A DNA stretch of 64,000 nucleotides, taken from Streptomyces sp. Q6 (GTDB taxonomy: Bacteria > Actinomycetota > Actinomycetes > Streptomycetales > Streptomycetaceae). A model generated the notes under the pieces. That model was not told the DNA's origin. It was given only the letters and a program-made list of their open reading frames with translations, and searched no databases. The stretch spans positions 1,798,001 through 1,862,000 of the forward strand of contig NZ_CP146022.1 of NCBI RefSeq assembly GCF_036967205.1. Reading direction: 5' to 3'. Positions 1 to 64,000 of this stretch are shown here, piece by piece (within the stretch, counting starts at the first letter, position 1; the number at the start of each line of letters is the position of its first letter). A program made the position numbers and the translations under genes.

Positions 1-250
1 TCCTCCTGTGGGGGGTGAGGAACGGACCCGATGTGGGGGTGGGCCGGTTCCGTGAGGCTGACGCGCCCACTATCCCGACCGTCACAGGGGGCACACAAGG
101 TCGACTTCAGGACGCGCGTACGCCAACTCCCGTACGCCTCAGACCCGCTGCGCGCGCCCCTCGCACCGCACGTCGATCCCCTTTGCAAACACCCAGTGCA
201 CAGGCCGGACAGCGGGGGGTGAGGACTAGTCCTGTCCTGAAACCGATGCC
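1..250 (-). promoter_or_regulatory. Gene-free left edge; probable 5' region of an off-window minus-strand gene
   Basis: I see no convincing gene here. Read on the minus strand, the stretch ends at the window edge with an AGGAGGA ribosome-binding-like sequence, so a minus-strand gene probably starts just outside the window. A GATAGT-type -10-like hexamer lies some 90 bases upstream of it. A perfect 12-base palindrome, AGGACTAGTCCT, sits at 222-233, directly after the slipin stop codon. The open frames crossing this area are not supported by codon bias. Confidence 0.35.
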
Positions 251-1087
251 CTATGGCGCGGTTCCGCTCTCCTTGTCCCGCTCCGACAGCTCAGGGGCGG
301 CGGCCTGCGGGGCACGCCCCGCCTCGCCCGGAGTGGCCCGTTCCAGGAACCGCAGCAGTTCCACCGGGAACGGCAGGACCAGCGTCGAGTTCTTCTCGGC
401 GGCGACCGCCACCACGGTCTGGAGGAGGCGGAGTTGCAGCGCGGCCGGGGTGTCCTCCATCTGCTGCGCCGCCTCCGCGAGCTTCTTCGAGGCCTGGAGC
501 TCCGCGTCGGCGTTGATGACCCGGGCCCGCCGCTCCCGGTAGGCCTCGGCCTGCCGGGCCATCGACCGCTTCATGGTCTCCGGCAGCGACACGTCCTTGA
601 TCTCGACCCGGTCGATCTGCACGCCCCACCCGACGGCCGGGCTGTCGATCATCAGCTCCAGGCCCTGGTTGAGCTTCTCGCGGTTCGACAGCAGGTCGTC
701 GAGCTCGCTCTTGCCGATGATCGAGCGCAGCGAGGTCTGCGCCATCTGCGAGACGGCGAACCGGTAGTCCTCCACCTGCACCACGGCCTCGGCCGCGTCG
801 ACCACCTTGAAGTAGATGACGGCGTCCACCCGGACCGTGACGTTGTCCCGCGTGATGCCGTCCTGCGCGGGCACCGGCATCGTCACGATCTGCATGTTGA
901 CCTTACGGAGCCGGTCCACGAACGGCACGATCATGGTGAACCCGGGCCCGCGCACCGACGATTTGAGCCGGCCGAGCCGGAACACCACCCCGCGCTCGTA
1001 CTGTTTGACGACCCGTGCCGCCGCCATCCCGTACACCGCACCGGCACACACGACGGCCACTCCCGCCGTCACCAGTTCCTCGACCAT
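251..1087 (-). CDS. SPFH-domain slipin / stomatin-like membrane protein
   Basis: This is a 278-residue membrane-anchored SPFH (stomatin/prohibitin) protein, a family that forms membrane microdomain scaffolds and often works with NfeD-type partners. The start at 1087 gives MVEELVTAG, preceded by a GGGGGG ribosome-binding stretch; a longer frame to 1159 would add a basic tail without such a site. Residues about 5-25 form one hydrophobic segment. The SPFH core follows, with the typical VKQYERGVVFRLGR entry and PFVDRLRKVNM. A helical region rich in Ala, Glu and Arg (YRERRARVINADAELQAS) follows. No NfeD gene is adjacent in the window. The strong hairpin at 1165-1200 lies upstream and separates it from the protease gene. 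Confidence 0.85.
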   Translation of the reverse strand: MVEELVTAGVAVVCAGAVYGMAAARVVKQYERGVVFRLGRLKSSVRGPGFTMIVPFVDRLRKVNMQIVTMPVPAQDGITRDNVTVRVDAVIYFKVVDAAEAVVQVEDYRFAVSQMAQTSLRSIIGKSELDDLLSNREKLNQGLELMIDSPAVGWGVQIDRVEIKDVSLPETMKRSMARQAEAYRERRARVINADAELQASKKLAEAAQQMEDTPAALQLRLLQTVVAVAAEKNSTLVLPFPVELLRFLERATPGEAGRAPQAAAPELSERDKESGTAP

Positions 1088-1164
1088 CTCACGGCCCCCC
1101 AGGGTCCGAAGTGGGCGCATCAGGCGTGCGCTTCGACGGTAACCCCGCCCCTCCCTCAAGGGGA

Positions 1165-1200
1165 GGGCCCCCGCCCGGTGCGTTCACCGGACGGGGGCCC
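1165..1200 (-). terminator. Strong intrinsic-type hairpin downstream of the streptogrisin gene
   Basis: Two 16-base arms (1165-1180 and 1185-1200) are complementary with a single mismatch, around a 4-base loop. The hairpin lies between the stop of the protease gene and the start of the slipin gene, both on the minus strand, so it most likely ends the protease transcript. There is no clear U-tract, as is usual in Streptomyces. Confidence 0.75.
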
Positions 1201-1249
1201 CTACTGCTGGCTGCGTTTCACCGACGTACCACGACGGACGGACCGGGGG

Positions 1250-2155
1250 TCAGTAGACGTGCACCCCGTACGCGCTGAGCGCCTCGGTCACCGGCTGGAA
1301 GAAGGTCGTGCCGCCGGAGGAGCAGTTGCCGCTGCCGCCGGAGGTGAGACCGTACGCCTTCGTGCCGCCGTACAGCGGACCGCCCGAGTCGCCGGGCTCC
1401 GCGCACACGGTGGTCTGGATGAGACCGGAGACGATGTCGCCGCCCCCGTAGTTGACCGTGGCGTTGAGGGCCGTGACCCGGCCGCTGTGCGTGCCGGTGG
1501 TGGAGCCGCGCCGGTACACGGTCGTGCCCACGGAAGGCGTGGCCGCGCTGGTGATGTCCTGGCTGCCGACGGTGCCGGACTTGGTCACGGAACTGTTCGT
1601 GTAGCGGACCAGGCCGTAGTCGTTGCCCGGGAAGCTGGAGCCCGCGGTGGAGCCGAGCGTCGTCGAGTGCGCCGAGTTCGACCACCAGGTGCCCGCGCCG
1701 TCGGTGCAGTGACCAGCGGTCAGGAAGTAGTAGTTCCCGCTGTTGTCCTGGACGTTGAAGCCGAGCGAGCAGCGCCAGCTACTCGCATAGATGGCGTCGC
1801 CGCCGGAGATCAGCTTCTTGAAGGTGCCCGCCGTGCGCTCGATCTTGAGGGCGCCCGCGTTGTCGCCGGCTTCCTTCCTGATCTGGTTGATCTCGGCCTG
1901 CGAGACCGTGCTGTCGACGGTGACGACGACCTGCTTGGTCTTCGCGTCGACGGTCCACGCGGTACCGGCGATGTCGGCGCCGCGCACCGCGTCACTGGTC
2001 TGCGTGAGTTCGGCGGCGCTGAACGTCTGGGGCGCGTCGGCGGCGTGGGCGGTGGGTACGGCGAACGCTGCCGCGGCAAGGAAACCGGAACCCGCGGCGA
2101 TCAGCCGGGTCCGTCTCGCTATACCGCTGCGGGGGGTGGTGCGCTTGATCCTCAC
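1250..2155 (-). CDS. sprB: Secreted streptogrisin B-like serine protease (S1E, alpha-lytic type)
   Basis: This is a secreted chymotrypsin-fold endopeptidase made as a 301-residue pre-pro-protein. The GTG start at 2155 follows GGGAGGAAC. Residues 1-38 are a basic, hydrophobic signal peptide ending in AHA. Residues about 40-115 are the folding pro-region, and mature enzyme begins at ISGGDAIY (residue 116), leaving 186 residues, essentially the size of streptogrisin B. The triad is visible: His149 in TAGHC, Asp179 in NDYG and Ser257 in GDSGGP. Two disulfide-type Cys pairs and the [13 protein letters not shown] end closely match S. griseus SGPB as I remember it. It is monocistronic and ends at the 1165-1200 hairpin. 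The gene symbol is by similarity; SGPA and SGPB homologues are close. Confidence 0.9.
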
Positions 2156-2419
2156 TGGTCGTTCCTCCCGTAGGGAAGTCGGGGGCCCGCGTGGGGTCGG
2201 GGCCCGTGAGGCGCAGCCAGGACGACAGCGGTGTTCCGGATTCCGGACACGCCGTGCTCCTGACAAGCGCTGCTCGGGAGTATTCGGGCTCTCAACTACC
2301 CGGCACAAGGGCGCCTTTCAGACTTCCGCCGTATCTCCGCATCCACGACGGCATGCCCCGACGGCGTCACCCGTACGTCTCGTACGCGTCTCCCGGCCGT
2401 CGGGGCTGGGCTCTGTCCG

Positions 2420-3166
2420 TCAGACGGACGGGGGCACCGTCAGGTTCCGCTCCCCCGCCTCGACGTGCGCGGAAAGGGTGTTGCCCGCGGGCGGGAAGGG
2501 GCAGATGAAGTGGTCGGCGAAGGCGCAGTTCGGCAGGACCGCGCGGTTGAGGTCGACGGTGGTGCGGCCGTCGGCGTCGGGTGCCTCGGGGTACAGGAAG
2601 CGGAACCGGTAGCTGCCCGCGCCGCTGGTGGCGTCGGCGAAGACGGCCCAGAGCCGGCCGTCGCCGAGCCGGGCCACCTGGAGCGTGTGCTCCTGCCCGT
2701 CGAGGGGAAAGGTCAGCTCTCCGGCGAGGCCGAGTCCGCGCTCCTTGCCGTCGGCGTTCTCGACGCGGATCTCGCGCCCGGTGTCGTACGGCGTGAAGCG
2801 GCCCTCGACGGACCAGCGCGGGTCGTACGGGGTGGCGTCGATGCCCGCGAAGGCCGTGCGCGCGGGTGCGGACGGGTCGAAGTCCCGTACGGCCCACAGC
2901 CCTTCGCGCACGATGACGACGAGACGGCGCTCCTGGAGCGGCAGGGTGGCGTCGGCGCCGAGCCGCGTCTCCCGCCCGTCCAGGGTGTGCACGACCGCGT
3001 CACCGTCGGCGGCCACCGTCCAGGTCCCGGGGATGGCCGGAAGTTGTCCGTCCGGATAGTCGTCGAGCCAGTGGGTGCCCACGAGCGAGAGCACGCCGTG
3101 CGGGGCGGCGACGGCCGCGGTCCGCTCCTCGTGCCACTGCTTCCAGAGATCGGCGGCGTCGCTCAT
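2420..3166 (-). CDS. DUF1684 family protein, last gene of the monooxygenase/ABC operon
   Basis: This 248-residue cytoplasmic protein of the DUF1684 family has no signal peptide or membrane segment. Recognisable features are the N-terminal LVGTHWLDD, the middle RFTPYDTGREI and a C-terminal block with NCAFADHFICPFPP, whose Asn-Cys and His-x-x-Cys-Pro residues are typical of the family. No activity is established that I know of. The ATG at 3166 overlaps the stop of the upstream monooxygenase by four bases (ATGA), so it is translationally coupled and ends the eight-gene operon that begins at 11083. The coupling suggests a role in handling the product of the LLM oxygenases; that is inference. Confidence 0.75.
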   Translation of the reverse strand: MSDAADLWKQWHEERTAAVAAPHGVLSLVGTHWLDDYPDGQLPAIPGTWTVAADGDAVVHTLDGRETRLGADATLPLQERRLVVIVREGLWAVRDFDPSAPARTAFAGIDATPYDPRWSVEGRFTPYDTGREIRVENADGKERGLGLAGELTFPLDGQEHTLQVARLGDGRLWAVFADATSGAGSYRFRFLYPEAPDADGRTTVDLNRAVLPNCAFADHFICPFPPAGNTLSAHVEAGERNLTVPPSV

Positions 3167-4482
3167 GCGGTGAGGGTCCCTTCGAAGTGCGCGGGTGCGG
3201 GGGTCCGCAGTCCCAGATGGGAGCGCAAGGTGGTGCCCGTGTATTCCGTGCGGAACACGCCGCGCTCCTGGAGCAGCGGCACGACCCGGTCGACGAACTC
3301 GTCGAGGCCGCCGGGCGTCAGATGCGGTACGAGGATGAACCCGTCGGCGGCGCCGCCCTGAACGAACGCGTCGAGCTCGGCCGCCACCGTCTCCGGCGTC
3401 CCGATGAACGACTGCCTGCTGGTCGTCTCGATGACGGTCTGCCGGATGGACAGACCCTTGGCGCGGGACAACTCCCGCCATTTCTCGGCGACTTCGAGCA
3501 CGTCACCGCGGTGCGTGCGCCCCTGGGACAGGCCGGATCCGACCACCGGGTCGATGTCGGGCAGCGGCCCGTCCGGGTCGTACGAGGACAGGTCGACGCC
3601 CCACACCTGCTCCAGGGTGAGCAGCGCGTTCTGCGGCGAGACCTGCTGACGGCGGATCTCGGCGGCCTTCTCCTGCGCCTCGGCGGCGGAGTCGCCGAGC
3701 ACGAACGTCACACCCGGCATGATCTTGAGGTCGTCGGGTGTACGGCCGTACGCCGCGAGCCGCGCCTTCACATCGGCGTAGAACTCGCGTCCGGCCTCCA
3801 GGGTGCCGTGCCGGGTGAAGATGACGTCGGCGGCGGACGCGGCGAACTCGCGGCCCTCGGCGGAGTCGCCGGCCTGGATGACGACGGGGTGGCCCTGCGG
3901 CGGGCGCGGCACCCCGGCGTCGCCCTCGATCGAGAAGTGCCGGCCGTGGTGGCTGAAGGGACGCTCGCTCCCCGCGTCCCACACCTCGCGTGCCGTCGCG
4001 ACGAACTCGGCGGCGCGGGTGTAGCGGTCGGCGCGGTCGAGATAGCCGCCGCGCCGGAAGTTCTCGCCGGTGAACGCGTCGGAGGACGTCACCACGTTCC
4101 ACGCGGCGCGACCGCCGCTGAGATGGTCGAGGGAGGCGAAGCGGCGGGCGATCTCGTACGGCTCGTTGAACGTCGCGTTGACGGTGGCGGCGAGCCCGAG
4201 CCGGTCCGTGACGGCCGCGAGCGCGTTCAGGACGGTAATCGACTCGGGCCTGCCGACGACGTCGAGGTCGTGCACGCGCCCCTTGTGCTCGCGCAGGCGC
4301 AGCCCCTCGGCGAGGAAGAAGAAGTCGAAGAGGCCGCGCTCGGCGGTGCGGGCGAGGTGCTCGAAGGAGGAGAAGTCGATCTGCGACTTCGAGCGGGGGT
4401 CGGCCCACACGGTGGTGTTGTTGACGCCCGGGAAATGGGCGGCGAGATGAATCTGCTTGCCTGCATGGCCTGTTGAGGTCAT
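3163..4482 (-). CDS. NtaA/SnaA/DszA-type LLM flavin-dependent monooxygenase
   Basis: This 439-residue luciferase-like FMNH2-dependent monooxygenase belongs to the subgroup that includes nitrilotriacetate monooxygenase, pristinamycin SnaA and DBT-sulfone monooxygenase DszA. Recognisable blocks are the AWNVVTSSDAF motif, GRHFSIEGDAGVPRPPQGHP, the VIQAGDSAEGREFAA flavin-phosphate region and a C-terminal GGLDEFVDRVVPLLQERG tail. Enzymes of this group need a separate flavin reductase, and none is evident in the operon. The ATG at 4482 overlaps the stop of the preceding LLM gene (ATGA). Context with two binding lipoproteins and two permeases suggests oxidative attack on an imported organosulfur or amine compound. 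The substrate cannot be read from the sequence. Confidence 0.82.
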   Translation of the reverse strand: MTSTGHAGKQIHLAAHFPGVNNTTVWADPRSKSQIDFSSFEHLARTAERGLFDFFFLAEGLRLREHKGRVHDLDVVGRPESITVLNALAAVTDRLGLAATVNATFNEPYEIARRFASLDHLSGGRAAWNVVTSSDAFTGENFRRGGYLDRADRYTRAAEFVATAREVWDAGSERPFSHHGRHFSIEGDAGVPRPPQGHPVVIQAGDSAEGREFAASAADVIFTRHGTLEAGREFYADVKARLAAYGRTPDDLKIMPGVTFVLGDSAAEAQEKAAEIRRQQVSPQNALLTLEQVWGVDLSSYDPDGPLPDIDPVVGSGLSQGRTHRGDVLEVAEKWRELSRAKGLSIRQTVIETTSRQSFIGTPETVAAELDAFVQGGAADGFILVPHLTPGGLDEFVDRVVPLLQERGVFRTEYTGTTLRSHLGLRTPAPAHFEGTLTA

Positions 4483-5558
4483 CGGGGGTCCCCCGCGGTC
4501 GCGTACTGGCTGACGGGCCGGGCGAGCCCCAGGTGCTCCCTGAGGGTGCTGCCCGGATAGAACGTGCGGAACAGGGCGCGGTGCTGGAGCAGCGGCACCG
4601 TGCCGTTGACCAGACGCTCCAGGTCGTGGCGCGGGTCGACGGGCGTCAGGTGGAAGCCGTCGACGGCACCGGAGCGGTACCAGTCGGTGACGAGGTCGGC
4701 GAGGTCGACGGGCCCGCCGCGGTACAGCGGTCCTTCCTCGGTGGGCAGCGGGCCGCCGCCGTGTCCGGGCCGGGCGGCGCTCTCGCCGTCGCGGAGGTCG
4801 ATCCGCAGGGCGGCGAGGACGCGCAGGGCGTCGGGGTCGCGACCGTGCTCGGCGGCGCGCCGCCGCAACCCGGTGCGGACCGCCGCCAGTTGATCGGGAT
4901 CGCTGACGCCGACGAGCGCGACGTCGGCGTACCGGGCGGCGACGTCGTACGCGTACGGGCGGGTGGCGTCGACGACGGTGACGGGGTTGCCCTGCGGCGG
5001 GCGCGGCACGATGGAGGGCCCGCGCACGGAGAAGTCGCGGCCCTCGAAGTCGACGTAGTGCAGCTTCTCGCGGTCGATGAACCGGCCGGTGGCGACGTCC
5101 CTGATCTCGGCGTCGTCCTCCCAGCTGTCCCACAGCTTCCGCGCGACATCGGCGACTTCACCGGCCTCGCGCCACAGGTCGGCGGGCGGGGGCACCTGCT
5201 GCCTGCGCCCGACGAGCGCCGACTCCTCGTCGGTGAGGGAGACGTCGGGGCGCCAGCCCGCCCGCCCGCGGCTGACCCAGTCGAGAGTGGCGACGGCGGC
5301 CTGGACGTGGAAGGGCTCCGTGTGGGTGGTGGTGACGGTCGGCACGAGCCCGATCCGGGACGTCCGCGGGGCGAGCCGGGAGAACACGGCGAGGCTGTCG
5401 AGCCCGGCCGCGCCGAACGTGTCGTGCAGCGTGACGAAGTCCAGGGCGCCGTGCTCGGCGAGCCGGACGAGCCGCAGATAGGGCTCGGCGGTGTGGGTGC
5501 CGGCGAGGTCGACGGCCGCGGCCAGATGCAGCAGACCCCGGCCGGAATGGCTGGTCAT
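4479..5558 (-). CDS. Second LLM-class flavin-dependent oxidoreductase of the operon
   Basis: This is a 359-residue luciferase-like monooxygenase, more distant from DszA than its neighbour but of the same fold. It has LDFVTLHDTFGAAGLDS near the N terminus, the VPRPPQGNPVTVVDATRPY flavin-binding region and a HDLERLVNGTVPLLQHRALF tail. I prefer the ATG at 5558, which follows a GAAAGG site, over a GTG at 5582. Its four-base overlap with the next LLM gene makes the two a coupled pair, suggesting sequential or complementary oxidation of related substrates. The region after the bacterial-luciferase core is shorter than in the partner. As with the partner, no flavin reductase is apparent; the FAD protein at 8382-10172 is a possible but unproven electron donor. 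Confidence 0.78.
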   Translation of the reverse strand: MTSHSGRGLLHLAAAVDLAGTHTAEPYLRLVRLAEHGALDFVTLHDTFGAAGLDSLAVFSRLAPRTSRIGLVPTVTTTHTEPFHVQAAVATLDWVSRGRAGWRPDVSLTDEESALVGRRQQVPPPADLWREAGEVADVARKLWDSWEDDAEIRDVATGRFIDREKLHYVDFEGRDFSVRGPSIVPRPPQGNPVTVVDATRPYAYDVAARYADVALVGVSDPDQLAAVRTGLRRRAAEHGRDPDALRVLAALRIDLRDGESAARPGHGGGPLPTEEGPLYRGGPVDLADLVTDWYRSGAVDGFHLTPVDPRHDLERLVNGTVPLLQHRALFRTFYPGSTLREHLGLARPVSQYATAGDPR

Positions 5559-5619
5559 GGTGGTGAACCTTTCGGTGGGCACGGGGAGTTGAACCCCCGG
5601 AGGATGCGCGGACGGCCCC

Positions 5620-6585
5620 TTACGGCTTGGGCAGGCCCTTGGGGTTGATCTCGGACTTCGGCACGGCCTCGCCGGACAGGCCCCACCGCTTGAGGACCTT
5701 CGCGTACGACCCGTCCTCGATCACGTGGTTCAGCGCGGCGGCGTACGCGTCGACGAGCCCGCTGCCCTTCTTCGTGGTGGCCGCGATCTTGCCCTGGACC
5801 AGGTCGCCGCCGCCGGAGATGGTGCCGGCGATCCGCGACTGCCCGGCGGACGCCACGTGGTAGGCGACGGCGGGACTCGGGCCCAGGTAGCCGTCGATGC
5901 GCCCCGACTGGAGGGCGAGGTAGTAGTCCGTGTCCTTCTGGAAGTACTTGATGGTGACGGGCTTCAGGCCGGCCTTCTCGGCCTGCTTGCTCCAGTCGAC
6001 GAGGATCTTCTCCTGGTTGGTGCCGGAGGAGACGGCGACGGTCTTGCCCGCGACGTCCTTGGGCCCCTTGACCTGCCAGCTCGACCCCTTCTTCGCCTCG
6101 AAGGCGATGTTGTCGAGCCGGTACGTCGCGAAGTCGTACTTCTCCTTGCGCTCCTCGGTCACCGTCACGTTGGAGAAGACGGCGTCGAACTTCCCGCTGT
6201 CCAGGCCGACGAACAGGTTCTCCCAACTCACCAGCTCCTGCTGGATCTTGAGGCCGAGGGTGTCGGCGACGAGGGTCGCGATGTCGATCTCGGAGCCGAT
6301 CCGGGTCTTGTCGTCGGTGGCGAAGAAGCCGAGCGGTGGCGAGGCGTCGGCGCTGCCGCCGAGGCGCAGCGTGCCGCGCTCACGGACGGCCGCCGGCAGC
6401 AGCGCGGCGATCTCGTCGACCTTCTTGCCGCGGACGCGGTTCTGGTCGGGCCCGATGTTGATGTTGCCGACCTTCTTGGTCCGGGTCGTGGTGGTGGCCG
6501 CGTCGCTGTCACCTCCGCAGGCGGTGAGCAGCGGAGCCAGGGCGAGGGCGGCGACGGAGGCGGTGAGGGTGCGGCGGGACAGCAT
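5620..6585 (-). CDS. ABC transporter substrate-binding lipoprotein (polar amino acid family)
   Basis: This 321-residue exported lipoprotein of the family-3 (amino-acid type) solute-binding proteins has the signal peptide and lipobox LLTACGG, giving a lipidated Cys near residue 26. The two-lobed domain shows GTLRLGGSADASPPLGFF at the start of lobe I, GSEIDIATLVADTLGL, and TVTEERKEKYDFATY at the hinge. The ATG at 6585 follows AGGAG. It lies in the operon directly after the ATPase gene and before the LLM genes. A second lipoprotein with the same architecture lies divergent at 11558, so one importer may be fed by two receptors. The ligand is unknown; amino-acid-type sulfur compounds would fit the context. 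Confidence 0.85.
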   Translation of the reverse strand: MLSRRTLTASVAALALAPLLTACGGDSDAATTTTRTKKVGNINIGPDQNRVRGKKVDEIAALLPAAVRERGTLRLGGSADASPPLGFFATDDKTRIGSEIDIATLVADTLGLKIQQELVSWENLFVGLDSGKFDAVFSNVTVTEERKEKYDFATYRLDNIAFEAKKGSSWQVKGPKDVAGKTVAVSSGTNQEKILVDWSKQAEKAGLKPVTIKYFQKDTDYYLALQSGRIDGYLGPSPAVAYHVASAGQSRIAGTISGGGDLVQGKIAATTKKGSGLVDAYAAALNHVIEDGSYAKVLKRWGLSGEAVPKSEINPKGLPKP

Positions 6586-6640
6586 GGGCGTACTCCTGAA
6601 TGGCTCGGTGCGTGGGCAGAGAAAAATGCGGGCTACGGGG

Positions 6641-7432
6641 TCAGAGGACCTTCGACAGGAAGGCCTTCGTGCGTTCCTCGCGCGGGGCGTCGAGTACGTC
6701 GCCGGGGGCGCCCTGCTCGACGATGCGGCCCTCGTCCATGAAGACGACGGTGTCGGCGACCTCACGGGCGAAGCCGATCTCGTGCGTGACGACGATCATC
6801 GTGGTGCCCTGGTGGGCGAGGTCCTTGATGACGTCGAGGACCTCACCGACGAGTTCCGGGTCGAGCGCGGACGTCGGCTCGTCGAACAGGAGCAGCTTGG
6901 GTTCCAGGGCGAGCGCGCGGGCGATGGCGACGCGCTGCTGCTGGCCGCCCGACAGCTGCTTGGGGTAGGCGTCGGCGCGGTCGCCGAGCCCGACCCGGTC
7001 GAGGAGTGCGCGCGCGGTCTCGACGGCCTGCGCACGCGGCCGCTTGAGCGCGGACAGCGGCGCCTCGATGATGTTCTCCAGGACCGTGAGGTGCGGGAAC
7101 AGGTTGAAGTTCTGGAAGACGAAGCCGATGTGGGTGCGCTGTTTCAGTACCTCGCGCTCGCGCAGCTCGTACAGCTTGTCCCCGGAGCGCCGGTAGCCGA
7201 CGAGCGATCCGTCGACGCTGATCCAGCCGCTGTCGACCTTCTCCAGGTGGTTGATGGTGCGCAGCAGGGTGGACTTGCCGGAGCCGGACGGGCCGAGTAC
7301 GACGGTCACCTCGCCGGTGCGTACTTCGAGGTCGATGCCGCGCAGCACCTCGACCGCGCCGAAGCTCTTGTGCACGGACCTGATGTCGACCATGGCCGGG
7401 GCGGGTGCGGGGGTGGGAGCGGGGGCGCTCAT
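6641..7432 (-). CDS. Amino-acid-type ABC transporter ATPase
   Basis: This 263-residue ATP-binding subunit of a polar amino-acid type importer is cytoplasmic and associated with the permeases. Walker A is GPSGSGKST, the Q-loop lies in [11 protein letters not shown], the signature is LSGGQQQR, Walker B is [13 protein letters not shown] and the switch His is in VTHEIGF. The first 13 residues are an Ala-Pro run ([11 protein letters not shown]) before the domain starts at [11 protein letters not shown]. The ATG at 7432 overlaps the stop of the upstream permease (ATGA). It is the only ATPase of this type in the cluster although two permease genes are present, so both permeases presumably use it. 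Confidence 0.9.
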
Positions 7433-8316
7433 CGGGTGGCACCTTTCGAGAAGTGGCGCTCCACGTAGTACTGGACCACGGAGAGTGCGCTGGTCAGCAG
7501 GACGTACCAGGCGGTGGCGACCATGAGCAGGGGCACCACGCGGCCGTTGCGGCCGTAGATGACCTGCACCTGGTAGAAGAGTTCGCCGATCGCCATGACG
7601 GAGACGATCGAGGTGCCCTTGAAGAGGGAGATGACCTCGTTGGCGGCGTTCGGCAGGATCGAGCGCATCGCCTGGGGCAGCACGATCCGCCGGATCTGCC
7701 GCAGGCGCGGGATGCCGAGGGCGGCCGCGGCCTCCAACTGGCCGCTGTCGACGGCGAGTACACCGCCGCGCACGATCTCGGCGGCGTACGCGGCCTGGTG
7801 CAGGGCGAGTCCGAGGACGGCCGCGCTCATCGCGCCGACGAGCCCCATCGTGTCGAAGGAGAAGAAGCCGGGCCCGAAGGGGATGCCGAACTGCAACTCC
7901 TTGTACAGGTAGGCCAGGTTGAACCAGAACAGCAGCTGCACGATCAGCGGGATGGACCGGAACGCCCAGATGTAGCCGAACGCCACCGTCGTGAGGAACC
8001 GGCTCCGCGACAGCCGCATGAAGGCGAGGACGATGCCGAGGGCGAAGCCCAGCGCCGTTCCGTAGAAGGTGAGTTGGAGGGTGGTCCAGACGGCCTTGAG
8101 GATGACGTCGGCGGTGAAGAACTCGCCGAACACCTGCCATTCCCAGCCCGGGTTGGTGACGAGGCCGTGGGCGAACTGGGCGAGCAGGACGGCGGTCGCG
8201 GCGATGGCGACCCAGCGCCAGGGGTGGCGTACGGGGACGACCTTCAGCCGTGCGTAGTCCTCGGCGGGCGGCGACTCGGCGGTCTTGCCGAGGGGTGGGT
8301 CGGCGGTCAGAGACAT
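7429..8316 (-). CDS. Amino-acid-type ABC transporter permease (first of two)
   Basis: This 295-residue inner-membrane permease of the HisMQ/GlnP family has about five hydrophobic segments, starting with one near residues 35-55. The cytoplasmic EAA-loop signature is [21 protein letters not shown], followed by [21 protein letters not shown], which docks the ATPase. The ATG at 8316 follows a GAGGA site. The gene is coupled to the ATPase gene by an ATGA overlap. Its relative at 10169-11083 is similar in length and motif, suggesting a heteromeric permease or two alternative porters. Confidence 0.88.
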
Positions 8317-8381
8317 GGCGGTCCTCAGGAGGAGAGCAGAAAGGGGAAGGGCGGCGGAAAAGAGAGGAGAGGTGCGCGCGT

Positions 8382-10172
8382 TCAGGCGGCGGTGGCGCGA
8401 CAGGACAGGTCGCGCAGGAGCCCGAGGACGGCGCGCGCGGTGGCGTCGTTCTGCCGGAACGACGGGCTGTTCGTGCGGGGCCGGGTGAACGCGCCGGCGC
8501 CCCGCGCGTTGGTGTGCGGTCCGAGGGCGAACCGGCGCGGATGGGCGCCGCCGTCGCGGTACAGGACCCGTCCGTCGTCGGGGTCGACGGCCAGCAGTCC
8601 GGCGGGAGTGGAGACGGCGCCCTCCGCGTGGAGGGTGCGAAGGAGCCGGTCCCGGGTGCGGGCGAGCGTGGGCTGCGGCAGCCGGGCCTCGACGAGTGCG
8701 CGGGCCTCGATCACCGTGCCGGGCACGGTGGCGCTGGTCGCGCGGAACACGCCGCCCTCGGCGCGGACCCGCATGTCGGCGCCGACGAAGCGGACCACTC
8801 CGGCGCGGGAGAGCGCGAGCAGTTGGCGCAGCCGGGGTCCGGGCGGCCCGGAGGCCAGGTAGCTGAAGAAGCCGTGCCACCAGGTGCCGACGTCGCCGAG
8901 CCGTACGAGCTGCCCGTACACGGAGAGCAGGCCGAGGAAGACGGCCAGGTCGGGGCTGTGCTCCGGGTCGTGACGGCGTTCGAGGTCGGCGGTGACGTAG
9001 CCGCGCAGCGCGTCCTGCAACTCCTCGGACGAGGAGAGCCGTACGCCGTCGAGCGGGTGGTCGAGGGCGGCGAGGTCGAGCCGGTCGGCCGGATCGGGCA
9101 CGGCGGAGGCGACGAGCGCCTGGAGCTCCGCGCTGAGCGGCGCGGCGGCGGCGTACTTCTCCTCGAAGTCCCCCCAGGCGACGGCGGTGCGCTCGGGGTG
9201 CGCGGTGAACAGGCGGTGGTAGTGCGCGTAGCCCAGCTCCTTGTCGATGAGCGGCCACACGTCGCGCCGGAAGTCGAAGCCGCCGTCCCGGGCGAGGAGC
9301 TCGTCGATCTCGGCCGGTCCCAGGAAGCGGGGCAGCGGGGGTCGCTCCCCCGCGTCGGCGTCCCAGTCGTAGCCGAGCTTGGAGTGGTACGGCACGCCGC
9401 GCCGCGACCCCACGTACAGGACGGGCTCGCGCCCCGACGGGATGTACCGGTCGCCTTCGTAGCGGCCCCCGCGTCCTTCCGTGAGCAGCACCATCAGGTC
9501 GACGAAGGCGAGCCCGAAGCCGCGGACGAGGACGTCCTGGCCGGGCGCGAGGGCGGACAGGTCGGAGTCCGCGGTGAAGTCCGGCGGCAGGTGCACAAGC
9601 CGGTGCCGGGCGGCGTACGCGCTCAACTCGCGCTGTTCGTCGTCGAGTTCGGCGTCGAGGTGGCCCTGGGTGAGGACGACGGCATCGGCGTTCAGCGGTC
9701 GCGCCCTGCCCTCCAGCCACACCTGCTGGATGCCGCCGCGCGGTCCGCTCACCCGGACCGCGCGCCGCGCGTGGTGGTGCACGACGACCCCGGCGGGCAG
9801 GTCCGCGACGGCCTTCTCGTACACCCAGCGCAGATATCCGCCCTGGCGGCGCCGGTCGGCGAAGACGCGTCCGCCGATCCCGGCCCACTCGTGCAGCGCG
9901 GGTCCCGGCAGGACGGGCCCGGACACCTGCACGGTGTCGTCGGTGAACATGGTGACGTCCTGGGCCTCGGAGTTCATCCACAGCAGCGGCGACTGCTCCT
10001 GCCGCCAGATGCGTCCGCCGCCGGGCGCGTACGGGTCGACGAGATGCACGTCGAGCGCCAACGTCTCCTCGGTGTCCCGGGAGTTGGCGGCGATGCGTTC
10101 CAGGATGCCGGTCCCCCGCGGCCCGGCTCCGACGATGACGAGTGACTGCCGCGCGGGCAGTTCGGTGCTCAT
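8382..10172 (-). CDS. FAD/NAD(P)-binding oxidoreductase-like protein within the transport operon
   Basis: This 596-residue flavoprotein has the N-terminal dinucleotide-binding motif [11 protein letters not shown] (residues about 11-22), followed by [13 protein letters not shown], as in the NAD_binding_9 / FAD-NAD(P) family. A second conserved stretch, [17 protein letters not shown], lies near residues 215-235, and the C terminus has [17 protein letters not shown]. There is no signal peptide. The ATG at 10172 overlaps the permease stop (ATGA). Related proteins sit next to amino-acid ABC genes and flavin monooxygenases in actinobacteria. A role as reductase or N/S-oxygenase for the imported compound is likely, but which reaction it catalyses cannot be told from the sequence. 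Confidence 0.75.
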
Positions 10173-11083
10173 CGCTGCGTCCCGCGCGCGTAGTGCCGCT
10201 CGATGTAGTGCTGTCCGACGCTGAGCAGCGAGGTGACGACGACGTACCAGAGCGTGGCGACGAGCAGCAGCGGGATGACCTGGTACGTGCGGTGGTAGAC
10301 GAGCTGCACGGAGTACAGCAGGTCCTGCACGGCGATGACGCTGACGATGGAGGTGCCCTTGAGGGTGCCGATGAGCATGTTCCCGGCCGGCGGCACGATG
10401 GAGCGCATGGCCTGCGGCAGCACGATCCTGCGCCAGCGCCGGTAGCGGCTGAGGCCGAGCGCCTGAGCGGCCTCGATCTGGCCGCGGTCGACGGAGAGGA
10501 TGCCGCCGCGCACGACCTCGGCGGCGTACGCGGCCTCGTGCAGGGTCAGTCCGATGATGGCGACGGTGACGGGCCCGAACAGGTCGACGGTCTTCACGCC
10601 GAACAGCTGCGGGTAGAGGGCGCCGATGTTGAACCAGAACAGCAGCTGCACCAGGATCGGCATCGAGCGGAACAGCCACACGTACCCCCAACTCACCGAG
10701 CGGAGTACAGGGTTGGCGGACAGCCGCATGACGGCGAGCAGGGTGCCGAGGGCGAAGCCGAGGGCCATGACGAGCGCGGTCAGCCACAGGGTGAGGCCGA
10801 GCCCGCGCAGCACGGACGTCGTCGTGAAGTACTCCGCGACGACGTCCCACTGGAACGCGTCGTTGCGCAGGACGGAGTCGACGACGAGACCGAGCAGGAC
10901 CAGCAGGACACCGGCGGTGATCCACTGGCCGACGCGGCGGCGCGGGACGATCCGGGGCAGGCCGGCCGCGTCGGCGGCGGGCGGAATCTTGGTGAGCGCC
11001 TCCGAGGACACCGACGACGCCGACGACACAGAGGTCGCCGAGGCTGTCGAGGCCGCGGAGGACACCGAGGATGCTGAGGACAT
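10169..11083 (-). CDS. Amino-acid-type ABC transporter permease (second), first gene of the operon
   Basis: This 304-residue HisMQ-type permease carries the loop EAAQALGLSRYRRWRRIVLPQ and AMRSIVPPAGNMLIGTLKGTS. The first 30 or so residues are an unusual Ser/Ala/Val run (repeated SSASSVSS), seen at DNA level as imperfect repeats at 10995-11083; the membrane part starts near residue 53. The ATG at 11083 is preceded by GGAG. It opens the minus-strand operon and faces the divergent leader peptide/lipoprotein unit across about 170 bases. Confidence 0.87.
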   Translation of the reverse strand: MSSASSVSSAASTASATSVSSASSVSSEALTKIPPAADAAGLPRIVPRRRVGQWITAGVLLVLLGLVVDSVLRNDAFQWDVVAEYFTTTSVLRGLGLTLWLTALVMALGFALGTLLAVMRLSANPVLRSVSWGYVWLFRSMPILVQLLFWFNIGALYPQLFGVKTVDLFGPVTVAIIGLTLHEAAYAAEVVRGGILSVDRGQIEAAQALGLSRYRRWRRIVLPQAMRSIVPPAGNMLIGTLKGTSIVSVIAVQDLLYSVQLVYHRTYQVIPLLLVATLWYVVVTSLLSVGQHYIERHYARGTQR

Positions 11084-11255
11084 GGGAAGGCTCCGTGGTG
11101 CTGGACATCCAGCACGGTCTTGCCTTCACACCTGCGTCTTGGCACCGAGCCCCTCAGCAGCGGTGCCGCACCGAGAGTAAGGGGCTCCTCACGCCTGCTG
11201 TCAAGGCTGTCCACACTATGAGCCGTGCGTCTCAGGCGAGTTGACGGAGAACCGG
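11084..11255. promoter_or_regulatory. Divergent promoter region of the scavenging cluster
   Basis: For the minus-strand operon there is a perfect TTGACA -35 (11199-11204 on the plus strand as TGTCAA). A TACTCT -10-like hexamer lies 19 bases further (11174-11179). Its untranslated leader contains a 7-base inverted repeat, GGCACCG/CGGTGCC (11141-11147 and 11161-11167), and a second potential pairing GAGCCCC/GGGGCTC. For the plus strand, TATGAG near 11218-11223 is the best -10 candidate, about 33 bases before the leader-peptide ATG. The promoter calls are by eye only. Confidence 0.45.
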
Positions 11256-11348
11256 ATGCCTGTTCCACTTGTGCCCATGCATCCGCAGCAGTGGCTGGTC
11301 ACACGCTCCCACATCGACTTCGGTCGAGTGTGGTCCGCGTCTTGTTGA
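11256..11348 (+). CDS. Putative regulatory leader peptide (30 residues)
   Basis: A 30-codon ORF begins ATG at 11256, six bases after GGAG (11246-11249), and ends TGA at 11346-11348. Its C-terminal half reads LVTRSHIDFGRVWSASC, ending in a Cys codon right before the stop. The R-x-H-I/V-D-L/F-x-R-V-x-S-A-x-C pattern is, to my recollection, the signature of short leader peptides annotated upstream of sulfur and cysteine uptake genes in Streptomyces and mycobacteria. It is followed by about 200 bases of pyrimidine-rich leader before the binding-protein gene. Predicted role: nascent-peptide or Cys-codon-sensitive attenuation of the downstream lipoprotein gene. The reading frame and site are seen; the function is inference. 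Confidence 0.7.
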   Translation: MPVPLVPMHPQQWLVTRSHIDFGRVWSASC

Positions 11349-11557
11349 TGCCCTTCCGACGCCTCTGAGCGCGTCACTCTCTTTTTCTCCTCTGCTTTTT
11401 TTCTTCGCCTCTTTCGGCGATCCCTCTTTCCTCGCGATCCGTGTACGCGCCTGTCGTCGGCGTGTACCCGCCCGCGCCTTCACCCTGCCGCGCCGCTCCA
11501 CCTCCCCTCCCCTCGCGTAGCCATGCATGTGTTCCCTGAAGGGCAGAACTCCACGCC
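11349..11557 (+). promoter_or_regulatory. Pyrimidine-rich untranslated leader between leader peptide and binding-protein gene
   Basis: The 209 bases hold no gene. From about 11376 to 11450 the plus strand is almost pure C/T with several T runs (for example CTTTTTCTCCTC and GCTTTTTTTC), exceptional in this GC-rich genome. Unstructured C/U-rich RNA just after a regulated small ORF is what a Rho-loading site would look like, so conditional termination is plausible. A later stretch (11480-11516) is also C/T-rich. Confidence 0.4.
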
Positions 11558-12502
11558 ATGCGCCCCACCACCCTGACGTCCACGTTCGCGCTGATCACCG
11601 TCGCCACGCTGGGCCTGACCGCGTGCGGCTCCGGTGACGCCGCGACGAACGACGCGGCACCCGCCGCCGCTCGCAACGACAAGATCCCCACGAAGGACGT
11701 GGTGTCGGCCGTCACCGAGGACCCCGCCTCGGTGAAGCTGCTGCCCGCCGACGTCCGCAAGAGCGGCACCCTCAAGATCGCCGTGAGCGTCGGCGGCAAT
11801 CCGCCGGGCTCCGTGTACCTGCCGGACGGGAAGACGGTCGTCGGCCAGGACATCGACTTCGCGAACGCGGTCGCCAAGGTGCTCGGTCTCGAACTGGACC
11901 AGGAGGTCGCGAGCTTCGAGGCGATCCTGCCGGCGCTGGACAGCGGCAAGTACGACCTGGGCACGGGCAATTTCGGTGTCACGGACGAGCGCCGCAGGAC
12001 GATCGACTTCGTCACGTACATCAACGACGGCCAGGGCTTCGCCGTCCGCAAGGACAGCGACCTGAAGAAGGTCACGGACCTGAAGCAGCTGTGCGGCCTG
12101 AACGTGGCGACGGGCGCGGGCACCACGTTCGAGGCGACGCTGGAGGAGAACAAGAAGGTCTGCGCACAGGCGGGCGAGAAGGCCTACGACGTGAAGACGT
12201 ACGCCGAGCCGAGCGCGATCTGGTCGTCCTTGCAGCAGGGCCGCTCCGACGTGGTGATGAGCACGATCAACGGCCTCCGGTACGCCGTCGCGCACCAGGA
12301 GGGCCTGAAGTTCCTCAACGAGTTCCACCGCCTGGACGTCGGCTTCGCCTTCAAGAAGGGCACGCCCTACGCTCCCGCGTTCCGGTCGGCGGTGAACAAG
12401 CTGATCGCCGACGGCACGTACGCCAAGATCCTGGCCAAGTGGGGCACGGGCGCTTCGGCGATCGACCGCTCGGAGATCTCCCCGCCGGAGATCAAGGACT
12501 AA
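11558..12502 (+). CDS. Second ABC substrate-binding lipoprotein, divergent from the operon
   Basis: This 314-residue lipoprotein of solute-binding family 3 has a signal peptide with lipobox LGLTACGS, a short disordered Ala-rich linker, then GTLKIAVSVGGNPPGSVY, GQDIDFANAVAKVLGL and DERRRTIDFVTYIND. It is paralogous in layout to the lipoprotein at 5620-6585 (same length class and hinge motif) but diverged, so the two probably bind different ligands for the same membrane complex. It contains two Cys in the mature domain (LCGLN and KVCAQ) that could pair. Expression is likely controlled by the upstream leader peptide. The TAA stop abuts the terminal repeat of a MITE-like element at 12503. Confidence 0.85.
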   Translation: MRPTTLTSTFALITVATLGLTACGSGDAATNDAAPAAARNDKIPTKDVVSAVTEDPASVKLLPADVRKSGTLKIAVSVGGNPPGSVYLPDGKTVVGQDIDFANAVAKVLGLELDQEVASFEAILPALDSGKYDLGTGNFGVTDERRRTIDFVTYINDGQGFAVRKDSDLKKVTDLKQLCGLNVATGAGTTFEATLEENKKVCAQAGEKAYDVKTYAEPSAIWSSLQQGRSDVVMSTINGLRYAVAHQEGLKFLNEFHRLDVGFAFKKGTPYAPAFRSAVNKLIADGTYAKILAKWGTGASAIDRSEISPPEIKD

Positions 12503-12673
12503 GGCCTGTCTGACAACTCCCGTCGTCGCCCGAAGGGCGGCCTCGCGGCGTCTGGTGCGTGCTCTCGGCGTGCCGGGTGCACGGCCTCGTACTGGACGTA
12601 CTTGGCCTGGTGCACGGTGCGGCGAGAGCGCGTGCCAGGTGTCGCGGGGCAGAGGGGAATTGTCAGACAGGCC
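12503..12673. mobile_element. MITE-like element, 171 bp, perfect 14-bp terminal inverted repeats
   Basis: The ends GGCCTGTCTGACAA (12503-12516) and its complement (12660-12673) are perfect inverted repeats with no gene between. The first eight or nine terminal bases (GGCCTGTCT) are shared with the IS5-type elements of this window (GGCCTGTCTTCAAAGT), which suggests cross-mobilisation by a related transposase. It is flanked by CTAA on the left and CTAG on the right, consistent with a CTAR target. The left flank overlaps the TAA stop of the lipoprotein gene. Confidence 0.65.
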
Positions 12674-13630
12674 CTAGGTGTATTGACCCGCAGGGTTGTT
12701 GACGCGGGTGATGGGTGGCTGGCCGCCGAGTGCGGTGTGGCTGCGGTGGTGGTTGTAGGTGTGCAGGAAGTCTGCCAGGGCCGCGGTGCGTTCGTCGTTT
12801 GAGGTGTAGAGCCGCAGGTAGGCCCATTCCTCGAGCAGGGTGCGGTTGAAGCGTTCGACCTTGCCGTTGGTCTGGGGCCGGTAGGCGCGGGTGAGCTTGC
12901 CACTCGCGCCGAGTTCGGCCAGGACGTTCTTCCAGGCCAGGCCCTTGCGGTAGGCCCAGGCGTTGTCCGTCAGCACGCGTTCGATGCGGGTGATGCCCAT
13001 CTCGGCGAAGAACGCGGCCGCGCGGGTGAGGAAGGCCGCGCAGGTCGCGGCCTTCTCGTCCGGGTGGATCTCGCTGTAGGCGAGGCGGGAGTGGTCGTCG
13101 ACGGCCGAGTGGATGTAGTCGTAACCCATGTTGTTGCGGGTGACGCGGCCGGCCTGGCGGCCCAGGGCCTTGTGGCCGCCGCCGTCGGGAATCCGGCCGA
13201 GTTTCTTCACGTCGATGTGGATCAGTTCGCCGGGCCGGTCGCGTTCGTAACGGCGGATCACGGTGCCGGTCGGCCGGTCGATCCAGGACAGCCGGTTCAG
13301 CCGGTGGCGGGTCAGAACGCGGTGCACGGTCGAGGCGGGCAGTCCCAGGATCGGGCCGATCCGGGCCGGCCCGAGCTTGCGGTCGGTCCGCAGCCGGCAG
13401 ACGTCGGCCTCGATACTCGCCGGGGTCCGATGCGGTGTCGTCAAAGGCCTGCTGGAGCGGTCGGCCAGGCCCGCCCCGCCCTCGGCTCGCCACCGCCGGA
13501 GCCATTTATGGGCGGTCGCCCGCGAGATGCCCATCTCGGCGGCGACATGGGCGACGGGACGGCCGGACGCGACACGTTCGACCAGCAGGCGCCTGCCGTG
13601 CACGGTCAGCCGGGCATTACGGTGGGACAC
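12674..13630 (-). CDS. IS481-family transposase
   Basis: This 318-residue DDE transposase is full length for the family. The N-terminal helix-turn-helix is SRATAHKWLRRWR, following VSHRNARLTVHGRRLLVERV. The catalytic core shows the first Asp in ELIHIDVKKLGRIP, the second Asp in VLTDNAWAYRKG and the Glu in NGKVERFNRTLLEEW. The GTG start at 13630 follows GGAGG. The stop codon TAG (12674-12676) lies outside the element, inside the duplicated CTAG target, so insertion at the right sequence supplies the stop. The ribosome-binding site is inside a long inverted repeat (13631-13683). Confidence 0.9.
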   Translation of the reverse strand: MSHRNARLTVHGRRLLVERVASGRPVAHVAAEMGISRATAHKWLRRWRAEGGAGLADRSSRPLTTPHRTPASIEADVCRLRTDRKLGPARIGPILGLPASTVHRVLTRHRLNRLSWIDRPTGTVIRRYERDRPGELIHIDVKKLGRIPDGGGHKALGRQAGRVTRNNMGYDYIHSAVDDHSRLAYSEIHPDEKAATCAAFLTRAAAFFAEMGITRIERVLTDNAWAYRKGLAWKNVLAELGASGKLTRAYRPQTNGKVERFNRTLLEEWAYLRLYTSNDERTAALADFLHTYNHHRSHTALGGQPPITRVNNPAGQYT

Positions 13631-13730
13631 GAAGACCTCCGTGTGGTGCAGTCCTAGACAGCTCCACCACACCGGAGGTCTTCGCCATGATCAAGACCCG
13701 CCAGTGTCAACAACGCTCGTGATCAATACA
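12679..13730 (-). mobile_element. IS481-family insertion sequence with CCTAGG target duplication
   Basis: The element is 1052 bp, starts TGTATTGA and ends TCAATACA. Further end similarity lies inside the terminal repeats (GTTGTTGAC near both ends). It is bracketed by direct copies of CCTAGG at 12673-12678 and 13731-13736. This agrees with the NCTAGN target preference known for IS481. It carries one transposase gene on the minus strand and sits between a MITE-like element and an IS5-type element. Confidence 0.85.
13631..13683 (-). repeat. Inverted repeat sequestering the IS481 transposase ribosome-binding site
   Basis: The arms 13631-13648 (GAAGACCTCCGTGTGGTG) and 13665-13683 are complementary apart from one extra base, with a 16-base loop. 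In a transcript entering from outside the IS, the GGAGG of the transposase gene would pair with the other arm and the start would be hidden. This is a known strategy by which insertion sequences avoid activation by read-through transcription; here it is inferred from the sequence alone. Confidence 0.6.
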
Positions 13731-13735
13731 CCTAG

Positions 13736-14631
13736 GGCGTGTCTTCAAAGTGGGCGGAGCCAGAGGAGCGTTGATGCGAGGGTGACCGCGGCTTCGAAGG
13801 AGGTCGCGGTCTTGTCGTATCGGGTGGCGATGCCGCGCCATTGCTTGAGGCGGTTGAAGCAGCGCTCGACGACGTTGCGGCGCCGGTAGGCAGCCTTGTC
13901 GAAGCCGCATCGCCGTTCACGGCGTCGTGCTCGCCCGGCGAGTTGGTCGACCCGTTCGGGAATGGTGGCCTTGATGCCGCGTCGGCGCAGATGGGTGCGG
14001 ATGGCCCGGGACGAGTAGCCCTTGTCCGCGACCACCCGGTCGGGGCGAGTGCGGGGGCGACCGGGGCCGAGTCGAGCGACGCGAATACCCGCCATGACCT
14101 GTTCGAACTGGGTGCAGTCATTGCGGTTACCGCCAGTGAGAGTGAACGAGAGCGGGCGGCCGCGGCCGTCACAGGCAAGATGGATCTTGGTGGTCAGTCC
14201 ACCTCGGGATCGGCCGAGGGCGTGATCTGCCGGTTCGTCCCTCGACCGGCCCCCCTTTTCGCGCCGGCCGCGTGTTGATGGGCACGGACCACAGTGGAGT
14301 CGACGGCCACCAGCCAGTCCACGTCCGCGTTCGCGTCGCGGTCGGCCTGGACCGCGGCAAGCATGCGGGTGAACGTGCCGTCCAGGGCCCACCTGCGGAA
14401 ACGTGTGTACAACGACTGCCACGGCCCGTACCGGGCTGGCACATCCCGCCAGGCGGCGCCCGCACGGATCTTCCATACGATCCCGTTCAACATCGTCCGG
14501 TCGTCCGCCCGCGGGCGACCGAACGATGCCGCCGGTAGGAACGGGCGTAACAACTCCCATTCCCCATCGGTCAGTTCATAGCGGCGACTCACAAGACCCA
14601 TCATCCCGCGCCGCTACTTTGAAGACAGCCC
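13736..14631 (-). mobile_element. IS5/IS427-type insertion sequence, copy 1
   Basis: This 896-bp element is flanked by CTAG at 13732-13735 and 14632-14635. The terminal repeats are GGCGTGTCTTCAAAGT and GGGCTGTCTTCAAAGT, each one base different from the GGCCTGTCTTCAAAGT of copy 2 at 57548. It encodes a two-frame transposase on the minus strand. The left CTAG is also part of the IS481 target duplication, so the IS481 element inserted at, or recreated, the junction between this IS and the MITE. Confidence 0.88.
13745..14604 (-). CDS. IS5-family transposase made by -1 frameshift (copy 1)
   Basis: Two overlapping frames on the minus strand make one DDE transposase of about 286 residues. The first (14604-14194) has the N-terminal YELTDGEWELLRPFLP domain and the first Asp in VAVDSTVVRAHQ. 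The second, ending at 13745, has LTGGNRNDCTQFE, the second Asp in VVADKGYSS and the Glu in NVVERCFNRLKQWRGIATR. The frames meet at an AAAAGGGGGG run (plus-strand 14250-14259), where a -1 slip on GGG re-pairs perfectly. This is typical of the IS427 group. It differs from copy 2 by only a few residues (Gly for Glu in TDGEW, Val for Leu in DSTVV). Confidence 0.85.
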
Positions 14632-14643
14632 CTAGGAGGATCT

Positions 14644-14681
14644 CCCTCGACCCCGCCCGGAGGAGGAGGCGGGGTCGAGGG
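14644..14681 (-). terminator. Terminator hairpin at the end of the conservon operon
   Basis: A GC-rich perfect stem (about 14 bases per arm, 14644-14657 with 14668-14681) closes over a purine loop just downstream of cvnD. It is the native 3' end of the operon and lies only about nine bases from the CTAG where the IS5-type element inserted. Confidence 0.75.
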
Positions 14682-14690
14682 CACCCCGGG

Positions 14691-15299
14691 TCAGCGGGAG
14701 AGCGCCGGGGTCCGCCCCGCCCCCCGCCCCGCCCCCATCCGCACCCCGATGACCTGGTCCATCAGGGCGCCGAGGACATCGCGCACCGAGCCGCGTGCCC
14801 GCGCGTCGCACTCGATGACCGGCACCCCGTCCCCGATCCCCAGCGCCTCCCGGATCTCGGCGACTTCGAACCGCTCGGCGCCCTCGAACCGGTTCACGGC
14901 GAGGACGAAGGCCGCACCCTGCGCCTCGAAGTAGTCGAGCGCGGGAAAGCACTCCTCGATGCGCCGCGTGTCGACGAGCACGACCGTTCCGATGGCGCCC
15001 TCCACGAGGTCGTCCCAGAGGAACGAGAACCGGTCCTGTCCGGGCGTGCCGAACAGGTACAGCGCGAGCGTCGGGTCGAGCGTGATCCGCCCGAAGTCGA
15101 GCGCGACGGTCGTGGTCGTCTTGCCCTCCACCCCGTCCAGCGAGTCGACCCCCACCGACACCTGGGTGATCGCCGCCTCCGTGTCGAGCGGCTCGATCTC
15201 CGAGATCGCTCCGATGAACGTCGTCTTGCCGACGCCGAGCCCTCCGCTGACCACGATCTTCACGGCCAGCGGGGCGATGCGTTCAGAGCGCCCTGACAT
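14691..15299 (-). CDS. cvnD: Conservon GTPase-like protein CvnD
   Basis: This 202-residue ATP/GTP-binding protein of the conservon type is a Ras-like small GTPase at the membrane-associated complex. The P-loop is GGLGVGKTT (residues about 19-27), switch II is FGTPGQDRFSFLWDD and the NKxD-like position is AVNRFEGAE. Conservons are four- or five-gene units unique to actinomycetes that behave like eukaryotic G-protein-coupled signalling modules. The start overlaps the end of cvnC by 17 bases. It is the last gene of the cvnABCD operon. Confidence 0.88.
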   Translation of the reverse strand: MSGRSERIAPLAVKIVVSGGLGVGKTTFIGAISEIEPLDTEAAITQVSVGVDSLDGVEGKTTTTVALDFGRITLDPTLALYLFGTPGQDRFSFLWDDLVEGAIGTVVLVDTRRIEECFPALDYFEAQGAAFVLAVNRFEGAERFEVAEIREALGIGDGVPVIECDARARGSVRDVLGALMDQVIGVRMGAGRGAGRTPALSR

Positions 15300-15642
15300 G
15301 GTCCCTGATCCTTTCGAGCGTGTGGAGCGGCAGCTCCGCGGGTTGCGAACACGACAGCAGGCCACCGACGACGAGGTCGGCGACGAGCACCTTGGCGACC
15401 CCGAGCGGCACCCCGATCCCCTCGGCGACCTGCGCGACGGTGAGGGGTTCCTGGCACAGCGCGACGATCCGCTGGTGTTCGAAGGCCGGCGCCGGGCCGC
15501 CCGCGTCTCCGCCGACCGCGACGACAAGGGTCTCCAGGCGCAGATCGGCCTGTGCGGGCAGCGCCCGCCCCCCGGTGATGATGAAGGGCCGTACGAACTG
15601 ACCGTCCGAGACGTTCCCCTCCTGCGACGCGGCCCCACTCAT
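15283..15642 (-). CDS. cvnC: Conservon DUF742 protein CvnC
   Basis: This 119-residue DUF742 protein has the family opening VRPFIITGGRALP, a winged-helix-like centre (VAQVAEGIGVPLGVAKVLVADLV) and the usual end LHTLERIRDHVRAL. It is thought to act as adaptor or DNA-binding-like element between the CvnA kinase-like sensor and the GTPase. The ATG at 15642 overlaps the stop of cvnB (ATGA). Confidence 0.88.
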   Translation of the reverse strand: MSGAASQEGNVSDGQFVRPFIITGGRALPAQADLRLETLVVAVGGDAGGPAPAFEHQRIVALCQEPLTVAQVAEGIGVPLGVAKVLVADLVVGGLLSCSQPAELPLHTLERIRDHVRAL

Positions 15643-16067
15643 CGCGGCAGCGCCTGTCGCAGATCGGCGATGAGCGCCGGTGTGAGCAGATCGCCGGCGC
15701 GCTCGGCGAGTACGGCCATCTCGTAGCCCACGAGCCCGAGTTCACCGCTGCTGTCGGCGAGCACCCCCAGGCAGCTGCCGTCGCGGATCGCCGAGACGAG
15801 CAGGAAGCCGCGCCCCATCTCGATCATGATGAGCTTCACTCCGTCGAAGCTGTACCGCTTCGACGCGCTGCGCGCGAGGCTGGACAGGCCGGACACGATC
15901 GCGGACAGATGGTCGGCCTCGGTCCGCCCGAGGCCGTCCGACACGGCGATGAGCAGTCCGTCGGAGGAGACGGCGACGGCGTCGCGCACCCCGTCCGTGT
16001 TGCGGACGAAGTTGGCGATGAGCCAGTTGAAGGTCTGCGAGTCGCCTCGCGTGTCGACGGTGGTCAC
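15639..16067 (-). CDS. cvnB: Conservon roadblock/LC7 protein CvnB
   Basis: This 142-residue protein of the roadblock/LC7 family is predicted to act as GTPase-activating or co-regulator of CvnD. The core FNWLIANFVRNTDGVRDAVA, followed by VSSDGLLIAVSDGL, is characteristic, and the RGFLLVSAIRDGSCLGVLA strand block is complete. The ATG at 16067 overlaps the end of cvnA by four bases, so all four cvn genes are translationally coupled. Confidence 0.9.
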   Translation of the reverse strand: MTTVDTRGDSQTFNWLIANFVRNTDGVRDAVAVSSDGLLIAVSDGLGRTEADHLSAIVSGLSSLARSASKRYSFDGVKLIMIEMGRGFLLVSAIRDGSCLGVLADSSGELGLVGYEMAVLAERAGDLLTPALIADLRQALPR

Positions 16068-18313
16068 TTGTCGCCCTGCCCCTCGGCCTGCTGCTTCTGC
16101 TGCTGTTCCTTGCGTTCCTTCTCCACGCTGATGCCGCCCCGCATGTGGGCGCTGCGCAGGCCGGACAGCATCCCGGACACGTCCTCGGGGCTCCGCTCGA
16201 CGACGGGCCCGGTCGGCGCGGGCCTGGTGGGCGCGTCGGTCTCGTGCACGGCCTTGGAGATCGCGCTGCGCTGCGGTCGCTTGACCAGCCCGTTACGGGT
16301 ACGCGCCGCGGACGACGAGCCGGCGGCGGCCGGCTTGCGCACCGGGTCGGCCTCCTTGCGGGGCACGGGCACCGCGACGGGCGCGGCGGCGACGGGGGCC
16401 GGCGCCGGCTGCACCGCGGCCGGCTCGGTGAGCAGCCCCACCGGGATCAGGACGCGGGCGACGACACCGGCGGCCGGTGCCTCCCCGAGCCGCACCTCGA
16501 TCCCGCACTTGCGGGCCAGCGCGCCGACCACGAAGTGGCCGAGGAACCGGGTGGGTTCGGCCATGAAGCTGGCCGTGCCGGACAGCCGTACGTTGGCCTC
16601 GGCGATGGCCTGGGTGTCCATGCCCATGCCGTGGTCGACGATGGCGATGAGGTAGCCCGCGCTGGTGCGCCGCCCCTCGACCTCCACGTCCGAGTCGGGC
16701 GGCGAGAAGCTCAGCGCGTTCTCCACCAACTCGGCGAGCAGGTGGGCGAGTTCGGCGACGACGGAGCCGGAGAGGTGGGCGGGTTCGACGCGGCGCAGCG
16801 TGACGCGCCGGTACTCCTCGACCTCGGACAGCGAGGCGCGCAGCACGTCCGTCATGGACAGCGGCGTCGACCAGGTGCGCGGGCTGGACTCCCCGGCGAG
16901 GACGAGCAGGGATTCGGCGTTGCGGCGCATACGGGTGGCCAGGTGGTCGAGTTCGAAGAGGTTGGCGAGGGTCTCGGGGTCGGCGTCCTCGTGCTCCAGC
17001 TTGTTGATGAAGCTGATCTGACGGCGCACCAGGTTCTGATTGCGGCGGCCGAGGCTGACCAGGGACTCGGTGGCGTTCCTGCGCAGCACGGCCTGCTCGG
17101 TGGCGAGGTCGAACGCGGCGCGCTGCACCCGGTCGAAGGCGTCGGCCACCTCGCGCACCTCGGCCCCCGCCCGGGAGTCGAGGGCGAGCGGCGCGGGCGG
17201 GGCGGGTGTCTTGGCGCCCGCGGCCTGGACGGCGGCGACGGCCTGCGGCAGCCGGGTGCCCGCCACCTCGCGGGCCTCCTCGGCGAGTCCGCTCAGCGGG
17301 GCGGAGACGGACCGTACGCAGTCGTAGGCGAGCGCGCCCAGGGCGGCGATCACGGCGCACGCGAACAGGACGAACAGGAGCAGGTCGCGCTGGGCCGAAC
17401 TCTCCAGCTCCGCGGCCCGGTTCTCGACGTCAGCGCCGATGGAGACCTGCACGTCGCGCAGGCCGTTGATGGTCGACGTCATCGCGTCCCACCAGGCCAT
17501 GGGCGGTACGTCGTACGCGGCGAGCCGGCCCGAGCCGCGCACGGCGGTCCGCTCGTACCCGAGCGCGCGCACGGCGTCGGGCGTGGCCAGCGCGTCGTCG
17601 AGCCGGCTCTCCTGCGCGGCGGTCGCCGTGGCGGGGAAGGTGTCGAGCGCGGCGAGCCGGCCGGAGCGGATCTCCATGAAGCGGCTGTAGTCGCTGCCGC
17701 GGAAGTGTCCTCCGGCGCGGACGGAACCGAGCACGATGGCGCGCTCCTGACCCATGAACTCCTTGGCCGTGCCGAGGACCTGAAGGGTCTGGTAGGCGTC
17801 GCGCAGCGAGCGGTCCTGCACGTCGTCGAGGCCGCGCCCGGCGCGGGCGAGGACGGCGATGGTGTTGGTGAAGTAGTCGAAGGTGGCCTTCACCTGACCG
17901 CTGCCGTCGTCCGCGCTCCTGCGGATCCCCGCGAGCCCGGCGAGCCGCCCGAGCGACGCGCGGGTGGACCCGTCGTCGTGCCCGTCGAGGGCGTCCTCCA
18001 GGGCGGTGCGCGCGGCGTCGGTGGCCTTGCGCTGGGCGGGCAGCTTCGCGCTGAACTGCCGTACGCCACCGACGTATCCGGTGGTGAGGCCGCGCTCCTT
18101 CTGCAACTCGTGGACGAGGCCCTGGAGGGTGACCTCCAGGCGGGCGTCGGCGGCGGTGTCGGCGGCGTTGCGGTATCCGGCGATCTGCTCGGCGGCGAAC
18201 ACACCGAGCAGGGCGAGCAGGACGGCGAGGGCGAGTCCGAGGATGCGCAGCAGCCGGGTGCGGATGGTTCTGGGTTTCGCCGCGAGGGACGCGACGGGTG
18301 ATACGAGATCCAC
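16064..18313 (-). CDS. cvnA: Conservon sensor kinase-like protein CvnA with NIT domain
   Basis: This 749-residue membrane sensor has a first transmembrane segment at residues about 21-42 and an extracytoplasmic nitrate/nitrite-sensing-type (NIT) domain to about residue 300, with ERGLTTGYVGG and QERAIVLGSV. A second membrane segment (LLLFVLFACAVIAALGAL) and a HAMP-like linker follow. The cytoplasmic part has a histidine-kinase-type ATPase domain, with an N-box ENALSFSPPD near residue 535 and a G1 box IVDHGMGMD near 558. A conserved phospho-acceptor His is not obvious, as in other CvnA proteins. The C-terminal 130 residues are Pro/Ala-rich and end Gln-rich. The GTG start at 18313 has only a weak ribosome site. 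No CvnE cytochrome P450 follows cvnD. Confidence 0.85.
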   Translation of the reverse strand: MDLVSPVASLAAKPRTIRTRLLRILGLALAVLLALLGVFAAEQIAGYRNAADTAADARLEVTLQGLVHELQKERGLTTGYVGGVRQFSAKLPAQRKATDAARTALEDALDGHDDGSTRASLGRLAGLAGIRRSADDGSGQVKATFDYFTNTIAVLARAGRGLDDVQDRSLRDAYQTLQVLGTAKEFMGQERAIVLGSVRAGGHFRGSDYSRFMEIRSGRLAALDTFPATATAAQESRLDDALATPDAVRALGYERTAVRGSGRLAAYDVPPMAWWDAMTSTINGLRDVQVSIGADVENRAAELESSAQRDLLLFVLFACAVIAALGALAYDCVRSVSAPLSGLAEEAREVAGTRLPQAVAAVQAAGAKTPAPPAPLALDSRAGAEVREVADAFDRVQRAAFDLATEQAVLRRNATESLVSLGRRNQNLVRRQISFINKLEHEDADPETLANLFELDHLATRMRRNAESLLVLAGESSPRTWSTPLSMTDVLRASLSEVEEYRRVTLRRVEPAHLSGSVVAELAHLLAELVENALSFSPPDSDVEVEGRRTSAGYLIAIVDHGMGMDTQAIAEANVRLSGTASFMAEPTRFLGHFVVGALARKCGIEVRLGEAPAAGVVARVLIPVGLLTEPAAVQPAPAPVAAAPVAVPVPRKEADPVRKPAAAGSSSAARTRNGLVKRPQRSAISKAVHETDAPTRPAPTGPVVERSPEDVSGMLSGLRSAHMRGGISVEKERKEQQQKQQAEGQGDK

Positions 18314-18507
18314 TGAAGTGCCTTATGGAGAGGGCGAGTTGGCGGGGCAGAAACGGTGCTTCTGCGCCCGGCCAACGAGCCCTCACCAAGCCCGGTCACC
18401 GGATCATGTGTTTGTTTTACGTCCCGGAAACAGGCATCGGGAAGACGCGCAGGTGGCCCCGCGCCACTCGTTCGGGGAACCCCTGTCCCGTATACAGGGC
18501 CAGCGCC

Positions 18508-19806
18508 TCACAGCCCGCAGTCGCAACAGGAGCAGCACTCGCAGCACGAGCACGCCTCGCAACACGAGCAGTCGCAGTTGCCGCAGTTGCTGCACGCGCC
18601 CTCGCGCTTCTTCCGCGACCAGGGCCCCTCGAACTCGTCCGCGCAGCAGACCTTGCAGGTGCAGCAGAGCCCGATCGCGACGGCGCACCCGGCGAAGAAG
18701 CCCCGCTTGCCAGGCTTGGGCGGCTGGAAGGACGGCCCGCCCCCGAACCCACCGGGCCCACCGGGGCCGCCAGGACCTCCGGGCCCGCCCCCGTACGGGT
18801 TGTTGGACGTGTACGCCCCCGAACCCGTCGGCGCGTACGGGCTGCCCGGCGCCCCCGTCGGCCGCCATCCGTCCTGCGGCGGCTGCCGCGGCGTGGACGC
18901 CTCCCCGGCGTGCGCGTGTCCCGTGGCGCAGCCGCCCGTGCCGAACGCCCGGTCCACGGACCGTCCCAGTTCGTGCGCGAGCAGCAGGTGCGCCAGCTTC
19001 CCGTCCACGAAGTCGACCTCGCGGAGCGCGAGCCGGATCCCGTGCACGGCGTCGTCGGCGAGCCGGCGCGCCTCGGTGAGCGGAGTGCCGGTGGCGGTCA
19101 GCGGATTCCAGGCGCCCGCCGCGGCGTCGGCGTCCCGGTCCTCGACGGCGTCGAGGAGGTGCGCGAGCCGCCCGAAGAGCCGGCCCGCCTCGGCGAGCGG
19201 TTCCGCGTTGTGCGGGCGTCCGGCGAGCCACGCGGTGTGCGCGAAGGCGGCGGCGGTCGCGGTCTCGGTCGGCTCGGTCACGGTGAGCACGGAGGTGCCG
19301 GGCCCCGCGAGGGCCTCGATCCCGGCCTGCCGCTCGACGGCGTCGAGCAGCACCGCCGTGTCGAACCCGACGTCAGATCCCGTACGGGCACCGGCCCTTC
19401 CCCAGCTCGCGGCGACCTTCCGGGCGGCGGCGGCCACCGGCCTGCGGCCGAAGAGGCCGTCCCGGTCGTCGATGTGGTCGCGCACCTTCGCCGAGGCGAG
19501 GACCAGCGAGACGGCGGCGGCGAGCCGCGCGCCCTCGCCCTGCGCGACGGACGCGGTGCGCATCCCGCGCAGCGGGCAGGGCCCGGCCTGCCTGCGCGAT
19601 CCCGCGGCCGCGGCGCCGGGCCCGGACCGGTCGGCCTGAGCCTCCGTCAGAACCGATACCAGCAAACCGTCATAGTTCGTGACGACTCGGGCGAACTGTC
19701 CGTGATCGCCGCGCAGTGCCAGACACAGCCCGCACAGATGGGCCATCCACTGGGTCTTCAGACCGTCCCCGAGTCGGTGACTGCAGGGCCTGACTATTCC
19801 GAACAA
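18508..19806 (-). CDS. DUF5685 family protein with an extreme cysteine-rich C-terminal tail
   Basis: This 432-residue protein has a typical DUF5685 start (MFGIVRPCSHRLGDGLKTQW), then HLCGLCLALRGDHGQFAR with paired Cys/His. I chose the TTG at 19806 because GGGGGAG precedes it and the family begins there; a TTG at 19842 would add 12 residues. The helical central domain ends near residue 290. A Gly/Pro linker (repeated GGPGGPGG) and one possible membrane segment (FFAGCAVAIGLCCTC) follow. The last roughly 55 residues hold about 19 cysteines, mostly in CC and CxC pairs (CSNCGNCDCSCCEACSCC). The tail suggests metal or Fe-S loading, or a disulfide-rich surface domain. Function is unknown; expressed divergently from sflA. 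Confidence 0.72.
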   Translation of the reverse strand: MFGIVRPCSHRLGDGLKTQWMAHLCGLCLALRGDHGQFARVVTNYDGLLVSVLTEAQADRSGPGAAAAGSRRQAGPCPLRGMRTASVAQGEGARLAAAVSLVLASAKVRDHIDDRDGLFGRRPVAAAARKVAASWGRAGARTGSDVGFDTAVLLDAVERQAGIEALAGPGTSVLTVTEPTETATAAAFAHTAWLAGRPHNAEPLAEAGRLFGRLAHLLDAVEDRDADAAAGAWNPLTATGTPLTEARRLADDAVHGIRLALREVDFVDGKLAHLLLAHELGRSVDRAFGTGGCATGHAHAGEASTPRQPPQDGWRPTGAPGSPYAPTGSGAYTSNNPYGGGPGGPGGPGGPGGFGGGPSFQPPKPGKRGFFAGCAVAIGLCCTCKVCCADEFEGPWSRKKREGACSNCGNCDCSCCEACSCCECCSCCDCGL

Positions 19807-20162
19807 GGCGACTCCCCCGTGCGCCGGATGACGAAGCGTCAACTGGGTAGCCGCGTGTGGTCAGCATCCCATTGACCGTGAAGGACGGCATCGTAGCGAG
19901 CACCTGCGACAACGCGTCGTTCACCCGCACGCACCGCGCGTCACCCGAACGCCGTGAAGAATCATATTTCACTCACTATCAGCAGCCAGGCCCCCTACAA
20001 GCCTTGGGAACACGGGGGCAACACCGTGTTGACTGTGCACCAGTACCGTCACGAAAACCCCGCGCGGCGACTATCCACTTGGCGCCGCATCTGCATCATG
20101 GACGAACATTGGGGATGCACAACATGCGGAACGCAGAGGAACCGCTGTGAGAGGAGGCGTCC
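19807..20162. promoter_or_regulatory. Intergenic region between the DUF5685 gene and sflA
   Basis: The 356 bases hold no supportable gene and must contain divergent promoters. The stretch 19960-19985 is unusually AT-rich for the window and is the likeliest promoter zone. Directly before sflA, GAGAGGAGG (20150-20158) is a strong ribosome site five bases from the ATG. Confidence 0.4.
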
Positions 20163-20609
20163 ATGGGATCGGTGCGCAAGGCGAGTGCCTGGCTTGGCCT
20201 CGTCGACGACAACGATGACGAGCGTTACTACGACGACGACTACGACGAGGGCCCCGAGCCCGCCACCGGGGCTGCCGCCTGGGTCACCGACCCGCGCGTG
20301 AAGGTGGCCGCGGAGGAGGCCGAGGAGGTCGGACGGCGCATCGGCACCGTGACACCGGACAGCTTCCGGGACGCACGGCGGATCGGTGAGATGTTCCGGG
20401 ACGGCGTCCCGGTGATCATGAACCTCACGTCCATGGAGCCCACCGACGCCAAGCGCGTCGTCGACTTCGCGGCGGGGCTGATCTTCGGTCTGCGGGGTTC
20501 GATCGACCGGGTCGCGAACCGGGTGTTCCTGCTGACCCCGGCGGACACCCAGATCGTCTCGGGCCGTGAGGCGGGCCCGCACCCGGACGGCTTCTTCAAC
20601 CAGAGCTGA
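20163..20609 (+). CDS. sflA: SepF-like cell division protein
   Basis: This 148-residue SepF homologue is a cytoplasmic protein that binds FtsZ and membranes. Unlike SepF proper, it starts with [20 protein letters not shown] followed by an acidic Asp/Tyr stretch. It keeps the SepF core from about residue 65: [39 protein letters not shown] and [11 protein letters not shown]. Streptomyces encodes SepF in the dcw cluster and two extra paralogues, SflA and SflB; the location away from ftsZ and the surrounding core synteny favour SflA. It is monocistronic with a strong ribosome site and ends before the bidirectional hairpin at 20614-20687. Confidence 0.82.
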
Positions 20610-20613
20610 CCAT

Positions 20614-20687
20614 CCGGCCGGGTGTCGGCCCTTCTTCCCATCCGATCGCGTACCGGGTGGGCGGGAGGGGCGACACCGCCCGGCCGG
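20614..20687. terminator. Bidirectional terminator between sflA and the MFS gene
   Basis: CCGGCCGGGTGTCG (20614-20627) pairs with 20671-20687 with one bulged base. It sits between two convergent genes and can serve both. The internal loop is long (about 43 bases), so it is weaker than the other hairpins of the window. Confidence 0.5.
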
Positions 20688-20690
20688 TGA

Positions 20691-22313
20691 TCAGACGACG
20701 GACGACTCGGTCCGCGAGGGCCGACGAGGCGCCGCCACGGCAGCCTCCTCCGCCGGTGCGTCGGCATCGCACTCCATCCGCCGGGGCAGGCGCAGCGCGG
20801 CCAGCGCGCCGAGGAACAGCAGCCCGGCGCTGACCACGAGCGTCACGTGCAGCCCGTGCACGAACGCCGCACGCGCGGCTTCCCGCAGCGTGTCCCCCGC
20901 CGCGCCCCCGAGCTGCGCGGCGATCTGGTACGCCTCGCCCAGCGAGTTCCCCGCCGCGTCGCCGGCCGCCCCGGACACGCCGTTCACATGCGACAGACCC
21001 GGCGCGTACGCCGCGTTCATCACGGAGCCGAGCAGCGCGATGCCCATGCCGGCGCCCAGCTGGTACGAGGTCTCGCCGATGGCGGCCGCGCCGCCGGCGT
21101 CGTCGGCCGGCGCCTCCGTCAGCATCGACTCGTAGGCCCCGAAGAGCGTGGACTGGAAGCCGAAGCCGAGCAGTATGAAGCCGGTGCCGAGCAGCCACGG
21201 CCGGTCCTGCTCGCCCATCAGGCACAGCAGCAGGACGGCGCAGGCGGTGAGCGCGAAGCCGTAGCTGACCATGCGGCGCGGTCCGATGCGGCGCAGCGTC
21301 GCGGAGCCCATGACGCCCGCGATCATCGCCGCGAAGGTCAGCGGCAGCATGCGCAGGCCGGTCTCCAGCGGACTCAGTCCGAGGACCAGCTGCAAGTACT
21401 GGACGGCGATGAGCTCCAGGCCGACCAGCGCGAGCATCGCGATCACGATGCAGCCCACGGAGGTGGAGAACGCGGCGCGGGAGAACAGCCGCATGTCGAT
21501 GAGGGGGTGCTCGCGGCGGCGCTGGCGGCGCACGAACAGCACCAGCAGGGCCAGGCCCGCGAGGAACGGCAGCACCGCGCCCGCGTCGAGCAGGTCCCGC
21601 TCGATGCCGAGTTCCTTGATGCCGTAGACGACGCCGAGCACGCCGAGGGCGGCGAGCAGCGCGCCGAACAGGTCCCACGGTCCGTCCGCGCGGCCCTTCG
21701 ACTCGGGTACGAGGACCCGGCACAGCGGCAGCATGACGGCCATCAGCGGGATGTTGATGAGGAAGACGGAGCCCCACCAGAAGTGCTCGACGAGGAAACC
21801 GCCGAGGACGGGTCCGGTGGCGGCGCCGATCGCGGCGACCGCGGTCCACACACCGATGGCGACGGCCCGCTCGCGCCGGTCGGGGAAGACGTCCCGCAGG
21901 ATCGAGAGCGTCGCGGGCATGATCATCGCGCCGCCGATGCCGAGCAGCGCGCGGGCCAGGATGAGCACCTGCGCGGTGTCGGAGAACACGGCGAGCGCGG
22001 AGGCCGCGCCGAACAGGGCGTAGCCGAGCAGCAGGATTCTGCGGCGGCCCACGCGGTCGCCGAGCGTGCCGAAGAGGATCAGGAGCGAGGCGCAGACCAG
22101 CGGGTAGGCGTCGCCGATCCAGAGCAGTTCGACGGAGGTGGGCCGCAGGTCCTCGGTGACCGAGGGCAGGGCGACGTAGAGGATGGTCGAGTCGAGCGCG
22201 ACGAGGAGCAGGCTCGTACAGAGGACGACGAGGACGACCCAGCGATTGGTGCGGGCGCCCACAGTGGCCAGTCGATGGCGCAGGCGTCCGGTGGCCGTGT
22301 TCGTCCCGGACAT
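20691..22313 (-). CDS. MFS transporter, DHA2 (14-TMS) drug exporter family
   Basis: This 540-residue inner-membrane proton-driven exporter of the DHA2/EmrB type has about 14 hydrophobic segments. Visible motifs are motif A GDRVGRRRILLLGYA after segment 2, LDSTILYVALP in segment 1, motif C-like GPVLGGFLVEHFWW, and RALLGIGGAMIMPATLSIL. The ATG at 22313 is preceded by GGGAGG. The C-terminal end is charged and cytoplasmic. It is monocistronic; no TetR-type regulator is adjacent. The substrate cannot be predicted. Confidence 0.87.
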   Translation of the reverse strand: MSGTNTATGRLRHRLATVGARTNRWVVLVVLCTSLLLVALDSTILYVALPSVTEDLRPTSVELLWIGDAYPLVCASLLILFGTLGDRVGRRRILLLGYALFGAASALAVFSDTAQVLILARALLGIGGAMIMPATLSILRDVFPDRRERAVAIGVWTAVAAIGAATGPVLGGFLVEHFWWGSVFLINIPLMAVMLPLCRVLVPESKGRADGPWDLFGALLAALGVLGVVYGIKELGIERDLLDAGAVLPFLAGLALLVLFVRRQRRREHPLIDMRLFSRAAFSTSVGCIVIAMLALVGLELIAVQYLQLVLGLSPLETGLRMLPLTFAAMIAGVMGSATLRRIGPRRMVSYGFALTACAVLLLCLMGEQDRPWLLGTGFILLGFGFQSTLFGAYESMLTEAPADDAGGAAAIGETSYQLGAGMGIALLGSVMNAAYAPGLSHVNGVSGAAGDAAGNSLGEAYQIAAQLGGAAGDTLREAARAAFVHGLHVTLVVSAGLLFLGALAALRLPRRMECDADAPAEEAAVAAPRRPSRTESSVV

Positions 22314-22559
22314 GTGCGTACCTCCCAGTGGTCCTCGCGTCCGGCGGATCCGGGGGCTGGGGAAGCCCGCGGTCTTCGGTCGGGAGGAGCGGTCTCCCGG
22401 CCCCGCTGCGGAAGGCGAGTGAGCCGTCAGAGTACGCGAGTTCGGGCCGGTGACACGTGGCGGAGCTCTCATGAAACCCGTGGACCGGTGTGGCGTGCGC
22501 CACTCGCGCGGGGCCGGGGTCCGTACGGAACGCGAGGGGTGGGCGCCGATAATCGGGCG

Positions 22560-23743
22560 GTGACCGAAGTGGATCGACGAGACCGGCCCTCGCTGCGCCG
22601 CGCCCTGCCCGCACTCCTCGGATACGCGGGGGTGCGCGCGCTCGGCCTGCTCGCCCTGGCGCTGTGGAGCGCGGCCGTGGGCAAGAGCCCGCACACGCTG
22701 CTGACCGCCCGCTGGGACTCCCTCTGGTACACGCGGGTCGCCGAGCACGGCTACGGCTGGTCGGTGACGCTGCCGGACGGCAGCGTCCACTCGAACCTCG
22801 CGTTCTTCCCGCTGCTGCCGTGGCTGGAGCGGGCCGTCGCCGCGATCAGCCCGCTGTCGTACGCGGACGCGGGGCTGCTCGTCGCCTGGGTCGCCTCGCT
22901 CGCGGCGGCCTGGGGGATCTTCGCCGTCGGCGACCTGCTGTACGGGCGCCGGGCGGGGATCTGCCTGGCCGTCCTGTGGGGCGTGCTGCCGGTCGGGATC
23001 GTGGCGTCGATGGCGTACAGCGAGGCGCTGTTCACGGCGCTCGCGGTGTGGGCACTGTACGCGGTCGTGCGGCGGCACTGGGTGAGCGCGGGGCTGCTCG
23101 CCGCGCTCGCGGGGCTGACCCGGCCGGTCGGCGCGGCCGTCGTGGGGGCGGTGTGGGTGGCGGCCGCGCTGTGGATCGCGCGGGAGCACAAGGGCAGGGC
23201 GCGCCGGGCGACCCCGGCAGGGCGTCGGCGCGCGAGGGGCGGACGCCGTGGCGGCTCGTCCTCGGCGTGCTGATCGCCCCGCTGGGTGCGGCGGCGTACG
23301 TGCTGTGGGTCGGGCACCGCACGAGCGACGGACTCTTCGGCTACCTCGACGTCCAGGGGCAGTGGGGCAACGGATTCGACGGGGGCCTGTCGTTCGCCCG
23401 CTTCGTCGCCGACAAGTTCACGTCGGTGCCGGGGGCGCTCGCCGGGATCGGTCTGATCGTCGGGGTCGCGCTGGTGATCTGGCTCTACGTGGCCGGAGTG
23501 CGGGCCCGTCAGCCGGTGCCGCTGCTCGTGTACACGGGGATCGTCGTCGCGCTTGCCCTGTGCGCTTCGGGGTACTTCGGATCCAAGCCGCGTCTCCTGT
23601 TGCCCGCGTTCCCGCTGCTGCTGCCGCTCGCCGTGGCGCTCGCCCGTTGGCGAACGAGCAGGTCGGCGTGGGTGCTCGGGGGGCTCGCGGCGGCGTCCGC
23701 GGTCTACGGGGCGTTCTGGCTGAACGGGTCGGGGCCGCCCTGA
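22560..23743 (+). pseudogene. PIG-V-like mannosyltransferase, interrupted by a -1 frameshift
   Basis: Together the two frames encode about 394 residues of a polytopic membrane glycosyltransferase of the PIG-V / dolichyl-P-mannose-dependent type. The first frame from GTG 22560 has LLTARWDSLWYTRVAEHGYG, the family motif, and several membrane segments, but runs into Arg-rich nonsense near 23200. The coherent sequence resumes one frame back (SAREGRTPWRLVLGVLIAPL) and continues through YFGSKPRLLLPAFPLLLP to the TGA at 23741-23743. One missing base in the G/C-rich run around 23195-23255 would explain it. Because other one-base losses occur nearby, a sequencing error is as likely as real decay. Confidence 0.7.
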
Positions 23744-23967
23744 CCGATGAGCGGACGGAGAATTCCGTGCCAGGAAACGGTGAACGCATTGATAAGCGCT
23801 CCATAACGCCCCCGGGGAAACGATCATTCAATTCCACCGGAGTTCCGTGCGGAGTTACCGGAATCCAGGGAATACACGACGTCCTGAGATCAATCCCACA
23901 TCACATCGTCATCACAAAGCCACTGTTTCGTCCGAGTCCGCGGCGCGCCCGCTGTAGCGTCGATTGG

Positions 23968-25137
23968 GTGCGTACCGAACGAAACCTGACCCGGCGGATC
24001 GAGCGGGTCTTCGCCCGGCTCGACCGCGAGCCCGAACGGCCGGCCGACCTGGACATCCCCAGGATGAGCCGGCACCGCGTCGTGCTCTTCGGGCTGACGC
24101 TGTCCTTCTACCTCGCCATCGTCGTGGCGGTCCTGGTCACGTCGTGGCTGGTAGCCCTGGACTGGCAGGTCATGTTCTTCCGGCCCTACCAGCAGTGGCC
24201 CGAGATCCACGCGTTCCTCGACTACTGGGTGGTGCTCGGCCAGCGCGGCCCGACGGCGGTCATGGTGATGGCCTGGCTGGGCTGGCGCTCGTGGCGTCAG
24301 CACACCCTGCGGCCGCTGCTGATGTTCGGCACGGCCCTGCTGCTGCTCAACCTCACGGTCGGCGCGGCCAAGCTGGGCATGGGGCGCGCGGGCCCGCACT
24401 ACGCGACGCTCGTCGGCTCGAACGAGATGTGGCAGGGCGGCGACATATTTCCCTCGGGCCACACGGCGAACGCGGTGGTGACCTGGGGCATCCTCGCCTA
24501 CCTGGCCTCCACACCGCGCGCGCGGCGCTGGCTCTCCGCGGTCTCCGCCGTGATCTCCCTGAGCGTGGGCCTGACCACCGTCTACCTCGGTACGCACTGG
24601 CTGAGCGACGTTCTCCTGGGCTGGGCCGCGGGCCTGCTCATCCTGCTCGCCCTGCCCTGGTGCGAGCCGCTGGTCGCCCGTGCCGAGGCAGTGATCTTCG
24701 CGGTCCGCGACCGGTTGCGCAGCCGCCGTACCGCTCCGGCCGCCGCGCCCCAGCCGGTCCCGGCGCCCGCGATGGTCCCCCGCACCCGCCGGCCCCGGCC
24801 GAGGACGAGATCCGCGCCCGCGAGCCGGTCGGCGCCTCCCGCGCCACCGGCCGCCACACGGCGCTCATGCCGCAGGGGCCGCACACCCCCGCGGCGAGCG
24901 CACGCCGGCCACCCCGGCGGGCAGCAGACGCCCCGCGGGGGCGCGGGGAACGGCGCGCACGGCCACGACCGACCCGCAGCGGGCCTGACGGCGCGGCGCG
25001 GGTCCCCCACAGACCGCGGGCACGGTACGCACAACCAAGCCCGCACAGCGAAGGCCCCCGGAACCTCACAGGTTCCGGGGGCCTTCGCACACCGCCGGGT
25101 CAGCCCTTCCAGGAGCGCGTCACCGTGCCGTCCCTGA
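23968..25137 (+). CDS. PAP2-family membrane phosphatase; C-terminal reading frame doubtful
   Basis: This is a polytopic membrane phosphatase of the PAP2/undecaprenyl-pyrophosphate type. The three signature blocks are present: KLGMGRAGP, the PSGHT block within FPSGHTANAVV, and TVYLGTHWLSDVLLGW with the last catalytic His. The GTG at 23968 lies about 8 bases after a TAGCGT -10-like sequence (23955-23960), so a leaderless transcript is possible. The membrane domain ends near residue 250. After about 24785 the good third-position GC bias moves one frame back (PAEDEIRAREPVGASRATG), so a base is probably missing around 24785-24800. The native stop was not identified with certainty. The stated end is the stop of the frame as it reads, overlapping the inhibitor gene and terminator. 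Confidence 0.68.
   Translation: MRTERNLTRRIERVFARLDREPERPADLDIPRMSRHRVVLFGLTLSFYLAIVVAVLVTSWLVALDWQVMFFRPYQQWPEIHAFLDYWVVLGQRGPTAVMVMAWLGWRSWRQHTLRPLLMFGTALLLLNLTVGAAKLGMGRAGPHYATLVGSNEMWQGGDIFPSGHTANAVVTWGILAYLASTPRARRWLSAVSAVISLSVGLTTVYLGTHWLSDVLLGWAAGLLILLALPWCEPLVARAEAVIFAVRDRLRSRRTAPAAAPQPVPAPAMVPRTRRPRPRTRSAPASRSAPPAPPAATRRSCRRGRTPPRRAHAGHPGGQQTPRGGAGNGAHGHDRPAAGLTARRGSPTDRGHGTHNQARTAKAPGTSQVPGAFAHRRVSPSRSASPCRP
25048..25088. terminator. Bidirectional terminator, perfect 19-bp stem
   Basis: The arms 25048-25066 and 25070-25088 are perfectly complementary with a three-base loop. It lies between the PAP2 phosphatase gene (plus) and the small inhibitor gene (minus), whose stop is 12 bases away. 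Its position is additional evidence that the PAP2 gene really ends before about 25040. Confidence 0.85.
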
Positions 25138-25315
25138 CCTCGAAGTTCAGTCGGCCCGCGCGGTACTCCATGGTGATGATCGCCCCCGGCGGCAACTGCC
25201 TGACGGTCGACCAGCCCCGGTCGCGGGCCTGCCGCTCGGCGCCCTCGGCGTCGAGTCCGACGTACGCGGAGAGGTCGTCCTGGGGGTCTGCGGGCGGGGT
25301 CGGAATGGGTGCCAT
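25100..25315 (-). CDS. Small I78-type peptidase inhibitor family protein
   Basis: This 71-residue protein has [30 protein letters not shown] and [21 protein letters not shown]. The pattern of an N-terminal helix, a reactive-loop-like Gly/Pro stretch and a paired-strand YRxxRLNFxV end matches the I78 / potato-inhibitor-I-like family. There is no signal peptide, so it is cytoplasmic or exported by another route. The ATG at 25315 follows GGTGG. It is monocistronic and convergent with the PAP2 gene. Confidence 0.7.
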
Positions 25316-25740
25316 ACGGCCACCGTAGGCGGTGCGCGCGGGAGGCGCCAGGCCCGCCCGCGGACCCCCGCGACACACTCGTACGGTCACGCTTTCGTCA
25401 CAAGATCACGACAGTCGATCAGCCCGAACTCGCTCACACGATCGGGCGGTTCCTTGCTTCTTACTCACTTCTTACCGAGCGCGCTCCACTTCCGGCGGAC
25501 GCAATTCCGGATGTCCGCGGAAAGAGTGCCGTGCGGACCCGTCACCTTTATCTCCGCCGCCTACGGAAATTCCCCCGGCATTCCGAATCCGGCGGTGCGA
25601 CAGGTGAGTTGAGGAGGCCCGGGAATTGTCTGTCCATGCCAGAAAGAGGGGTACGCCCCCTGTCGCGGCGGGCCCCGGCGCGAGCATCATGGCCTGAGTT
25701 CGAAGCAGGCCCGAGGCGCGCGAGCAGCGAGGGGGCAGCG
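25316..25740 (+). promoter_or_regulatory. Long 5' region of ctaD
   Basis: These 425 bases hold no supported gene. They contain the promoter of the minus-strand inhibitor gene at the left and a long untranslated leader for ctaD at the right. The middle (25440-25590) is less GC-rich than its surroundings and includes the pyrimidine stretch CTTGCTTCTTACTCACTTC; it is the best promoter candidate. AGGGGG lies six bases before the ctaD ATG. Confidence 0.35.
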
Positions 25741-27453
25741 ATGGGAACGACCGGGGTCCAGGCCGGGCCTGCGACGGCCGAGCCGGTACCGGAGCGGCAG
25801 CCGGGCAGGATCGTCGTGGACTGGCTGACCACGACCGACCACAAGAAGATCGGCCATCTCTACCTGATCACGGCGTTCGCGTTCTTCCTGATCGGCGGCC
25901 TGATGGCGCTGCTGATGCGCGCCGAACTCGCCCGCCCCGGGCTGCAGATCCTCTCGAACGAGGAGTACAACCAGCTCTTCACGATGCACGGCACGATCAT
26001 GCTGCTGCTCTTCGCGACGCCGACGTTCGCCGGGTTCGCCAACGAGATCATGCCGCTCCAGATCGGCTCGCCCGATGTCGCCTTCCCGCGTCTGAACATG
26101 CTGTCGTACTGGCTGTTCCTCTTCGGCGGTCTGATCGTGCTCGGCTCGCTCGTGGTGCCGGGCGGGGCCGCGGACTTCGGCTGGTTCGCGTACGCACCGC
26201 TCAACAGCCTCACCCGGTCCCCCGGCATCGGCGCCGACATGTGGATCATGGGGCTCGCGCTGTCCGGGTTCGGCACGATCCTCGGCTCGGTGAACTTCCT
26301 GACGACGATCATCGGGATGCGCGCACCCGGCATGACGATGTTCCGGATGCCGATCTTCACGTGGAACACGCTGTTCACGTCGATCCTCGTGCTGCTCGCG
26401 TTCCCGGTGCTCGCGGCGGCCCTGCTCTGCCTGGAGGCGGACCGGCGGTTCGGCTCGGTGGTCTTCGAGGCGCAGTACGGCGGCGCGCTGCTGTGGCAGC
26501 ACCTCTTCTGGTTCTTCGGCCATCCCGAGGTCTACATCATCGCGCTGCCGTTCTTCGGGATCATCAGCGAGATCCTGCCGGTCTTCAGCCGCAAGCCGAT
26601 CTGGGGCTACACGATGCTGGTGGGCGCGACCATGGCCATCACCGGTCTGTCGGTGGTCGTGTGGGCGCACCACATGTTCGTGACCGGCGGTGTGCTGCTG
26701 CCGTTCTTCTCGTTCATGTCGTTCCTGATCGCGGTGCCGACCGGCGTGAAGTTCTTCAACTGGACCGGCACGATGCTCAAGGGCTCCCTGTCCTTCGAGA
26801 CGCCGATGCTGTGGTCGGTCGGCTTCCTGATCACGTTCCTGTTCGGCGGTCTGACGGGCGTCATCCTGGCCTCGCCGCCGATGGACTTCCACGTCTCGGA
26901 CACGTACTTCGTCGTGGCGCACTTCCACTACGTGGTCTTCGGCACCGTGGCCTTCGCGACGTTCGCCGGGTTCTACTTCTGGTGGCCGAAGCTCACCGGC
27001 AAGCTGCTCGACGAACGGCTCGGCAAGATCCATTTCTGGACCCTGTTCGTCGGGTTCCACACCACGTTCCTCGTGCAGCACTGGCTGGGCGCGGAGGGGA
27101 TGCCGCGCCGGTACGCGGACTACCTCGCGGCCGACGGCTTCACGGCCCTGAACTCGCTGTCGTCGATGGGCGCGTTCCTCGTCGGCATCTCGACCCTGCC
27201 CTTCCTCTACAACATCTGGCGCACGGCCAAGTACGGGAAGAAGGTCGAGGTCGACGACCCCTGGGGGTACGGCCGCTCGCTGGAGTGGGCGACGTCCTGC
27301 CCGCCGCCCCGGCACAACTTCACGACGCTGCCGAAGATCCGCTCCGAGTCCCCCGCGTTCGACCTGCACCACCCGGAGTTCGCCGCGTTCGAGGAGCACC
27401 CGCCGTCGAAGACCGCCGCGCTGCACGGTCCCGACGGCACCGAGGAGTCCTGA
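25741..27453 (+). CDS. ctaD: Cytochrome c oxidase (aa3-type) subunit I, stand-alone copy
   Basis: This 570-residue polytopic haem-copper oxidase subunit has about 12 membrane segments. It reduces O2 to water at the haem a3-CuB centre and pumps protons. Ligands are visible: His83 (MHGTIML) and His396 for the low-spin haem, His394 (HFHYVV) for haem a3, and His261, His310 and His311 (GHPEVY, WAHHMF) for CuB, with Tyr265 as cross-link partner. The N terminus [16 protein letters not shown] and the C-terminal [16 protein letters not shown] are typical of Streptomyces CtaD. The main cta/qcr cluster is absent here: no ctaC, ctaE or ctaF is adjacent. It is therefore probably a second, separately regulated subunit I. 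Confidence 0.93.
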
Positions 27454-27459
27454 GCACCG

Positions 27460-27505
27460 GTGGACGCGTGGCCTTCCGCCCCAGGGGCGGCGGCTACGCG
27501 TCCAC
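27460..27505. terminator. Bidirectional terminator after ctaD
   Basis: GTGGACGCGTGGCC (27460-27473) pairs with 27492-27505 with one mismatch. It is located between convergent genes, and its right arm overlaps the last codons of the minus-strand gene at 27494. Confidence 0.65.
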
Positions 27506-28333
27506 GGTGGCGACGACGATCGCCAGGTCGTTGTCCCGCGTGTAGTACGGCTCCGCGAGCAACTCCCGCCGCCCGGGGACGGTCACCAGCGTCCCCGGGT
27601 ACGTGAAGATCGGCTTCTTGTCGGCGACGTCGTCGAGCAGCCGGGCCACCCGCACCTCGGGGCCGTCCGCGCCGTCCGGCCGCAGCCACACGTCCCACCG
27701 CCCGTCGGAGAGCTCGTCGTAGCCGATCCGCAGCGCGAACAGGTCGCCGTCCACGTCCAGTTCACCGTGCAGGATCTGGCCCGCCGTCGCGCGGGAACGT
27801 ATCTCCACCGCGGCCTTGGCCGAGAACCGCGTGCCGTAGAGCCGCCCGCCCACGGTCAACTCACCCTTCTCGATGAGGAGTTCACCCGCCTCCGCGTGCG
27901 GCGCCCGCAGCCAGCTGCGCACCGTGAGGTTGCCGTGCTTGGTGGCGTACGGGATCCGGACGGCGACGTAGCCGCGTGATCCGCTCGGCGCCCGGTCCAC
28001 CAGCAGGCGCAGATCGTTCGTGCCCGGCATCAGACGCACCGGTTCGTCCGCGGCGACCTGCACGTACACGTCCCAGCGCCCCTCGGGCAGCCCCACGCTG
28101 ATCGGCAGCGAGGCGCGCAGCCGCCCGTCGCCCACCGGGGTGAGCGGAAGCCGCGTCTCCTCCCCGCTCGCCCGGTTCATCAGCACGAGGTGGGCCGGCT
28201 CGGGCGCCCCGTGGTCGGAGACGTCGAAGGTGAGCCCGCCGGCGGAGTCGGCGATGCAGTCGGCGCGTGGTGCCATGCTGACGGTCCTGTCGTCGGCCCC
28301 GGGCGCAGGGGTGGTGGCGGTCGGTGACGTCAT
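27494..28333 (-). CDS. Conserved hypothetical protein coupled to a glycosyltransferase
   Basis: This 279-residue soluble protein has no signal peptide. It reads as two rounds of beta-rich segments, such as LPEGRWDVYVQVAADEPVRL and LSDGRWDVWLRPDGADGPEVR. The repeated GRWDV(Y/W)(V/L) motif suggests tandem beta-sandwich domains. I cannot assign a function. The ATG at 28333 overlaps the stop of the upstream glycosyltransferase (ATGA), so the two are coupled. Proteins of this kind accompany glycosyltransferases in Streptomyces surface-polymer or teichoic-acid-like loci; participation in glycan transfer or recognition is inference. Confidence 0.6.
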   Translation of the reverse strand: MTSPTATTPAPGADDRTVSMAPRADCIADSAGGLTFDVSDHGAPEPAHLVLMNRASGEETRLPLTPVGDGRLRASLPISVGLPEGRWDVYVQVAADEPVRLMPGTNDLRLLVDRAPSGSRGYVAVRIPYATKHGNLTVRSWLRAPHAEAGELLIEKGELTVGGRLYGTRFSAKAAVEIRSRATAGQILHGELDVDGDLFALRIGYDELSDGRWDVWLRPDGADGPEVRVARLLDDVADKKPIFTYPGTLVTVPGRRELLAEPYYTRDNDLAIVVATVDA

Positions 28334-29586
28334 GCGGTACGCCCCTTGCCGGCCTTGAACACGGTGCGTCCCGCGTCGCGCACGGCATAGGCGCCGCCGA
28401 GCAGGGAGCCGCGTGCCCGGTGCAGCAGCGAGCCGGAGCCGCCGCGTCCGGTGAGCGAGCCGAAGAGGGACTCGTAGCGTTCGGCGATGCGCGCCGGGTC
28501 GAAGCGCGCGGAGTGGCTGACGGCGCGCGCCGACATCTCCTGCCGCAGGCCGTCGTCGTTGATGAGTTCCAGCAGGCCCGCGGCGATCGCGTCGACGTTG
28601 CCCACCTCGACGAGGCGTCCGTCGACACCGTTGTCGATGATCTCGCCGGGGCCGTGCGGGCAGTCCGTGGAGACCACCGGAAGACCGCACCGCATCGCCT
28701 CGACGATCGTCATGCCGAACGATTCGAACGTGGAGGTCACGGCGGCGAGGGAACCTTTCGCCCATTCGGGTTCGATGGGGTTGGCCGGACCCATGAGGAA
28801 CACGTGGTTGTAGAGGCCGAGTTCGTCGATGAGGCCGCGGAGCCGGTCCTTCTGCTTTCCGCCGCCGTAGATGCGCAGGCGCCAGTCGGGACGCTCGGCG
28901 CGCACCTTGTCGAAAGCCCTGATCAGCAGGTCGTACCGCTTGACAGGTGCGAGGCGCCCGGCGGCGACGACCCATTTGCCGGAGCCGTCGGAGGGCGCGA
29001 CACCGGGCGCGGGCACCGGGTTGGGCATGGCCTCGACACGGACGCCGGGCAGCCGCATGCCCTCGCGGTAGGCGCGCGCGTCGGCCTCGGTGGTCGTGGT
29101 GAGCGCGTCCAGGCGCGGGTAGACGCTGCGCAGCTCCTTGCGCAGGCCGGGGCTGTGCGAATCCAGCGTGAGGTGCTCCTGGCCGACGCGCAGCGGGCCG
29201 CGGCGGGTCTCCCTGGCCAGGTGCACGTTGAGTCCCGGGCGGGTGCCGATGACGACGTCGGCCTCGACGCCGGCCAGGTACGCGGCGATCCGCCGGTCGG
29301 TCAGCGCGCTGTACTGGTCGTAGCGGCCCTCCTCCGCCGGGAAGACGGACGCCGCGGTCGTGAACCCCGGCTCGTCGCCGTCGTAGCCGTCGGAGCCTTT
29401 ACGGAGGTCGACGAGGTGGCGCACCCGGACTCGGCGGTCGGGCGTGAAGACCGGCTCGTCACGGTGCCGGAAGACGGAGACGACCTCCACGTCGTGCTGC
29501 TCCGCCAGCGTATTGGCGAGGTTGTACGTGGTGCGGATCGTCCCTCCGATCCCATACGCATTGTGAATCAGGAAAGAAATCTGCAT
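28330..29586 (-). CDS. GT4-family glycosyltransferase
   Basis: This 418-residue retaining GT-B glycosyltransferase, cytoplasmic or membrane-peripheral, transfers a sugar from a nucleotide donor. The N-terminal domain starts ISFLIHNAYGIGGTIRTTYN, with the Gly-Gly loop of GT4 enzymes. The donor domain has VVAAGRLAPVKRYDLLIRAF and the EX7E motif in STFESFGMTIVEAMRCGLP. Closest resemblance is to enzymes acting on poly(glycerol/ribitol)-type polymers or unknown surface glycans. The ATG at 29586 follows GGGGAC. It forms a two-gene operon with the protein at 27494. Confidence 0.82.
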   Translation of the reverse strand: MQISFLIHNAYGIGGTIRTTYNLANTLAEQHDVEVVSVFRHRDEPVFTPDRRVRVRHLVDLRKGSDGYDGDEPGFTTAASVFPAEEGRYDQYSALTDRRIAAYLAGVEADVVIGTRPGLNVHLARETRRGPLRVGQEHLTLDSHSPGLRKELRSVYPRLDALTTTTEADARAYREGMRLPGVRVEAMPNPVPAPGVAPSDGSGKWVVAAGRLAPVKRYDLLIRAFDKVRAERPDWRLRIYGGGKQKDRLRGLIDELGLYNHVFLMGPANPIEPEWAKGSLAAVTSTFESFGMTIVEAMRCGLPVVSTDCPHGPGEIIDNGVDGRLVEVGNVDAIAAGLLELINDDGLRQEMSARAVSHSARFDPARIAERYESLFGSLTGRGGSGSLLHRARGSLLGGAYAVRDAGRTVFKAGKGRTA

Positions 29587-29751
29587 GCGTCCCCGTATCC
29601 CACCAAATCGTGCGGACAGTCCGCCTACCGCATGGTTAGACAGGGATAGCCCGACGAGGGTTGTTCTTCATCATCATCTTGTTCCACAACAGATGCCCGA
29701 TCGGTAAGCAATTTCGGGAACCATTTGGCCATTTTGTCCATCAGGGGAACG

Positions 29752-31050
29752 TCATGGCTGGTAGGAGAGTTGCGGAACGTCAAAGCACGTGTCGTTCATG
29801 TCACCGTTCTGGGTGACCCAGCCCTGGCCGTCCGTCCACCGCGCGACCGACAGACAGGTCCTGCGTTCCTTCGGCGGATCGGCGAGCCTCTCGTACGTCA
29901 CGGGGATCAGGAGTCCGTCGGCGCTGTACGGCTTCCCCCGGTTCATGAAGCGGTCCACACACGCGCGCGTGACGTCGCCGTCGGAGCAGGAGCGCGCGGC
30001 GTCCGTGAACCACATCGCGGCGGCCCAGCCCTCCAACTGCCACTGCGAATGGGTCCTGAGGCTCCGTGTCGCCGCGCGGAAGGCGCGCACGGCCGGGTGC
30101 TCGGTGTCCGCGTAGTTGCGGCTCGCGCCGGTCGCCCACAGGGACCGCCGGCAGTGCGGGGCGTCCTTGTGGTCGGCGGCGACGGACGACGTCCAGTTCT
30201 GTACGTTCGTGACCTTCGCGGTGACGCGGACGCCGACCTGGTCCATGGCGGCGCACAGCCGCGCGTTGCCGTGCGCGTCGACGGCGTCGAAGACCAGGTC
30301 GACCCCGCGCGCCTTCAAGTCGGCGGCGACGGCGCGGAAGTTGGGCAGGGCGAAGTCGACCTGCTCGGGGACCACGCGGTAGCCCTCGGCCTTCAGGCCG
30401 CGTGTCACGAGCCGTGCGTACGCGGCGGACGCGGCCTGGTTGTAGGAGACGACGGCGGCGGTGCGGGCGCCCTGCTCGCGCTTGAAGTAGCGGTACACCT
30501 CGGTACCGCCGTACAGCTTCCCGTCCCAGCCGGGCCTCCCGTCGCGCGGCGCGAGGCTGCCGTAGATCCCGTACAGGTGCGGATAGGTGTCGTAGGCGGC
30601 GCCGATGGGCTGGCCGCCGATGTCGGGGACGCGCGCGCGGGAGACCCGTTCCGCGCCCGCGTAGTCCAGGGAGGTCGTGGCGACGAGGGCGACGACCCTC
30701 TTCTCGTCGACGAGTTCGTGCACGCATCCGTTGTTGCCGACGCCGCTGCCGCCGTCGTCACAGGTGTGCACCTCGATACGGCGCCCCTGGATGCCGCCTT
30801 TCTCGTTCAGGTTCCGGAAGTACGCCTGTGCGCCGTCGCGGGTGTCGGTGAAGGTGGCGCCGCCGACAGGGCTGGTGGCGCTGGTGATGATGCCGACGCG
30901 GATCGGCGCCGTGGACCGCGTCGGCGTGGCGCGGCTGGGTGGGGAGCGGTCCTCGAAGTCGCTCTCCGGCAGCCGCGAGCCGCAGGCCGCGACCGCCAGG
31001 AGGGCGAGGCCCGCGGCGATCGCCTCAGCAGCCCGGACCCGGCGACGCAT
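29752..31050 (-). CDS. Branched-chain amino-acid-type ABC binding lipoprotein (LivK-like)
   Basis: This 432-residue exported lipoprotein has the lipobox LLAVAACGS and a periplasmic-binding-protein type I fold: RVGIITSATSPVGGATF, GAQAYFRNLNEKGGIQGRR, VVALVATTSLDYAG and a type-I hinge with QGWVTQNGDMNDTCFD at the end. Several Cys (TCDDGG, NNGCVHE) may form disulfides. It is the probable receptor of the Liv-type transporter encoded divergently at 32189-35706. Its start lies inside the end of the lipoprotein gene at 31025-31591 (26-base overlap), which indicates coupling. Confidence 0.83.
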   Translation of the reverse strand: MRRRVRAAEAIAAGLALLAVAACGSRLPESDFEDRSPPSRATPTRSTAPIRVGIITSATSPVGGATFTDTRDGAQAYFRNLNEKGGIQGRRIEVHTCDDGGSGVGNNGCVHELVDEKRVVALVATTSLDYAGAERVSRARVPDIGGQPIGAAYDTYPHLYGIYGSLAPRDGRPGWDGKLYGGTEVYRYFKREQGARTAAVVSYNQAASAAYARLVTRGLKAEGYRVVPEQVDFALPNFRAVAADLKARGVDLVFDAVDAHGNARLCAAMDQVGVRVTAKVTNVQNWTSSVAADHKDAPHCRRSLWATGASRNYADTEHPAVRAFRAATRSLRTHSQWQLEGWAAAMWFTDAARSCSDGDVTRACVDRFMNRGKPYSADGLLIPVTYERLADPPKERRTCLSVARWTDGQGWVTQNGDMNDTCFDVPQLSYQP

Positions 31051-31591
31051 TGCCGCTCAACTGCACCAGCGCGCACAGGGTGTTGACGGACACCTTCCAG
31101 GTGCCGTCCTGTTCGACCGCGGTCCCCTTGGCGTCGGGCAGAACGGTGGCGCCCTTGAGCGCCAGGGCGTACGTCACGTCGGCGGCCGTCGCCGACGTGA
31201 ACGCGACGGTGTCGACGGTCGCCTCGACCTGTCCGCCGCGCTTGTCGCCGCTGAAGCCCTTGAGGACCTGCCGCATCTTCGCGCCGTCCTCCAGGACGGC
31301 CTCCTTCTCCTTCATCGGCACGGCCGGGTCGAAGAACTTCTTCCAGTTCTTCTTGATCTCCTTCTCCGCGGCCGCCTTGTCGGCGGGCGCGGTCGCGCTC
31401 GGGCTCGACTTGCGCGGGGACGGGCTCGGCTCCCGCGACGACGGGGTGGGCGGCGGGGTCTCGTCACCGCCGCCGCTGTCGTCACCGCACGCGGTGAGCG
31501 CCGGTCCGAGTGCCAGGGCCGTGACGAGTGCGAGTGCCGCGGCCCGTCCACGACCCGTCCTGATGCTGCTCCCGAGAACCAATGGGCTCAC
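31025..31591 (-). CDS. Small lipoprotein of unknown function upstream of the LivK-like gene
   Basis: This 188-residue lipoprotein has lipobox LTACGDD, a Ser/Pro/Thr-rich disordered linker of about 40 residues, then a compact domain (EIKKNWKKFFDPAVPMKEK ... TVLPDAKGTAVEQDGTWKV). The domain resembles the mycobacterial low-molecular-weight antigen MTB12 type and NTF2-like folds, by overall pattern only. Two Cys lie near the end (TLCALV and the terminal Cys). The start is ATG at 31591. It overlaps the binding-protein gene downstream, so both are expressed together, divergent from 31720. Confidence 0.65.
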   Translation of the reverse strand: MSPLVLGSSIRTGRGRAAALALVTALALGPALTACGDDSGGGDETPPPTPSSREPSPSPRKSSPSATAPADKAAAEKEIKKNWKKFFDPAVPMKEKEAVLEDGAKMRQVLKGFSGDKRGGQVEATVDTVAFTSATAADVTYALALKGATVLPDAKGTAVEQDGTWKVSVNTLCALVQLSGNASPGPGC

Positions 31592-31719
31592 CGCCGGGTG
31601 TCGGTCCGGACCTCAACTCCGCCCGGAGCTTTCAGGGTTGGACTGTCAGAAGGCATAGTGCAAGCGATCGGCCGACAAGACCAGACACGGGCCACACACG
31701 ACACCGTGGGGAGCCATCG

Positions 31720-32184
31720 ATGCGGACCGTCCGGCTACGTACCGTGCACCCTGTCCTGTGGGCGGGCCTCGCCGCTCTCACCGCGGGAGCGGTGCTGTGC
31801 GTGATCGGCTGGTACGGGATGTCCGGCGAGCGGTTCGCCGAGCGCCAACTGCCCTATCTCGCCTCGTGCACGGTGCCGGGCGCGGCCCTGATCGTCGCGG
31901 GCGCGGTACTCCTCACGTACGGCAGGAGCACCCTCGCGACCTCGCGGGTGACGGAGCTGTACGAGCTTCTGGTGGCGTCCGACACGCCAGGCGCGGCCGA
32001 TCCCGGCCCGGGGCCCCTCGCCTCCAGCGGCGACCTCCTGATGGTCCCCGGCGGCACCCTGTGGCACCGCGCCGACTGTCCGCTCGTCGAGGGCAAGCCC
32101 CAGGCGGTGCCGGCCGACGCGGGCGCCATCGCGTCCGGCGGTCTGGGCCCGTGCCCCATCTGCGAGCCGCACGGCGAGAGGTGA
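31720..32184 (+). CDS. Small two-segment membrane protein, first gene of the Liv-type operon
   Basis: This 154-residue protein has two hydrophobic segments (PVLWAGLAALTAGAVLCVIG and CTVPGAALIVAGAVLL). A soluble C-terminal part holds a HRADCPL ... GPCPICEPHGE Cys/His pattern that could bind a metal such as zinc. I do not recognise the family beyond its occurrence next to Liv-type ABC genes. The ATG at 31720 is chosen because the frame further upstream overlaps the divergent promoter. It ends four bases before the permease gene, so one operon is likely. Confidence 0.6.
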   Translation: MRTVRLRTVHPVLWAGLAALTAGAVLCVIGWYGMSGERFAERQLPYLASCTVPGAALIVAGAVLLTYGRSTLATSRVTELYELLVASDTPGAADPGPGPLASSGDLLMVPGGTLWHRADCPLVEGKPQAVPADAGAIASGGLGPCPICEPHGER

Positions 32185-32188
32185 GGCG

Positions 32189-35002
32189 GTGTCCCCACTC
32201 GCGTACGACCTCACGTACGACCTGACCCTCGCCGGCCTGTCCGTGGGCGCGGCGGCGGCGCTGACCGGGATCGGCCTCGTCGTCACCTACCGCGCGACGG
32301 GCGTGCTCAACTTCGCGCACGGGGCGATCGCGATGCTCTGCGCCTATCTGCTGCGGCAGTCGGTGGTGGTGTGGGGGTGGCCGACGTGGGCGGGCGCGGC
32401 GCTCGTGCTGTTCGTCGCGGCCCCGGCCCTCGGACTCGCCCTGGAGCGCTGGGTGTTCAGGTCGCTCGCCACGGCGGGCGCCGACCCGGCGCGCACCCTC
32501 GTCGCCTCCATCGGCGTGTTCGTTCTCCTCGTCGGGGCGGCGGCGCTGCTGTGGGGCACGGGCGCGCGGGAGGACGCGCCGACCCTCCTGTCGTCCGACC
32601 CGTGGGGGCAGCTGGCGGTGGTGGGCGCGCTCGGGGTCGCGGTGTGGGCGGTGACCCGGTGGACGCCGTTCGGCCGGCAGTTGCGGGCCGTCGTCGACAA
32701 CCGTCCGCTCGCCGTGCTCGGCGGCATCGACGCGGACCGGGTCGCGGCGGCGGGCTGGGCGTTCGGCGCGTTCACCGCGGGTCTGACGGGCGTGCTGCTC
32801 GCCCCGTACGTGCGGCTCGACCCGTACGGTCTGCCGCTGCTCGTGATGGAGGTCGTCGCGGTGGCGGTGGCCGCGCGGATGCGGCTGCTCTCGGTGGCGA
32901 TCGGGACGGCGCTGGCGATCGGGGTGGCGCAGAGCCAGTTGACGCGGCTGCATCCGGGCGGCCGGGCCGAGCCGCTGCTCCAGGCGGTCGGGGCGAACCT
33001 CTTCGTGGTGGCGCTGCTCGTCGCGGCGCTCGCGCTGCCGGGGATCGGCGGGAAGGGGCGCTGCCGCGCGCGGCGACCCGCCACGTGGTGCCCACGCCGC
33101 CGGGCGCCTGGCCGGTCGCGGGGGTCCTGTTCCTGCTGCCGCTGGGCTTCGCGGGCGGGGACCTTAGGACGTCGATCCAGGTTCCGGCGCTGGCCCTGAT
33201 CCTGCTGTCGCTGGTGGTGGTGACGGGCCGGGCGGGACAACTGGCGCTCGGCCAGGGCGCCTTCGCGGGCCTCGGTGCGCTCTTCGCGTCGCTCCTGGCG
33301 CTGGGACGCTTCCCCGGCCTCCCCCCACTACCTGGTCTGACGGCTCTCCTGCTGGCGGTCCTGCTGGTCGCCCCGCTGGGGCTGCTCACCGCCGTGCCGG
33401 CGATCGGCCGCCACGGCCTCGCCCTGGCACTGGCCACGTTCGCGGTGGGCGTCGCAGTGAGCCGGTTCGTGTTCGCGCAGCCGTACGCGGCGTCGGGGCT
33501 CGCCCCGGACGCCCGGCGGGCTTCGGCGGCGACCGGGCGTACTACGTCCTCGAACTGGCGCTGCTCACGGCGGCCTTGGCCGTCGTCGCGGCGCTGCGCC
33601 GGGGCCGCACCGGACGCGCGCTCGCCGCCGTACGGGACCACGAGGCGGGGGCGTCGGCGGCCGGGGTCCCGGTGGCCGCGCTGAAGGTGGCGGCGTTCGT
33701 GGCGGGCGCGGGCCTCGCGGCGCTGGGCGGCGGCCTGCTCGCGTTCGGGCTGCGCTCCTTCGACCCGGGCGCGTACGACCCGGTGCGCGGCCTGCTGTGG
33801 TTCGCGACGATCGTGGTCCTCGGAGCGGACAGCCCGCTCGGCGCGCCGGCAGGGGCGGCACTCCTGGTGGGCCTCGACGCGGGAGCCAGGGGCGGTGTCG
33901 CGGCGGCGGTCGTGGGCATCCTCGCGGTCCTGGTGGGCCGCTTCCCACAAGGCCCGTACGAGGCGCTGCGGGGATTGTTCGTACGGAGCCGGGGGCGGGG
34001 GCGACTCACTGCGCGGGGGCTGCGGCGCGGGACCGGCTGCGCGGGGGCGGGGGTGGCGGGCTGCTCCTGGCCGGTGGAGAGCCCGAGAGTGAGGGTGGAG
34101 AACCCGAGAGTGAGGTCGGAGAACCCGAGAGTGAGGGTGACAGGCTGCCCCGGGCCGGTGGAGAACCCGATAGTGACGGGCTGCCCCGGGCCGGTGGAGA
34201 ACCCGGGGACGGCGGACCGCCCCGGGCCGGTGGAGAACCCGAGAGTGACGGGCTGCCCCGGGCCGGTGGACCCCTCGTTCCCCCCGCTCCCCCTTCCCCC
34301 GCACCCCCAACCCTCACCGCCACCCACCTCACCGTCACCTACAACGGCCGTACCGTCCTGCACGACGTCGGCATCAGCGTCCCGGCCGGGCAGATCACGG
34401 CCGTCGTCGGACCCAACGGTGCCGGGAAGAGCACCCTGTTCCACTGCCTCGCCGGGACCCTGCGGCCCGACGCGGGCCGGGTGCGGTTCGGGGAGCGGGA
34501 CATCACCGGGCTCCCCGCGCACGCCCGCACCCGGCTCGGCGTGGCCCGCACGTTCCAACAACTGGCCGTCTTCCCGTCGTTGACGATCGCCGAGAACATT
34601 CGCATCGGCGCCGAGCAGGGCCGCGTCCGCGACCCGGCGGCCGTTCCACGCCTGCTCAGACTGTTCGGTCTGCGGGGCGAGCGGCGCGCCGCCGATCTGC
34701 CGACGGGCATCCTGCGCCGGGTCGAACTGGCCCGTGCGCTGGCCGGCGATCCGCACGTCCTGCTGCTCGACGAACCCGCGGCGGGCCTGGACGCGTCCGA
34801 AGTCGCGCGGCTGGCAGTCCTGTTGACAGCCCTGGCCGCCGACGGCACGGCCGTGCTGGTCGTCGAGCACGACCTGGACCTGGTGGCGGGCCTCGCGGAC
34901 ACGGTCCACGTCCTGGCGGCGGGCGACGTCGTGTCGTCGGGGCGCCCGGAGACCGTACTGGACCGGCGAGACGAACCGAGCCGACGAGGGGCGGCGCCGT
35001 GA
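32189..35002 (+). pseudogene. LivH-LivM-LivG fused branched-chain amino-acid-type ABC protein with three frameshifts
   Basis: From GTG 32189 (after GAGAGGTGAGG) the first part is a LivH-like permease (TGVLNFAHGAIAMLCAYLL). Near 33055 it drops one frame into a LivM-like permease (GRAGQLALGQGAFAGLGALF), near 33500 one more frame (FGGDRAYYVLELALL), and near 34050 a third. It then enters a repeat linker and a complete LivG-like ATPase: Walker A GPNGAGKST, RTFQQLAVF, Walker B VLLLDEPAAGLDAS and switch His VEHDLD. No stop separates the parts once the three one-base losses are corrected, so the native gene is a single fusion of about 940 residues. The signature loop is degenerate (LPTGILRRVELARA). 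Real decay and sequencing error cannot be separated here. Confidence 0.65.
34071..34270 (+). repeat. In-frame minisatellite in the permease-ATPase linker
   Basis: About three 21-base units encoding GEPESEG-like heptapeptides are followed by three to four 36-base units encoding GGEPESDGLPRA-like dodecapeptides. Units differ by only a few bases. All unit lengths are multiples of three, so copy-number change would alter the linker length without frameshift. The next coding block is the ATPase domain. Confidence 0.8.
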
Positions 35003-35706
35003 CGACAGGCAGGAACAGCAAGCGCCGCCGCGGCATGGAACTGCGCGCCGCCCGCGTCCGCTACGGCCCCCTGGAAGCACTCCACGGCGTCACCCTCGCC
35101 GCCCCCGCGCACACGGTCACCGTGCTGCTCGGGCGCAACGGCTCGGGCCGCACCACCACCCTGCGGGCCCTCGCCGGGACCGTCCCGCTGACCGGCGGGG
35201 CCGTCGTCCGGGACGGCGTCGACATCACGCGTCACACCGCGCACGCCCGCGCCGCGGCGGGCCTGTGCTTCGTCCCCGACCGGCAGGCCGTCTTCGCCAC
35301 GCTCAGCGTCGCCGAGAACCTCGAACTCGCCTCCCCTGAGCAGGACTTCGAGGCCGCCCTCGACGCGTACCCGGAGCTGCGCCCGCTCCTCGGCCGCCGC
35401 GCGGGCACCCTCTCCGGCGGCGAACAGCGCATGGTCGCTGTCTCCCGCGCGCTGCTGTCGCGGGCCCGCGTGATCCTGGTCGACGAGCCCACCCAGGGCA
35501 TGTCCCCGCAGGTGGCGCGGCGCACGTACGCCCTGCTGCGCGGCCTGGACGCCTGCGTGGCCCTCGCCGAACAGCGACTGCCGCCCGGCCTGCGCACGGT
35601 CGGCGCGGGCGGGGCGGCGGTCGTGGTGTACGAACTCGGCCGCGGCACCGTGGTGTTCGCGGGAGAGGCGGCCGAGTGCGCTACGCCGTACGGGACTTCG
35701 GGATGA
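34999..35706 (+). CDS. livF: Liv-type ABC transporter second ATPase (LivF-like)
   Basis: This 235-residue ATPase of the branched-chain amino-acid transporter type is intact. It has YGPLEALHGVTLAAPAHTVT, Walker A GRNGSGRTTT, the signature LSGGEQRMVAVSRALL and Walker B VILVDEPTQGMSPQ. In Walker A the usual Lys is replaced by Arg (GSGRTT), and the switch region ends in ALAEQRLP, with Gln-Arg where a His is more common; the protein may therefore be a weak or regulatory ATPase. The GTG at 34999 overlaps the stop of the fused LivHMG gene by four bases. Its 3' end overlaps the convergent Rpf-like gene by 26 bases. Confidence 0.8.
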   Translation: MTTGRNSKRRRGMELRAARVRYGPLEALHGVTLAAPAHTVTVLLGRNGSGRTTTLRALAGTVPLTGGAVVRDGVDITRHTAHARAAAGLCFVPDRQAVFATLSVAENLELASPEQDFEAALDAYPELRPLLGRRAGTLSGGEQRMVAVSRALLSRARVILVDEPTQGMSPQVARRTYALLRGLDACVALAEQRLPPGLRTVGAGGAAVVVYELGRGTVVFAGEAAECATPYGTSG

Positions 35707-36277
35707 GCAGCATCGTCCCCACGTTCAGCCGGTCCGGGTGCGGCCCGATCATGTCCCGGTTGGCCTTGTAGAGGGCCTGCCAGCCCCCCTTCACCTTGAA
35801 TCGGGCCGCGATCCCGGCGAGCGTGTCGCCGCGCCGCACCACGTGGATGCGGCCGTCGAGCCGGTACGCCTTCGAGCAGGTGGGCCAAGCCCGCCAGCCC
35901 TGGGTGCGCAGCACCTCCTTCGCGATCTCGATCTGCTGGGCGCGGGTCGCGAGGTCGGCCCGCGGCGCGTACGCGAGTCCGCCGTGCTCCTCCCAGGTCG
36001 ACTGCGTGAACTGGAGCCCGCCGTAGAACGAGTTGCCGGTGTTGATGTGCCAGTCGCCGCTGCTCTCGCACTCGGCGAGGCAGGACCACGGCCACTGTTC
36101 GCGGGCGCAGTCGTACGGCTTGTAGGCGATGCTCCCCGGCCCGGAGGCCGGGGGCGGGGGCGGGACGGCGGACGCGGTGACCGGGACGAGCGCCAGGGCG
36201 AGCAGTGCGCCCAGCGGGCCCACCGCCCAGCGCCACGCCCCGGGCGGCTTCGGCGTCCCGGACATCAGCTTGCGCAT
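35681..36277 (-). CDS. Secreted Rpf-like transglycosylase with LysM domain (first of two)
   Basis: This 198-residue secreted cell-wall hydrolase of the resuscitation-promoting factor type cleaves peptidoglycan during spore germination. A signal peptide (ALLALALVPVTASA) is followed by the Rpf domain with the catalytic Glu in AECESSGDWHINTGN and SFYGGLQFTQSTWEEHGG. A C-terminal LysM domain follows (VVRRGDTLAGIAARFKV ... LNVGTMLLIP). The start at 36277 gives MRKLMSGTPK; the inner ATG (MSGTPK) is also possible. It is convergent with livF, with overlapping ends and no terminator between. Confidence 0.86.
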   Translation of the reverse strand: MRKLMSGTPKPPGAWRWAVGPLGALLALALVPVTASAVPPPPPASGPGSIAYKPYDCAREQWPWSCLAECESSGDWHINTGNSFYGGLQFTQSTWEEHGGLAYAPRADLATRAQQIEIAKEVLRTQGWRAWPTCSKAYRLDGRIHVVRRGDTLAGIAARFKVKGGWQALYKANRDMIGPHPDRLNVGTMLLIPKSRTA

Positions 36278-36368
36278 CAGGTGCGTCGCGTCACGCTAGG
36301 CAGCGGGAACGGAGGCGCCTCCCGTGCCGCGCCGCACCGGCGGCGCCCCCACCCGGTCGGCGGACCGG

Positions 36369-37354
<986 letters not shown>

Positions 37355-38131
37355 GTGCCGCGCTTGCTCGACGTCAGTGACGACGTACGCGCCGAGATCG
37401 GCGACGACGAAGCCGACCGACTGCTCGCCGGGGAGAACGCCCCCGGCGGGTACGACTGCACGTCGTGCCGCACCCCGGGCGACCCGGAGCAGGAACGCAC
37501 CAGCACGGTGCTGTTCGTCGGTGACGAGACCGCCGTCCTCGCCTTCGCCCACGCCGCCTGCCTGCCCTCGCAGGTCGTCCAGGTCGCCGAGGACCAGCTC
37601 CAGGGCGCCGTACGGTCCGTCTCGGGCGACTCTGGCGACTCGCCCGCCGCACCGGCCCAGGCCGTGCTCGGCGTGACCAGCGGTCTGGTCCTGCTCGGCG
37701 GCGAACTGCACCCGGCCCTGGTCGTGGAGCCGACGGGCCCCATCTCGCGCCCCGGCGCCGAGGCCGGCGGCGACGACTTCCTGCCGCTCCTGATCGAGCA
37801 GGGCTTCATGCCGCTCGCCGAGCTGACCGAGGCGCCGCGCACGCTGCCCGGCTGGTCGGTGCTGCTCGCCATGGGCCAGCTGCACGCGGTCCTCCAGCCC
37901 GGCACCGGCGGCGCGCCCTCCCAGGTCGCCTGGTGGCAGGCGCACCAGCCGCTCCAGGTCACGGAGGGCTGGCGGGCCGCGGCCAACAAGACGCACACCG
38001 TGCTCGTCTTCGCGGCCCCGGTCGACTCGATCGGCCGTCAGCCCCGCGAGGACCTGCTCCGCGACGCGCTCGACAAGGCCGCGGCGAACGGCCGCCTGGT
38101 CGCGGCGGCGATGCCGCTCGCCGGTACCTGA
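37355..38131 (+). CDS. Conserved Streptomyces protein of unknown function
   Basis: This 258-residue soluble protein starts GTG at 37355, eight bases after AGGAG. It opens VPRLLDVSDDVRAEIGDDEADRLLAG. An early YDCTSCRTPGDPEQ segment holds a CxxC pair. The rest has alternating hydrophobic strands and a segment around LGVTSGLVLLGGELHPALVVEP. No membrane segment or known catalytic motif is visible. It is monocistronic, with a large hairpin downstream. I do not recognise a function. Confidence 0.6.
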   Translation: MPRLLDVSDDVRAEIGDDEADRLLAGENAPGGYDCTSCRTPGDPEQERTSTVLFVGDETAVLAFAHAACLPSQVVQVAEDQLQGAVRSVSGDSGDSPAAPAQAVLGVTSGLVLLGGELHPALVVEPTGPISRPGAEAGGDDFLPLLIEQGFMPLAELTEAPRTLPGWSVLLAMGQLHAVLQPGTGGAPSQVAWWQAHQPLQVTEGWRAAANKTHTVLVFAAPVDSIGRQPREDLLRDALDKAAANGRLVAAAMPLAGT

Positions 38132-38149
38132 GCCGTAGCAGAACCCGTC

Positions 38150-38232
38150 CCCGGACCCCCACGAATGCGCCGGTCACACTCCTGACGCCCCGCAAAAGCC
38201 GAGGCCAAGGGCGCATCCGTCGGGGGTCCGGG
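38150..38232 (+). terminator. Long imperfect inverted repeat after the 37355 gene
   Basis: The arms 38150-38171 and 38210-38232 pair over about 22 bases with two mismatches and one bulge, including the perfect block CCCGGACCCCC. It lies just downstream of one plus-strand gene and just before the GTG of the next, so it may act as terminator or attenuator. Confidence 0.5.
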
Positions 38233-38246
38233 TCGTTGGCACATAC

Positions 38247-38639
38247 GTGCACACATACGACCCCACCTCATCCTCCGCAGGGCGGCGACAGCCCTACCCG
38301 CACCACATCCCGTCGATGCGTCCGGCGGAGGAGCAGCCGGCCCCCCGGTCGGCCACCCCGATCTACGACGCGCTGTACGCGGAGTACCGCCGGTCGTTCC
38401 GGTCCCTGCCCGGCGACCGCACCGGCGAGGAGGACCTGGGGTTCACGGCGTTCGGAGCGGGCTCGTACGGAACGCGGCAGCACGGCACCCCGTACTACCC
38501 GACGGCCCAGCACCACTGGAACACCCAGCACACCCAGCACACGCCGTACGCGCAGCACACACAGACGTCCGGGCGGCAGCACGGCCAGGGAAGTCACTTC
38601 CCCGCCGCGCTGCCGCCCGGTCCGCGCCACGAGCTCTGA
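38247..38639 (+). CDS. Small His/Gln/Tyr-rich conserved protein
   Basis: This 130-residue protein starts GTG at 38247 without a good ribosome site. The middle (ATPIYDALYAEYRRSFRSLP, then GEEDLGFTAFG) looks like a short conserved motif. The C-terminal half is low complexity, rich in His, Gln, Thr and Tyr (HWNTQHTQHTPYAQHTQ). The YDALYxEYRRxFRxLPGD block occurs in small Streptomyces proteins of unknown role. It is convergent with der and only 28 bases from it. Expression is not certain. Confidence 0.5.
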   Translation: MHTYDPTSSSAGRRQPYPHHIPSMRPAEEQPAPRSATPIYDALYAEYRRSFRSLPGDRTGEEDLGFTAFGAGSYGTRQHGTPYYPTAQHHWNTQHTQHTPYAQHTQTSGRQHGQGSHFPAALPPGPRHEL

Positions 38640-38667
38640 GCCCGTGGCCTCGTCTCCGTAGCCGCTG

Positions 38668-40146
38668 CTACTTCTTCTTGCCGCGCTTCTCGCGCACCCG
38701 CACCGAAATGTGGATCGGCGTCCCCTCGAAACCGAACTCCTCGCGCAGACGCCGCTCCACGTACCGGCGGTAGCCGTGCTCGATGAAGCCGGAGGCGAAG
38801 AGCACGAAGCGCGGCGGCTTGGTGCCGGCCTGCGTGCCGAAGAGGATGCGGGGCTGCTTGCCGCCGCGCACCGGGTGCGGGTGGGAGGCGACGAGCTCGC
38901 CGAGGAAGGCGTTGAGCCGACCGGTCGGGACGCGCGTCTCCCAGCCCGCGATGGCCGTCTCGATCGCGGGGACCAGCTTCTCCATGTGACGGCCGGTACG
39001 CGCCGACACGTTCACCCGGGGCGCCCACGCGATCTGCGCGAGCTCGGTCTCGATCTCGCGCTCCAGGTAGTAGCGACGCTCCTCGTCGAGGGTGTCCCAC
39101 TTGTTGTACGCGACGACGATCGCGCGGCCCGCCTCGACCGCCATCGTCACGATCCGCTGGTCCTGGATCGAGATCGACTCGGAGGAGTCGATCAGGATGA
39201 CCGCGACCTCCGCCTTCTCGACGGCGGCGGCGGTGCGCAGGGAGGCGTAGTAGTCGGCGCCCTGCTGGAGGTGGACGCGCTTGCGGATGCCCGCCGTGTC
39301 GACGAACTTCCAGGTGACGCCGCCGAGTTCGATCAGCTCGTCGACCGGGTCGCGGGTGGTGCCCGCCAGCTCGTTGACGACGACGCGATCCTCGTTGGCG
39401 ACCTTGTTCAGGAGCGAGGACTTGCCGACGTTCGGGCGGCCGATCAGGGCGATGCGGCGCGGGCCGCCGACGGCCGTGCCGAAGGTCTGCGGCGGCGCCT
39501 CGGGCAGCGCCTCGATGACCGCGTCCAGCATGTCGCCGGTGCCGCGGCCGTGCAGCGAGGAGACCGGGTGCGGCTCGCCGATGCCGAGCGACCACAAGGC
39601 GGTGGCGTCGGCCTCGCCGGACGGGCCGTCGACCTTGTTGGCGCAGAGCACGACGGGCTTGTTGGCCTTGCGCAGCAGCCGGACGACCGCCTGGTCGGTG
39701 TCGGTGACGCCGACCGTGGAGTCGACGACGAAGACGACGGCGTCGGCGGTCTCGATCGCGTACTCGGCCTGCGCGGCCACCGACGCGTCGATGCCGAGCA
39801 CGTCCTGCTCCCAGCCGCCCGTGTCGACGACCTTGAAGCGGCGGCCCGCCCACTCGGCCTCGTAGGTGACGCGGTCGCGGGTGACGCCCGGCTTGTCCTC
39901 GACGACGGCCTCGCGGCGGCCGATGATGCGGTTCACCAGGGTCGACTTGCCGACGTTCGGGCGGCCGACGACGGCGAGGACGGGCAGCGGACCGTGGCCC
40001 GCCTCCTCGATGGCGCCCTCGACGTCCTCGACGTCGAAGCCCTCTTCGGCGGCGAGCTCCATGAACTGCGCGTACTCGGCGTCGCCAAGCGCCCCGTGGT
40101 CGTGCTCGGCGAAGCCGTCGCCCTCGGGCTGGTTCTGGTCGTTCAT
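38668..40146 (-). CDS. der: GTPase Der (EngA), 50S ribosome assembly
   Basis: This 492-residue double-domain GTPase matures the large ribosomal subunit. The first G domain has [27 protein letters not shown] and NKVD; the second has [27 protein letters not shown] and NKWD. A C-terminal KH-like domain ([22 protein letters not shown]) and a basic tail (REKRGKKK) follow. An acidic N-terminal extension of about 50 residues precedes domain I, as in other actinobacterial Der proteins. It follows plsC by 79 bases and cmk, the usual tyrA-cmk-plsC-der order. Confidence 0.95.
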
Positions 40147-40225
40147 GAAGTCCGTACCTCGTCGTTCATTCGTGGTGATCGGTGCGCGTACCCACGCGAG
40201 GTGCGCGCACTACTGAAAGTCTCGC

Positions 40226-40873
40226 TCAGCGCCCGGTCAGGCGCCTGGCGTCGGCCAGGTGGGCGGTGAGCCGCTCCTGGATGCGCACGGTCGCCTCGTC
40301 GAGGGCCGTGCGCGTACGCCGTCCACTGCCGTCGCCCGCCTCGAAGGGATCGCCGAACACGACGTCGACCCGGCTCCTGAGCGGGGGCAGCCCCTTTATC
40401 AACCGTCCGTGCTTCTCCGTGCTTCCCAGGACCGCCACCGGGACGATCGGGGCGCCGGAGCGCACCGCGAAGTACGACAGGCCGGCCCGCAGCGAGGCGA
40501 AGTCGCCCTCGCCGCGCGTCCCCTCGGGGAAGATGCCGAGCACGCCGCCGTCGGCGAGGACCCCGAGCGCCCGCGTGATGGCCGTCCGGTCCGCGGTGGA
40601 GCGGTCGACCTTCACCTGCCCGATCCCTTCCAGGAACGGGCCGAGCGGTCCGACGAACGCCTCCTGCTTGATCAGGAAGTGCGTCGGCCGCGGGGCGACG
40701 CCCATGACCATGGGGCCGTCGATGTTGTGGGAGTGGTTCACGGCGAAGATCACCGGGCCGGCGGCGGGCACCCGCCACGACCCGAGCACGCGCGGCTTCC
40801 ACAGCCCGTACATGAGGCCGACGCCGATGCGCCGTCCGACCTCGGCGCCCCGCTCGGAGGGAGCCTCGCTCAC
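40226..40873 (-). CDS. plsC: 1-acylglycerol-3-phosphate acyltransferase (PlsC-like)
   Basis: This 215-residue membrane-peripheral acyltransferase makes phosphatidic acid. The catalytic motif is NHSHNIDGP (NHX4D form), the second conserved block is GIFPEGTRGEGD, and PIVPVAVLGSTEKHGRL completes the family set. The GTG at 40873 overlaps the cmk stop (GTGA), so it is coupled to cmk. A further in-frame ATG exists downstream (MYGLWKPR) but would remove the coupling. Position between cmk and der is conserved in actinobacteria. Confidence 0.85.
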   Translation of the reverse strand: MSEAPSERGAEVGRRIGVGLMYGLWKPRVLGSWRVPAAGPVIFAVNHSHNIDGPMVMGVAPRPTHFLIKQEAFVGPLGPFLEGIGQVKVDRSTADRTAITRALGVLADGGVLGIFPEGTRGEGDFASLRAGLSYFAVRSGAPIVPVAVLGSTEKHGRLIKGLPPLRSRVDVVFGDPFEAGDGSGRRTRTALDEATVRIQERLTAHLADARRLTGR

Positions 40874-41556
40874 TTGGAGGCCCGCTTCTCCTCGACGAGG
40901 GTCACGACGCACTCGATGACCTGCTGCAACGTGAGCTCGGTGGTGTCGACCTCGACGGCGTCGTCGGCCTTGGCCAGCGGCGACGTCTTGCGGCTCGAGT
41001 CGGCCTGGTCGCGCTTGATCAGGGCCTCCTGCGTGGCCTTGACGTCGGCGCCCTTCAGCTCACCGGAGCGGCGGGCGGCGCGGGCCTCCGGCGACGCGGT
41101 GAGGAAGATCTTCAGGTCGGCGTCGGGCAGCACGGTCGTACCGATGTCACGGCCCTCGACGACGATGCCCTTCTCGGCACCCCGCGCGATGGCGCGCTGC
41201 AACTCGGTGATCCGGGCGCGCACCTCGGGGACGGCGCTGACGGCGCTGACCTTGGAGGTGACCTCGGTGGTGCGGATGGGGCCCGCGACATCCGTGCCGT
41301 CCACCGTGATGGTGGGGGCGGACGGGTCGGTGCCCGAGACGATCTCGGCCTTGTCGGCCACCGCGGCGATGGCGGACGGGTCGGTCAGGTCTATGCCGTT
41401 GTGCACCATCCACCAGGTGATCGCCCGGTACTGGGCGCCGGTGTCCAGGTAGCTCAGGCCGAGCTGCGCGGCGACAGCCTTGGAGGTGCTCGACTTGCCC
41501 GTGCCGGAGGGTCCGTCGATGGCGACGATCACTGCTGCCGGGGCGGCGGTTTCCAC
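40870..41556 (-). CDS. cmk: Cytidylate kinase
   Basis: This 228-residue enzyme phosphorylates CMP/dCMP. The P-loop GPSGTGKSS is followed by LDTGAQYRAITWW, and VVEGRDIGTTVLPDADLKIFL holds the CMP-binding Asp/Arg set. I place the start at the GTG 41556, nine bases after AGAAAGG; a GTG at 41568 lies on top of the ribosome site. It is encoded upstream of plsC with a four-base overlap and 86 bases after tyrA. Confidence 0.93.
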   Translation of the reverse strand: METAAPAAVIVAIDGPSGTGKSSTSKAVAAQLGLSYLDTGAQYRAITWWMVHNGIDLTDPSAIAAVADKAEIVSGTDPSAPTITVDGTDVAGPIRTTEVTSKVSAVSAVPEVRARITELQRAIARGAEKGIVVEGRDIGTTVLPDADLKIFLTASPEARAARRSGELKGADVKATQEALIKRDQADSSRKTSPLAKADDAVEVDTTELTLQQVIECVVTLVEEKRASK

Positions 41557-41642
41557 GGTGACGGGCACCTTTCTGAGTACACGGGGCAGGGGCGGGACGC
41601 AAAAGCGCCCCGCACAAGGTTACCGGCCCCCGCGAGCGCGTC

Positions 41643-42728
41643 TTACTGCCGCATGGCCCAGCCGCGCTCGCGCAGGGCGGCGGCCAGCTTGGGCGCGGCC
41701 GAGGGCTGCACCATGAGCTGGATGAAACCGGCCTGCTGCCCGGTCGCGTGCTCGATCCGTACGTCCTCGATGTTGACGCCGACGGCGCCCGCGTCGGCGA
41801 AGATGCGGGCCAGCTCGCCGGGCTGGTCGGAGATGAGCACGGCCACGGCCTCGTACGCCGCCGGAGCCGTCCCGTGCTTGCCGGGGACCCGGGACTGGCC
41901 CGCGTTGCCGCGCCGCAGCATCGTCTCGACGCCGTCGGCGCCCTCGCGGCGCTTGGCGTCGTCGGAGGACTGGAGGGAGCGCAGCGCCCGCACCGTCTCC
42001 TCCAGGTCGCCGGCGACCGCGGAGAGCAGGTCGGCGACGGGTCCCGGGTTCGCGGAGAGGATGTCGATCCACATCCGCGGGTCGGAGGCGGCGATCCGGG
42101 TCACGTCGCGGATGCCCTGGCCGCACAGTCGTACGGCGGTCTCCTCGGCGTTCTCCAGACGGGCCGCGACCATGCTGGAGACCAGGTGCGGCATGTGCGA
42201 GACGAGGGCGACGGCCCGGTCGTGGGCGTCGGCGTCCATGACGACCGGCACCGCGCGGCAGAGCGCGACCAGTTCCAGGGCGAGGTTGAGCACCTCGGTG
42301 TCGGTGTCCCGGGTCGGCGTGAGCACCCAGGGGCGGCCCTCGAAGAGGTCGGCGGTCGCGGCGAGCGGGCCGCTGCGCTCCCGGCCGCTCATCGGATGCG
42401 TACCGATGTACGGGGTGAGGTCGAGGCCGAGCGCTTCGAGCTCGCGGCGCGGGCCGCCCTTGACGCTCGCCACGTCGAGGTAGGCGCGGGCCAGACCCCG
42501 GCGCATGGCGTCGGCGAGCGAGGCGGCCACGTGCGCGGGCGGCACCGCGACGACGCACAGGTCGACGGTCCCCTCCGGCGGCTCGGCGGTGCCCGCGCCC
42601 AGCGCGGCCGCGGTGCGGGCCTGCTGCGGGTCGTGGTCGGCGAGGTGCACGGTGACGCCGCGCGAGGCGAGGGCCAGGGCGGCGGAGGTGCCGATCAGGC
42701 CGGTGCCGATGACGAGTGCGGTTCTCAC
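41643..42728 (-). CDS. tyrA: Prephenate dehydrogenase with C-terminal ACT domain
   Basis: This 361-residue enzyme oxidises prephenate in tyrosine synthesis. The NAD(P) site is VIGTGLIGTSAALALASRG at the very N terminus. Catalytic-site segments are GTHPMSGRERSGP and VSHMPHLVSS. The last 75 residues (VLISDQPGELARIFADAGAV) form an ACT domain, suggesting feedback control by aromatic amino acids. The GTG at 42728 overlaps the aroH stop by four bases, so chorismate mutase and prephenate dehydrogenase are made together, consecutive steps in one pathway. Confidence 0.93.
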   Translation of the reverse strand: MRTALVIGTGLIGTSAALALASRGVTVHLADHDPQQARTAAALGAGTAEPPEGTVDLCVVAVPPAHVAASLADAMRRGLARAYLDVASVKGGPRRELEALGLDLTPYIGTHPMSGRERSGPLAATADLFEGRPWVLTPTRDTDTEVLNLALELVALCRAVPVVMDADAHDRAVALVSHMPHLVSSMVAARLENAEETAVRLCGQGIRDVTRIAASDPRMWIDILSANPGPVADLLSAVAGDLEETVRALRSLQSSDDAKRREGADGVETMLRRGNAGQSRVPGKHGTAPAAYEAVAVLISDQPGELARIFADAGAVGVNIEDVRIEHATGQQAGFIQLMVQPSAAPKLAAALRERGWAMRQ

Positions 42729-43087
42729 TGGGCGATGTCCTTGCGCAGGGCGGCCGCGGCGCCGAGGTAGACGTGCGCCACCTCGGAGCGGGGCAGCTCG
42801 GTCTCGACGTGGGCGAGGAGGCGGACGACGCGCGGCATGGCCCCGGCGATGTCGAGCTCCTGGGCACAGATCAGGGGGACGTCCACGATGCCGAGCTTGC
42901 GGGCGGCGGCCGCCGGGAAGTCGGAGTGCAGGTCGGGCGTCGCCGTGAACCATATGGAGATCAGGTCGTCGTGGGTCAGCCCGTTCCGCTCGATGACGGC
43001 GGTGAGCAGCTCGCTGACCTGCTCGTCCATGTGCCCGGCCTCGTCCCGCTCCAGCTGGACGGCGCCCCGCACCGCTCGTACCGCCAC
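42725..43087 (-). CDS. aroH: Monofunctional chorismate mutase, AroH class
   Basis: This 120-residue trimeric enzyme of the AroH type converts chorismate to prephenate. The start AVRAVRGAVQLERDE carries the active-site Arg. ISIWFTATPDLHSDFPAAAAR and PLICAQELDIAGAMPRVVR hold further substrate contacts, and HVYLGAAAALRKDI closes the fold. The GTG at 43087 follows AAGGAG. Directly coupled to tyrA. Confidence 0.93.
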   Translation of the reverse strand: MAVRAVRGAVQLERDEAGHMDEQVSELLTAVIERNGLTHDDLISIWFTATPDLHSDFPAAAARKLGIVDVPLICAQELDIAGAMPRVVRLLAHVETELPRSEVAHVYLGAAAALRKDIAQ

Positions 43088-43227
43088 GGTGTCACTCCTT
43101 GATCATGTCCGTACGTTCTGCCGCTCTCCAGCGTAGTTGGGGGCGTACGCACGGGTGCGCGGCGCCCGCCTGCCGAGACGGTCGCCGCGCGTCCGCTGCC
43201 GCGGAAGGTCGGGCTCGGGAACGGCCC

Positions 43228-43674
43228 TCAGAGCTTCTGCTCCCTGATGAGGTCCTCCAGGGAGCCGGACGACGGGACCTGCCCCTCCGGCGTCAGTTGG
43301 TCGACGACCTGCGGGAGCTGCTGCGCGACCTGCGCGGCGGCCTCGTCGCGGCTGACGCCCGCCTGCGCCGCGACCTGGTCGAGGGTCTCGTCGGGCACTG
43401 CCTGCTTGACCTGCTCGGGGCTGAGTGGCTGGTTGTCGCCCTTGCCGACCCACGAGTCCAGCTGCTCCTGGTTGACCAGGCCGGACTTCGTGATCATGTC
43501 CATCAGGCCGCCGAGGGGGTTGGAGCCGCTGCCGCCGCTCGCGCCGCCGGACCCGCCCCCCATCAGGCCGCCGAGCAGCGCGCCGAGAATGTTGCCGCTG
43601 CCGCCGGTCGAGCCGCTCTGGCCGCCTCCGCCGAGAAGGCCGCCGAGGAGGCTGCCGAGGTCGTTACCCGCCAT
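43228..43674 (-). CDS. YidB/DUF937 family protein
   Basis: This 148-residue protein has a Gly/Ser/Leu-rich N-terminal half (DLGSLLGGLLGGGGQSG ... LGALLGGLMGGG). A YidB-type C-terminal half has SGLVNQEQLDSWVGKGDNQP, LSPEQVKQAVPDETLDQVA and DEAAAQVAQQLPQVVDQLTP. YidB-like proteins are cytoplasmic and of unknown function. The ATG at 43674 follows GAAAGGCGCGG. It is separated by 140 bases from aroH and probably has its own promoter. Confidence 0.75.
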   Translation of the reverse strand: MAGNDLGSLLGGLLGGGGQSGSTGGSGNILGALLGGLMGGGSGGASGGSGSNPLGGLMDMITKSGLVNQEQLDSWVGKGDNQPLSPEQVKQAVPDETLDQVAAQAGVSRDEAAAQVAQQLPQVVDQLTPEGQVPSSGSLEDLIREQKL

Positions 43675-43805
43675 GGTTCCGCGCCTTTCGGGACATCAGG
43701 GAAACCCGGACCGCCTCAATGTCACCCGAACCGCCCCCTGTCGCCACTCGGCCGGAGATGCTTGCATAGAAGCGGCACCGCCGCCGCCTCGGGGGAGGCT
43801 CGACC

Positions 43806-44501
43806 ATGAAGCGTTCCGGACCCCTGTTCACGCTGTTCGCAGGACTGGTCCTCGGCCTGTTCATGCTGTCGCTCAACGCGACGACCGGCGAGGGCACCAC
43901 TTCGTACGGGAAGGACGGGCAGGAACCGGCGGCCTCGGTCACGCCCTCCCCCTCCGCGTCGCCCTCGAAGGCGAGCCCGTCGTCGAGCCCCTCGGGGAGC
44001 GCCTCGGCGAGTCCCGGCCCGACGCGGACCGCGGACCGCCCGAAGACCAGCTACGCGGGCCGCACGGACGACGACACCTCGGCCGTCTCGGTCTCCGTGA
44101 ACGGCGACAAGGCGATCGCGTACTTCTGCGACGGTCGCACCAAGGAGTCCTGGCTGAAGGGGAACGTCGAGGACGACGGCTCCATGAAGCTCAGCGGCAA
44201 GCACGGCGCGAAGCTGGAGGGCCGGCTCGCGAACGACCGGATCCGCGGCACCGTCGAGATCGACCGGCATCCGTACGGGTTCACGGCGAAGAAGGCCGTC
44301 AAGCCGTCCGGTCTGTACCGGGCGACCACCGAGGTGCGCGGCGCGAAGGTCGACGGCGGCTGGATCGTGCTGCCCGACGGCCGTCAGGTCGGCATCGTGC
44401 GCCGCGACGACGAGCCGTCGGCCGCGCCGCCCATCGACCCGGAGACCGGGACCGTCACGGTCGACGGCGAGCAGCTGACCGCGCGCCCCGTCGTCCCCTG
44501 A
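43806..44501 (+). CDS. Secreted/membrane-anchored protein of unknown function
   Basis: This 231-residue protein has an uncleaved-looking N-terminal membrane segment (LFTLFAGLVLGLFMLSLNA). A Ser/Pro/Ala-rich linker of about 45 residues follows, then a beta-rich extracytoplasmic domain (AVSVSVNGDKAIAYFCDGRT ... WLKGNVEDDGSMKLSG). It ends with GWIVLPDGRQVGIVRRDDEP. I know no function for it. It is 20 bases upstream of the DUF6529-like gene, so co-transcription with the membrane protein/Rieske pair is likely. Confidence 0.62.
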   Translation: MKRSGPLFTLFAGLVLGLFMLSLNATTGEGTTSYGKDGQEPAASVTPSPSASPSKASPSSSPSGSASASPGPTRTADRPKTSYAGRTDDDTSAVSVSVNGDKAIAYFCDGRTKESWLKGNVEDDGSMKLSGKHGAKLEGRLANDRIRGTVEIDRHPYGFTAKKAVKPSGLYRATTEVRGAKVDGGWIVLPDGRQVGIVRRDDEPSAAPPIDPETGTVTVDGEQLTARPVVP

Positions 44502-44521
44502 CCGCCCGAGAAGGGGTTCTC

Positions 44522-45106
44522 ATGACCGTCGATCCGAACGCCGCCACGCAGAGTTTCCCCGGCGCCGACCCCGATCACCGCCGCCCGGGAGCGGCCCGCT
44601 TCCTGGTGCCCGCGCTCGTCGCGGCCGTGGTGGCGGTCGGGCTCGGCGCGTACGGCAAGGTCCACGACCCGCAGGGCACGGCGTTCAACATCGCCGGGTT
44701 CTCCAGTACGAGCGCGGTCAAGTCGTGGCTGGCGACGGTGGCCTTCGCCTTCGCGCTCGTCCAGATCGTCTCGGCCTTCATGGTCTACGGGAAGCTGCGC
44801 GGCCCGTCGTGGGCGCCGGCCCTGCACCGCTGGTCGGGCCGGATCGCGTTCCTCGTCGCGGTGCCGGTGGCGGTGCACTGCCTGTACGCGCTCGGCTATC
44901 AGACCTACTCGACGCGCGTGATGTGGCACTCGTTCCTCGGCTGCTTCTTCTTCGGCGCGTTCAGCGCCAAGATGCTGCTGCTGCGCACGCAGCGGCTGCC
45001 GGGCTGGCTCCTGCCGCTGGTCGGCGGCCTGGCCTTCGCGGTGCTCACCCTCCTGTGGCTGACGTCGGCGCTGTGGTTCTTCCGGACGGTGGGGGTCACG
45101 ACATGA
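44522..45106 (+). CDS. Four-helix membrane protein (DUF6529-like), partner of a Rieske protein
   Basis: This 194-residue integral membrane protein has about five hydrophobic segments. Histidines inside or at the edge of helices (LHRWSGRIAFLV, VAVHCLYALGYQ, VMWHSFLGCFFFG) are arranged as in b-type haem or ferric-reductase-like membrane domains. The ATG at 44522 follows GAAGGGG. It overlaps the Rieske gene by four bases (ATGA). The pair looks like a small membrane electron-transfer module. Haem binding is inferred from histidine placement only. Confidence 0.7.
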   Translation: MTVDPNAATQSFPGADPDHRRPGAARFLVPALVAAVVAVGLGAYGKVHDPQGTAFNIAGFSSTSAVKSWLATVAFAFALVQIVSAFMVYGKLRGPSWAPALHRWSGRIAFLVAVPVAVHCLYALGYQTYSTRVMWHSFLGCFFFGAFSAKMLLLRTQRLPGWLLPLVGGLAFAVLTLLWLTSALWFFRTVGVTT

Positions 45107-45585
45107 GGTCACCGGGGCGCAGGAGCGTGCTCGTCGCGGGGGCGGCGGCGCTCGCCGCGGGGTGCAGCAAGTACGGCGACGAGGGCGGCGGGGGCGAGCA
45201 GGAGCAGCCCGAGCCGCAGCCGTCGACGACCGGCTCGCCGACCGGCGGGACGCCGGGCGGCGGCACTCCGGAGTCGGGGTCCGCACAGCCGCCCGCGGCC
45301 GACGAACTGGCGAAGACCTCCGACATACCGGTCGGCGGCGGCAAGGTCTTCGCCGACAAGAAGGTCGTGGTGACACAGCCCGCCCAGGGTGACTTCAAGG
45401 CGTTCTCGGCGATCTGCACGCACGCGGGCTGCACGGTCCGCGAGGTGTCGGGCGGCACGATCAACTGCCCCTGCCACGGCTCGAAGTACACGATCGCGGA
45501 CGCGACGGTGGCGGGCGGCCCGGCGCCGCGCCCGCTGGAGAAGCGGCGGATCGAGGTCACCGGAAATTCGATCACGCTCGCCTGA
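45103..45585 (+). CDS. Rieske [2Fe-2S] lipoprotein
   Basis: This 160-residue exported Rieske protein has the N terminus RRSVLVAGAAALAAGCSK, combining a twin-Arg-like start with a lipobox (AAGC). A Gly/Pro/Glu linker follows, then the Rieske domain with CTHAGC and CPCHGS ligand pairs (two Cys, two His) and KYTIADATVAGGPAPRPL. It is translationally coupled to the membrane protein upstream. It is not the QcrA Rieske subunit of the bc1 complex, which is larger and lacks this lipoprotein form. Confidence 0.87.
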   Translation: MRSPGRRSVLVAGAAALAAGCSKYGDEGGGGEQEQPEPQPSTTGSPTGGTPGGGTPESGSAQPPAADELAKTSDIPVGGGKVFADKKVVVTQPAQGDFKAFSAICTHAGCTVREVSGGTINCPCHGSKYTIADATVAGGPAPRPLEKRRIEVTGNSITLA

Positions 45586-45606
45586 CCGGCGCCCTACGCT
45601 CACCGG

Positions 45607-46311
45607 ATGGACCACGAAGACGCCGCCCTGGTGCGCGACCACACGATCTACAGCTGTGTCATGGGCTCGCGCGCCTTCGGCCTGGCGACGGACGCGAGCG
45701 ACACCGACCGGCGCGGTGTGTACGTGGCGCCGACCCCGCTGTTCTGGCGCTTCGACAAGCCGCCGACGCACGTCGAGGGCCCGGCCGACGAGCAGTTCTC
45801 CTGGGAGCTGGAGCGCTTTTGCGAGCTGGCGCTGCGGGCCAATCCGAACATCCTGGAGTGCCTGCACTCGCCGCTCGTCGAGCGGGTCACGGACACCGGG
45901 CGTGAACTCCTCGACCTGCGCGGCGCGTTCCTGTCCCGCCAGGCGCACTCCACGTTCGCCCGGTACGCGGACGGCCAGCGCAAGAAGCTGGAGGCCGACG
46001 TCCGCACGCACGGCGCCCCGCGCTGGAAGCACGCGATGCATCTGCTGCGGCTGCTCCTGTCGTGCCGCGATCTGCTGCGCACGGGCACGCTGACGATCGA
46101 CGTGGGCGAGGACAGGGAGTCGCTGCTCGCGGTGAAGCGGGGCGAGGTGCCGTGGCCGGAGGTGGACCGCCGCATGACCCGGCTGGCGGCCGAGGCGGCG
46201 GAGGCGGCGTCGCGCACCCCGCTCCCCGAGGAGCCGGACCGCGCGCGGGTCGAGGAGTTCCTGGTCCGCACCCGCAGGGCCTCGGCGCTCAGCGCCCCAG
46301 CCGCACCCTGA
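45607..46311 (+). CDS. Predicted nucleotidyltransferase (pol-beta superfamily, COG3541-like)
   Basis: This 234-residue protein has the nucleotidyltransferase motif in VMGSRAFGLATDASDTDRRG (GS ... DxD) near residues 19-38. A helical region follows (FSWELERFCELALRANPNI, ECLHSPLVERV) and then KHAMHLLRLLLSCRDLL, typical of COG3541/YcgL-like proteins. Its substrate is unknown. The family is associated in neighbourhood studies with RNA repair and NAD/ADP-ribose metabolism. Its end overlaps the convergent second nucleotidyltransferase gene by 23 bases. Confidence 0.75.
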   Translation: MDHEDAALVRDHTIYSCVMGSRAFGLATDASDTDRRGVYVAPTPLFWRFDKPPTHVEGPADEQFSWELERFCELALRANPNILECLHSPLVERVTDTGRELLDLRGAFLSRQAHSTFARYADGQRKKLEADVRTHGAPRWKHAMHLLRLLLSCRDLLRTGTLTIDVGEDRESLLAVKRGEVPWPEVDRRMTRLAAEAAEAASRTPLPEEPDRARVEEFLVRTRRASALSAPAAP

Positions 46312-47059
46312 CCACGAGATCGTCCAGCGCGTCGTGCGCGGTGGCGGCTTCCGGCAGCTCCGACCCGGCCTGCGCGGCGTCCAGCACGGTGTGCAGCCTT
46401 TCGATGTCGGCGGCCACCCGCTCGTGCTCCACCTCGGCGGCGCCGTGCTCCGCGGCCGCCTTCGCCTCGATCAGCTCCGGCAGATACCCGGGCGCGACAT
46501 CGCCCGACTCGCCCAGCAGCGTGGGCAGATGAGCCTGCACCTCGCCGCTGCGCATCAGATGGATCCCGGTGAGCAGCACGCGGAAGGTGTACAGGAGCGG
46601 CTTGAGCTCACGCGTCCGCTCGTACAGCCGCCACTGCGTCCCGGCGAACCCGCGGTAGTGGTGGGCGTGGTGCCGCGTGAGGACACCGGGCGCGAGGGCG
46701 GTCAGCTCGGCGTGCGCGTCCGTGCTGTGCACGACGAGCGGGGACAGCAGTTGTTCCAGGACGTATCCGTTGCGCCGCAGCATGAGGCGGACGAACTTCC
46801 GGAGGTCGTGCGTGACGAGGTCGAGCTCGACCCCGTCCGTCTCCCACATCCGCGACCGCGTCTCCCGCGGTTCGCGCAGCCCCACGAGCGCCGCGGCGGG
46901 CAGCAGGTGGACGCCGCGCAGATCGACGTCGGAGTCGCGGGACGGAAAGCCGTACAGGTGCGCGCCGGAGACGGTGGCGAACAGGAGCGGGTCGGGTTCG
47001 GCGGCCACGACGGACGTCAGGTCCACGGTGACAGGCAGCCCGGCGTCGGCGATCAGCAT
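46289..47059 (-). CDS. Second predicted nucleotidyltransferase (COG3541-like)
   Basis: This 256-residue paralogue of the previous protein has the motif FATVSGAHLYGFPSRDSDVD (with GA in place of GS, and DSDVD as metal site). FVRLMLRRNGYVLEQLLSPL and LKPLLYTFRVLLTGIHLMRS match the helical part of the family. It lies 40 bases downstream of the ADP-ribosylglycohydrolase gene on the same strand and is therefore probably in the NUDIX-DraG operon. The start is ATG 47059. The loss of the first Ser in the GS motif may weaken or change activity. Confidence 0.72.
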   Translation of the reverse strand: MLIADAGLPVTVDLTSVVAAEPDPLLFATVSGAHLYGFPSRDSDVDLRGVHLLPAAALVGLREPRETRSRMWETDGVELDLVTHDLRKFVRLMLRRNGYVLEQLLSPLVVHSTDAHAELTALAPGVLTRHHAHHYRGFAGTQWRLYERTRELKPLLYTFRVLLTGIHLMRSGEVQAHLPTLLGESGDVAPGYLPELIEAKAAAEHGAAEVEHERVAADIERLHTVLDAAQAGSELPEAATAHDALDDLVVRVRLGR

Positions 47060-47099
47060 GCCCCCATGCTCGCCGAACACCGCGCCGCGCCCCACCGAA

Positions 47100-48116
47100 T
47101 TACCGTCCGGCCGTGTCCCACTGCGCACCGAACCCGAGCAGTTCGTCCCGGTGCTCGACGCGCTCCACCCACGCGGCCGGCCAGGCGTCCGCCCCGAGCC
47201 GTGCCCCCGCGAACGCCCCGGCCAGGCACGCGATCGAGTCGGAGTCGCCGGAGGTGCAGGCGGCCCGGCGCAGCGCGAGGAGCGGCTCGTCGACGAAGAG
47301 GAGGAAGCACAACAGGCCGGTGGCGAGGGCCTCTTCGGCGATCCAGCCCTCACCGGTGGCGAGGCAGGGGTCGACCTCCGGGTTGATGTGGCGCAGGGCT
47401 GCCTCCAGGCGTTCGAGGACCTCGAGGCAGTCGTCCCAGCCGCGCGCGATGAAGTGCTCGGGGCTCGGGTCCTGGGACCGCCGCCACAGGTCACCGAGCC
47501 AGTGCTCGCGGTACAGGGTGCGGCTCTCCAGCGCGTACGACCGCAGCTGTCCCACGAGTCCGGTCGGCTCGGTGCCTCGCGCGAGGAGATGCACGGCCCG
47601 CGCCGTGAGGTCGCTCGCCGCGAGCCCTGTGGGGTGCCCGTGGGTGAGCGCGGCCTGCAACTGCGCGGCCCCCGACCGCTGTTCCTCGGTCAGACCGGGC
47701 ACGAGCCCGAGCGGCGCGACCCGCATGTTGGCGCCGCAGCCCTTGGAGTGGATCTGGCTGGCGTCCTGCCAGGGGCGGTCGCTGTCGAGCCGCTGGCAGG
47801 CGACCAGGCAGGTGCGCCCGGGTGCCCGGTTGTTCTCCGGCGAGTGGAACCAGTCGACGAACTCCTCGCGCAGCGGCCGCTCGAACCGCTTCGGCCCGAG
47901 CGACCCGCGCTCCATGCCGGTGCGCAGCCCCCGCGCCACGGCGAGCGTCATCTGGGTGTCGTCGGTGATGTACGCGACGGGGCCGGGCAGTTCCATCTCC
48001 CGCCAGGGGCCGCACTTGGCGAGGATCGACGGTACGTCGTTGAACTCCGTCGGGAATCCGAGCGCGTCCCCGAGGGCGAGTCCGAGCAGCGCTCCGGTGG
48101 CGGCGGTCTTCGTCAT
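47100..48116 (-). CDS. ADP-ribosylglycohydrolase family protein (DraG-like)
   Basis: This 338-residue enzyme of the DraG/ARH fold removes ADP-ribose from proteins, nucleic acids or small molecules. The metal site is shown by YITDDTQMTLAVARG (Asp52-Asp53-Thr54) and by CTSGDSDSIACLAGAFAGA with its D-x-D near residue 290. GALLGLALGDALGFPTEF is the standard opening. The ATG at 48116 overlaps the stop of the NUDIX regulator gene (ATGA). Coupling with an ADP-ribose-type NUDIX protein points to NAD or ADP-ribose turnover. Confidence 0.87.
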   Translation of the reverse strand: MTKTAATGALLGLALGDALGFPTEFNDVPSILAKCGPWREMELPGPVAYITDDTQMTLAVARGLRTGMERGSLGPKRFERPLREEFVDWFHSPENNRAPGRTCLVACQRLDSDRPWQDASQIHSKGCGANMRVAPLGLVPGLTEEQRSGAAQLQAALTHGHPTGLAASDLTARAVHLLARGTEPTGLVGQLRSYALESRTLYREHWLGDLWRRSQDPSPEHFIARGWDDCLEVLERLEAALRHINPEVDPCLATGEGWIAEEALATGLLCFLLFVDEPLLALRRAACTSGDSDSIACLAGAFAGARLGADAWPAAWVERVEHRDELLGFGAQWDTAGR

Positions 48117-48850
48117 GGACGGGTCCCTTCCGAGGGTTCGGGTGCGGGCCGCAGCAGCGGCGGGTGGAGCGAGACGGCGCCGCCGGCCCGGTACAGCGCC
48201 GCGGGCTTCCCGCGGCCTCCGGTCAGCCGGGACGCGCCGGGGATCTGCTCGACGAATCCGGGCGTCGCGAGCACCTTGCGGCGGAAGTTCGCGGGGTCGA
48301 GCTCGGTCCCCCACACGACCTCGTAGACCTGCCGCAGCTCGCCGAGCGTGAACTCGGGCGGGCAGAACGCGGTGGCGAGGCAGGTGTACTCGAGCTTGCC
48401 GCCGACCCGGTCGTGGGCGTCGGAGAGGATCCGGTCGTGGTCGAAGGCGAGCGGCCCGTACGCCGTCGATCCGTACGGCAGCCAGGCGGCCCGCGCCGCG
48501 TCGCTGCCGCCGCTGACCTCGGGCGGATCGGGCACCAGCGCGGCGAACGCCACGGAGACGACCCGCATCCGCGGGTCGCGGTCCGGTTCGCTGTACGTGC
48601 GCAGCTGCTCCAGGTGCAGCCGTCCGTCGACGTCACCGAACCCGGTCTCCTCGGCGAGCTCCCGCCGCGCCGCCGTCTCGGCCGCCTCGTCGGGCTGCAC
48701 GAAGCCGCCGGGCAGTGCCCAGCGGCCGGCGTACGGCTCCTGTCCGCGCTCGACGAGCAGGACGCGCAGGGCGCCCGCGCGGACGGTGAACACGGCGAGG
48801 TCGACGGTGACGGCGAAGGGCTCGTAGGCGTGCTTGTCGTATCCCTGCAT
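48113..48850 (-). CDS. NrtR-like NUDIX protein with C-terminal winged helix
   Basis: This 245-residue protein has an N-terminal NUDIX domain with an intact box GFVQPDEAAETAARREL followed by AEETGF. A C-terminal winged-helix part (FTLGELRQVYEVVWGTELDP, NFRRKVLATPGFVEQ) follows. That architecture defines NrtR-type regulators, which sense ADP-ribose or a related ligand and repress NAD genes. Because the NUDIX box is intact, hydrolase activity remains possible. It heads an operon with the DraG-like and nucleotidyltransferase genes. A palindrome directly before the start (48862-48890) is a natural autoregulatory operator. Confidence 0.82.
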   Translation of the reverse strand: MQGYDKHAYEPFAVTVDLAVFTVRAGALRVLLVERGQEPYAGRWALPGGFVQPDEAAETAARRELAEETGFGDVDGRLHLEQLRTYSEPDRDPRMRVVSVAFAALVPDPPEVSGGSDAARAAWLPYGSTAYGPLAFDHDRILSDAHDRVGGKLEYTCLATAFCPPEFTLGELRQVYEVVWGTELDPANFRRKVLATPGFVEQIPGASRLTGGRGKPAALYRAGGAVSLHPPLLRPAPEPSEGTRP

Positions 48851-48861
48851 GACCGACCCCT

Positions 48862-48890
48862 CTCTTTAGCGTCTAGTTGACTATAAAGAG
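48862..48890 (-). promoter_or_regulatory. Candidate operator/promoter of the NrtR-like gene
   Basis: CTCTTTA (48862-48868) and TAAAGAG (48884-48890) form an interrupted palindrome; between them lies TAGTTGACTA, itself nearly palindromic. On the minus strand TATAGT makes a good -10 box inside the palindrome, 12-40 bases from the ATG at 48850. Overlap of operator and promoter suggests repression by the encoded NUDIX-winged-helix protein. This is inference from position and symmetry. Confidence 0.5.
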
Positions 48891-48989
48891 GGGGGCGGGC
48901 TCACGCAAGGGGCATGCCACTGGGCGCACGAGGTCCTGGAGGTCCAGCCCTCCCGCACCGACCGGCGGGACACGGCGCCGAAAAGGGAA

Positions 48990-49025
48990 TCGGCCGACCC
49001 CCGGATCTCTCCGGGAGCCGGCCGA
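48990..49025 (-). terminator. Terminator hairpin downstream of rluB
   Basis: The arms 48990-49005 and 49010-49025 (TCGGCCGA with TCGGCCGG-type pairing and a CCGGA/TCCGG apex) form a 16-bp stem with one or two mismatches. It lies 20 bases after the rluB stop and separates it from the NUDIX gene on the same strand. Confidence 0.65.
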
Positions 49026-49044
49026 CCGGCACGACCTTCGCGAC

Positions 49045-50193
49045 CTAGAGGTCGACTTCCTTCATCAGCATGCCGACCTCGGTGTTCGACAGACGCCGCA
49101 GCCAGCCCGACTTCTGGTCGCCGAGCGTGATCGGCCCGAAGGCGACGCGGACCAGCTTGTCGACGGGGAACCCGGCCTCGGCGAGCATCCGCCGCACGAT
49201 GTGCTTGCGGCCCTCGTGCAGGGTCACCTCGACGAGGTAGTTCTTGCCGGTCTGCTCGACGACGCGGAAGTGGTCCGCCTTCGCGTACCCGTCCTCCAGC
49301 TGGATGCCGTCCTTGAGCTGCTTGCCCAGGTCACGCGGGATCGGGCCCACGATGTGCGCGAGGTAGACCTTCTTCACGCCGTACTTGGGGTGGGTCAGGC
49401 GATGCGCCAGCTCACCGTGGTTCGTCAGCAGGATGACACCCTCGGTCTCGGTGTCGAGCCGCCCGACGTGGAACAGCCGCGTCTCGCGGTTGTTCGTGTA
49501 GTCCCCGAGGCACTGCCGTCCTTCGTTGTCCTCCATGGTGGAGACGACGCCGGCCGGCTTGTTCAGGACGAAGAACTGGTACGACTGGGTGGCCACGGTC
49601 AGGCCGTCGACCTTGATGACGTCCTTCTCCGTGTCGACGCGCATGCCCTGCTCGAGGACGATCTCGCCGTTGACCTCGACGCGGGCCTGCTCGACCAGCT
49701 CCTCACAGGCGCGGCGCGAGCCGTAACCGGCACGGGCCAGCACCTTCTGAAGGCGCTCGCCCTCCTGCTCGGCGCCGGGGAAGGTCTTGGGGAGGTTCAG
49801 CTTCGCCTTGCCCGCGTACCGCTCGCGGTTGCGCTCCTCGGCCCGCGCCTCGTACTCGCGCGAGGTCGCCGGAACCCAGCGCCCACGGGTCTGCGAGGAC
49901 TGCTGCCCCCGCTTGGGGCCGCCCTTGGCGCCACCGCGCGCCGAGGCGCCGCGGCCCGTCTTCGGGCCGGCCTGGGTGGCGTCGGGGCCCACGTCGTAAC
50001 GCCGCTCCTCGGGACGCGGCCTCTTCGGACGGCTCGCGCCGCCCTGCTTGTCGTCGCGCTGCTTGTCGTCGCGGGCGTTGCCGGCGCCACGGGGGTTGCC
50101 CCGGCCGCCGCCACTCCCGCCGCGGCCGCCGCTGTTGCCACCACGGCTCCCGCCGTTGTTTCCGCTGCTGTTCCTGCCGCTACTGCTTCGCAT
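49045..50193 (-). CDS. rluB: 23S rRNA pseudouridine synthase (RluB/RsuA family) with long disordered N terminus
   Basis: This 382-residue protein starts with about 130 residues of low complexity rich in Gly, Arg, Ser and Asn (NNGGSRGGNSGGRGGSGGG), likely an RNA-contacting extension. An S4 domain (ERLQKVLARAGYGSRRACEE) and the pseudouridine synthase domain follow, with the catalytic Asp in FHVGRLDTETEGVILLTN. VTLHEGRKHIVRRMLAEAGF completes the family signature. It is 10 bases after scpB in the conserved order parA - small gene - scpA - scpB - rluB. The symbol is by family; RsuA-type specificity cannot be excluded. Confidence 0.87.
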   Translation of the reverse strand: MRSSSGRNSSGNNGGSRGGNSGGRGGSGGGRGNPRGAGNARDDKQRDDKQGGASRPKRPRPEERRYDVGPDATQAGPKTGRGASARGGAKGGPKRGQQSSQTRGRWVPATSREYEARAEERNRERYAGKAKLNLPKTFPGAEQEGERLQKVLARAGYGSRRACEELVEQARVEVNGEIVLEQGMRVDTEKDVIKVDGLTVATQSYQFFVLNKPAGVVSTMEDNEGRQCLGDYTNNRETRLFHVGRLDTETEGVILLTNHGELAHRLTHPKYGVKKVYLAHIVGPIPRDLGKQLKDGIQLEDGYAKADHFRVVEQTGKNYLVEVTLHEGRKHIVRRMLAEAGFPVDKLVRVAFGPITLGDQKSGWLRRLSNTEVGMLMKEVDL

Positions 50194-50203
50194 CAAATTT
50201 CCG

Positions 50204-50842
50204 TTAGTCGTCTGCGTCGTCTGAACCCGGCGCATCGGGTGCGTCCGGGTCGAACGACGGAACCCCTTCCAGCGTGTCCGCCTCGATCGCGTCCGCCTCG
50301 GGGAGGAAGGGCGCGAGCTCCGGCAGCTCGTCCAGACCGCGCAGGCCCATCCGCTCCAGGAAGTAGTTCGTCGTCCTGTACAGGATCGCACCTGTTTCGG
50401 GTTCCGCGCCCGCCTCCTGCACCAGACCCCTCTGGAGCAGGGTCCGCATGACCCCGTCACAGTTGACTCCGCGCACGGCGGAGACCCGGGAACGGCTGAC
50501 AGGCTGGCGGTACGCGACCACGGCCAGCGTCTCCAGAGCGGCCTGTGTGAGCCGGGCCACCTGCCCGTCGAGCACGAAGCCCTCGACGGCCGCGGCGTAC
50601 TCCGGCCGGGTGTAGAACCGCCAGCCGCCCGCCACGAGCCGCAGCTCGAAGCCGCGGCCCTGCACCGTGTACTCGTCGGCCAGGGCCCGCAGCGCGTCGG
50701 CCACGGCCCTTCTCGGCCGTTGCAGGATCTTGGCGAGGTGCTCCTCGGTGGCGGGTTCGTCCACGACCATCAGCACGGCTTCGAGAGCGGGCTTGAGATC
50801 GAGCCCCGCGACGTCGCTCCCCGGCTCGGCCTGCACGGTCAT
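50204..50842 (-). CDS. scpB: Segregation and condensation protein B
   Basis: This 212-residue winged-helix protein of the SMC-ScpAB condensin acts on the nucleoid. Core motifs are LEAVLMVVDEPATEEHLAK, GFELRLVAGGWRFYTRPEY, LTQAALETLAVVAYRQPVSR and VRGVNCDGVMRTLLQRGLV. An acidic tail (DPDAPDAPGSDDADD) ends the protein. The ATG at 50842 overlaps the scpA stop (ATGA). Confidence 0.93.
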   Translation of the reverse strand: MTVQAEPGSDVAGLDLKPALEAVLMVVDEPATEEHLAKILQRPRRAVADALRALADEYTVQGRGFELRLVAGGWRFYTRPEYAAAVEGFVLDGQVARLTQAALETLAVVAYRQPVSRSRVSAVRGVNCDGVMRTLLQRGLVQEAGAEPETGAILYRTTNYFLERMGLRGLDELPELAPFLPEADAIEADTLEGVPSFDPDAPDAPGSDDADD

Positions 50843-51828
50843 GACGCACTCTCCTTCTGCTCGGTCTCCGGCTCGGGCGCCCGGTCGAACTCGTCCGTCA
50901 CCACGGGCTCCGCCGCGTCCTCGCCGCCGGTCCAGCGCACGAGCAGCTCCCCGAGGGCGGTCTCCTGCTCCAGGCCGACGGCCTTCTCCCGGTACAGCTC
51001 CAGGAGCGCGAGGAACCGCGCGACGACGGTGAGGGTGTCCCCGGTGTCGGCGACGAGGTCCTGGAAGCTCGCCTCGCCCAGCTCGCGCAGCCGCGCCACG
51101 ACGATCCCGGCCTGTTCCTGCACGCTCACCAGCGGCGCGTGGATGTGGTCGACGTACACCTGCGGCTTGGGCTTCGGCTGCATCGCCTTCACGGCGAGCT
51201 CGGCGAACCCCTCGGCCCCGATGCTGATGACGACGTCGGGCAGCAGGTCGGCGTGGTGGGGTTCGAGCCCCACGGTGCGCGGGTACCGCCGCGACTCGTC
51301 GTCGAGCCGCCCGCTGAAGATGTCGGCGATCCGTTTGTACGCGCGGTACTGGAGCAGCCGGGCGAACAGCAGGTCCCTGGCTTCCAGGAGCGCGAGGTCG
51401 GCCTCGTCCTCCACCTCGGCGGCGGGCAGCAGCCGCGCGGCCTTGAGGTCGAGCAGGGTGGCGGCGACGACCAGGAACTCGGTCGTCTGGTCCAGGTCCC
51501 AGTCCGGCCCCATGGCCCGGATGTGGGCCATGAACTCGTCGGTCACCTTCGACAGCGCGACCTCGGTGACATCGAGCTTGTGCTTCGAGATCAGCTGGAG
51601 CAGCAGGTCGAAGGGGCCCTCGAAGTTCGCGAGACGGACCGTGAACGTCCCGTCGTCGACGGCCTCGGCCGTGCCGTCGGGTTCCGGGGCCACCTCGGCC
51701 CCGGGCGCCTGATCGGCCGGCCCGGGGGCGGGCTCCGGCTCCTTCGTGGCGGCCGGCACGCCCCGCCCCAGGGCGCGTCGGCGCGCACCCCGGCCAGGCA
51801 CAGAAGAGGGCGAATCGTTCACAGGCAC
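50839..51828 (-). CDS. scpA: Segregation and condensation protein A
   Basis: This 329-residue kleisin subunit of bacterial condensin bridges SMC heads. The N-terminal 58 residues are disordered and Pro/Ala-rich. Then come VRLANFEGPFDLLLQLISKH, DEFMAHIRAM, TEFLVVAATLLDLKAARLLP and the C-terminal winged-helix region (VVARFLALLELYREKAVGLEQ). The GTG at 51828 has no strong ribosome site; a second GTG two codons later is equally possible. It is coupled to scpB. Confidence 0.92.
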   Translation of the reverse strand: MPVNDSPSSVPGRGARRRALGRGVPAATKEPEPAPGPADQAPGAEVAPEPDGTAEAVDDGTFTVRLANFEGPFDLLLQLISKHKLDVTEVALSKVTDEFMAHIRAMGPDWDLDQTTEFLVVAATLLDLKAARLLPAAEVEDEADLALLEARDLLFARLLQYRAYKRIADIFSGRLDDESRRYPRTVGLEPHHADLLPDVVISIGAEGFAELAVKAMQPKPKPQVYVDHIHAPLVSVQEQAGIVVARLRELGEASFQDLVADTGDTLTVVARFLALLELYREKAVGLEQETALGELLVRWTGGEDAAEPVVTDEFDRAPEPETEQKESAS

Positions 51829-51839
51829 AATGCCGGAGG

Positions 51840-52418
51840 CTACCGCCCGCGCAGCCGTCGTACGAGAATGCTCGCGTCCCCGCGGGACTCCAGATCGGCC
51901 AGGACCACGGCGACCGCCTCGCGCACGATGCGGCCGCGGTCGACGGCGAGCCCGTGCTCACCGCGGAGCACCAGACGCGCGTGTTCGAGGTCCATCAGTT
52001 CCTCGGCGGAGACGTACACGGTGATCTTCTCGTCGTGCCGCTCACGGCCGCTGGGGCGCCGGTTGGCGGCACGGGAGCGGCGCCGGGCGGCAGCCGTGCC
52101 CCGGCCGCTGCCAGAACCTTCCTGCGCGCGCCTGGCGGACTTCTCCGCGGCCTCCGTCGTGGCTCCCCGGCTGCGCGATCCCGCGTCCGACTCCGCCTCG
52201 GCGGTGGTGTGTTCGGCGGACGGGGCGTCCGCGTCACCGTCCTCACCGGCGCCGGAGGCCGCAGGCGAGGCGGCGGCCGCCTCGTCGCTCTCCCCGGCGG
52301 GGTTCGGCACCCGCGCCTCACCGTTCGCGGGACGCCGCGGCGACGACGACTGAAGTGCCATGCCCCCGGTCGTACGGAACAGTTCGTCGGCCCCCGGCAG
52401 ACTCACTCGGCGTGACAC
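51840..52418 (-). CDS. Conserved small gene between parA and scpA; ribbon-helix-helix-like C terminus
   Basis: This 192-residue protein has an Ala/Ser/Glu-rich disordered first 120 residues. The conserved C-terminal 65 residues are EKITVYVSAEELMDLEHARL, then GLAVDRGRIVREAVAVVLADL. That strand-helix-helix pattern with VDRGRIVREAV resembles ribbon-helix-helix DNA-binding domains and could be the partner for the neighbouring ParA. The GTG at 52418 overlaps the parA end by 16 bases; an inner ATG at 52361 is also possible. The function is inferred from position and fold pattern. Confidence 0.65.
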   Translation of the reverse strand: MSRRVSLPGADELFRTTGGMALQSSSPRRPANGEARVPNPAGESDEAAAASPAASGAGEDGDADAPSAEHTTAEAESDAGSRSRGATTEAAEKSARRAQEGSGSGRGTAAARRRSRAANRRPSGRERHDEKITVYVSAEELMDLEHARLVLRGEHGLAVDRGRIVREAVAVVLADLESRGDASILVRRLRGR

Positions 52419-53584
52419 CGGGCGAGCACCTCCCTGGCGAGCTGGCGATAGGCGGCGGCGCCGACGGAGTTGGACGCGTACGTGGTGATCGGCTCACCGG
52501 CGACCGTGGTCTCCGGGAAGCGCACGGTCCGGCCGATCACCGTGTGGTAGACGTGATCGTCGAACGCCTCGACCACGCGCGCCAGCACCTCACGGCTGTG
52601 CACGGTCCGCGAGTCGTACATCGTCGCGAGGATGCCGTCGAGTTCGAGCTCCGGGTTCAGGCGCTCCTGGACCTTCTCGATGGTCTCGGTCAGCAGGGCC
52701 ACACCGCGCAGCGCGAAGAACTCGCACTCCAGCGGCACGATCACCTTGTGAGCGGCCGTCAGGGCGTTCACGGTGAGCAGGCCGAGGGAGGGCTGGCAGT
52801 CGATCACGATGTAGTCGTAGTCGGCCATCAGCGGCTTCAACGCCCGCTGCAACGTGGACTCGCGGGCGACCTCGCTGACCAACTGCACCTCGGCAGCGGA
52901 CAGGTCGATGTTGCTCGGGAGCAGGTCCATGTTCGGGACGGCGGTCTTCAGGAGCACCTCGTCCGCGGACATCCCCCGCTCCATGAGCAGGTTGTAGACC
53001 GTGAGGTCGAGCTCCATCGGGTTCACGCCGAGGCCGACCGACAGGGCTCCCTGCGGGTCGAAGTCGACGAGCAGGACCCGGCGACCGTACTCGGCGAGTG
53101 CGGCACCCAGGTTGATGGTCGACGTGGTCTTGCCGACGCCGCCCTTCTGGTTGCACATCGCGATGATCTTCGCGGGACCGTGGTCGGTCAGTGGGCCTGG
53201 GATCGGGAAGTACGGCAGTGGACGCCCGGTCGGACCGACGCGCTCGCGGCGCTGACGGGCAGCGTCCGGGGCGAGCGTGGCCGCGTACTCGGGGTCGGGC
53301 TCGTATTCGGCGTCGGGGTCGTAGAAGTGTCCCTCGGGGGACAGTTCGTCGTAGTCGGCGAAGTGGCTGTGTGTGTCGCCACTTCGGTCGCCGGCCATGG
53401 CGTTCACGTGATGGCCATCCATGCTCTGGTGTGCTGTCTGCGTCGGCGTCTTCTGGGAGGCGCTCTGGTAGCCGCTCTGGTGGGCCGCGAAGGTACGCAC
53501 AGCTACGGAGCCGACAGCTTGAAGCCCCGCGGGAACCTGTCCGCCTGGCTGGCCACCTCCGGGAGTAAATGTCGACTCATTCAC
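52403..53584 (-). CDS. parA: ParA/Soj-family ATPase encoded with scpAB
   Basis: This 393-residue deviant-Walker ATPase has KGGVGKTTSTINLGAALAEY, VLLVDFDPQGALSVGLG, YDYIVIDCQPSLGLLTVNAL and VRFPETTVAGEPITTYAS. A long disordered N-terminal stretch of about 140 residues, rich in Gln, Ser and His, precedes the ATPase. I start at GTG 53584 because AAGGAGGT lies 10 bases upstream; an ATG at 53620 precedes that site. No parB or parS is adjacent, so this is not the origin-proximal parAB pair. The next gene downstream may supply the DNA-binding partner. Confidence 0.88.
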   Translation of the reverse strand: MNESTFTPGGGQPGGQVPAGLQAVGSVAVRTFAAHQSGYQSASQKTPTQTAHQSMDGHHVNAMAGDRSGDTHSHFADYDELSPEGHFYDPDAEYEPDPEYAATLAPDAARQRRERVGPTGRPLPYFPIPGPLTDHGPAKIIAMCNQKGGVGKTTSTINLGAALAEYGRRVLLVDFDPQGALSVGLGVNPMELDLTVYNLLMERGMSADEVLLKTAVPNMDLLPSNIDLSAAEVQLVSEVARESTLQRALKPLMADYDYIVIDCQPSLGLLTVNALTAAHKVIVPLECEFFALRGVALLTETIEKVQERLNPELELDGILATMYDSRTVHSREVLARVVEAFDDHVYHTVIGRTVRFPETTVAGEPITTYASNSVGAAAYRQLAREVLARCHAE

Positions 53585-53899
53585 AAGTCGTCTTACCTCC
53601 TTGGATGTGACCAGGAACATTTATCGATAGGTCAGCGTGGCACCATGCCGACGGTTGGCGACTCTATGGCGTGTCACCGCTCCGCAGCAACACAATCCGC
53701 CGGACCCGGCACGATGTGTCGGTAACGGAACACCCTCATGTCAAGGGCGTACGACGGCTCTTCGGTGCGTTTCGCGGCTGCGCGAATCGGTTAAAGGGTT
53801 ACGTTCACGGCGAGTTGACCATGTCCGTACCCATGCACTTACGGCCGGACCCCTCGCAAGGTCCGGCCGTAGGCGTGAGATTGACGACTTCGGTTGACG
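53585..53899. promoter_or_regulatory. Promoter of parA and terminator of ald
   Basis: This 315-base gap holds no gene. A hairpin at 53840-53871 (TACGGCCGGACC pairing with GGTCCGGCCGTA, eight-base loop) ends the ald transcript. The remaining part must hold the parA promoter. A TTTATCGATAGG stretch lies at 53619-53630 and GGTTAAAGGGTTACG at about 53788-53803. No parS-like GTTTCACGTGAAAC sequence is present. Confidence 0.6.
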
Positions 53900-55015
53900 T
53901 CAGCCGAGCAGCGTCTCGAGCTCCAGGTGCTCCAGACCGTGCGCTTCGGCGACCTCCTTGTAAACCACCTTGCCGTCATGGGTGTTGAGTCCCAGGGCCA
54001 GCGCGGGGTCGCGGCGCAGGGCCTCGACCCAGCCACGGTTGGCCAGTTCCACGATGTACGGGAGCGTGGCGTTGGTCAGCGCGTACGTCGACGTGTTGGG
54101 CACCGCGCCGGGCATGTTGGCGACGCAGTAGAAGACCGAGTTGTGGACCGGGAAGGTCGGCTCGGCGTGCGTCGTCGGGTGCGAGTCCTCGAAGCAGCCG
54201 CCCTGGTCGATCGCGATGTCGACAAGGACACTTCCCGGCTTCATACGCGACACGAGCTCGTTGGTGACGAGCTTCGGAGCCTTGGCGCCGGGGATCAGGA
54301 CCGCGCCGATGACGAGGTCGGCGTCGAGGCAGGCCTTCTCGAGTTCGAAGGAGTTCGAGATGACCGTCTGGATCTTCGTACCGAAGATCTTGTCGGCTTC
54401 CTTGAGCTTGTTGATGTCGCGGTCGAGCAGGGTCACGTGGAAGCCCATGCCGATGGCGATCTGCGCGGCGTTCCAGCCGGAGACGCCGCCGCCGATGACG
54501 ACCGCCTTGCCGGCGTGCACGCCGGGGACACCGCCCGGAAGGACACCGCGACCGCCGTTGGCGGCCATCAGGTGGTAGGCGCCGACCTGCGGGGCCAGAC
54601 GGCCCGCGACCTCGGACATCGGGGCGAGCAGCGGCAGCTGGCGGTTGGCGGTCTCGACCGTCTCGTACGCGATGGCGGTCGTGCCCGACTCCAGGAGCGC
54701 GTCCGTGCACTCCTTGGAGGCCGCGAGGTGCAGGTACGTGAAGAGCGTCTGGTCCTTGCGGAGGCGGTGGTACTCCTCGGCGATCGGCTCCTTGACCTTC
54801 AGGAGCAGGTCGGCGGTCGCCCAGACCTCGTCGGCGGTGGCGAGGATCCGCGCACCGGCGCCGACGTACTCCTCGTCCGTGATCGAGGAGCCCACACCGG
54901 CGTTCTGCTCGATGAAGACCTGGTGGCCGTGGCGCACCAGCTCATGCACACCGGCGGGGGTGATGGCCACCCGGAACTCGTTGTTCTTGACCTCGCGGGG
55001 GATGCCGACCTTCAT
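53900..55015 (-). CDS. ald: Alanine dehydrogenase
   Basis: This 371-residue NAD-dependent enzyme catalyses reversible alanine deamination to pyruvate. The start [17 protein letters not shown] has the substrate Arg. Lys75 (LLKVKEP) and His96 (TYLHLA) are the catalytic pair, the nucleotide site is [16 protein letters not shown], and [20 protein letters not shown] holds the conserved Asp. Length and motifs are exactly those of the family. It is monocistronic, with a hairpin terminator at 53840-53871. The 145-base upstream region contains a TGCACTGCATACCAGTGCG near-palindrome (about 55057-55075) that may be a regulator site. Confidence 0.95.
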
Positions 55016-55160
55016 CGTCGATCACGGTCCTTGGCTCAGGGGATATCTCGGTCAATGCACTGCATACCAGTGCGCCGACGGACACACCGGGAGACACCGC
55101 GAATCAACGCGGCGGAGCCAGTCTAATGAAGGTTGTCGAGCTGTCTAGCCTTTCGATGCA

Positions 55161-57284
55161 TCAATCTTTCGCGGATGCACTACGGATTTCGTAGGCGTTA
55201 GAGGCTTGTTCCGAAGGGTTTGCCGCCGCGGCAGGGTTTCCGGGTCCTCCCGTGAGCTCCTCTCCCAGCATGCGCTCGGCCGCACCGCGGTGCAGCTTGG
55301 CCGCGGCCGGGTCGCCGAGCCGTTCGAGGGTGTCCGCGAGCCGCAGCTGGAGCGCCGCCTGGAGCCGTACGTCCTTGGCCTGCCGCGCCCACTCGACGGC
55401 CTCCTGGCAGGTGTGCAGCGACTCCTCGGGCCGCCCCGCGTACTCCTGGACCCGCGCCAGTTCGCTCAACGCCCGTGCCTGGGCGGTGACATCGCCCTCC
55501 TTGCGGTACCCGGCGACGGCCGAGCGCCAGCCGCGCATCGCCTCGCCGTAGCGCCCCGCGTACGTGTGCACGGCGGCGATCCGCCCGTGCAGCCGCGCGG
55601 CGTCGGCCCGCTCGCCGCGCGTGAGCCGCTGCGACAGCGCCCGCCCGAACCAGTCGGCGGCCCGCTGCCAGTCCCCCAGCTCCTGGTACGCGCCTCCTAC
55701 GGATTCCATCGCGCGGCCGGTCGCGTACGGGTCCTGCGCGGCCCGTCCGGCGTCCAGCGCGGCCCGGTAGCGGGCGAGCGCCTCCTGGGTGCGGCCGGTC
55801 TGCGCGTCGAGATCGGCGAGGTTGAGCAGCGCGGCGGCCTTCTCCCGCGGCAGGTCGCGCCGCTCGGCCACGTCGAGCACGAGCCGGTGGATCCCGTACA
55901 GCTCGGGCGCCGCCGCCTCGGTGCCCCGGTGCGCGACCATCGCCCGCACGAGGGCGGCCATCAGCCGGCGCGCCAGCGTGTCCAGCTCCCCGTCGGCGAC
56001 GGCCAGCCGGGCCGCCGCGAGCAGCGCGGGCTGCCGTACGCGCAGCCACTCGGCGGCCGCCTCCGGGTCCGCGAACCGCAGGGCGCTGGGCAGTCCCGCG
56101 AGCTTCTTGCGGCCCGGGGACCCGTCGGGCTCGGTGACCGCGCGGCAGGACGTGAGCAGCCGTACGGTCCGCTCCAGCATCCGGGCGCGGGCCAGCTGCA
56201 CCTCGCCGGGCCGGTCCTGCGTCTCGGTGAGCCCGCGCAGCAGCGGCACCAGGCAGCCCGGCACCTCGTACTGCGGCAGCTCGGAGTCGACGGGCCGGAC
56301 GAGGCCGAGCTCCACGAAGTCGTCGAGCGTGGTCCGGGCGGCGGACACGGAGCAGCCGGCGAGCGCGGAGGCCGTGTGCGGGTCGACGTACCCCTCGGGC
56401 GCGAGCGACAGGTAACGCAGTATCCGCGCGGCGGGCCCGGCCAGCGAGGCGTAGGCGTGCCGGAAGACGCGGGCGAGCGCGGGCCCCTCGCCGTCCTGGG
56501 CGTGCAGCTGCTTGGCCAGGTCGGCGACGGACTCCTTGGGCCGTACGGCGAGCCAGCCGCCGGCGATCTCCAGCGCGGCCGGCTCCGCGCCGCACAGCTC
56601 GACGAGGGACTCGGCGGAGCGCGGGTCGCAGGTGACGCGGACGGACCCGGTGTGCCTGGTCAACAGGTCGAGGGCGGACTTGGTGTCGAGTCCGCCGAGC
56701 GTGCAGGGCCGCACGTCGGGGATCCCGGTCAGCGGCCCTTCGGCCACGGCGACGACGAGGCAGTCCGCGGTCTCGGGCAGCAGCGGGTCGACCTGCTCGG
56801 CGTCCCCCGCGTCGTCGAGCAGCAGCACGACCCGCCGCACGGAGAGCCCTTCGCGCAGCCGCTCGGTGAGGTCGTCGGCGGACTCGCCGGGAGGTGCGGG
56901 CAGTTCGAGCGCGTTCAGCAGGTCACGGGCGACGCGCTCGGTCGGTACGGGGGTGCCGTCGGGGGCGGTGAGGCGGGCCCGCAGCGCTCCGTCCGGGTAC
57001 TGGTCGGCGACCTGGCGCAGCAGCTCCTCGGCGAGGGCGGTGCGGCCGGTGCCGGGCCGTCCGGCGACCAGCAGCACCCGGGCGCGCGGCGCCTTGCGCC
57101 CCGCCAGGGTGTCGAGCCCGGCCCGTTCGATGTCGGACCTGAGCTCCTTCAACTCGCGTCTGCGCCCGAGGAACTGACCGGACGTCACGTCCTGGCCCCG
57201 ACGGGTGCGGCGCCGTTTGCGGGACCGCTCGGAGGACTCCCCGACCGCCGTCACGTCGTCCGACTCGACCGCCTGATCCGTCAC
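55161..57284 (-). CDS. Large ATPase-TPR protein with degenerate Walker A
   Basis: This 707-residue STAND/NB-ARC-like protein has a basic N terminus (SERSRKRRRTRRGQ) followed by FLGRRRELKELRSDIERAGL, typical of the entry to AAA/NB-ARC modules. Walker A reads GRPGTGRTAL, with Arg81 in place of the invariant Lys; Walker B is VVLLLDDAGD. A winged-helix region follows (RILRYLSLAPEGYVD ... LDDFVELGLVRPVD). Six or so TPR-like repeats form the C-terminal half (ALLNLADLDAQTGRTQEALA, SVGGAYQELGDWQRAADWFG). Such proteins act as signalling or scaffold ATPases. The Arg substitution suggests loss or change of ATP hydrolysis. Confidence 0.75.
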   Translation of the reverse strand: MTDQAVESDDVTAVGESSERSRKRRRTRRGQDVTSGQFLGRRRELKELRSDIERAGLDTLAGRKAPRARVLLVAGRPGTGRTALAEELLRQVADQYPDGALRARLTAPDGTPVPTERVARDLLNALELPAPPGESADDLTERLREGLSVRRVVLLLDDAGDAEQVDPLLPETADCLVVAVAEGPLTGIPDVRPCTLGGLDTKSALDLLTRHTGSVRVTCDPRSAESLVELCGAEPAALEIAGGWLAVRPKESVADLAKQLHAQDGEGPALARVFRHAYASLAGPAARILRYLSLAPEGYVDPHTASALAGCSVSAARTTLDDFVELGLVRPVDSELPQYEVPGCLVPLLRGLTETQDRPGEVQLARARMLERTVRLLTSCRAVTEPDGSPGRKKLAGLPSALRFADPEAAAEWLRVRQPALLAAARLAVADGELDTLARRLMAALVRAMVAHRGTEAAAPELYGIHRLVLDVAERRDLPREKAAALLNLADLDAQTGRTQEALARYRAALDAGRAAQDPYATGRAMESVGGAYQELGDWQRAADWFGRALSQRLTRGERADAARLHGRIAAVHTYAGRYGEAMRGWRSAVAGYRKEGDVTAQARALSELARVQEYAGRPEESLHTCQEAVEWARQAKDVRLQAALQLRLADTLERLGDPAAAKLHRGAAERMLGEELTGGPGNPAAAANPSEQASNAYEIRSASAKD

Positions 57285-57547
57285 GGGCCACGCTCCGTCT
57301 CACCCATCCCCTCCGGGGGTCGGCAGGGGCGGTTCCGAGCGTAGTTCAGGGGGTGCGGGTGCCCTGGGCGGGCGGCGCGGCGAAGTCACCCGGTCGGATC
57401 AGCAGATGGTCGCATTAGCTCTGCCGGGGACCGCCTCGTCGCTGAAGGCACGCGGCGAAGCGGCGGCCTCCAGCGACGCGGGGAACCGCGCGACCAGCCC
57501 GCACCGACTCGCGCCCGGCGACGGGACCGCGCCCCCCGAGGCGCTAG
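57285..57547. other. Intergenic region left of IS copy 2, with a Streptomyces-type repeat
   Basis: These 263 bases hold no supported gene. CGCGGGGAACCGCGCGACCA (57475-57494) resembles the GC-rich repeat that I recall as common between Streptomyces genes; a similar stretch lies at 24938-24965. Before the IS inserted, this DNA was the immediate 3' flank of the NUDIX gene and probably held its terminator. The region ends in the CTAG (57544-57547) used as IS target. Confidence 0.45.
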
Positions 57548-58443
57548 GGCCTGTCTTCAAAGTAGCGGCGCGGGATGATGGGTCTTGTGAGTCGCCGCTA
57601 TGAACTGACCGATGAGGAATGGGAGTTGTTACGCCCGTTCCTACCGGCGGCATCGTTCGGTCGCCCGCGGGCGGACGACCGGACGATGTTGAACGGGATC
57701 GTATGGAAGATCCGTGCGGGCGCCGCCTGGCGGGATGTGCCAGCCCGGTACGGGCCGTGGCAGTCGTTGTACACACGTTTCCGCAGGTGGGCCCTGGACG
57801 GCACGTTCACCCGCATGCTTGCCGCGGTCCAGGCCGACCGCGACGCGAACGCGGACGTGGACTGGCTGGTGGCCGTCGACTCCACTCTGGTCCGTGCCCA
57901 TCAACACGCGGCCGGCGCGAAAAGGGGGGCCGGTCGAGGGACGAACCGGCAGATCACGCCCTCGGCCGATCCCGAGGTGGACTGACCACCAAGATCCATC
58001 TTGCCTGTGACGGCCGCGGCCGCCCGCTCTCGTTCACTCTCACTGGCGGTAACCGCAATGACTGCACCCAGTTCGAACAGGTCATGGCGGGTATCCGCGT
58101 CGCTCGACTCGGCCCCGGTCGCCCCCGCACTCGCCCCGACCGGGTGGTCGCGGACAAGGGCTACTCGTCCCGGGCCATCCGCACCCATCTGCGCCGACGC
58201 GGCATCAAGGCCACCATTCCCGAACGGGTCGACCAACTCGCCGGGCGAGCACGACGCCGTGAACGGCGATGCGGCTTCGACAAGGCTGCCTACCGGCGCC
58301 GCAACGTCGTCGAGCGCTGCTTCAACCGCCTCAAGCAATGGCGCGGCATCGCCACCCGATACGACAAGACCGCGACCTCCTTCGAAGCCGCGGTCACCCT
58401 CGCATCAACGCTCCTCTGGCTCCGCCCACTTTGAAGACAGGCC
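57548..58443 (+). mobile_element. IS5/IS427-type insertion sequence, copy 2
   Basis: This 896-bp element has terminal repeats GGCCTGTCTTCAAAGT (identical at both ends) and CTAG on each side (57544-57547 and 58444-58447). It is the same length as copy 1 at 13736-14631 and almost identical, but in opposite orientation. Because its ends are perfect while those of copy 1 carry changes, this looks like the more intact copy. Confidence 0.9.
57575..58434 (+). CDS. IS5-family transposase made by -1 frameshift (copy 2)
   Basis: The first frame 57575-57985 and the second frame ending at 58434 give one protein of about 286 residues through a -1 slip at AAAAGGGGGG (57920-57929). Catalytic residues are Asp in VAVDSTLVRAHQ, Asp in VVADKGYSSRA and Glu in NVVERCFNRLKQ. 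DEEWELLRPFLPAASFGRPR is the N-terminal signature. The translation start MMGLVSRRYEL could also be the second Met. It appears functional: no stop interrupts either frame before the slip site. Confidence 0.88.
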
Positions 58444-59073
58444 CTAGACCTCGAACGGCCGCGCAGGCCACTCCGCCTCGGCCGCCCGCAACTGCTCCAC
58501 CCCGCCGGAGGCCAGCGCGGCGCTCAGCGAGAGGACGCCCACGACCAGGCAGTTGTTGTGCAGCTCACCGGCCAGCACGCCCTGCACCAGCTCCGCCAGC
58601 GGAACCCGGGCGAACTCCATGTCCGCCTCCTCGTCCTCCACCGCGAACCGGTCGCCCTCGGCCTCGGACAGGTCCCGGGCGAGGAAGATGCGGACGGCCT
58701 CGGAGCAGCCGCCCGGCGTCGTGTAGACGTCGGTCAGCACCCGCCAGTCCTCCGCCTTGACGTGCGCCTCCTCGTACAGCTCGCGCTGCGCCGCGTGCAG
58801 CGGGTTCTCGCCGGGGATGTCCAGCAGCCCGGCCGGGATCTCCCAGAGCTTCATGTGCACGGGGTGCCGGTACTGCTTGAGGAGCAGCACCCGCCCCTGG
58901 TCGTCGAGCGCGACGACGGCGACCGAGCCGGGGTGGACCTGGTAGTCGCGCCGCGCCACCGATCCGTCGGGCATGACGACATCGTCCGTGCGCACCGAGG
59001 TCTTGTTCCCGACGAAGGGGGTCTCGGTCGCCCGGACCTCCCACTCCTCGGCGGTGTCCTTGATCGTCGTCAT
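58444..59073 (-). CDS. NUDIX hydrolase, ADP-ribose pyrophosphatase type
   Basis: This 209-residue hydrolase resembles NudF-type ADP-ribose diphosphatases. VLLLKQYRHPVHMKLWEIPA precedes the NUDIX box AGLLDIPGENPLHAAQREL followed by YEEAHV, where the usual Gly of EExG is replaced by His, as often in this subgroup. It ends EWPARPFEV. The ATG at 59073 is preceded by GGAACG-like bases. The stop TAG (58444-58446) lies in the CTAG at which the IS5-type element inserted, so the reading frame is intact but the native 3' region has been displaced. It is 115 bases downstream of pyrG in the same direction. Confidence 0.85.
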   Translation of the reverse strand: MTTIKDTAEEWEVRATETPFVGNKTSVRTDDVVMPDGSVARRDYQVHPGSVAVVALDDQGRVLLLKQYRHPVHMKLWEIPAGLLDIPGENPLHAAQRELYEEAHVKAEDWRVLTDVYTTPGGCSEAVRIFLARDLSEAEGDRFAVEDEEADMEFARVPLAELVQGVLAGELHNNCLVVGVLSLSAALASGGVEQLRAAEAEWPARPFEV

Positions 59074-59188
59074 ACCGGAACGTCCTCCCACGTGAGCAAA
59101 AGAAACCGGGGCACGTGCCGCATTTGGCACGCACCCCGGTAACCGTACATCGCTTGTGTTACAAGCCCTTCAGAGCCCTACACGGCCC

Positions 59189-60880
<1,692 letters not shown>

Positions 60881-61391
60881 GGCCAAGAGGGGGCTCCCGT
60901 GGTCGCGGTCTGGGGTGCGTACCGGCGTGCTCTCCAGGACTTTCGGGGGAGGCGCCGTCGCTGCGGTTCGGGGGTTCTATGACCACCGGCTCACGGGCTA
61001 CCAGGGTATCAGCGACGCGGCGAGGCTGCTTCCGGCCACGCTCCGCTTACAGGTCACCACAGGGGCACTGCTCCGTCACCCGATGCTCACCCGTTCGGCT
61101 CAGGCGCGTTGCCGTGAGCGGCACGCAGATCACTTGAGCGCGACGTATCCTGCTCGGACACTCGGCTGGCGAGTCACCCTGGAAAACGGCACCACGACGG
61201 CAACACCCCCGCCCGTTCCAACCGTTCACCGGAACACGAAGTCCGTTCGCCGGTGCCTCCGCCGGAACAACCGGCTCGTCAGTTCGTTTGACAACAACGA
61301 ATCAGGACGACGTATCAAAACGATCCGTTGACCTCCCATTGACCGTTGGCTTTGACCGTTGGGCCCCCAATTTTTCGTTCCGGGGGCGTAC
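60881..61391. promoter_or_regulatory. Divergent region between pyrG and the GH15 gene
   Basis: The 511 bases hold no supported gene. On the plus side three copies of TTGACC occur within 30 bases (61328-61333, 61339-61344, 61352-61357), two of them continuing GTTGG, immediately before the start region of the GH15 gene. A perfect TTGACA near 61288 followed by TATCAA 19 bases on is a candidate promoter. On the pyrG side a G+C-rich leader with no clear hairpin precedes the start. Confidence 0.45.
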
Positions 61392-63218
61392 GTGGCCGTT
61401 CGACTGGAGATGCACGTGGCCGGGCGCATCGAGGATTACGCACTCATCGGAGACATGCAGACCGCAGCGCTGGTCTGCCGGGACGGCACAGTGGACTGGC
61501 TGTGCCTTCCCCGCTTCGACTCGCATGCCATTTTCGCCGGGCTGCTCGGCACCGAGGACCATGGCTTCTGGCGCCTTGGTCCGGCACACGCGGCCGACGC
61601 CGCGCCACCGATGGCGGCGCGGCGCGCCTACCGCGGCGACTCGCTCGTCCTCGAATCCGAGTGGGACACTCCGCGCGGCACCGTCCGCGTCATCGACTTC
61701 ATGCCGCCGCGCGACGGCGCGCCGCAGCTCACCCGGATCGTGGAGGGTGTCAGCGGGCGCGTGCCGATGCGCTCCGCGCTGCGGATGCGCTTCTCGTACG
61801 GGCGGATCACCCCGTGGGTGCACAAGGTGGACGGGCGTACGGTCGCGATGGCCGGACCCGACTCCGTGTGGCTCGATTCCGACGCCGAGACGTACGGCAA
61901 GAACCTGACGACGTACTCGGACTTCACGGTCGGGCCCGGTGACCGGATCGCGTTCACCATCCAGTGGCAGCCCTCGCACAAGGGACAGCCTCCGATGCCG
62001 GACCCCGAGGGGGCGCTGGTGGCGACGGAGGACTTCTGGCGGGAGTGGGTCGAGCACTGTACGTACCACGGTCCGTACCGCGAGGCCGTGGTGCGGTCGC
62101 TGATCACGCTGAAGGCGCTGACGTACGCGCCGACCGGCGGCATCGTCGCGGCGCCCACCACCTCGCTGCCGGAGGAGATCGGCGGCGTACGGAACTGGGA
62201 CTACCGCTACACGTGGCTGCGCGACGCCGCGATCACGCTGTCGTCGCTGCTGCGCACCGGGTACCGCGAGGAGGCCCGCGCCTGGCGCGAGTGGCTGCTG
62301 CGGGCGGTCGCGGGTGACCCCGAGAACCTCCAGATCATGTACGGCATCGCGGGCGAGCGGGAGCTCGGCGAGGCGGAGCTGGACTGGCTGCCCGGGTACG
62401 AGAACTCGGGCCCGGTCCGGGTCGGCAACGGAGCGGCGCACCAGCTCCAGCTCGACGTGTACGGCGAGGTGACCGAGGCCCTGCACCTGGCCCATATGAC
62501 CGGGCTCGCGCGCAACGACTACGCGTCGCTGCTCCAGCTGAAGCTCATCCGCTACCTCGAAGGCCACTGGGACGAGCCGGACGAGGGCATCTGGGAGGTG
62601 CGCGGGCCGCGCCGGCACTTCGTGCACTCGAAGGTCATGGCGTGGGTCGCGGTGGACCGGACGATCAAGCTCATCGAGTCCGGTGACGCCGACGGACCGC
62701 TGGAGAGGTGGCGCGAGCTGCGCGACGACATCCACCGGGACGTCTGCGAGAAGGGCTACGACAAGGAACGCAACACGTTCACGCAGTCGTACGGCAGCAA
62801 GGAGCTGGACGCCTCGCTGCTGCTGATTCCGCAGATGGGCTTCCTGCCGCCCGACGACAAGCGCGTCATCGGCACGATCGAGGCCATCCAGCGGGAGCTG
62901 TCGACGGAGGACGGGTTCATCCTGCGCTACCCGACGGACGGCGAGGACGCCGGTGTCGACGGGCTGCCCGGTGACGAAGGGGCGTTCCTCGCCTGCTCGT
63001 TCTGGATGGCGGACGACCTCGCGATGATCGGCCGGGTCGACGAGGCCCGCAAGCTCTTCGAGAAGCTGCTCGGGCTCCGCAACGACCTGGGGCTGCTCGC
63101 CGAGGAGTGGGATCCGCGGCTGCAACGCCAGGTCGGCAACTTCCCGCAGGCGTTCAGCCACGTGCCGCTGATCGACACGGCACTGCGGCTGACCGCCTCA
63201 GGGGCGTACGGCGGCTAA
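61392..63218 (+). CDS. GH15-family glycoside hydrolase (glucoamylase/trehalase-like)
   Basis: This 608-residue cytoplasmic alpha-glucan hydrolase has an opening GRIEDYALIGDMQTAALVC, then GTVDWLCLPRFDSHAIFAGL, typical of actinobacterial GH15 proteins. VRNWDYRYTWLRDAAITLSS and GIWEVRGPRRHFVHSKVMAW are conserved active-site segments. The C terminus has DEGAFLACSFWMADDLAMIG and GLLAEEWDPRLQRQVGNFPQ with the catalytic Glu. Homologues in mycobacteria hydrolyse trehalose, so trehalase is possible. I prefer GTG 61392 because GGGGGCG precedes it; an ATG at 61410 follows GGAG too closely. The last four bases overlap the stop of the convergent amine oxidase gene. Confidence 0.85.
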   Translation: MAVRLEMHVAGRIEDYALIGDMQTAALVCRDGTVDWLCLPRFDSHAIFAGLLGTEDHGFWRLGPAHAADAAPPMAARRAYRGDSLVLESEWDTPRGTVRVIDFMPPRDGAPQLTRIVEGVSGRVPMRSALRMRFSYGRITPWVHKVDGRTVAMAGPDSVWLDSDAETYGKNLTTYSDFTVGPGDRIAFTIQWQPSHKGQPPMPDPEGALVATEDFWREWVEHCTYHGPYREAVVRSLITLKALTYAPTGGIVAAPTTSLPEEIGGVRNWDYRYTWLRDAAITLSSLLRTGYREEARAWREWLLRAVAGDPENLQIMYGIAGERELGEAELDWLPGYENSGPVRVGNGAAHQLQLDVYGEVTEALHLAHMTGLARNDYASLLQLKLIRYLEGHWDEPDEGIWEVRGPRRHFVHSKVMAWVAVDRTIKLIESGDADGPLERWRELRDDIHRDVCEKGYDKERNTFTQSYGSKELDASLLLIPQMGFLPPDDKRVIGTIEAIQRELSTEDGFILRYPTDGEDAGVDGLPGDEGAFLACSFWMADDLAMIGRVDEARKLFEKLLGLRNDLGLLAEEWDPRLQRQVGNFPQAFSHVPLIDTALRLTASGAYGG

Positions 63219-64000
63219 CGCACCGCGGCTATCACCTCGTTGGCGGCGCGCTCCCCCTCGGACGCGCCGCCTTCCATGAAGCCCTGGAAGTCGTAGCTGC
63301 AGTGCTCGCCGCCGATGTGGACGTTGCCCTGGGCCACCCCTTCGTAGCCCGCGTACTGGTGGAGGTAGCCGACGGGCCAGTACGAGTAGGCGCCGAGGGC
63401 GTACGGGTTCTTGTGCCAGGCGGAGAGCTGGGCGCGGCCGGTCCAGGCGGCTTTGGTGCCGGGGAAGACCGGTTCGATCCGCGTGAGGTAGCGGGTGGCC
63501 AGGTCGCGGACGTACGGGTCGGTCTCGTACGCGAACGGGCCGGACGGGGCGAGGGACTTGGCGAGCGTGCCGCCGCCGTACTGGATGAGGATGCCCCCGG
63601 TGCCCGGCTGCACCTTCGTCGTGTCCCAGGTCTGCTGGAAGTCGGCGTCGGTGAAGCAGTCGCCCGCCGAGACCCCCGGCCAGGGGCCCGTGCCGCGCCA
63701 GGGGCGGCTGGTGAACTGCATGTTGAGCTTGGTGCAGTAGCCCATTCTGGCGTCGCGCAGCAGGTTCTTCATGCGGGTGTCGAACCCCGCCTTGGACAGG
63801 TCGAGTTGCTTGAGGACGGGCAGCGGCACGCAGAGGATCGTGTGGTCGGCGGTGGCGGTGCGGGTGGCTCCGCCGGTCTCGGTGAAGGTGAGGGTCTGGG
63901 TGCCGTCGGTGTTGGCCTTCACCGCCTGGAGGGACATGCCGTGGCGGATCGTGCCGTCGGGCAGGAAGTCGGCGATGGCGTGCGGGAGTTGGTCGTTGCC
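63215..64000 (-). CDS. Flavin monoamine oxidase, C-terminal part (cut by window edge)
   Basis: The frame is open to position 64000, so only the C-terminal 261 residues are seen. They match flavin-containing amine oxidases: FTETGGATRTATADHTILCV, PLPVLKQLDLSKAGFDTRMK and the FAD-binding C-terminal GNVHIGGEHCSYDFQGFMEG, then GASEGERAANEV. It is likely a secreted or cytoplasmic amine or amino-acid oxidase producing H2O2 and ammonia. Its stop TAG lies in CTAA shared with the GH15 stop. The N-terminal dinucleotide fold lies outside the window. Confidence 0.85.
   Translation of the reverse strand, partial: GNDQLPHAIADFLPDGTIRHGMSLQAVKANTDGTQTLTFTETGGATRTATADHTILCVPLPVLKQLDLSKAGFDTRMKNLLRDARMGYCTKLNMQFTSRPWRGTGPWPGVSAGDCFTDADFQQTWDTTKVQPGTGGILIQYGGGTLAKSLAPSGPFAYETDPYVRDLATRYLTRIEPVFPGTKAAWTGRAQLSAWHKNPYALGAYSYWPVGYLHQYAGYEGVAQGNVHIGGEHCSYDFQGFMEGGASEGERAANEVIAAVR

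Follow-up and report, generated by a model that had tools for sequence, protein, structure and literature searches.

The leader frame and its neighbourhood

The window, by which we mean the whole 64,000-nucleotide stretch of Streptomyces sp. Q6 that was analysed, carries a short leader frame between two divergently oriented sets of genes (Table 1). On the forward strand the leader is followed by the gene for a solute-binding lipoprotein (SBP1), and directly behind this gene lies an IS481-type transposase, i.e. an insertion element adjoining the cluster. On the reverse strand runs an operon that opens with an ABC transporter permease (PERM1) and whose 5′ UTR holds a candidate structured RNA, R1. 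No match was found for carriage of the intergenic stretch on plasmids.

Table 1. Features of the leader locus, in window coordinates
Feature	Position	Strand	Basis or remark
Remaining divergent operon: permease, ATPase, second SBP (approximate starts)	5620..8385	-	
FAD-NAD(P)-binding protein (start inferred)	8382..10172	-	PF13454 E 3e-35; synteny
ABC transporter permease (PERM1), first gene of divergent operon	10169..11083	-	PF00528 E 1.9e-23
Candidate structured RNA (model R1), 5′ UTR of divergent operon	11078..11166	-	ends just past operon start codon
TTGACA, -35-like element of divergent promoter	11199..11204	-	
Predicted promoter	11241..11269	+	-35 TTGACG 11241-11246, 17-nt spacer, -10-like TCCACT 11264-11269
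Leader peptide ORF, 23 codons, MHPQQWLVTRSHIDFGRVWSASC*	11277..11348	+	positionally conserved start; synonymous-site conservation
Predicted RNA hairpin in ORF	11309..11333	+	CCACA/UGUGG and CGAC/GUCG around UUCG tetraloop, over HIDFGRVW codons
Putative regulatory Cys codon UGU (position D+9), last sense codon	11343..11345	+	subfamily and wider-family codon counts
Terminator-like hairpin (11358-11375) with T-rich tail	11358..11402	+	terminator scan, 1 found against 0.4 expected in shuffles, weak alone
Conserved element GCCTTCAC	11476..11483	+	complementary to element of divergent RNA; of the 10-mer GCCTTCACAC, 8 letters are kept in the window
Conserved C-rich element CTCCCCTC(CCCTC)	11502..11514	+	77/87 S-type loci
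GCCUUCAC			leader-side element of putative RNA pairing with R1
Solute-binding lipoprotein, family 3 (SBP1), downstream gene	11558..12502	+	PF00497 E 1.4e-25
IS481-type transposase	12674-13672	-	PF13011 E 7e-13, PF13683 E 3.6e-17

A preliminary description of this DNA had proposed a leader ORF at 11256–11348 (+) with a proper ribosome site, Cys as last sense codon and a gap of about 210 bases to the lipoprotein gene. This 93-base frame is present in the window and reads MPVPLVPMHPQQWLVTRSHIDFGRVWSASC*, its last sense codon is TGT, and 209 bases separate its stop from the start of the lipoprotein ORF. We searched with a codon-degenerate HIDFGRVW pattern, open at every synonymous site and with Arg limited to CGN. 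The pattern matched once in the window and in none of 100 shuffles; it was found in 177 of 295 Streptomyces genomes, a reversed control pattern in none, and, among the matches listed, the core also occurs in named loci of the actinobacterial genera Kitasatospora, Streptacidiphilus, Saccharothrix, Solihabitans, Micromonospora and Plantactinospora. The contig scan for the pattern amounted to at least 119 stretches, and the loci were reduced to 169 distinct sites, that of the window included. At least 120 bases upstream and 400 bases after the stop were available for 160 of these (nine, too near an end, were dropped), which were divided by C-terminal sequence into 87 S-type and 73 D-type loci. 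The sequences are related and thus non-independent, and all counts stand uncorrected for descent.

The ribosome site and the start codon proposed earlier did not survive comparison with these relatives. An alignment of 26 sequences, including that of the window, has in common, in the part listed, TTGAC, approximately 17 bases, a TCCACT-like hexamer, 6–8 bases and an ATG, and it is inside the spacer of this conserved promoter that the ATG at 11256 and its GGAG are found. The GGAG is not conserved in relatives, and the ATG is absent from two loci (L013 and L025) and out of frame wherever the promoter lies 35 nt from the start. With start codons chosen by script, the start lies 35 or 36 nt from the first T of TTGAC in 86 of the 87 S-type loci (35 in 68, and 36, the value of the window itself, in 18), and in D-type loci TTGAC lies 35–37 nt 5′ of the start in 70 of 73. 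This spacing fits a start codon at or next to +1, and we therefore place the ORF at 11277–11348 and treat it as leaderless. The leader peptide is most likely one of 23 residues translated off a leaderless mRNA, with transcription probably starting at or adjacent to AUG 11277. A scan of the window with a stricter sigma-70 consensus did not report the promoter.

Codon constraint in the subfamily and the wider family

Since the search pattern itself dictated HIDFGRVW and CGN, the informative positions of the core are confined to the remaining synonymous sites. Over the 169 sites the codons are CAC (169), ATC (168), GAC (169), TTC (169), GGT (165, with GGC in 4), CGN, GTG (168) and TGG (169), and the last letter of CGN is free (A 42, T 16, C 62 and G 49). 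In the genes beside the S and D loci, which served as the base line, GGT makes up 7.3% of Gly codons and GTG 39.7% of Val codons. The HIDFGRVW subfamily thus fixes the synonymous sites that build a predicted UUCG hairpin, in which the free CGN letter is unpaired and the paired letters are invariant, and hence offer no covariation to test. The hairpin was not kept in the 17 members of a wider leader family that were folded; it is therefore a feature of the HIDFGRVW subfamily and is ruled out as a family-wide one.

The Cys codon at D+9, counted from the conserved Asp, is UGU in 167 of the 168 readable subfamily sites, with one further site at an edge, and Cys codons elsewhere after the His are of both kinds (UGC 41, UGU 35). 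Among the genes neighbouring the subfamily loci, UGU accounts for 127 of 890 Cys codons (14.3%). At one site (L188:1501-1560) the Cys at D+9 has been lost from the leader frame, which continues past the usual stop, and this represents either a natural mutant or a sequencing error. Judged by its conservation, the leader ORF is real and strongly selected, far beyond chance.

The wider family was gathered by profile searches, and leaders over the cut-off of the NCBI model NF042934 (cis_reg_atten, 27 bits) occur nine times in the genome of Q6 and in 68 of 98 class-wide genomes, at up to ten per genome. From the matches listed, 118 loci were fetched, 107 of which gave a counted member, and 110 distinct members were aligned. 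The uncounted loci comprise repeats (L039, L042, L207, L208, L210 and L211, and L256, which repeats L230), L195 (below the cut-off and without Cys), L219 and L222 (match near a contig end, unplaced) and L269, which has the UGU and was missed by the filter. The motif filter, applied to 63 members, asked for Arg or Leu at D-4, His, Val or Ile, Asp, and Arg at D+3. Match coordinates and [VMI]D[LFN] alone served to place the remaining 47, and both Arg residues (D-4 and D+3) and the Cys are present in every one of these. Neither route required Cys at D+9, although the profile search itself favours Cys there.

Among these 110 listed members the codon at D+9 is UGU in 108 and UGC in two; of all other counted Cys codons in the same members, 112 of 139 are UGC (39/45 at D+2 and 27/34 at D+7). 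After D+9 the codons are variable and the stop follows 0–15 codons on, and the UGU is therefore not a by-product of one downstream context. Arg at D-4 and Arg at D+3 are each found in 110/110 with five codons in use, Asp in 110/110 with both of its codons, and Leu at D-7 in 106. This amino acid conservation is partly a product of the profile search, but the codon pattern is not. Fixation at the amino acid level 6–16 positions before the stall codon is the pattern expected from nascent-chain-assisted stalling, and the fixed Leu, Arg, Asp and Arg with free synonymous codons suggest such stalling at one UGU.

A plain amino acid attenuator, in which the number and place of Cys codons alone count, the rest of the peptide plays no active part and RNA structure accounts for the fixed sequence, might be read from the subfamily, the core of which is fixed at nearly every nucleotide, including GGT, GTG and the UUCG hairpin. 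The wider family, however, drops the hairpin and yet keeps Arg, Asp and Arg with free codons, and many of its members carry a single Cys codon. We consider a plain attenuator unlikely on these grounds, and nascent-chain-assisted stalling remains the reading that we prefer.

Back-to-back leader pairs on opposite strands were also observed (G024:C59:21531-21917, G370:C251:3248-3485 and G416:C172:14727-14898), so that some divergent operons seem to have one family leader each.

Known leader families, sulfur genes and the stretch before SBP1

The best model for the window peptide was NF042936 (Ms4527A-family Cys-rich leader; E 3.4e-5), to which the 30- and 23-residue forms score 23.3 and 23.5 bits, under its 45-bit cut-off, and neither form matched NF042934 at E 10. 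Lying under both NCBI cut-offs, the window peptide is therefore not filed as a member of either model. By a criterion derived here, which is not NCBI's definition, it has the Leu, Arg, Asp, Arg, Cys pattern with UGU at D+9. With NF042934 it shares a core of Leu, Arg, Val/Ile-Asp, Arg, a Ser-like residue and Cys, the UGU at D+9 and a place as a short ORF before sulfur genes. Unlike NF042934, it has Trp at D+5, HIDFGR and the internal UUCG hairpin, and it has one Cys in contrast with the Cys-rich tail of NF042936. We regard it as a sister subfamily of NF042934 and NF042936, working like them as far as the sequence tells.

TnaC and SecM are arrest peptides with conserved residues within tunnel distance of the stall codon. 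The window leader appears to resemble them in having conserved residues at tunnel distance from its proposed stall codon, but the stall proposed here would depend on a shortage of Cys-tRNA and not on an excess of ligand. In mycobacteria, leaderless polycysteine attenuators upstream of sulfur genes were reportedly described by Canestrari and colleagues in 2020, and in the mycobacterial model the leader is said to free the RBS of the next gene (RBS sequestration). The window leader is like these attenuators in being a short ORF, probably leaderless to judge by its promoter spacing, with a Cys codon at its 3′ end and upstream of sulfur genes. It differs from them in the absence of a run of several Cys codons, since it has a single UGU as its last sense codon, in the strong conservation of the peptide body, and in that folding gave no support for RBS sequestration in the Streptomyces loci.

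In PMC4633059, Cys-rich uORFs on leaderless mRNAs are proposed as attenuators in mycobacteria, and PMC9094748 and PMC13236596 refer to work of 2020 on the regulatory role of these uORFs, with Canestrari et al. (2020) cited in the latter as translation attenuation. No cysteine leader is among the eight Streptomyces lividans leader peptides listed in PMC8079986. In the literature within reach of our search, with subscription papers mostly outside it, we found no statement on the fixed UGU, the HIDFGRVW subfamily or R1. The kind of leader is thus already known from the actinobacterial and mycobacterial cysteine leaders, and what is new is the fixed UGU, the fixed residues with free codons, the UUCG hairpin, R1 and the retention of the leader at loci that lack the transporter genes.

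The likeness to leaders of sulfur genes, which the preliminary description had offered, holds, given the sub-cut-off match to NF042936 and the genes behind the other leaders of the genome of Q6. For 12 NF042934 matches (E up to 0.001) and a second HIDFGRVW leader we scored the first gene clearly recognizable behind the leader, and all 13 of these leaders precede sulfur or sulfur-compatible genes. These genes encode two luciferase-like monooxygenases (one of which comes nearest, below cut-off, to models of alkanesulfonate monooxygenase), a sulfatase, a ThiS-family protein with a PALP enzyme next to it (CysO/CysM-like), a cysteine dioxygenase, a rhodanese with DUF1416 behind it, a TauD-family dioxygenase, a sulfite/nitrite reductase, an FMN reductase, an ABC permease, NMT1-type and family-5 binding proteins and a dicarboxylate-type symporter. 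The last five kinds are sulfur-compatible and not sulfur-specific, and sulfur is not necessarily what a sulfite/nitrite reductase or a TauD relative acts on. In addition, a luciferase-like monooxygenase is the first tested gene within 700 bases in 33 of the 73 D-type loci, often followed by GNAT, SBP, permease and ATPase genes.

The transporter set of the window consists of family-3 solute-binding and polar amino acid ABC transporter genes. For each of the five transporter genes the three best NCBIfam matches include a cystine model, always below its curated cut-off. For SBP1 the top three, all below cut-off, are the StpK7 kinase (SBP-like part) and the lysine/arginine/ornithine and cystine binding proteins, and for PERM1 ectoine and cystine permease models match below cut-off; the FAD-NAD(P)-binding protein has no NCBIfam match. 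The leader-linked genes probably form a sulfur-nutrient transporter, and the cluster presumably resembles the S-alkyl-cysteine/cystine salvage operons of Bacillus. The sulfur reading of the leader is supported by the predicted functions of the genes behind the 13 other leaders, and we infer that the cluster of the window is sulfur-responsive.

In the S-type loci the first 120 nt past the stop are C-rich and G-poor (C 0.48–0.52, G 0.20–0.28), a composition that is suggestive of Rho-dependent termination. Perfect stems of at least 8 pairs occur within 45 nt of the stop in 17.2% of S-type loci, compared with 2.2% of dinucleotide shuffles, and 33 stems of at least 7 pairs within 60 nt have 25 different 5′ arms and vary in position. 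D-type loci have no excess of terminator-like stems over shuffles, and the folding energy of the post-leader region is weakly unusual (mean z -0.55). For sequestration of the RBS of the SBP gene by the leader transcript we found no support, as masking the leader left the predicted accessibility of the SD unchanged over 33 loci (mean 0.097 vs 0.101), although folding alone cannot exclude it. These 33 come from the 48 S-type loci with a recognized SBP start, the rest of which lacked GGAG in place or had too long an RNA. The sensor part of the proposed switch is well supported, its output part tentative.

The divergent RNA R1 and the proposed control by cysteine

The R1 hairpin with loop GCUGAGGGGC shows compensating stem changes, with a mean Watson–Crick stem of 5.67 within loci and 3.73 between loci (the highest of 200 between-locus permutations was 4.10), and a stem of at least 5 pairs is found in 68 of 89 distinct flank pairs. 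Beside the start codon, GUGUGAAGGC pairs with GCCUUCGC (92.9% of cells paired), enclosing CCGUG/CACGG. In an alignment with a structure drawn by hand and helix 1 in two registers, the cells paired, the cells changed on both sides and the covariation score exceeded all 500 shuffles, and the other two of the five measures did not rise above them: pairs changed on both sides numbered 5 compared with 3.9 (reached by 123/500 shuffles) and further pair types 16 compared with 16.1 (351/500). A loop-to-SD pairing preferred by RNAalifold on A1 had no pairs changed on both sides and was discarded. The copy in the window folds at z -2.65.

In the genome of Q6 the R1 model has one significant match (70.6 bits), and it was found in 30 of 61 genus genomes and in three of 98 class-wide genomes, all three of the same genus. 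R1 lies within 350 nt of a window-type leader match in all 30 of these genus genomes (coordinates compared by hand), including the SBP1-less loci L008, L010, L012 and L021, and leader, R1 and FAD gene therefore stay together. For window positions 10900–11700, Rfam 15 gave no family over its gathering score (a herpesvirus snoRNA at E 0.19 and c4-a1b1 at E 0.1 both lay elsewhere), and six relatives gave one fungal sRNA match at E 0.32, which is not credible. R1 is like the riboswitches and leader RNAs of Rfam 15 in being a structured 5′ UTR ending at a start codon, but unlike them it has no match over the gathering score, and it is a candidate for an undescribed structured RNA. When the divergent strand of the window was inspected for a second Cys leader, the one frame noticed was GTG...RHRC at 11154–11216 (-), which lacks the family motif.

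In 60 of the 87 S-type loci PERM1 opens the divergent side and an SBP, GNAT or monooxygenase gene stands behind the leader. In 22 others (for example L010, L012, L021, L075 and L148, with leader and FAD gene and without SBP1 and PERM1) none of these genes is behind the leader, PERM1 was not found and the FAD gene comes first. Five loci fall outside both groups, among them L165, in which the FAD gene is downstream of the leader on the same strand. A convergent DUF5685 or GTPase gene faces the leader within 600 bases in 16 of the 22. Overall, the leader is retained in 25 of the 87 S-type loci where no tested gene lies downstream on the same strand, which means that ten query proteins had no tblastn match there and leaves room for other genes; in L028 a co-directional frame, SepF-like by eye, lies 577 bases on, and L052, L122 and L182 had no hit of any kind. 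Regulation of the lipoprotein gene therefore cannot be the sole role of the leader in these loci. As the S-type loci were gathered by the HIDFGRVW pattern, leader retention needs independent evidence, which comes from the R1 matches in the 30 genus genomes, each beside a leader. The 26 loci without a downstream SBP, GNAT or monooxygenase gene (L165 included) keep R1 in 24, the promoter spacing in 25, the UGU in 26, GCCTTCAC in 23 and CTCCCCTC in 20. In the 60 loci with such a gene, GCCTTCAC is found in 41 and CTCCCCTC in 56.

The leader transcript might act mainly on the divergent operon, with GCCUUCACAC and CUCCCCUC pairing with GUGUGAAGGC and the GAGGGG loop of R1 so as to free or block the start region, and with cysteine gating the amount or exposure of the RNA. 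GCCUUCACAC is the exact complement of GUGUGAAGGC and CCCCUC that of the R1 loop GAGGGG; both leader elements are thus complementary to two of the most conserved elements of R1, in the correct antiparallel order, and 51 loci carry the 10-mer pair in exact form. The 10-mer flanks, however, are without covariation (an extension as long as that observed arises in 182 and 242 of 1000 permutations), the 10-mer is directly repeated in the DNA and could be a protein-binding site, and the window has eight of its ten letters. Of 92 loci, 65 have both GTGAAGGC in R1 and GCCTTCAC in the leader, 17 have neither and ten are discordant, and R1 adjoins a leader in all 30 genus genomes in which it was found, but shared ancestry of the loci can account for such co-occurrence, and of the discordant loci two have the leader element without that of R1 and eight the reverse. 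The longest complement is 10.1 within the same locus, 9.3 between loci (9.07–9.53 in 20 permutations) and 7.5 in shuffles, and the retention of GCCTTCAC and CTCCCCTC in most of the 26 loci without a downstream transporter gene also speaks for pairing. D-type loci with R1 have GCCTTCAC in 5/9 and CTCCCCTC in 8/9, those without R1 in 2/62 and 7/62 respectively; those with R1 probably represent the same locus, its peptide extended at the end, so that the counts are not independent. Taken together, we think it rather improbable that the transcript acts mainly in this way.

The repeated CTTCAC could instead be the operator of a transcription factor for both divergent promoters, with the leader responsible only for fine tuning. 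On the forward strand it flanks the leader: of the 87 S-type loci, 74 have it in the 450 bases upstream and 75 in the 250 bases that follow the stop. Both copies nevertheless lie inside the transcripts, downstream of both promoters, and the R1-side copy is in the paired helix beside the start codon, which makes such an operator a decidedly doubtful proposition. An equally doubtful extension of the leader model is that one cysteine-gated transcript controls both divergent operons, with stalling at the UGU setting the level or shape of the leader RNA, which would pair in trans with R1, and with the UGU perhaps sensing both the charging of Cys-tRNA and wobble decoding by a sulfur-modified tRNA-Cys. 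If true, two-operon control would explain the survival of the leader without transporter genes in approximately a quarter of the loci. That the ORF is a product of chance or a dead frame, as the lack of any NCBIfam model over its cut-off might suggest, is contradicted by its conservation, both synonymous and position-specific, in the genus and outside it, and can be dismissed.

The model that we favour, and consider likely, is that of a leaderless cysteine-sensing leader ORF in which ribosome stalling at the single UGU raises the expression of downstream sulfur-nutrient uptake genes. Transcription would begin at or next to the AUG, and a ribosome would translate 22 codons before reaching the UGU at the end of the ORF. 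There the conserved nascent chain (Leu, Arg, Asp and Arg, the last Arg six residues before the Cys) would slow it. UGU is read by wobble, and one such codon may suffice for a stall when Cys-tRNA is short. Stalling would then raise expression of the downstream uptake genes, here that of the SBP lipoprotein, probably via attenuation in the C-rich, hairpin-bearing stretch of 209 nt that precedes it.

The UGU, fixed in 275 of 278 leaders, offers a sharp and cheap test of sensing by a single Cys codon. The leaders that have no transporter gene behind them, together with the divergent RNA, raise the question of whether a leader peptide can regulate beyond the gene behind it. With wider-family leaders in more than two-thirds of the class-wide genomes and a sulfur or sulfur-compatible context behind every leader scored in the genome of Q6, the UGU rule would matter for sulfur regulation across a large bacterial group.
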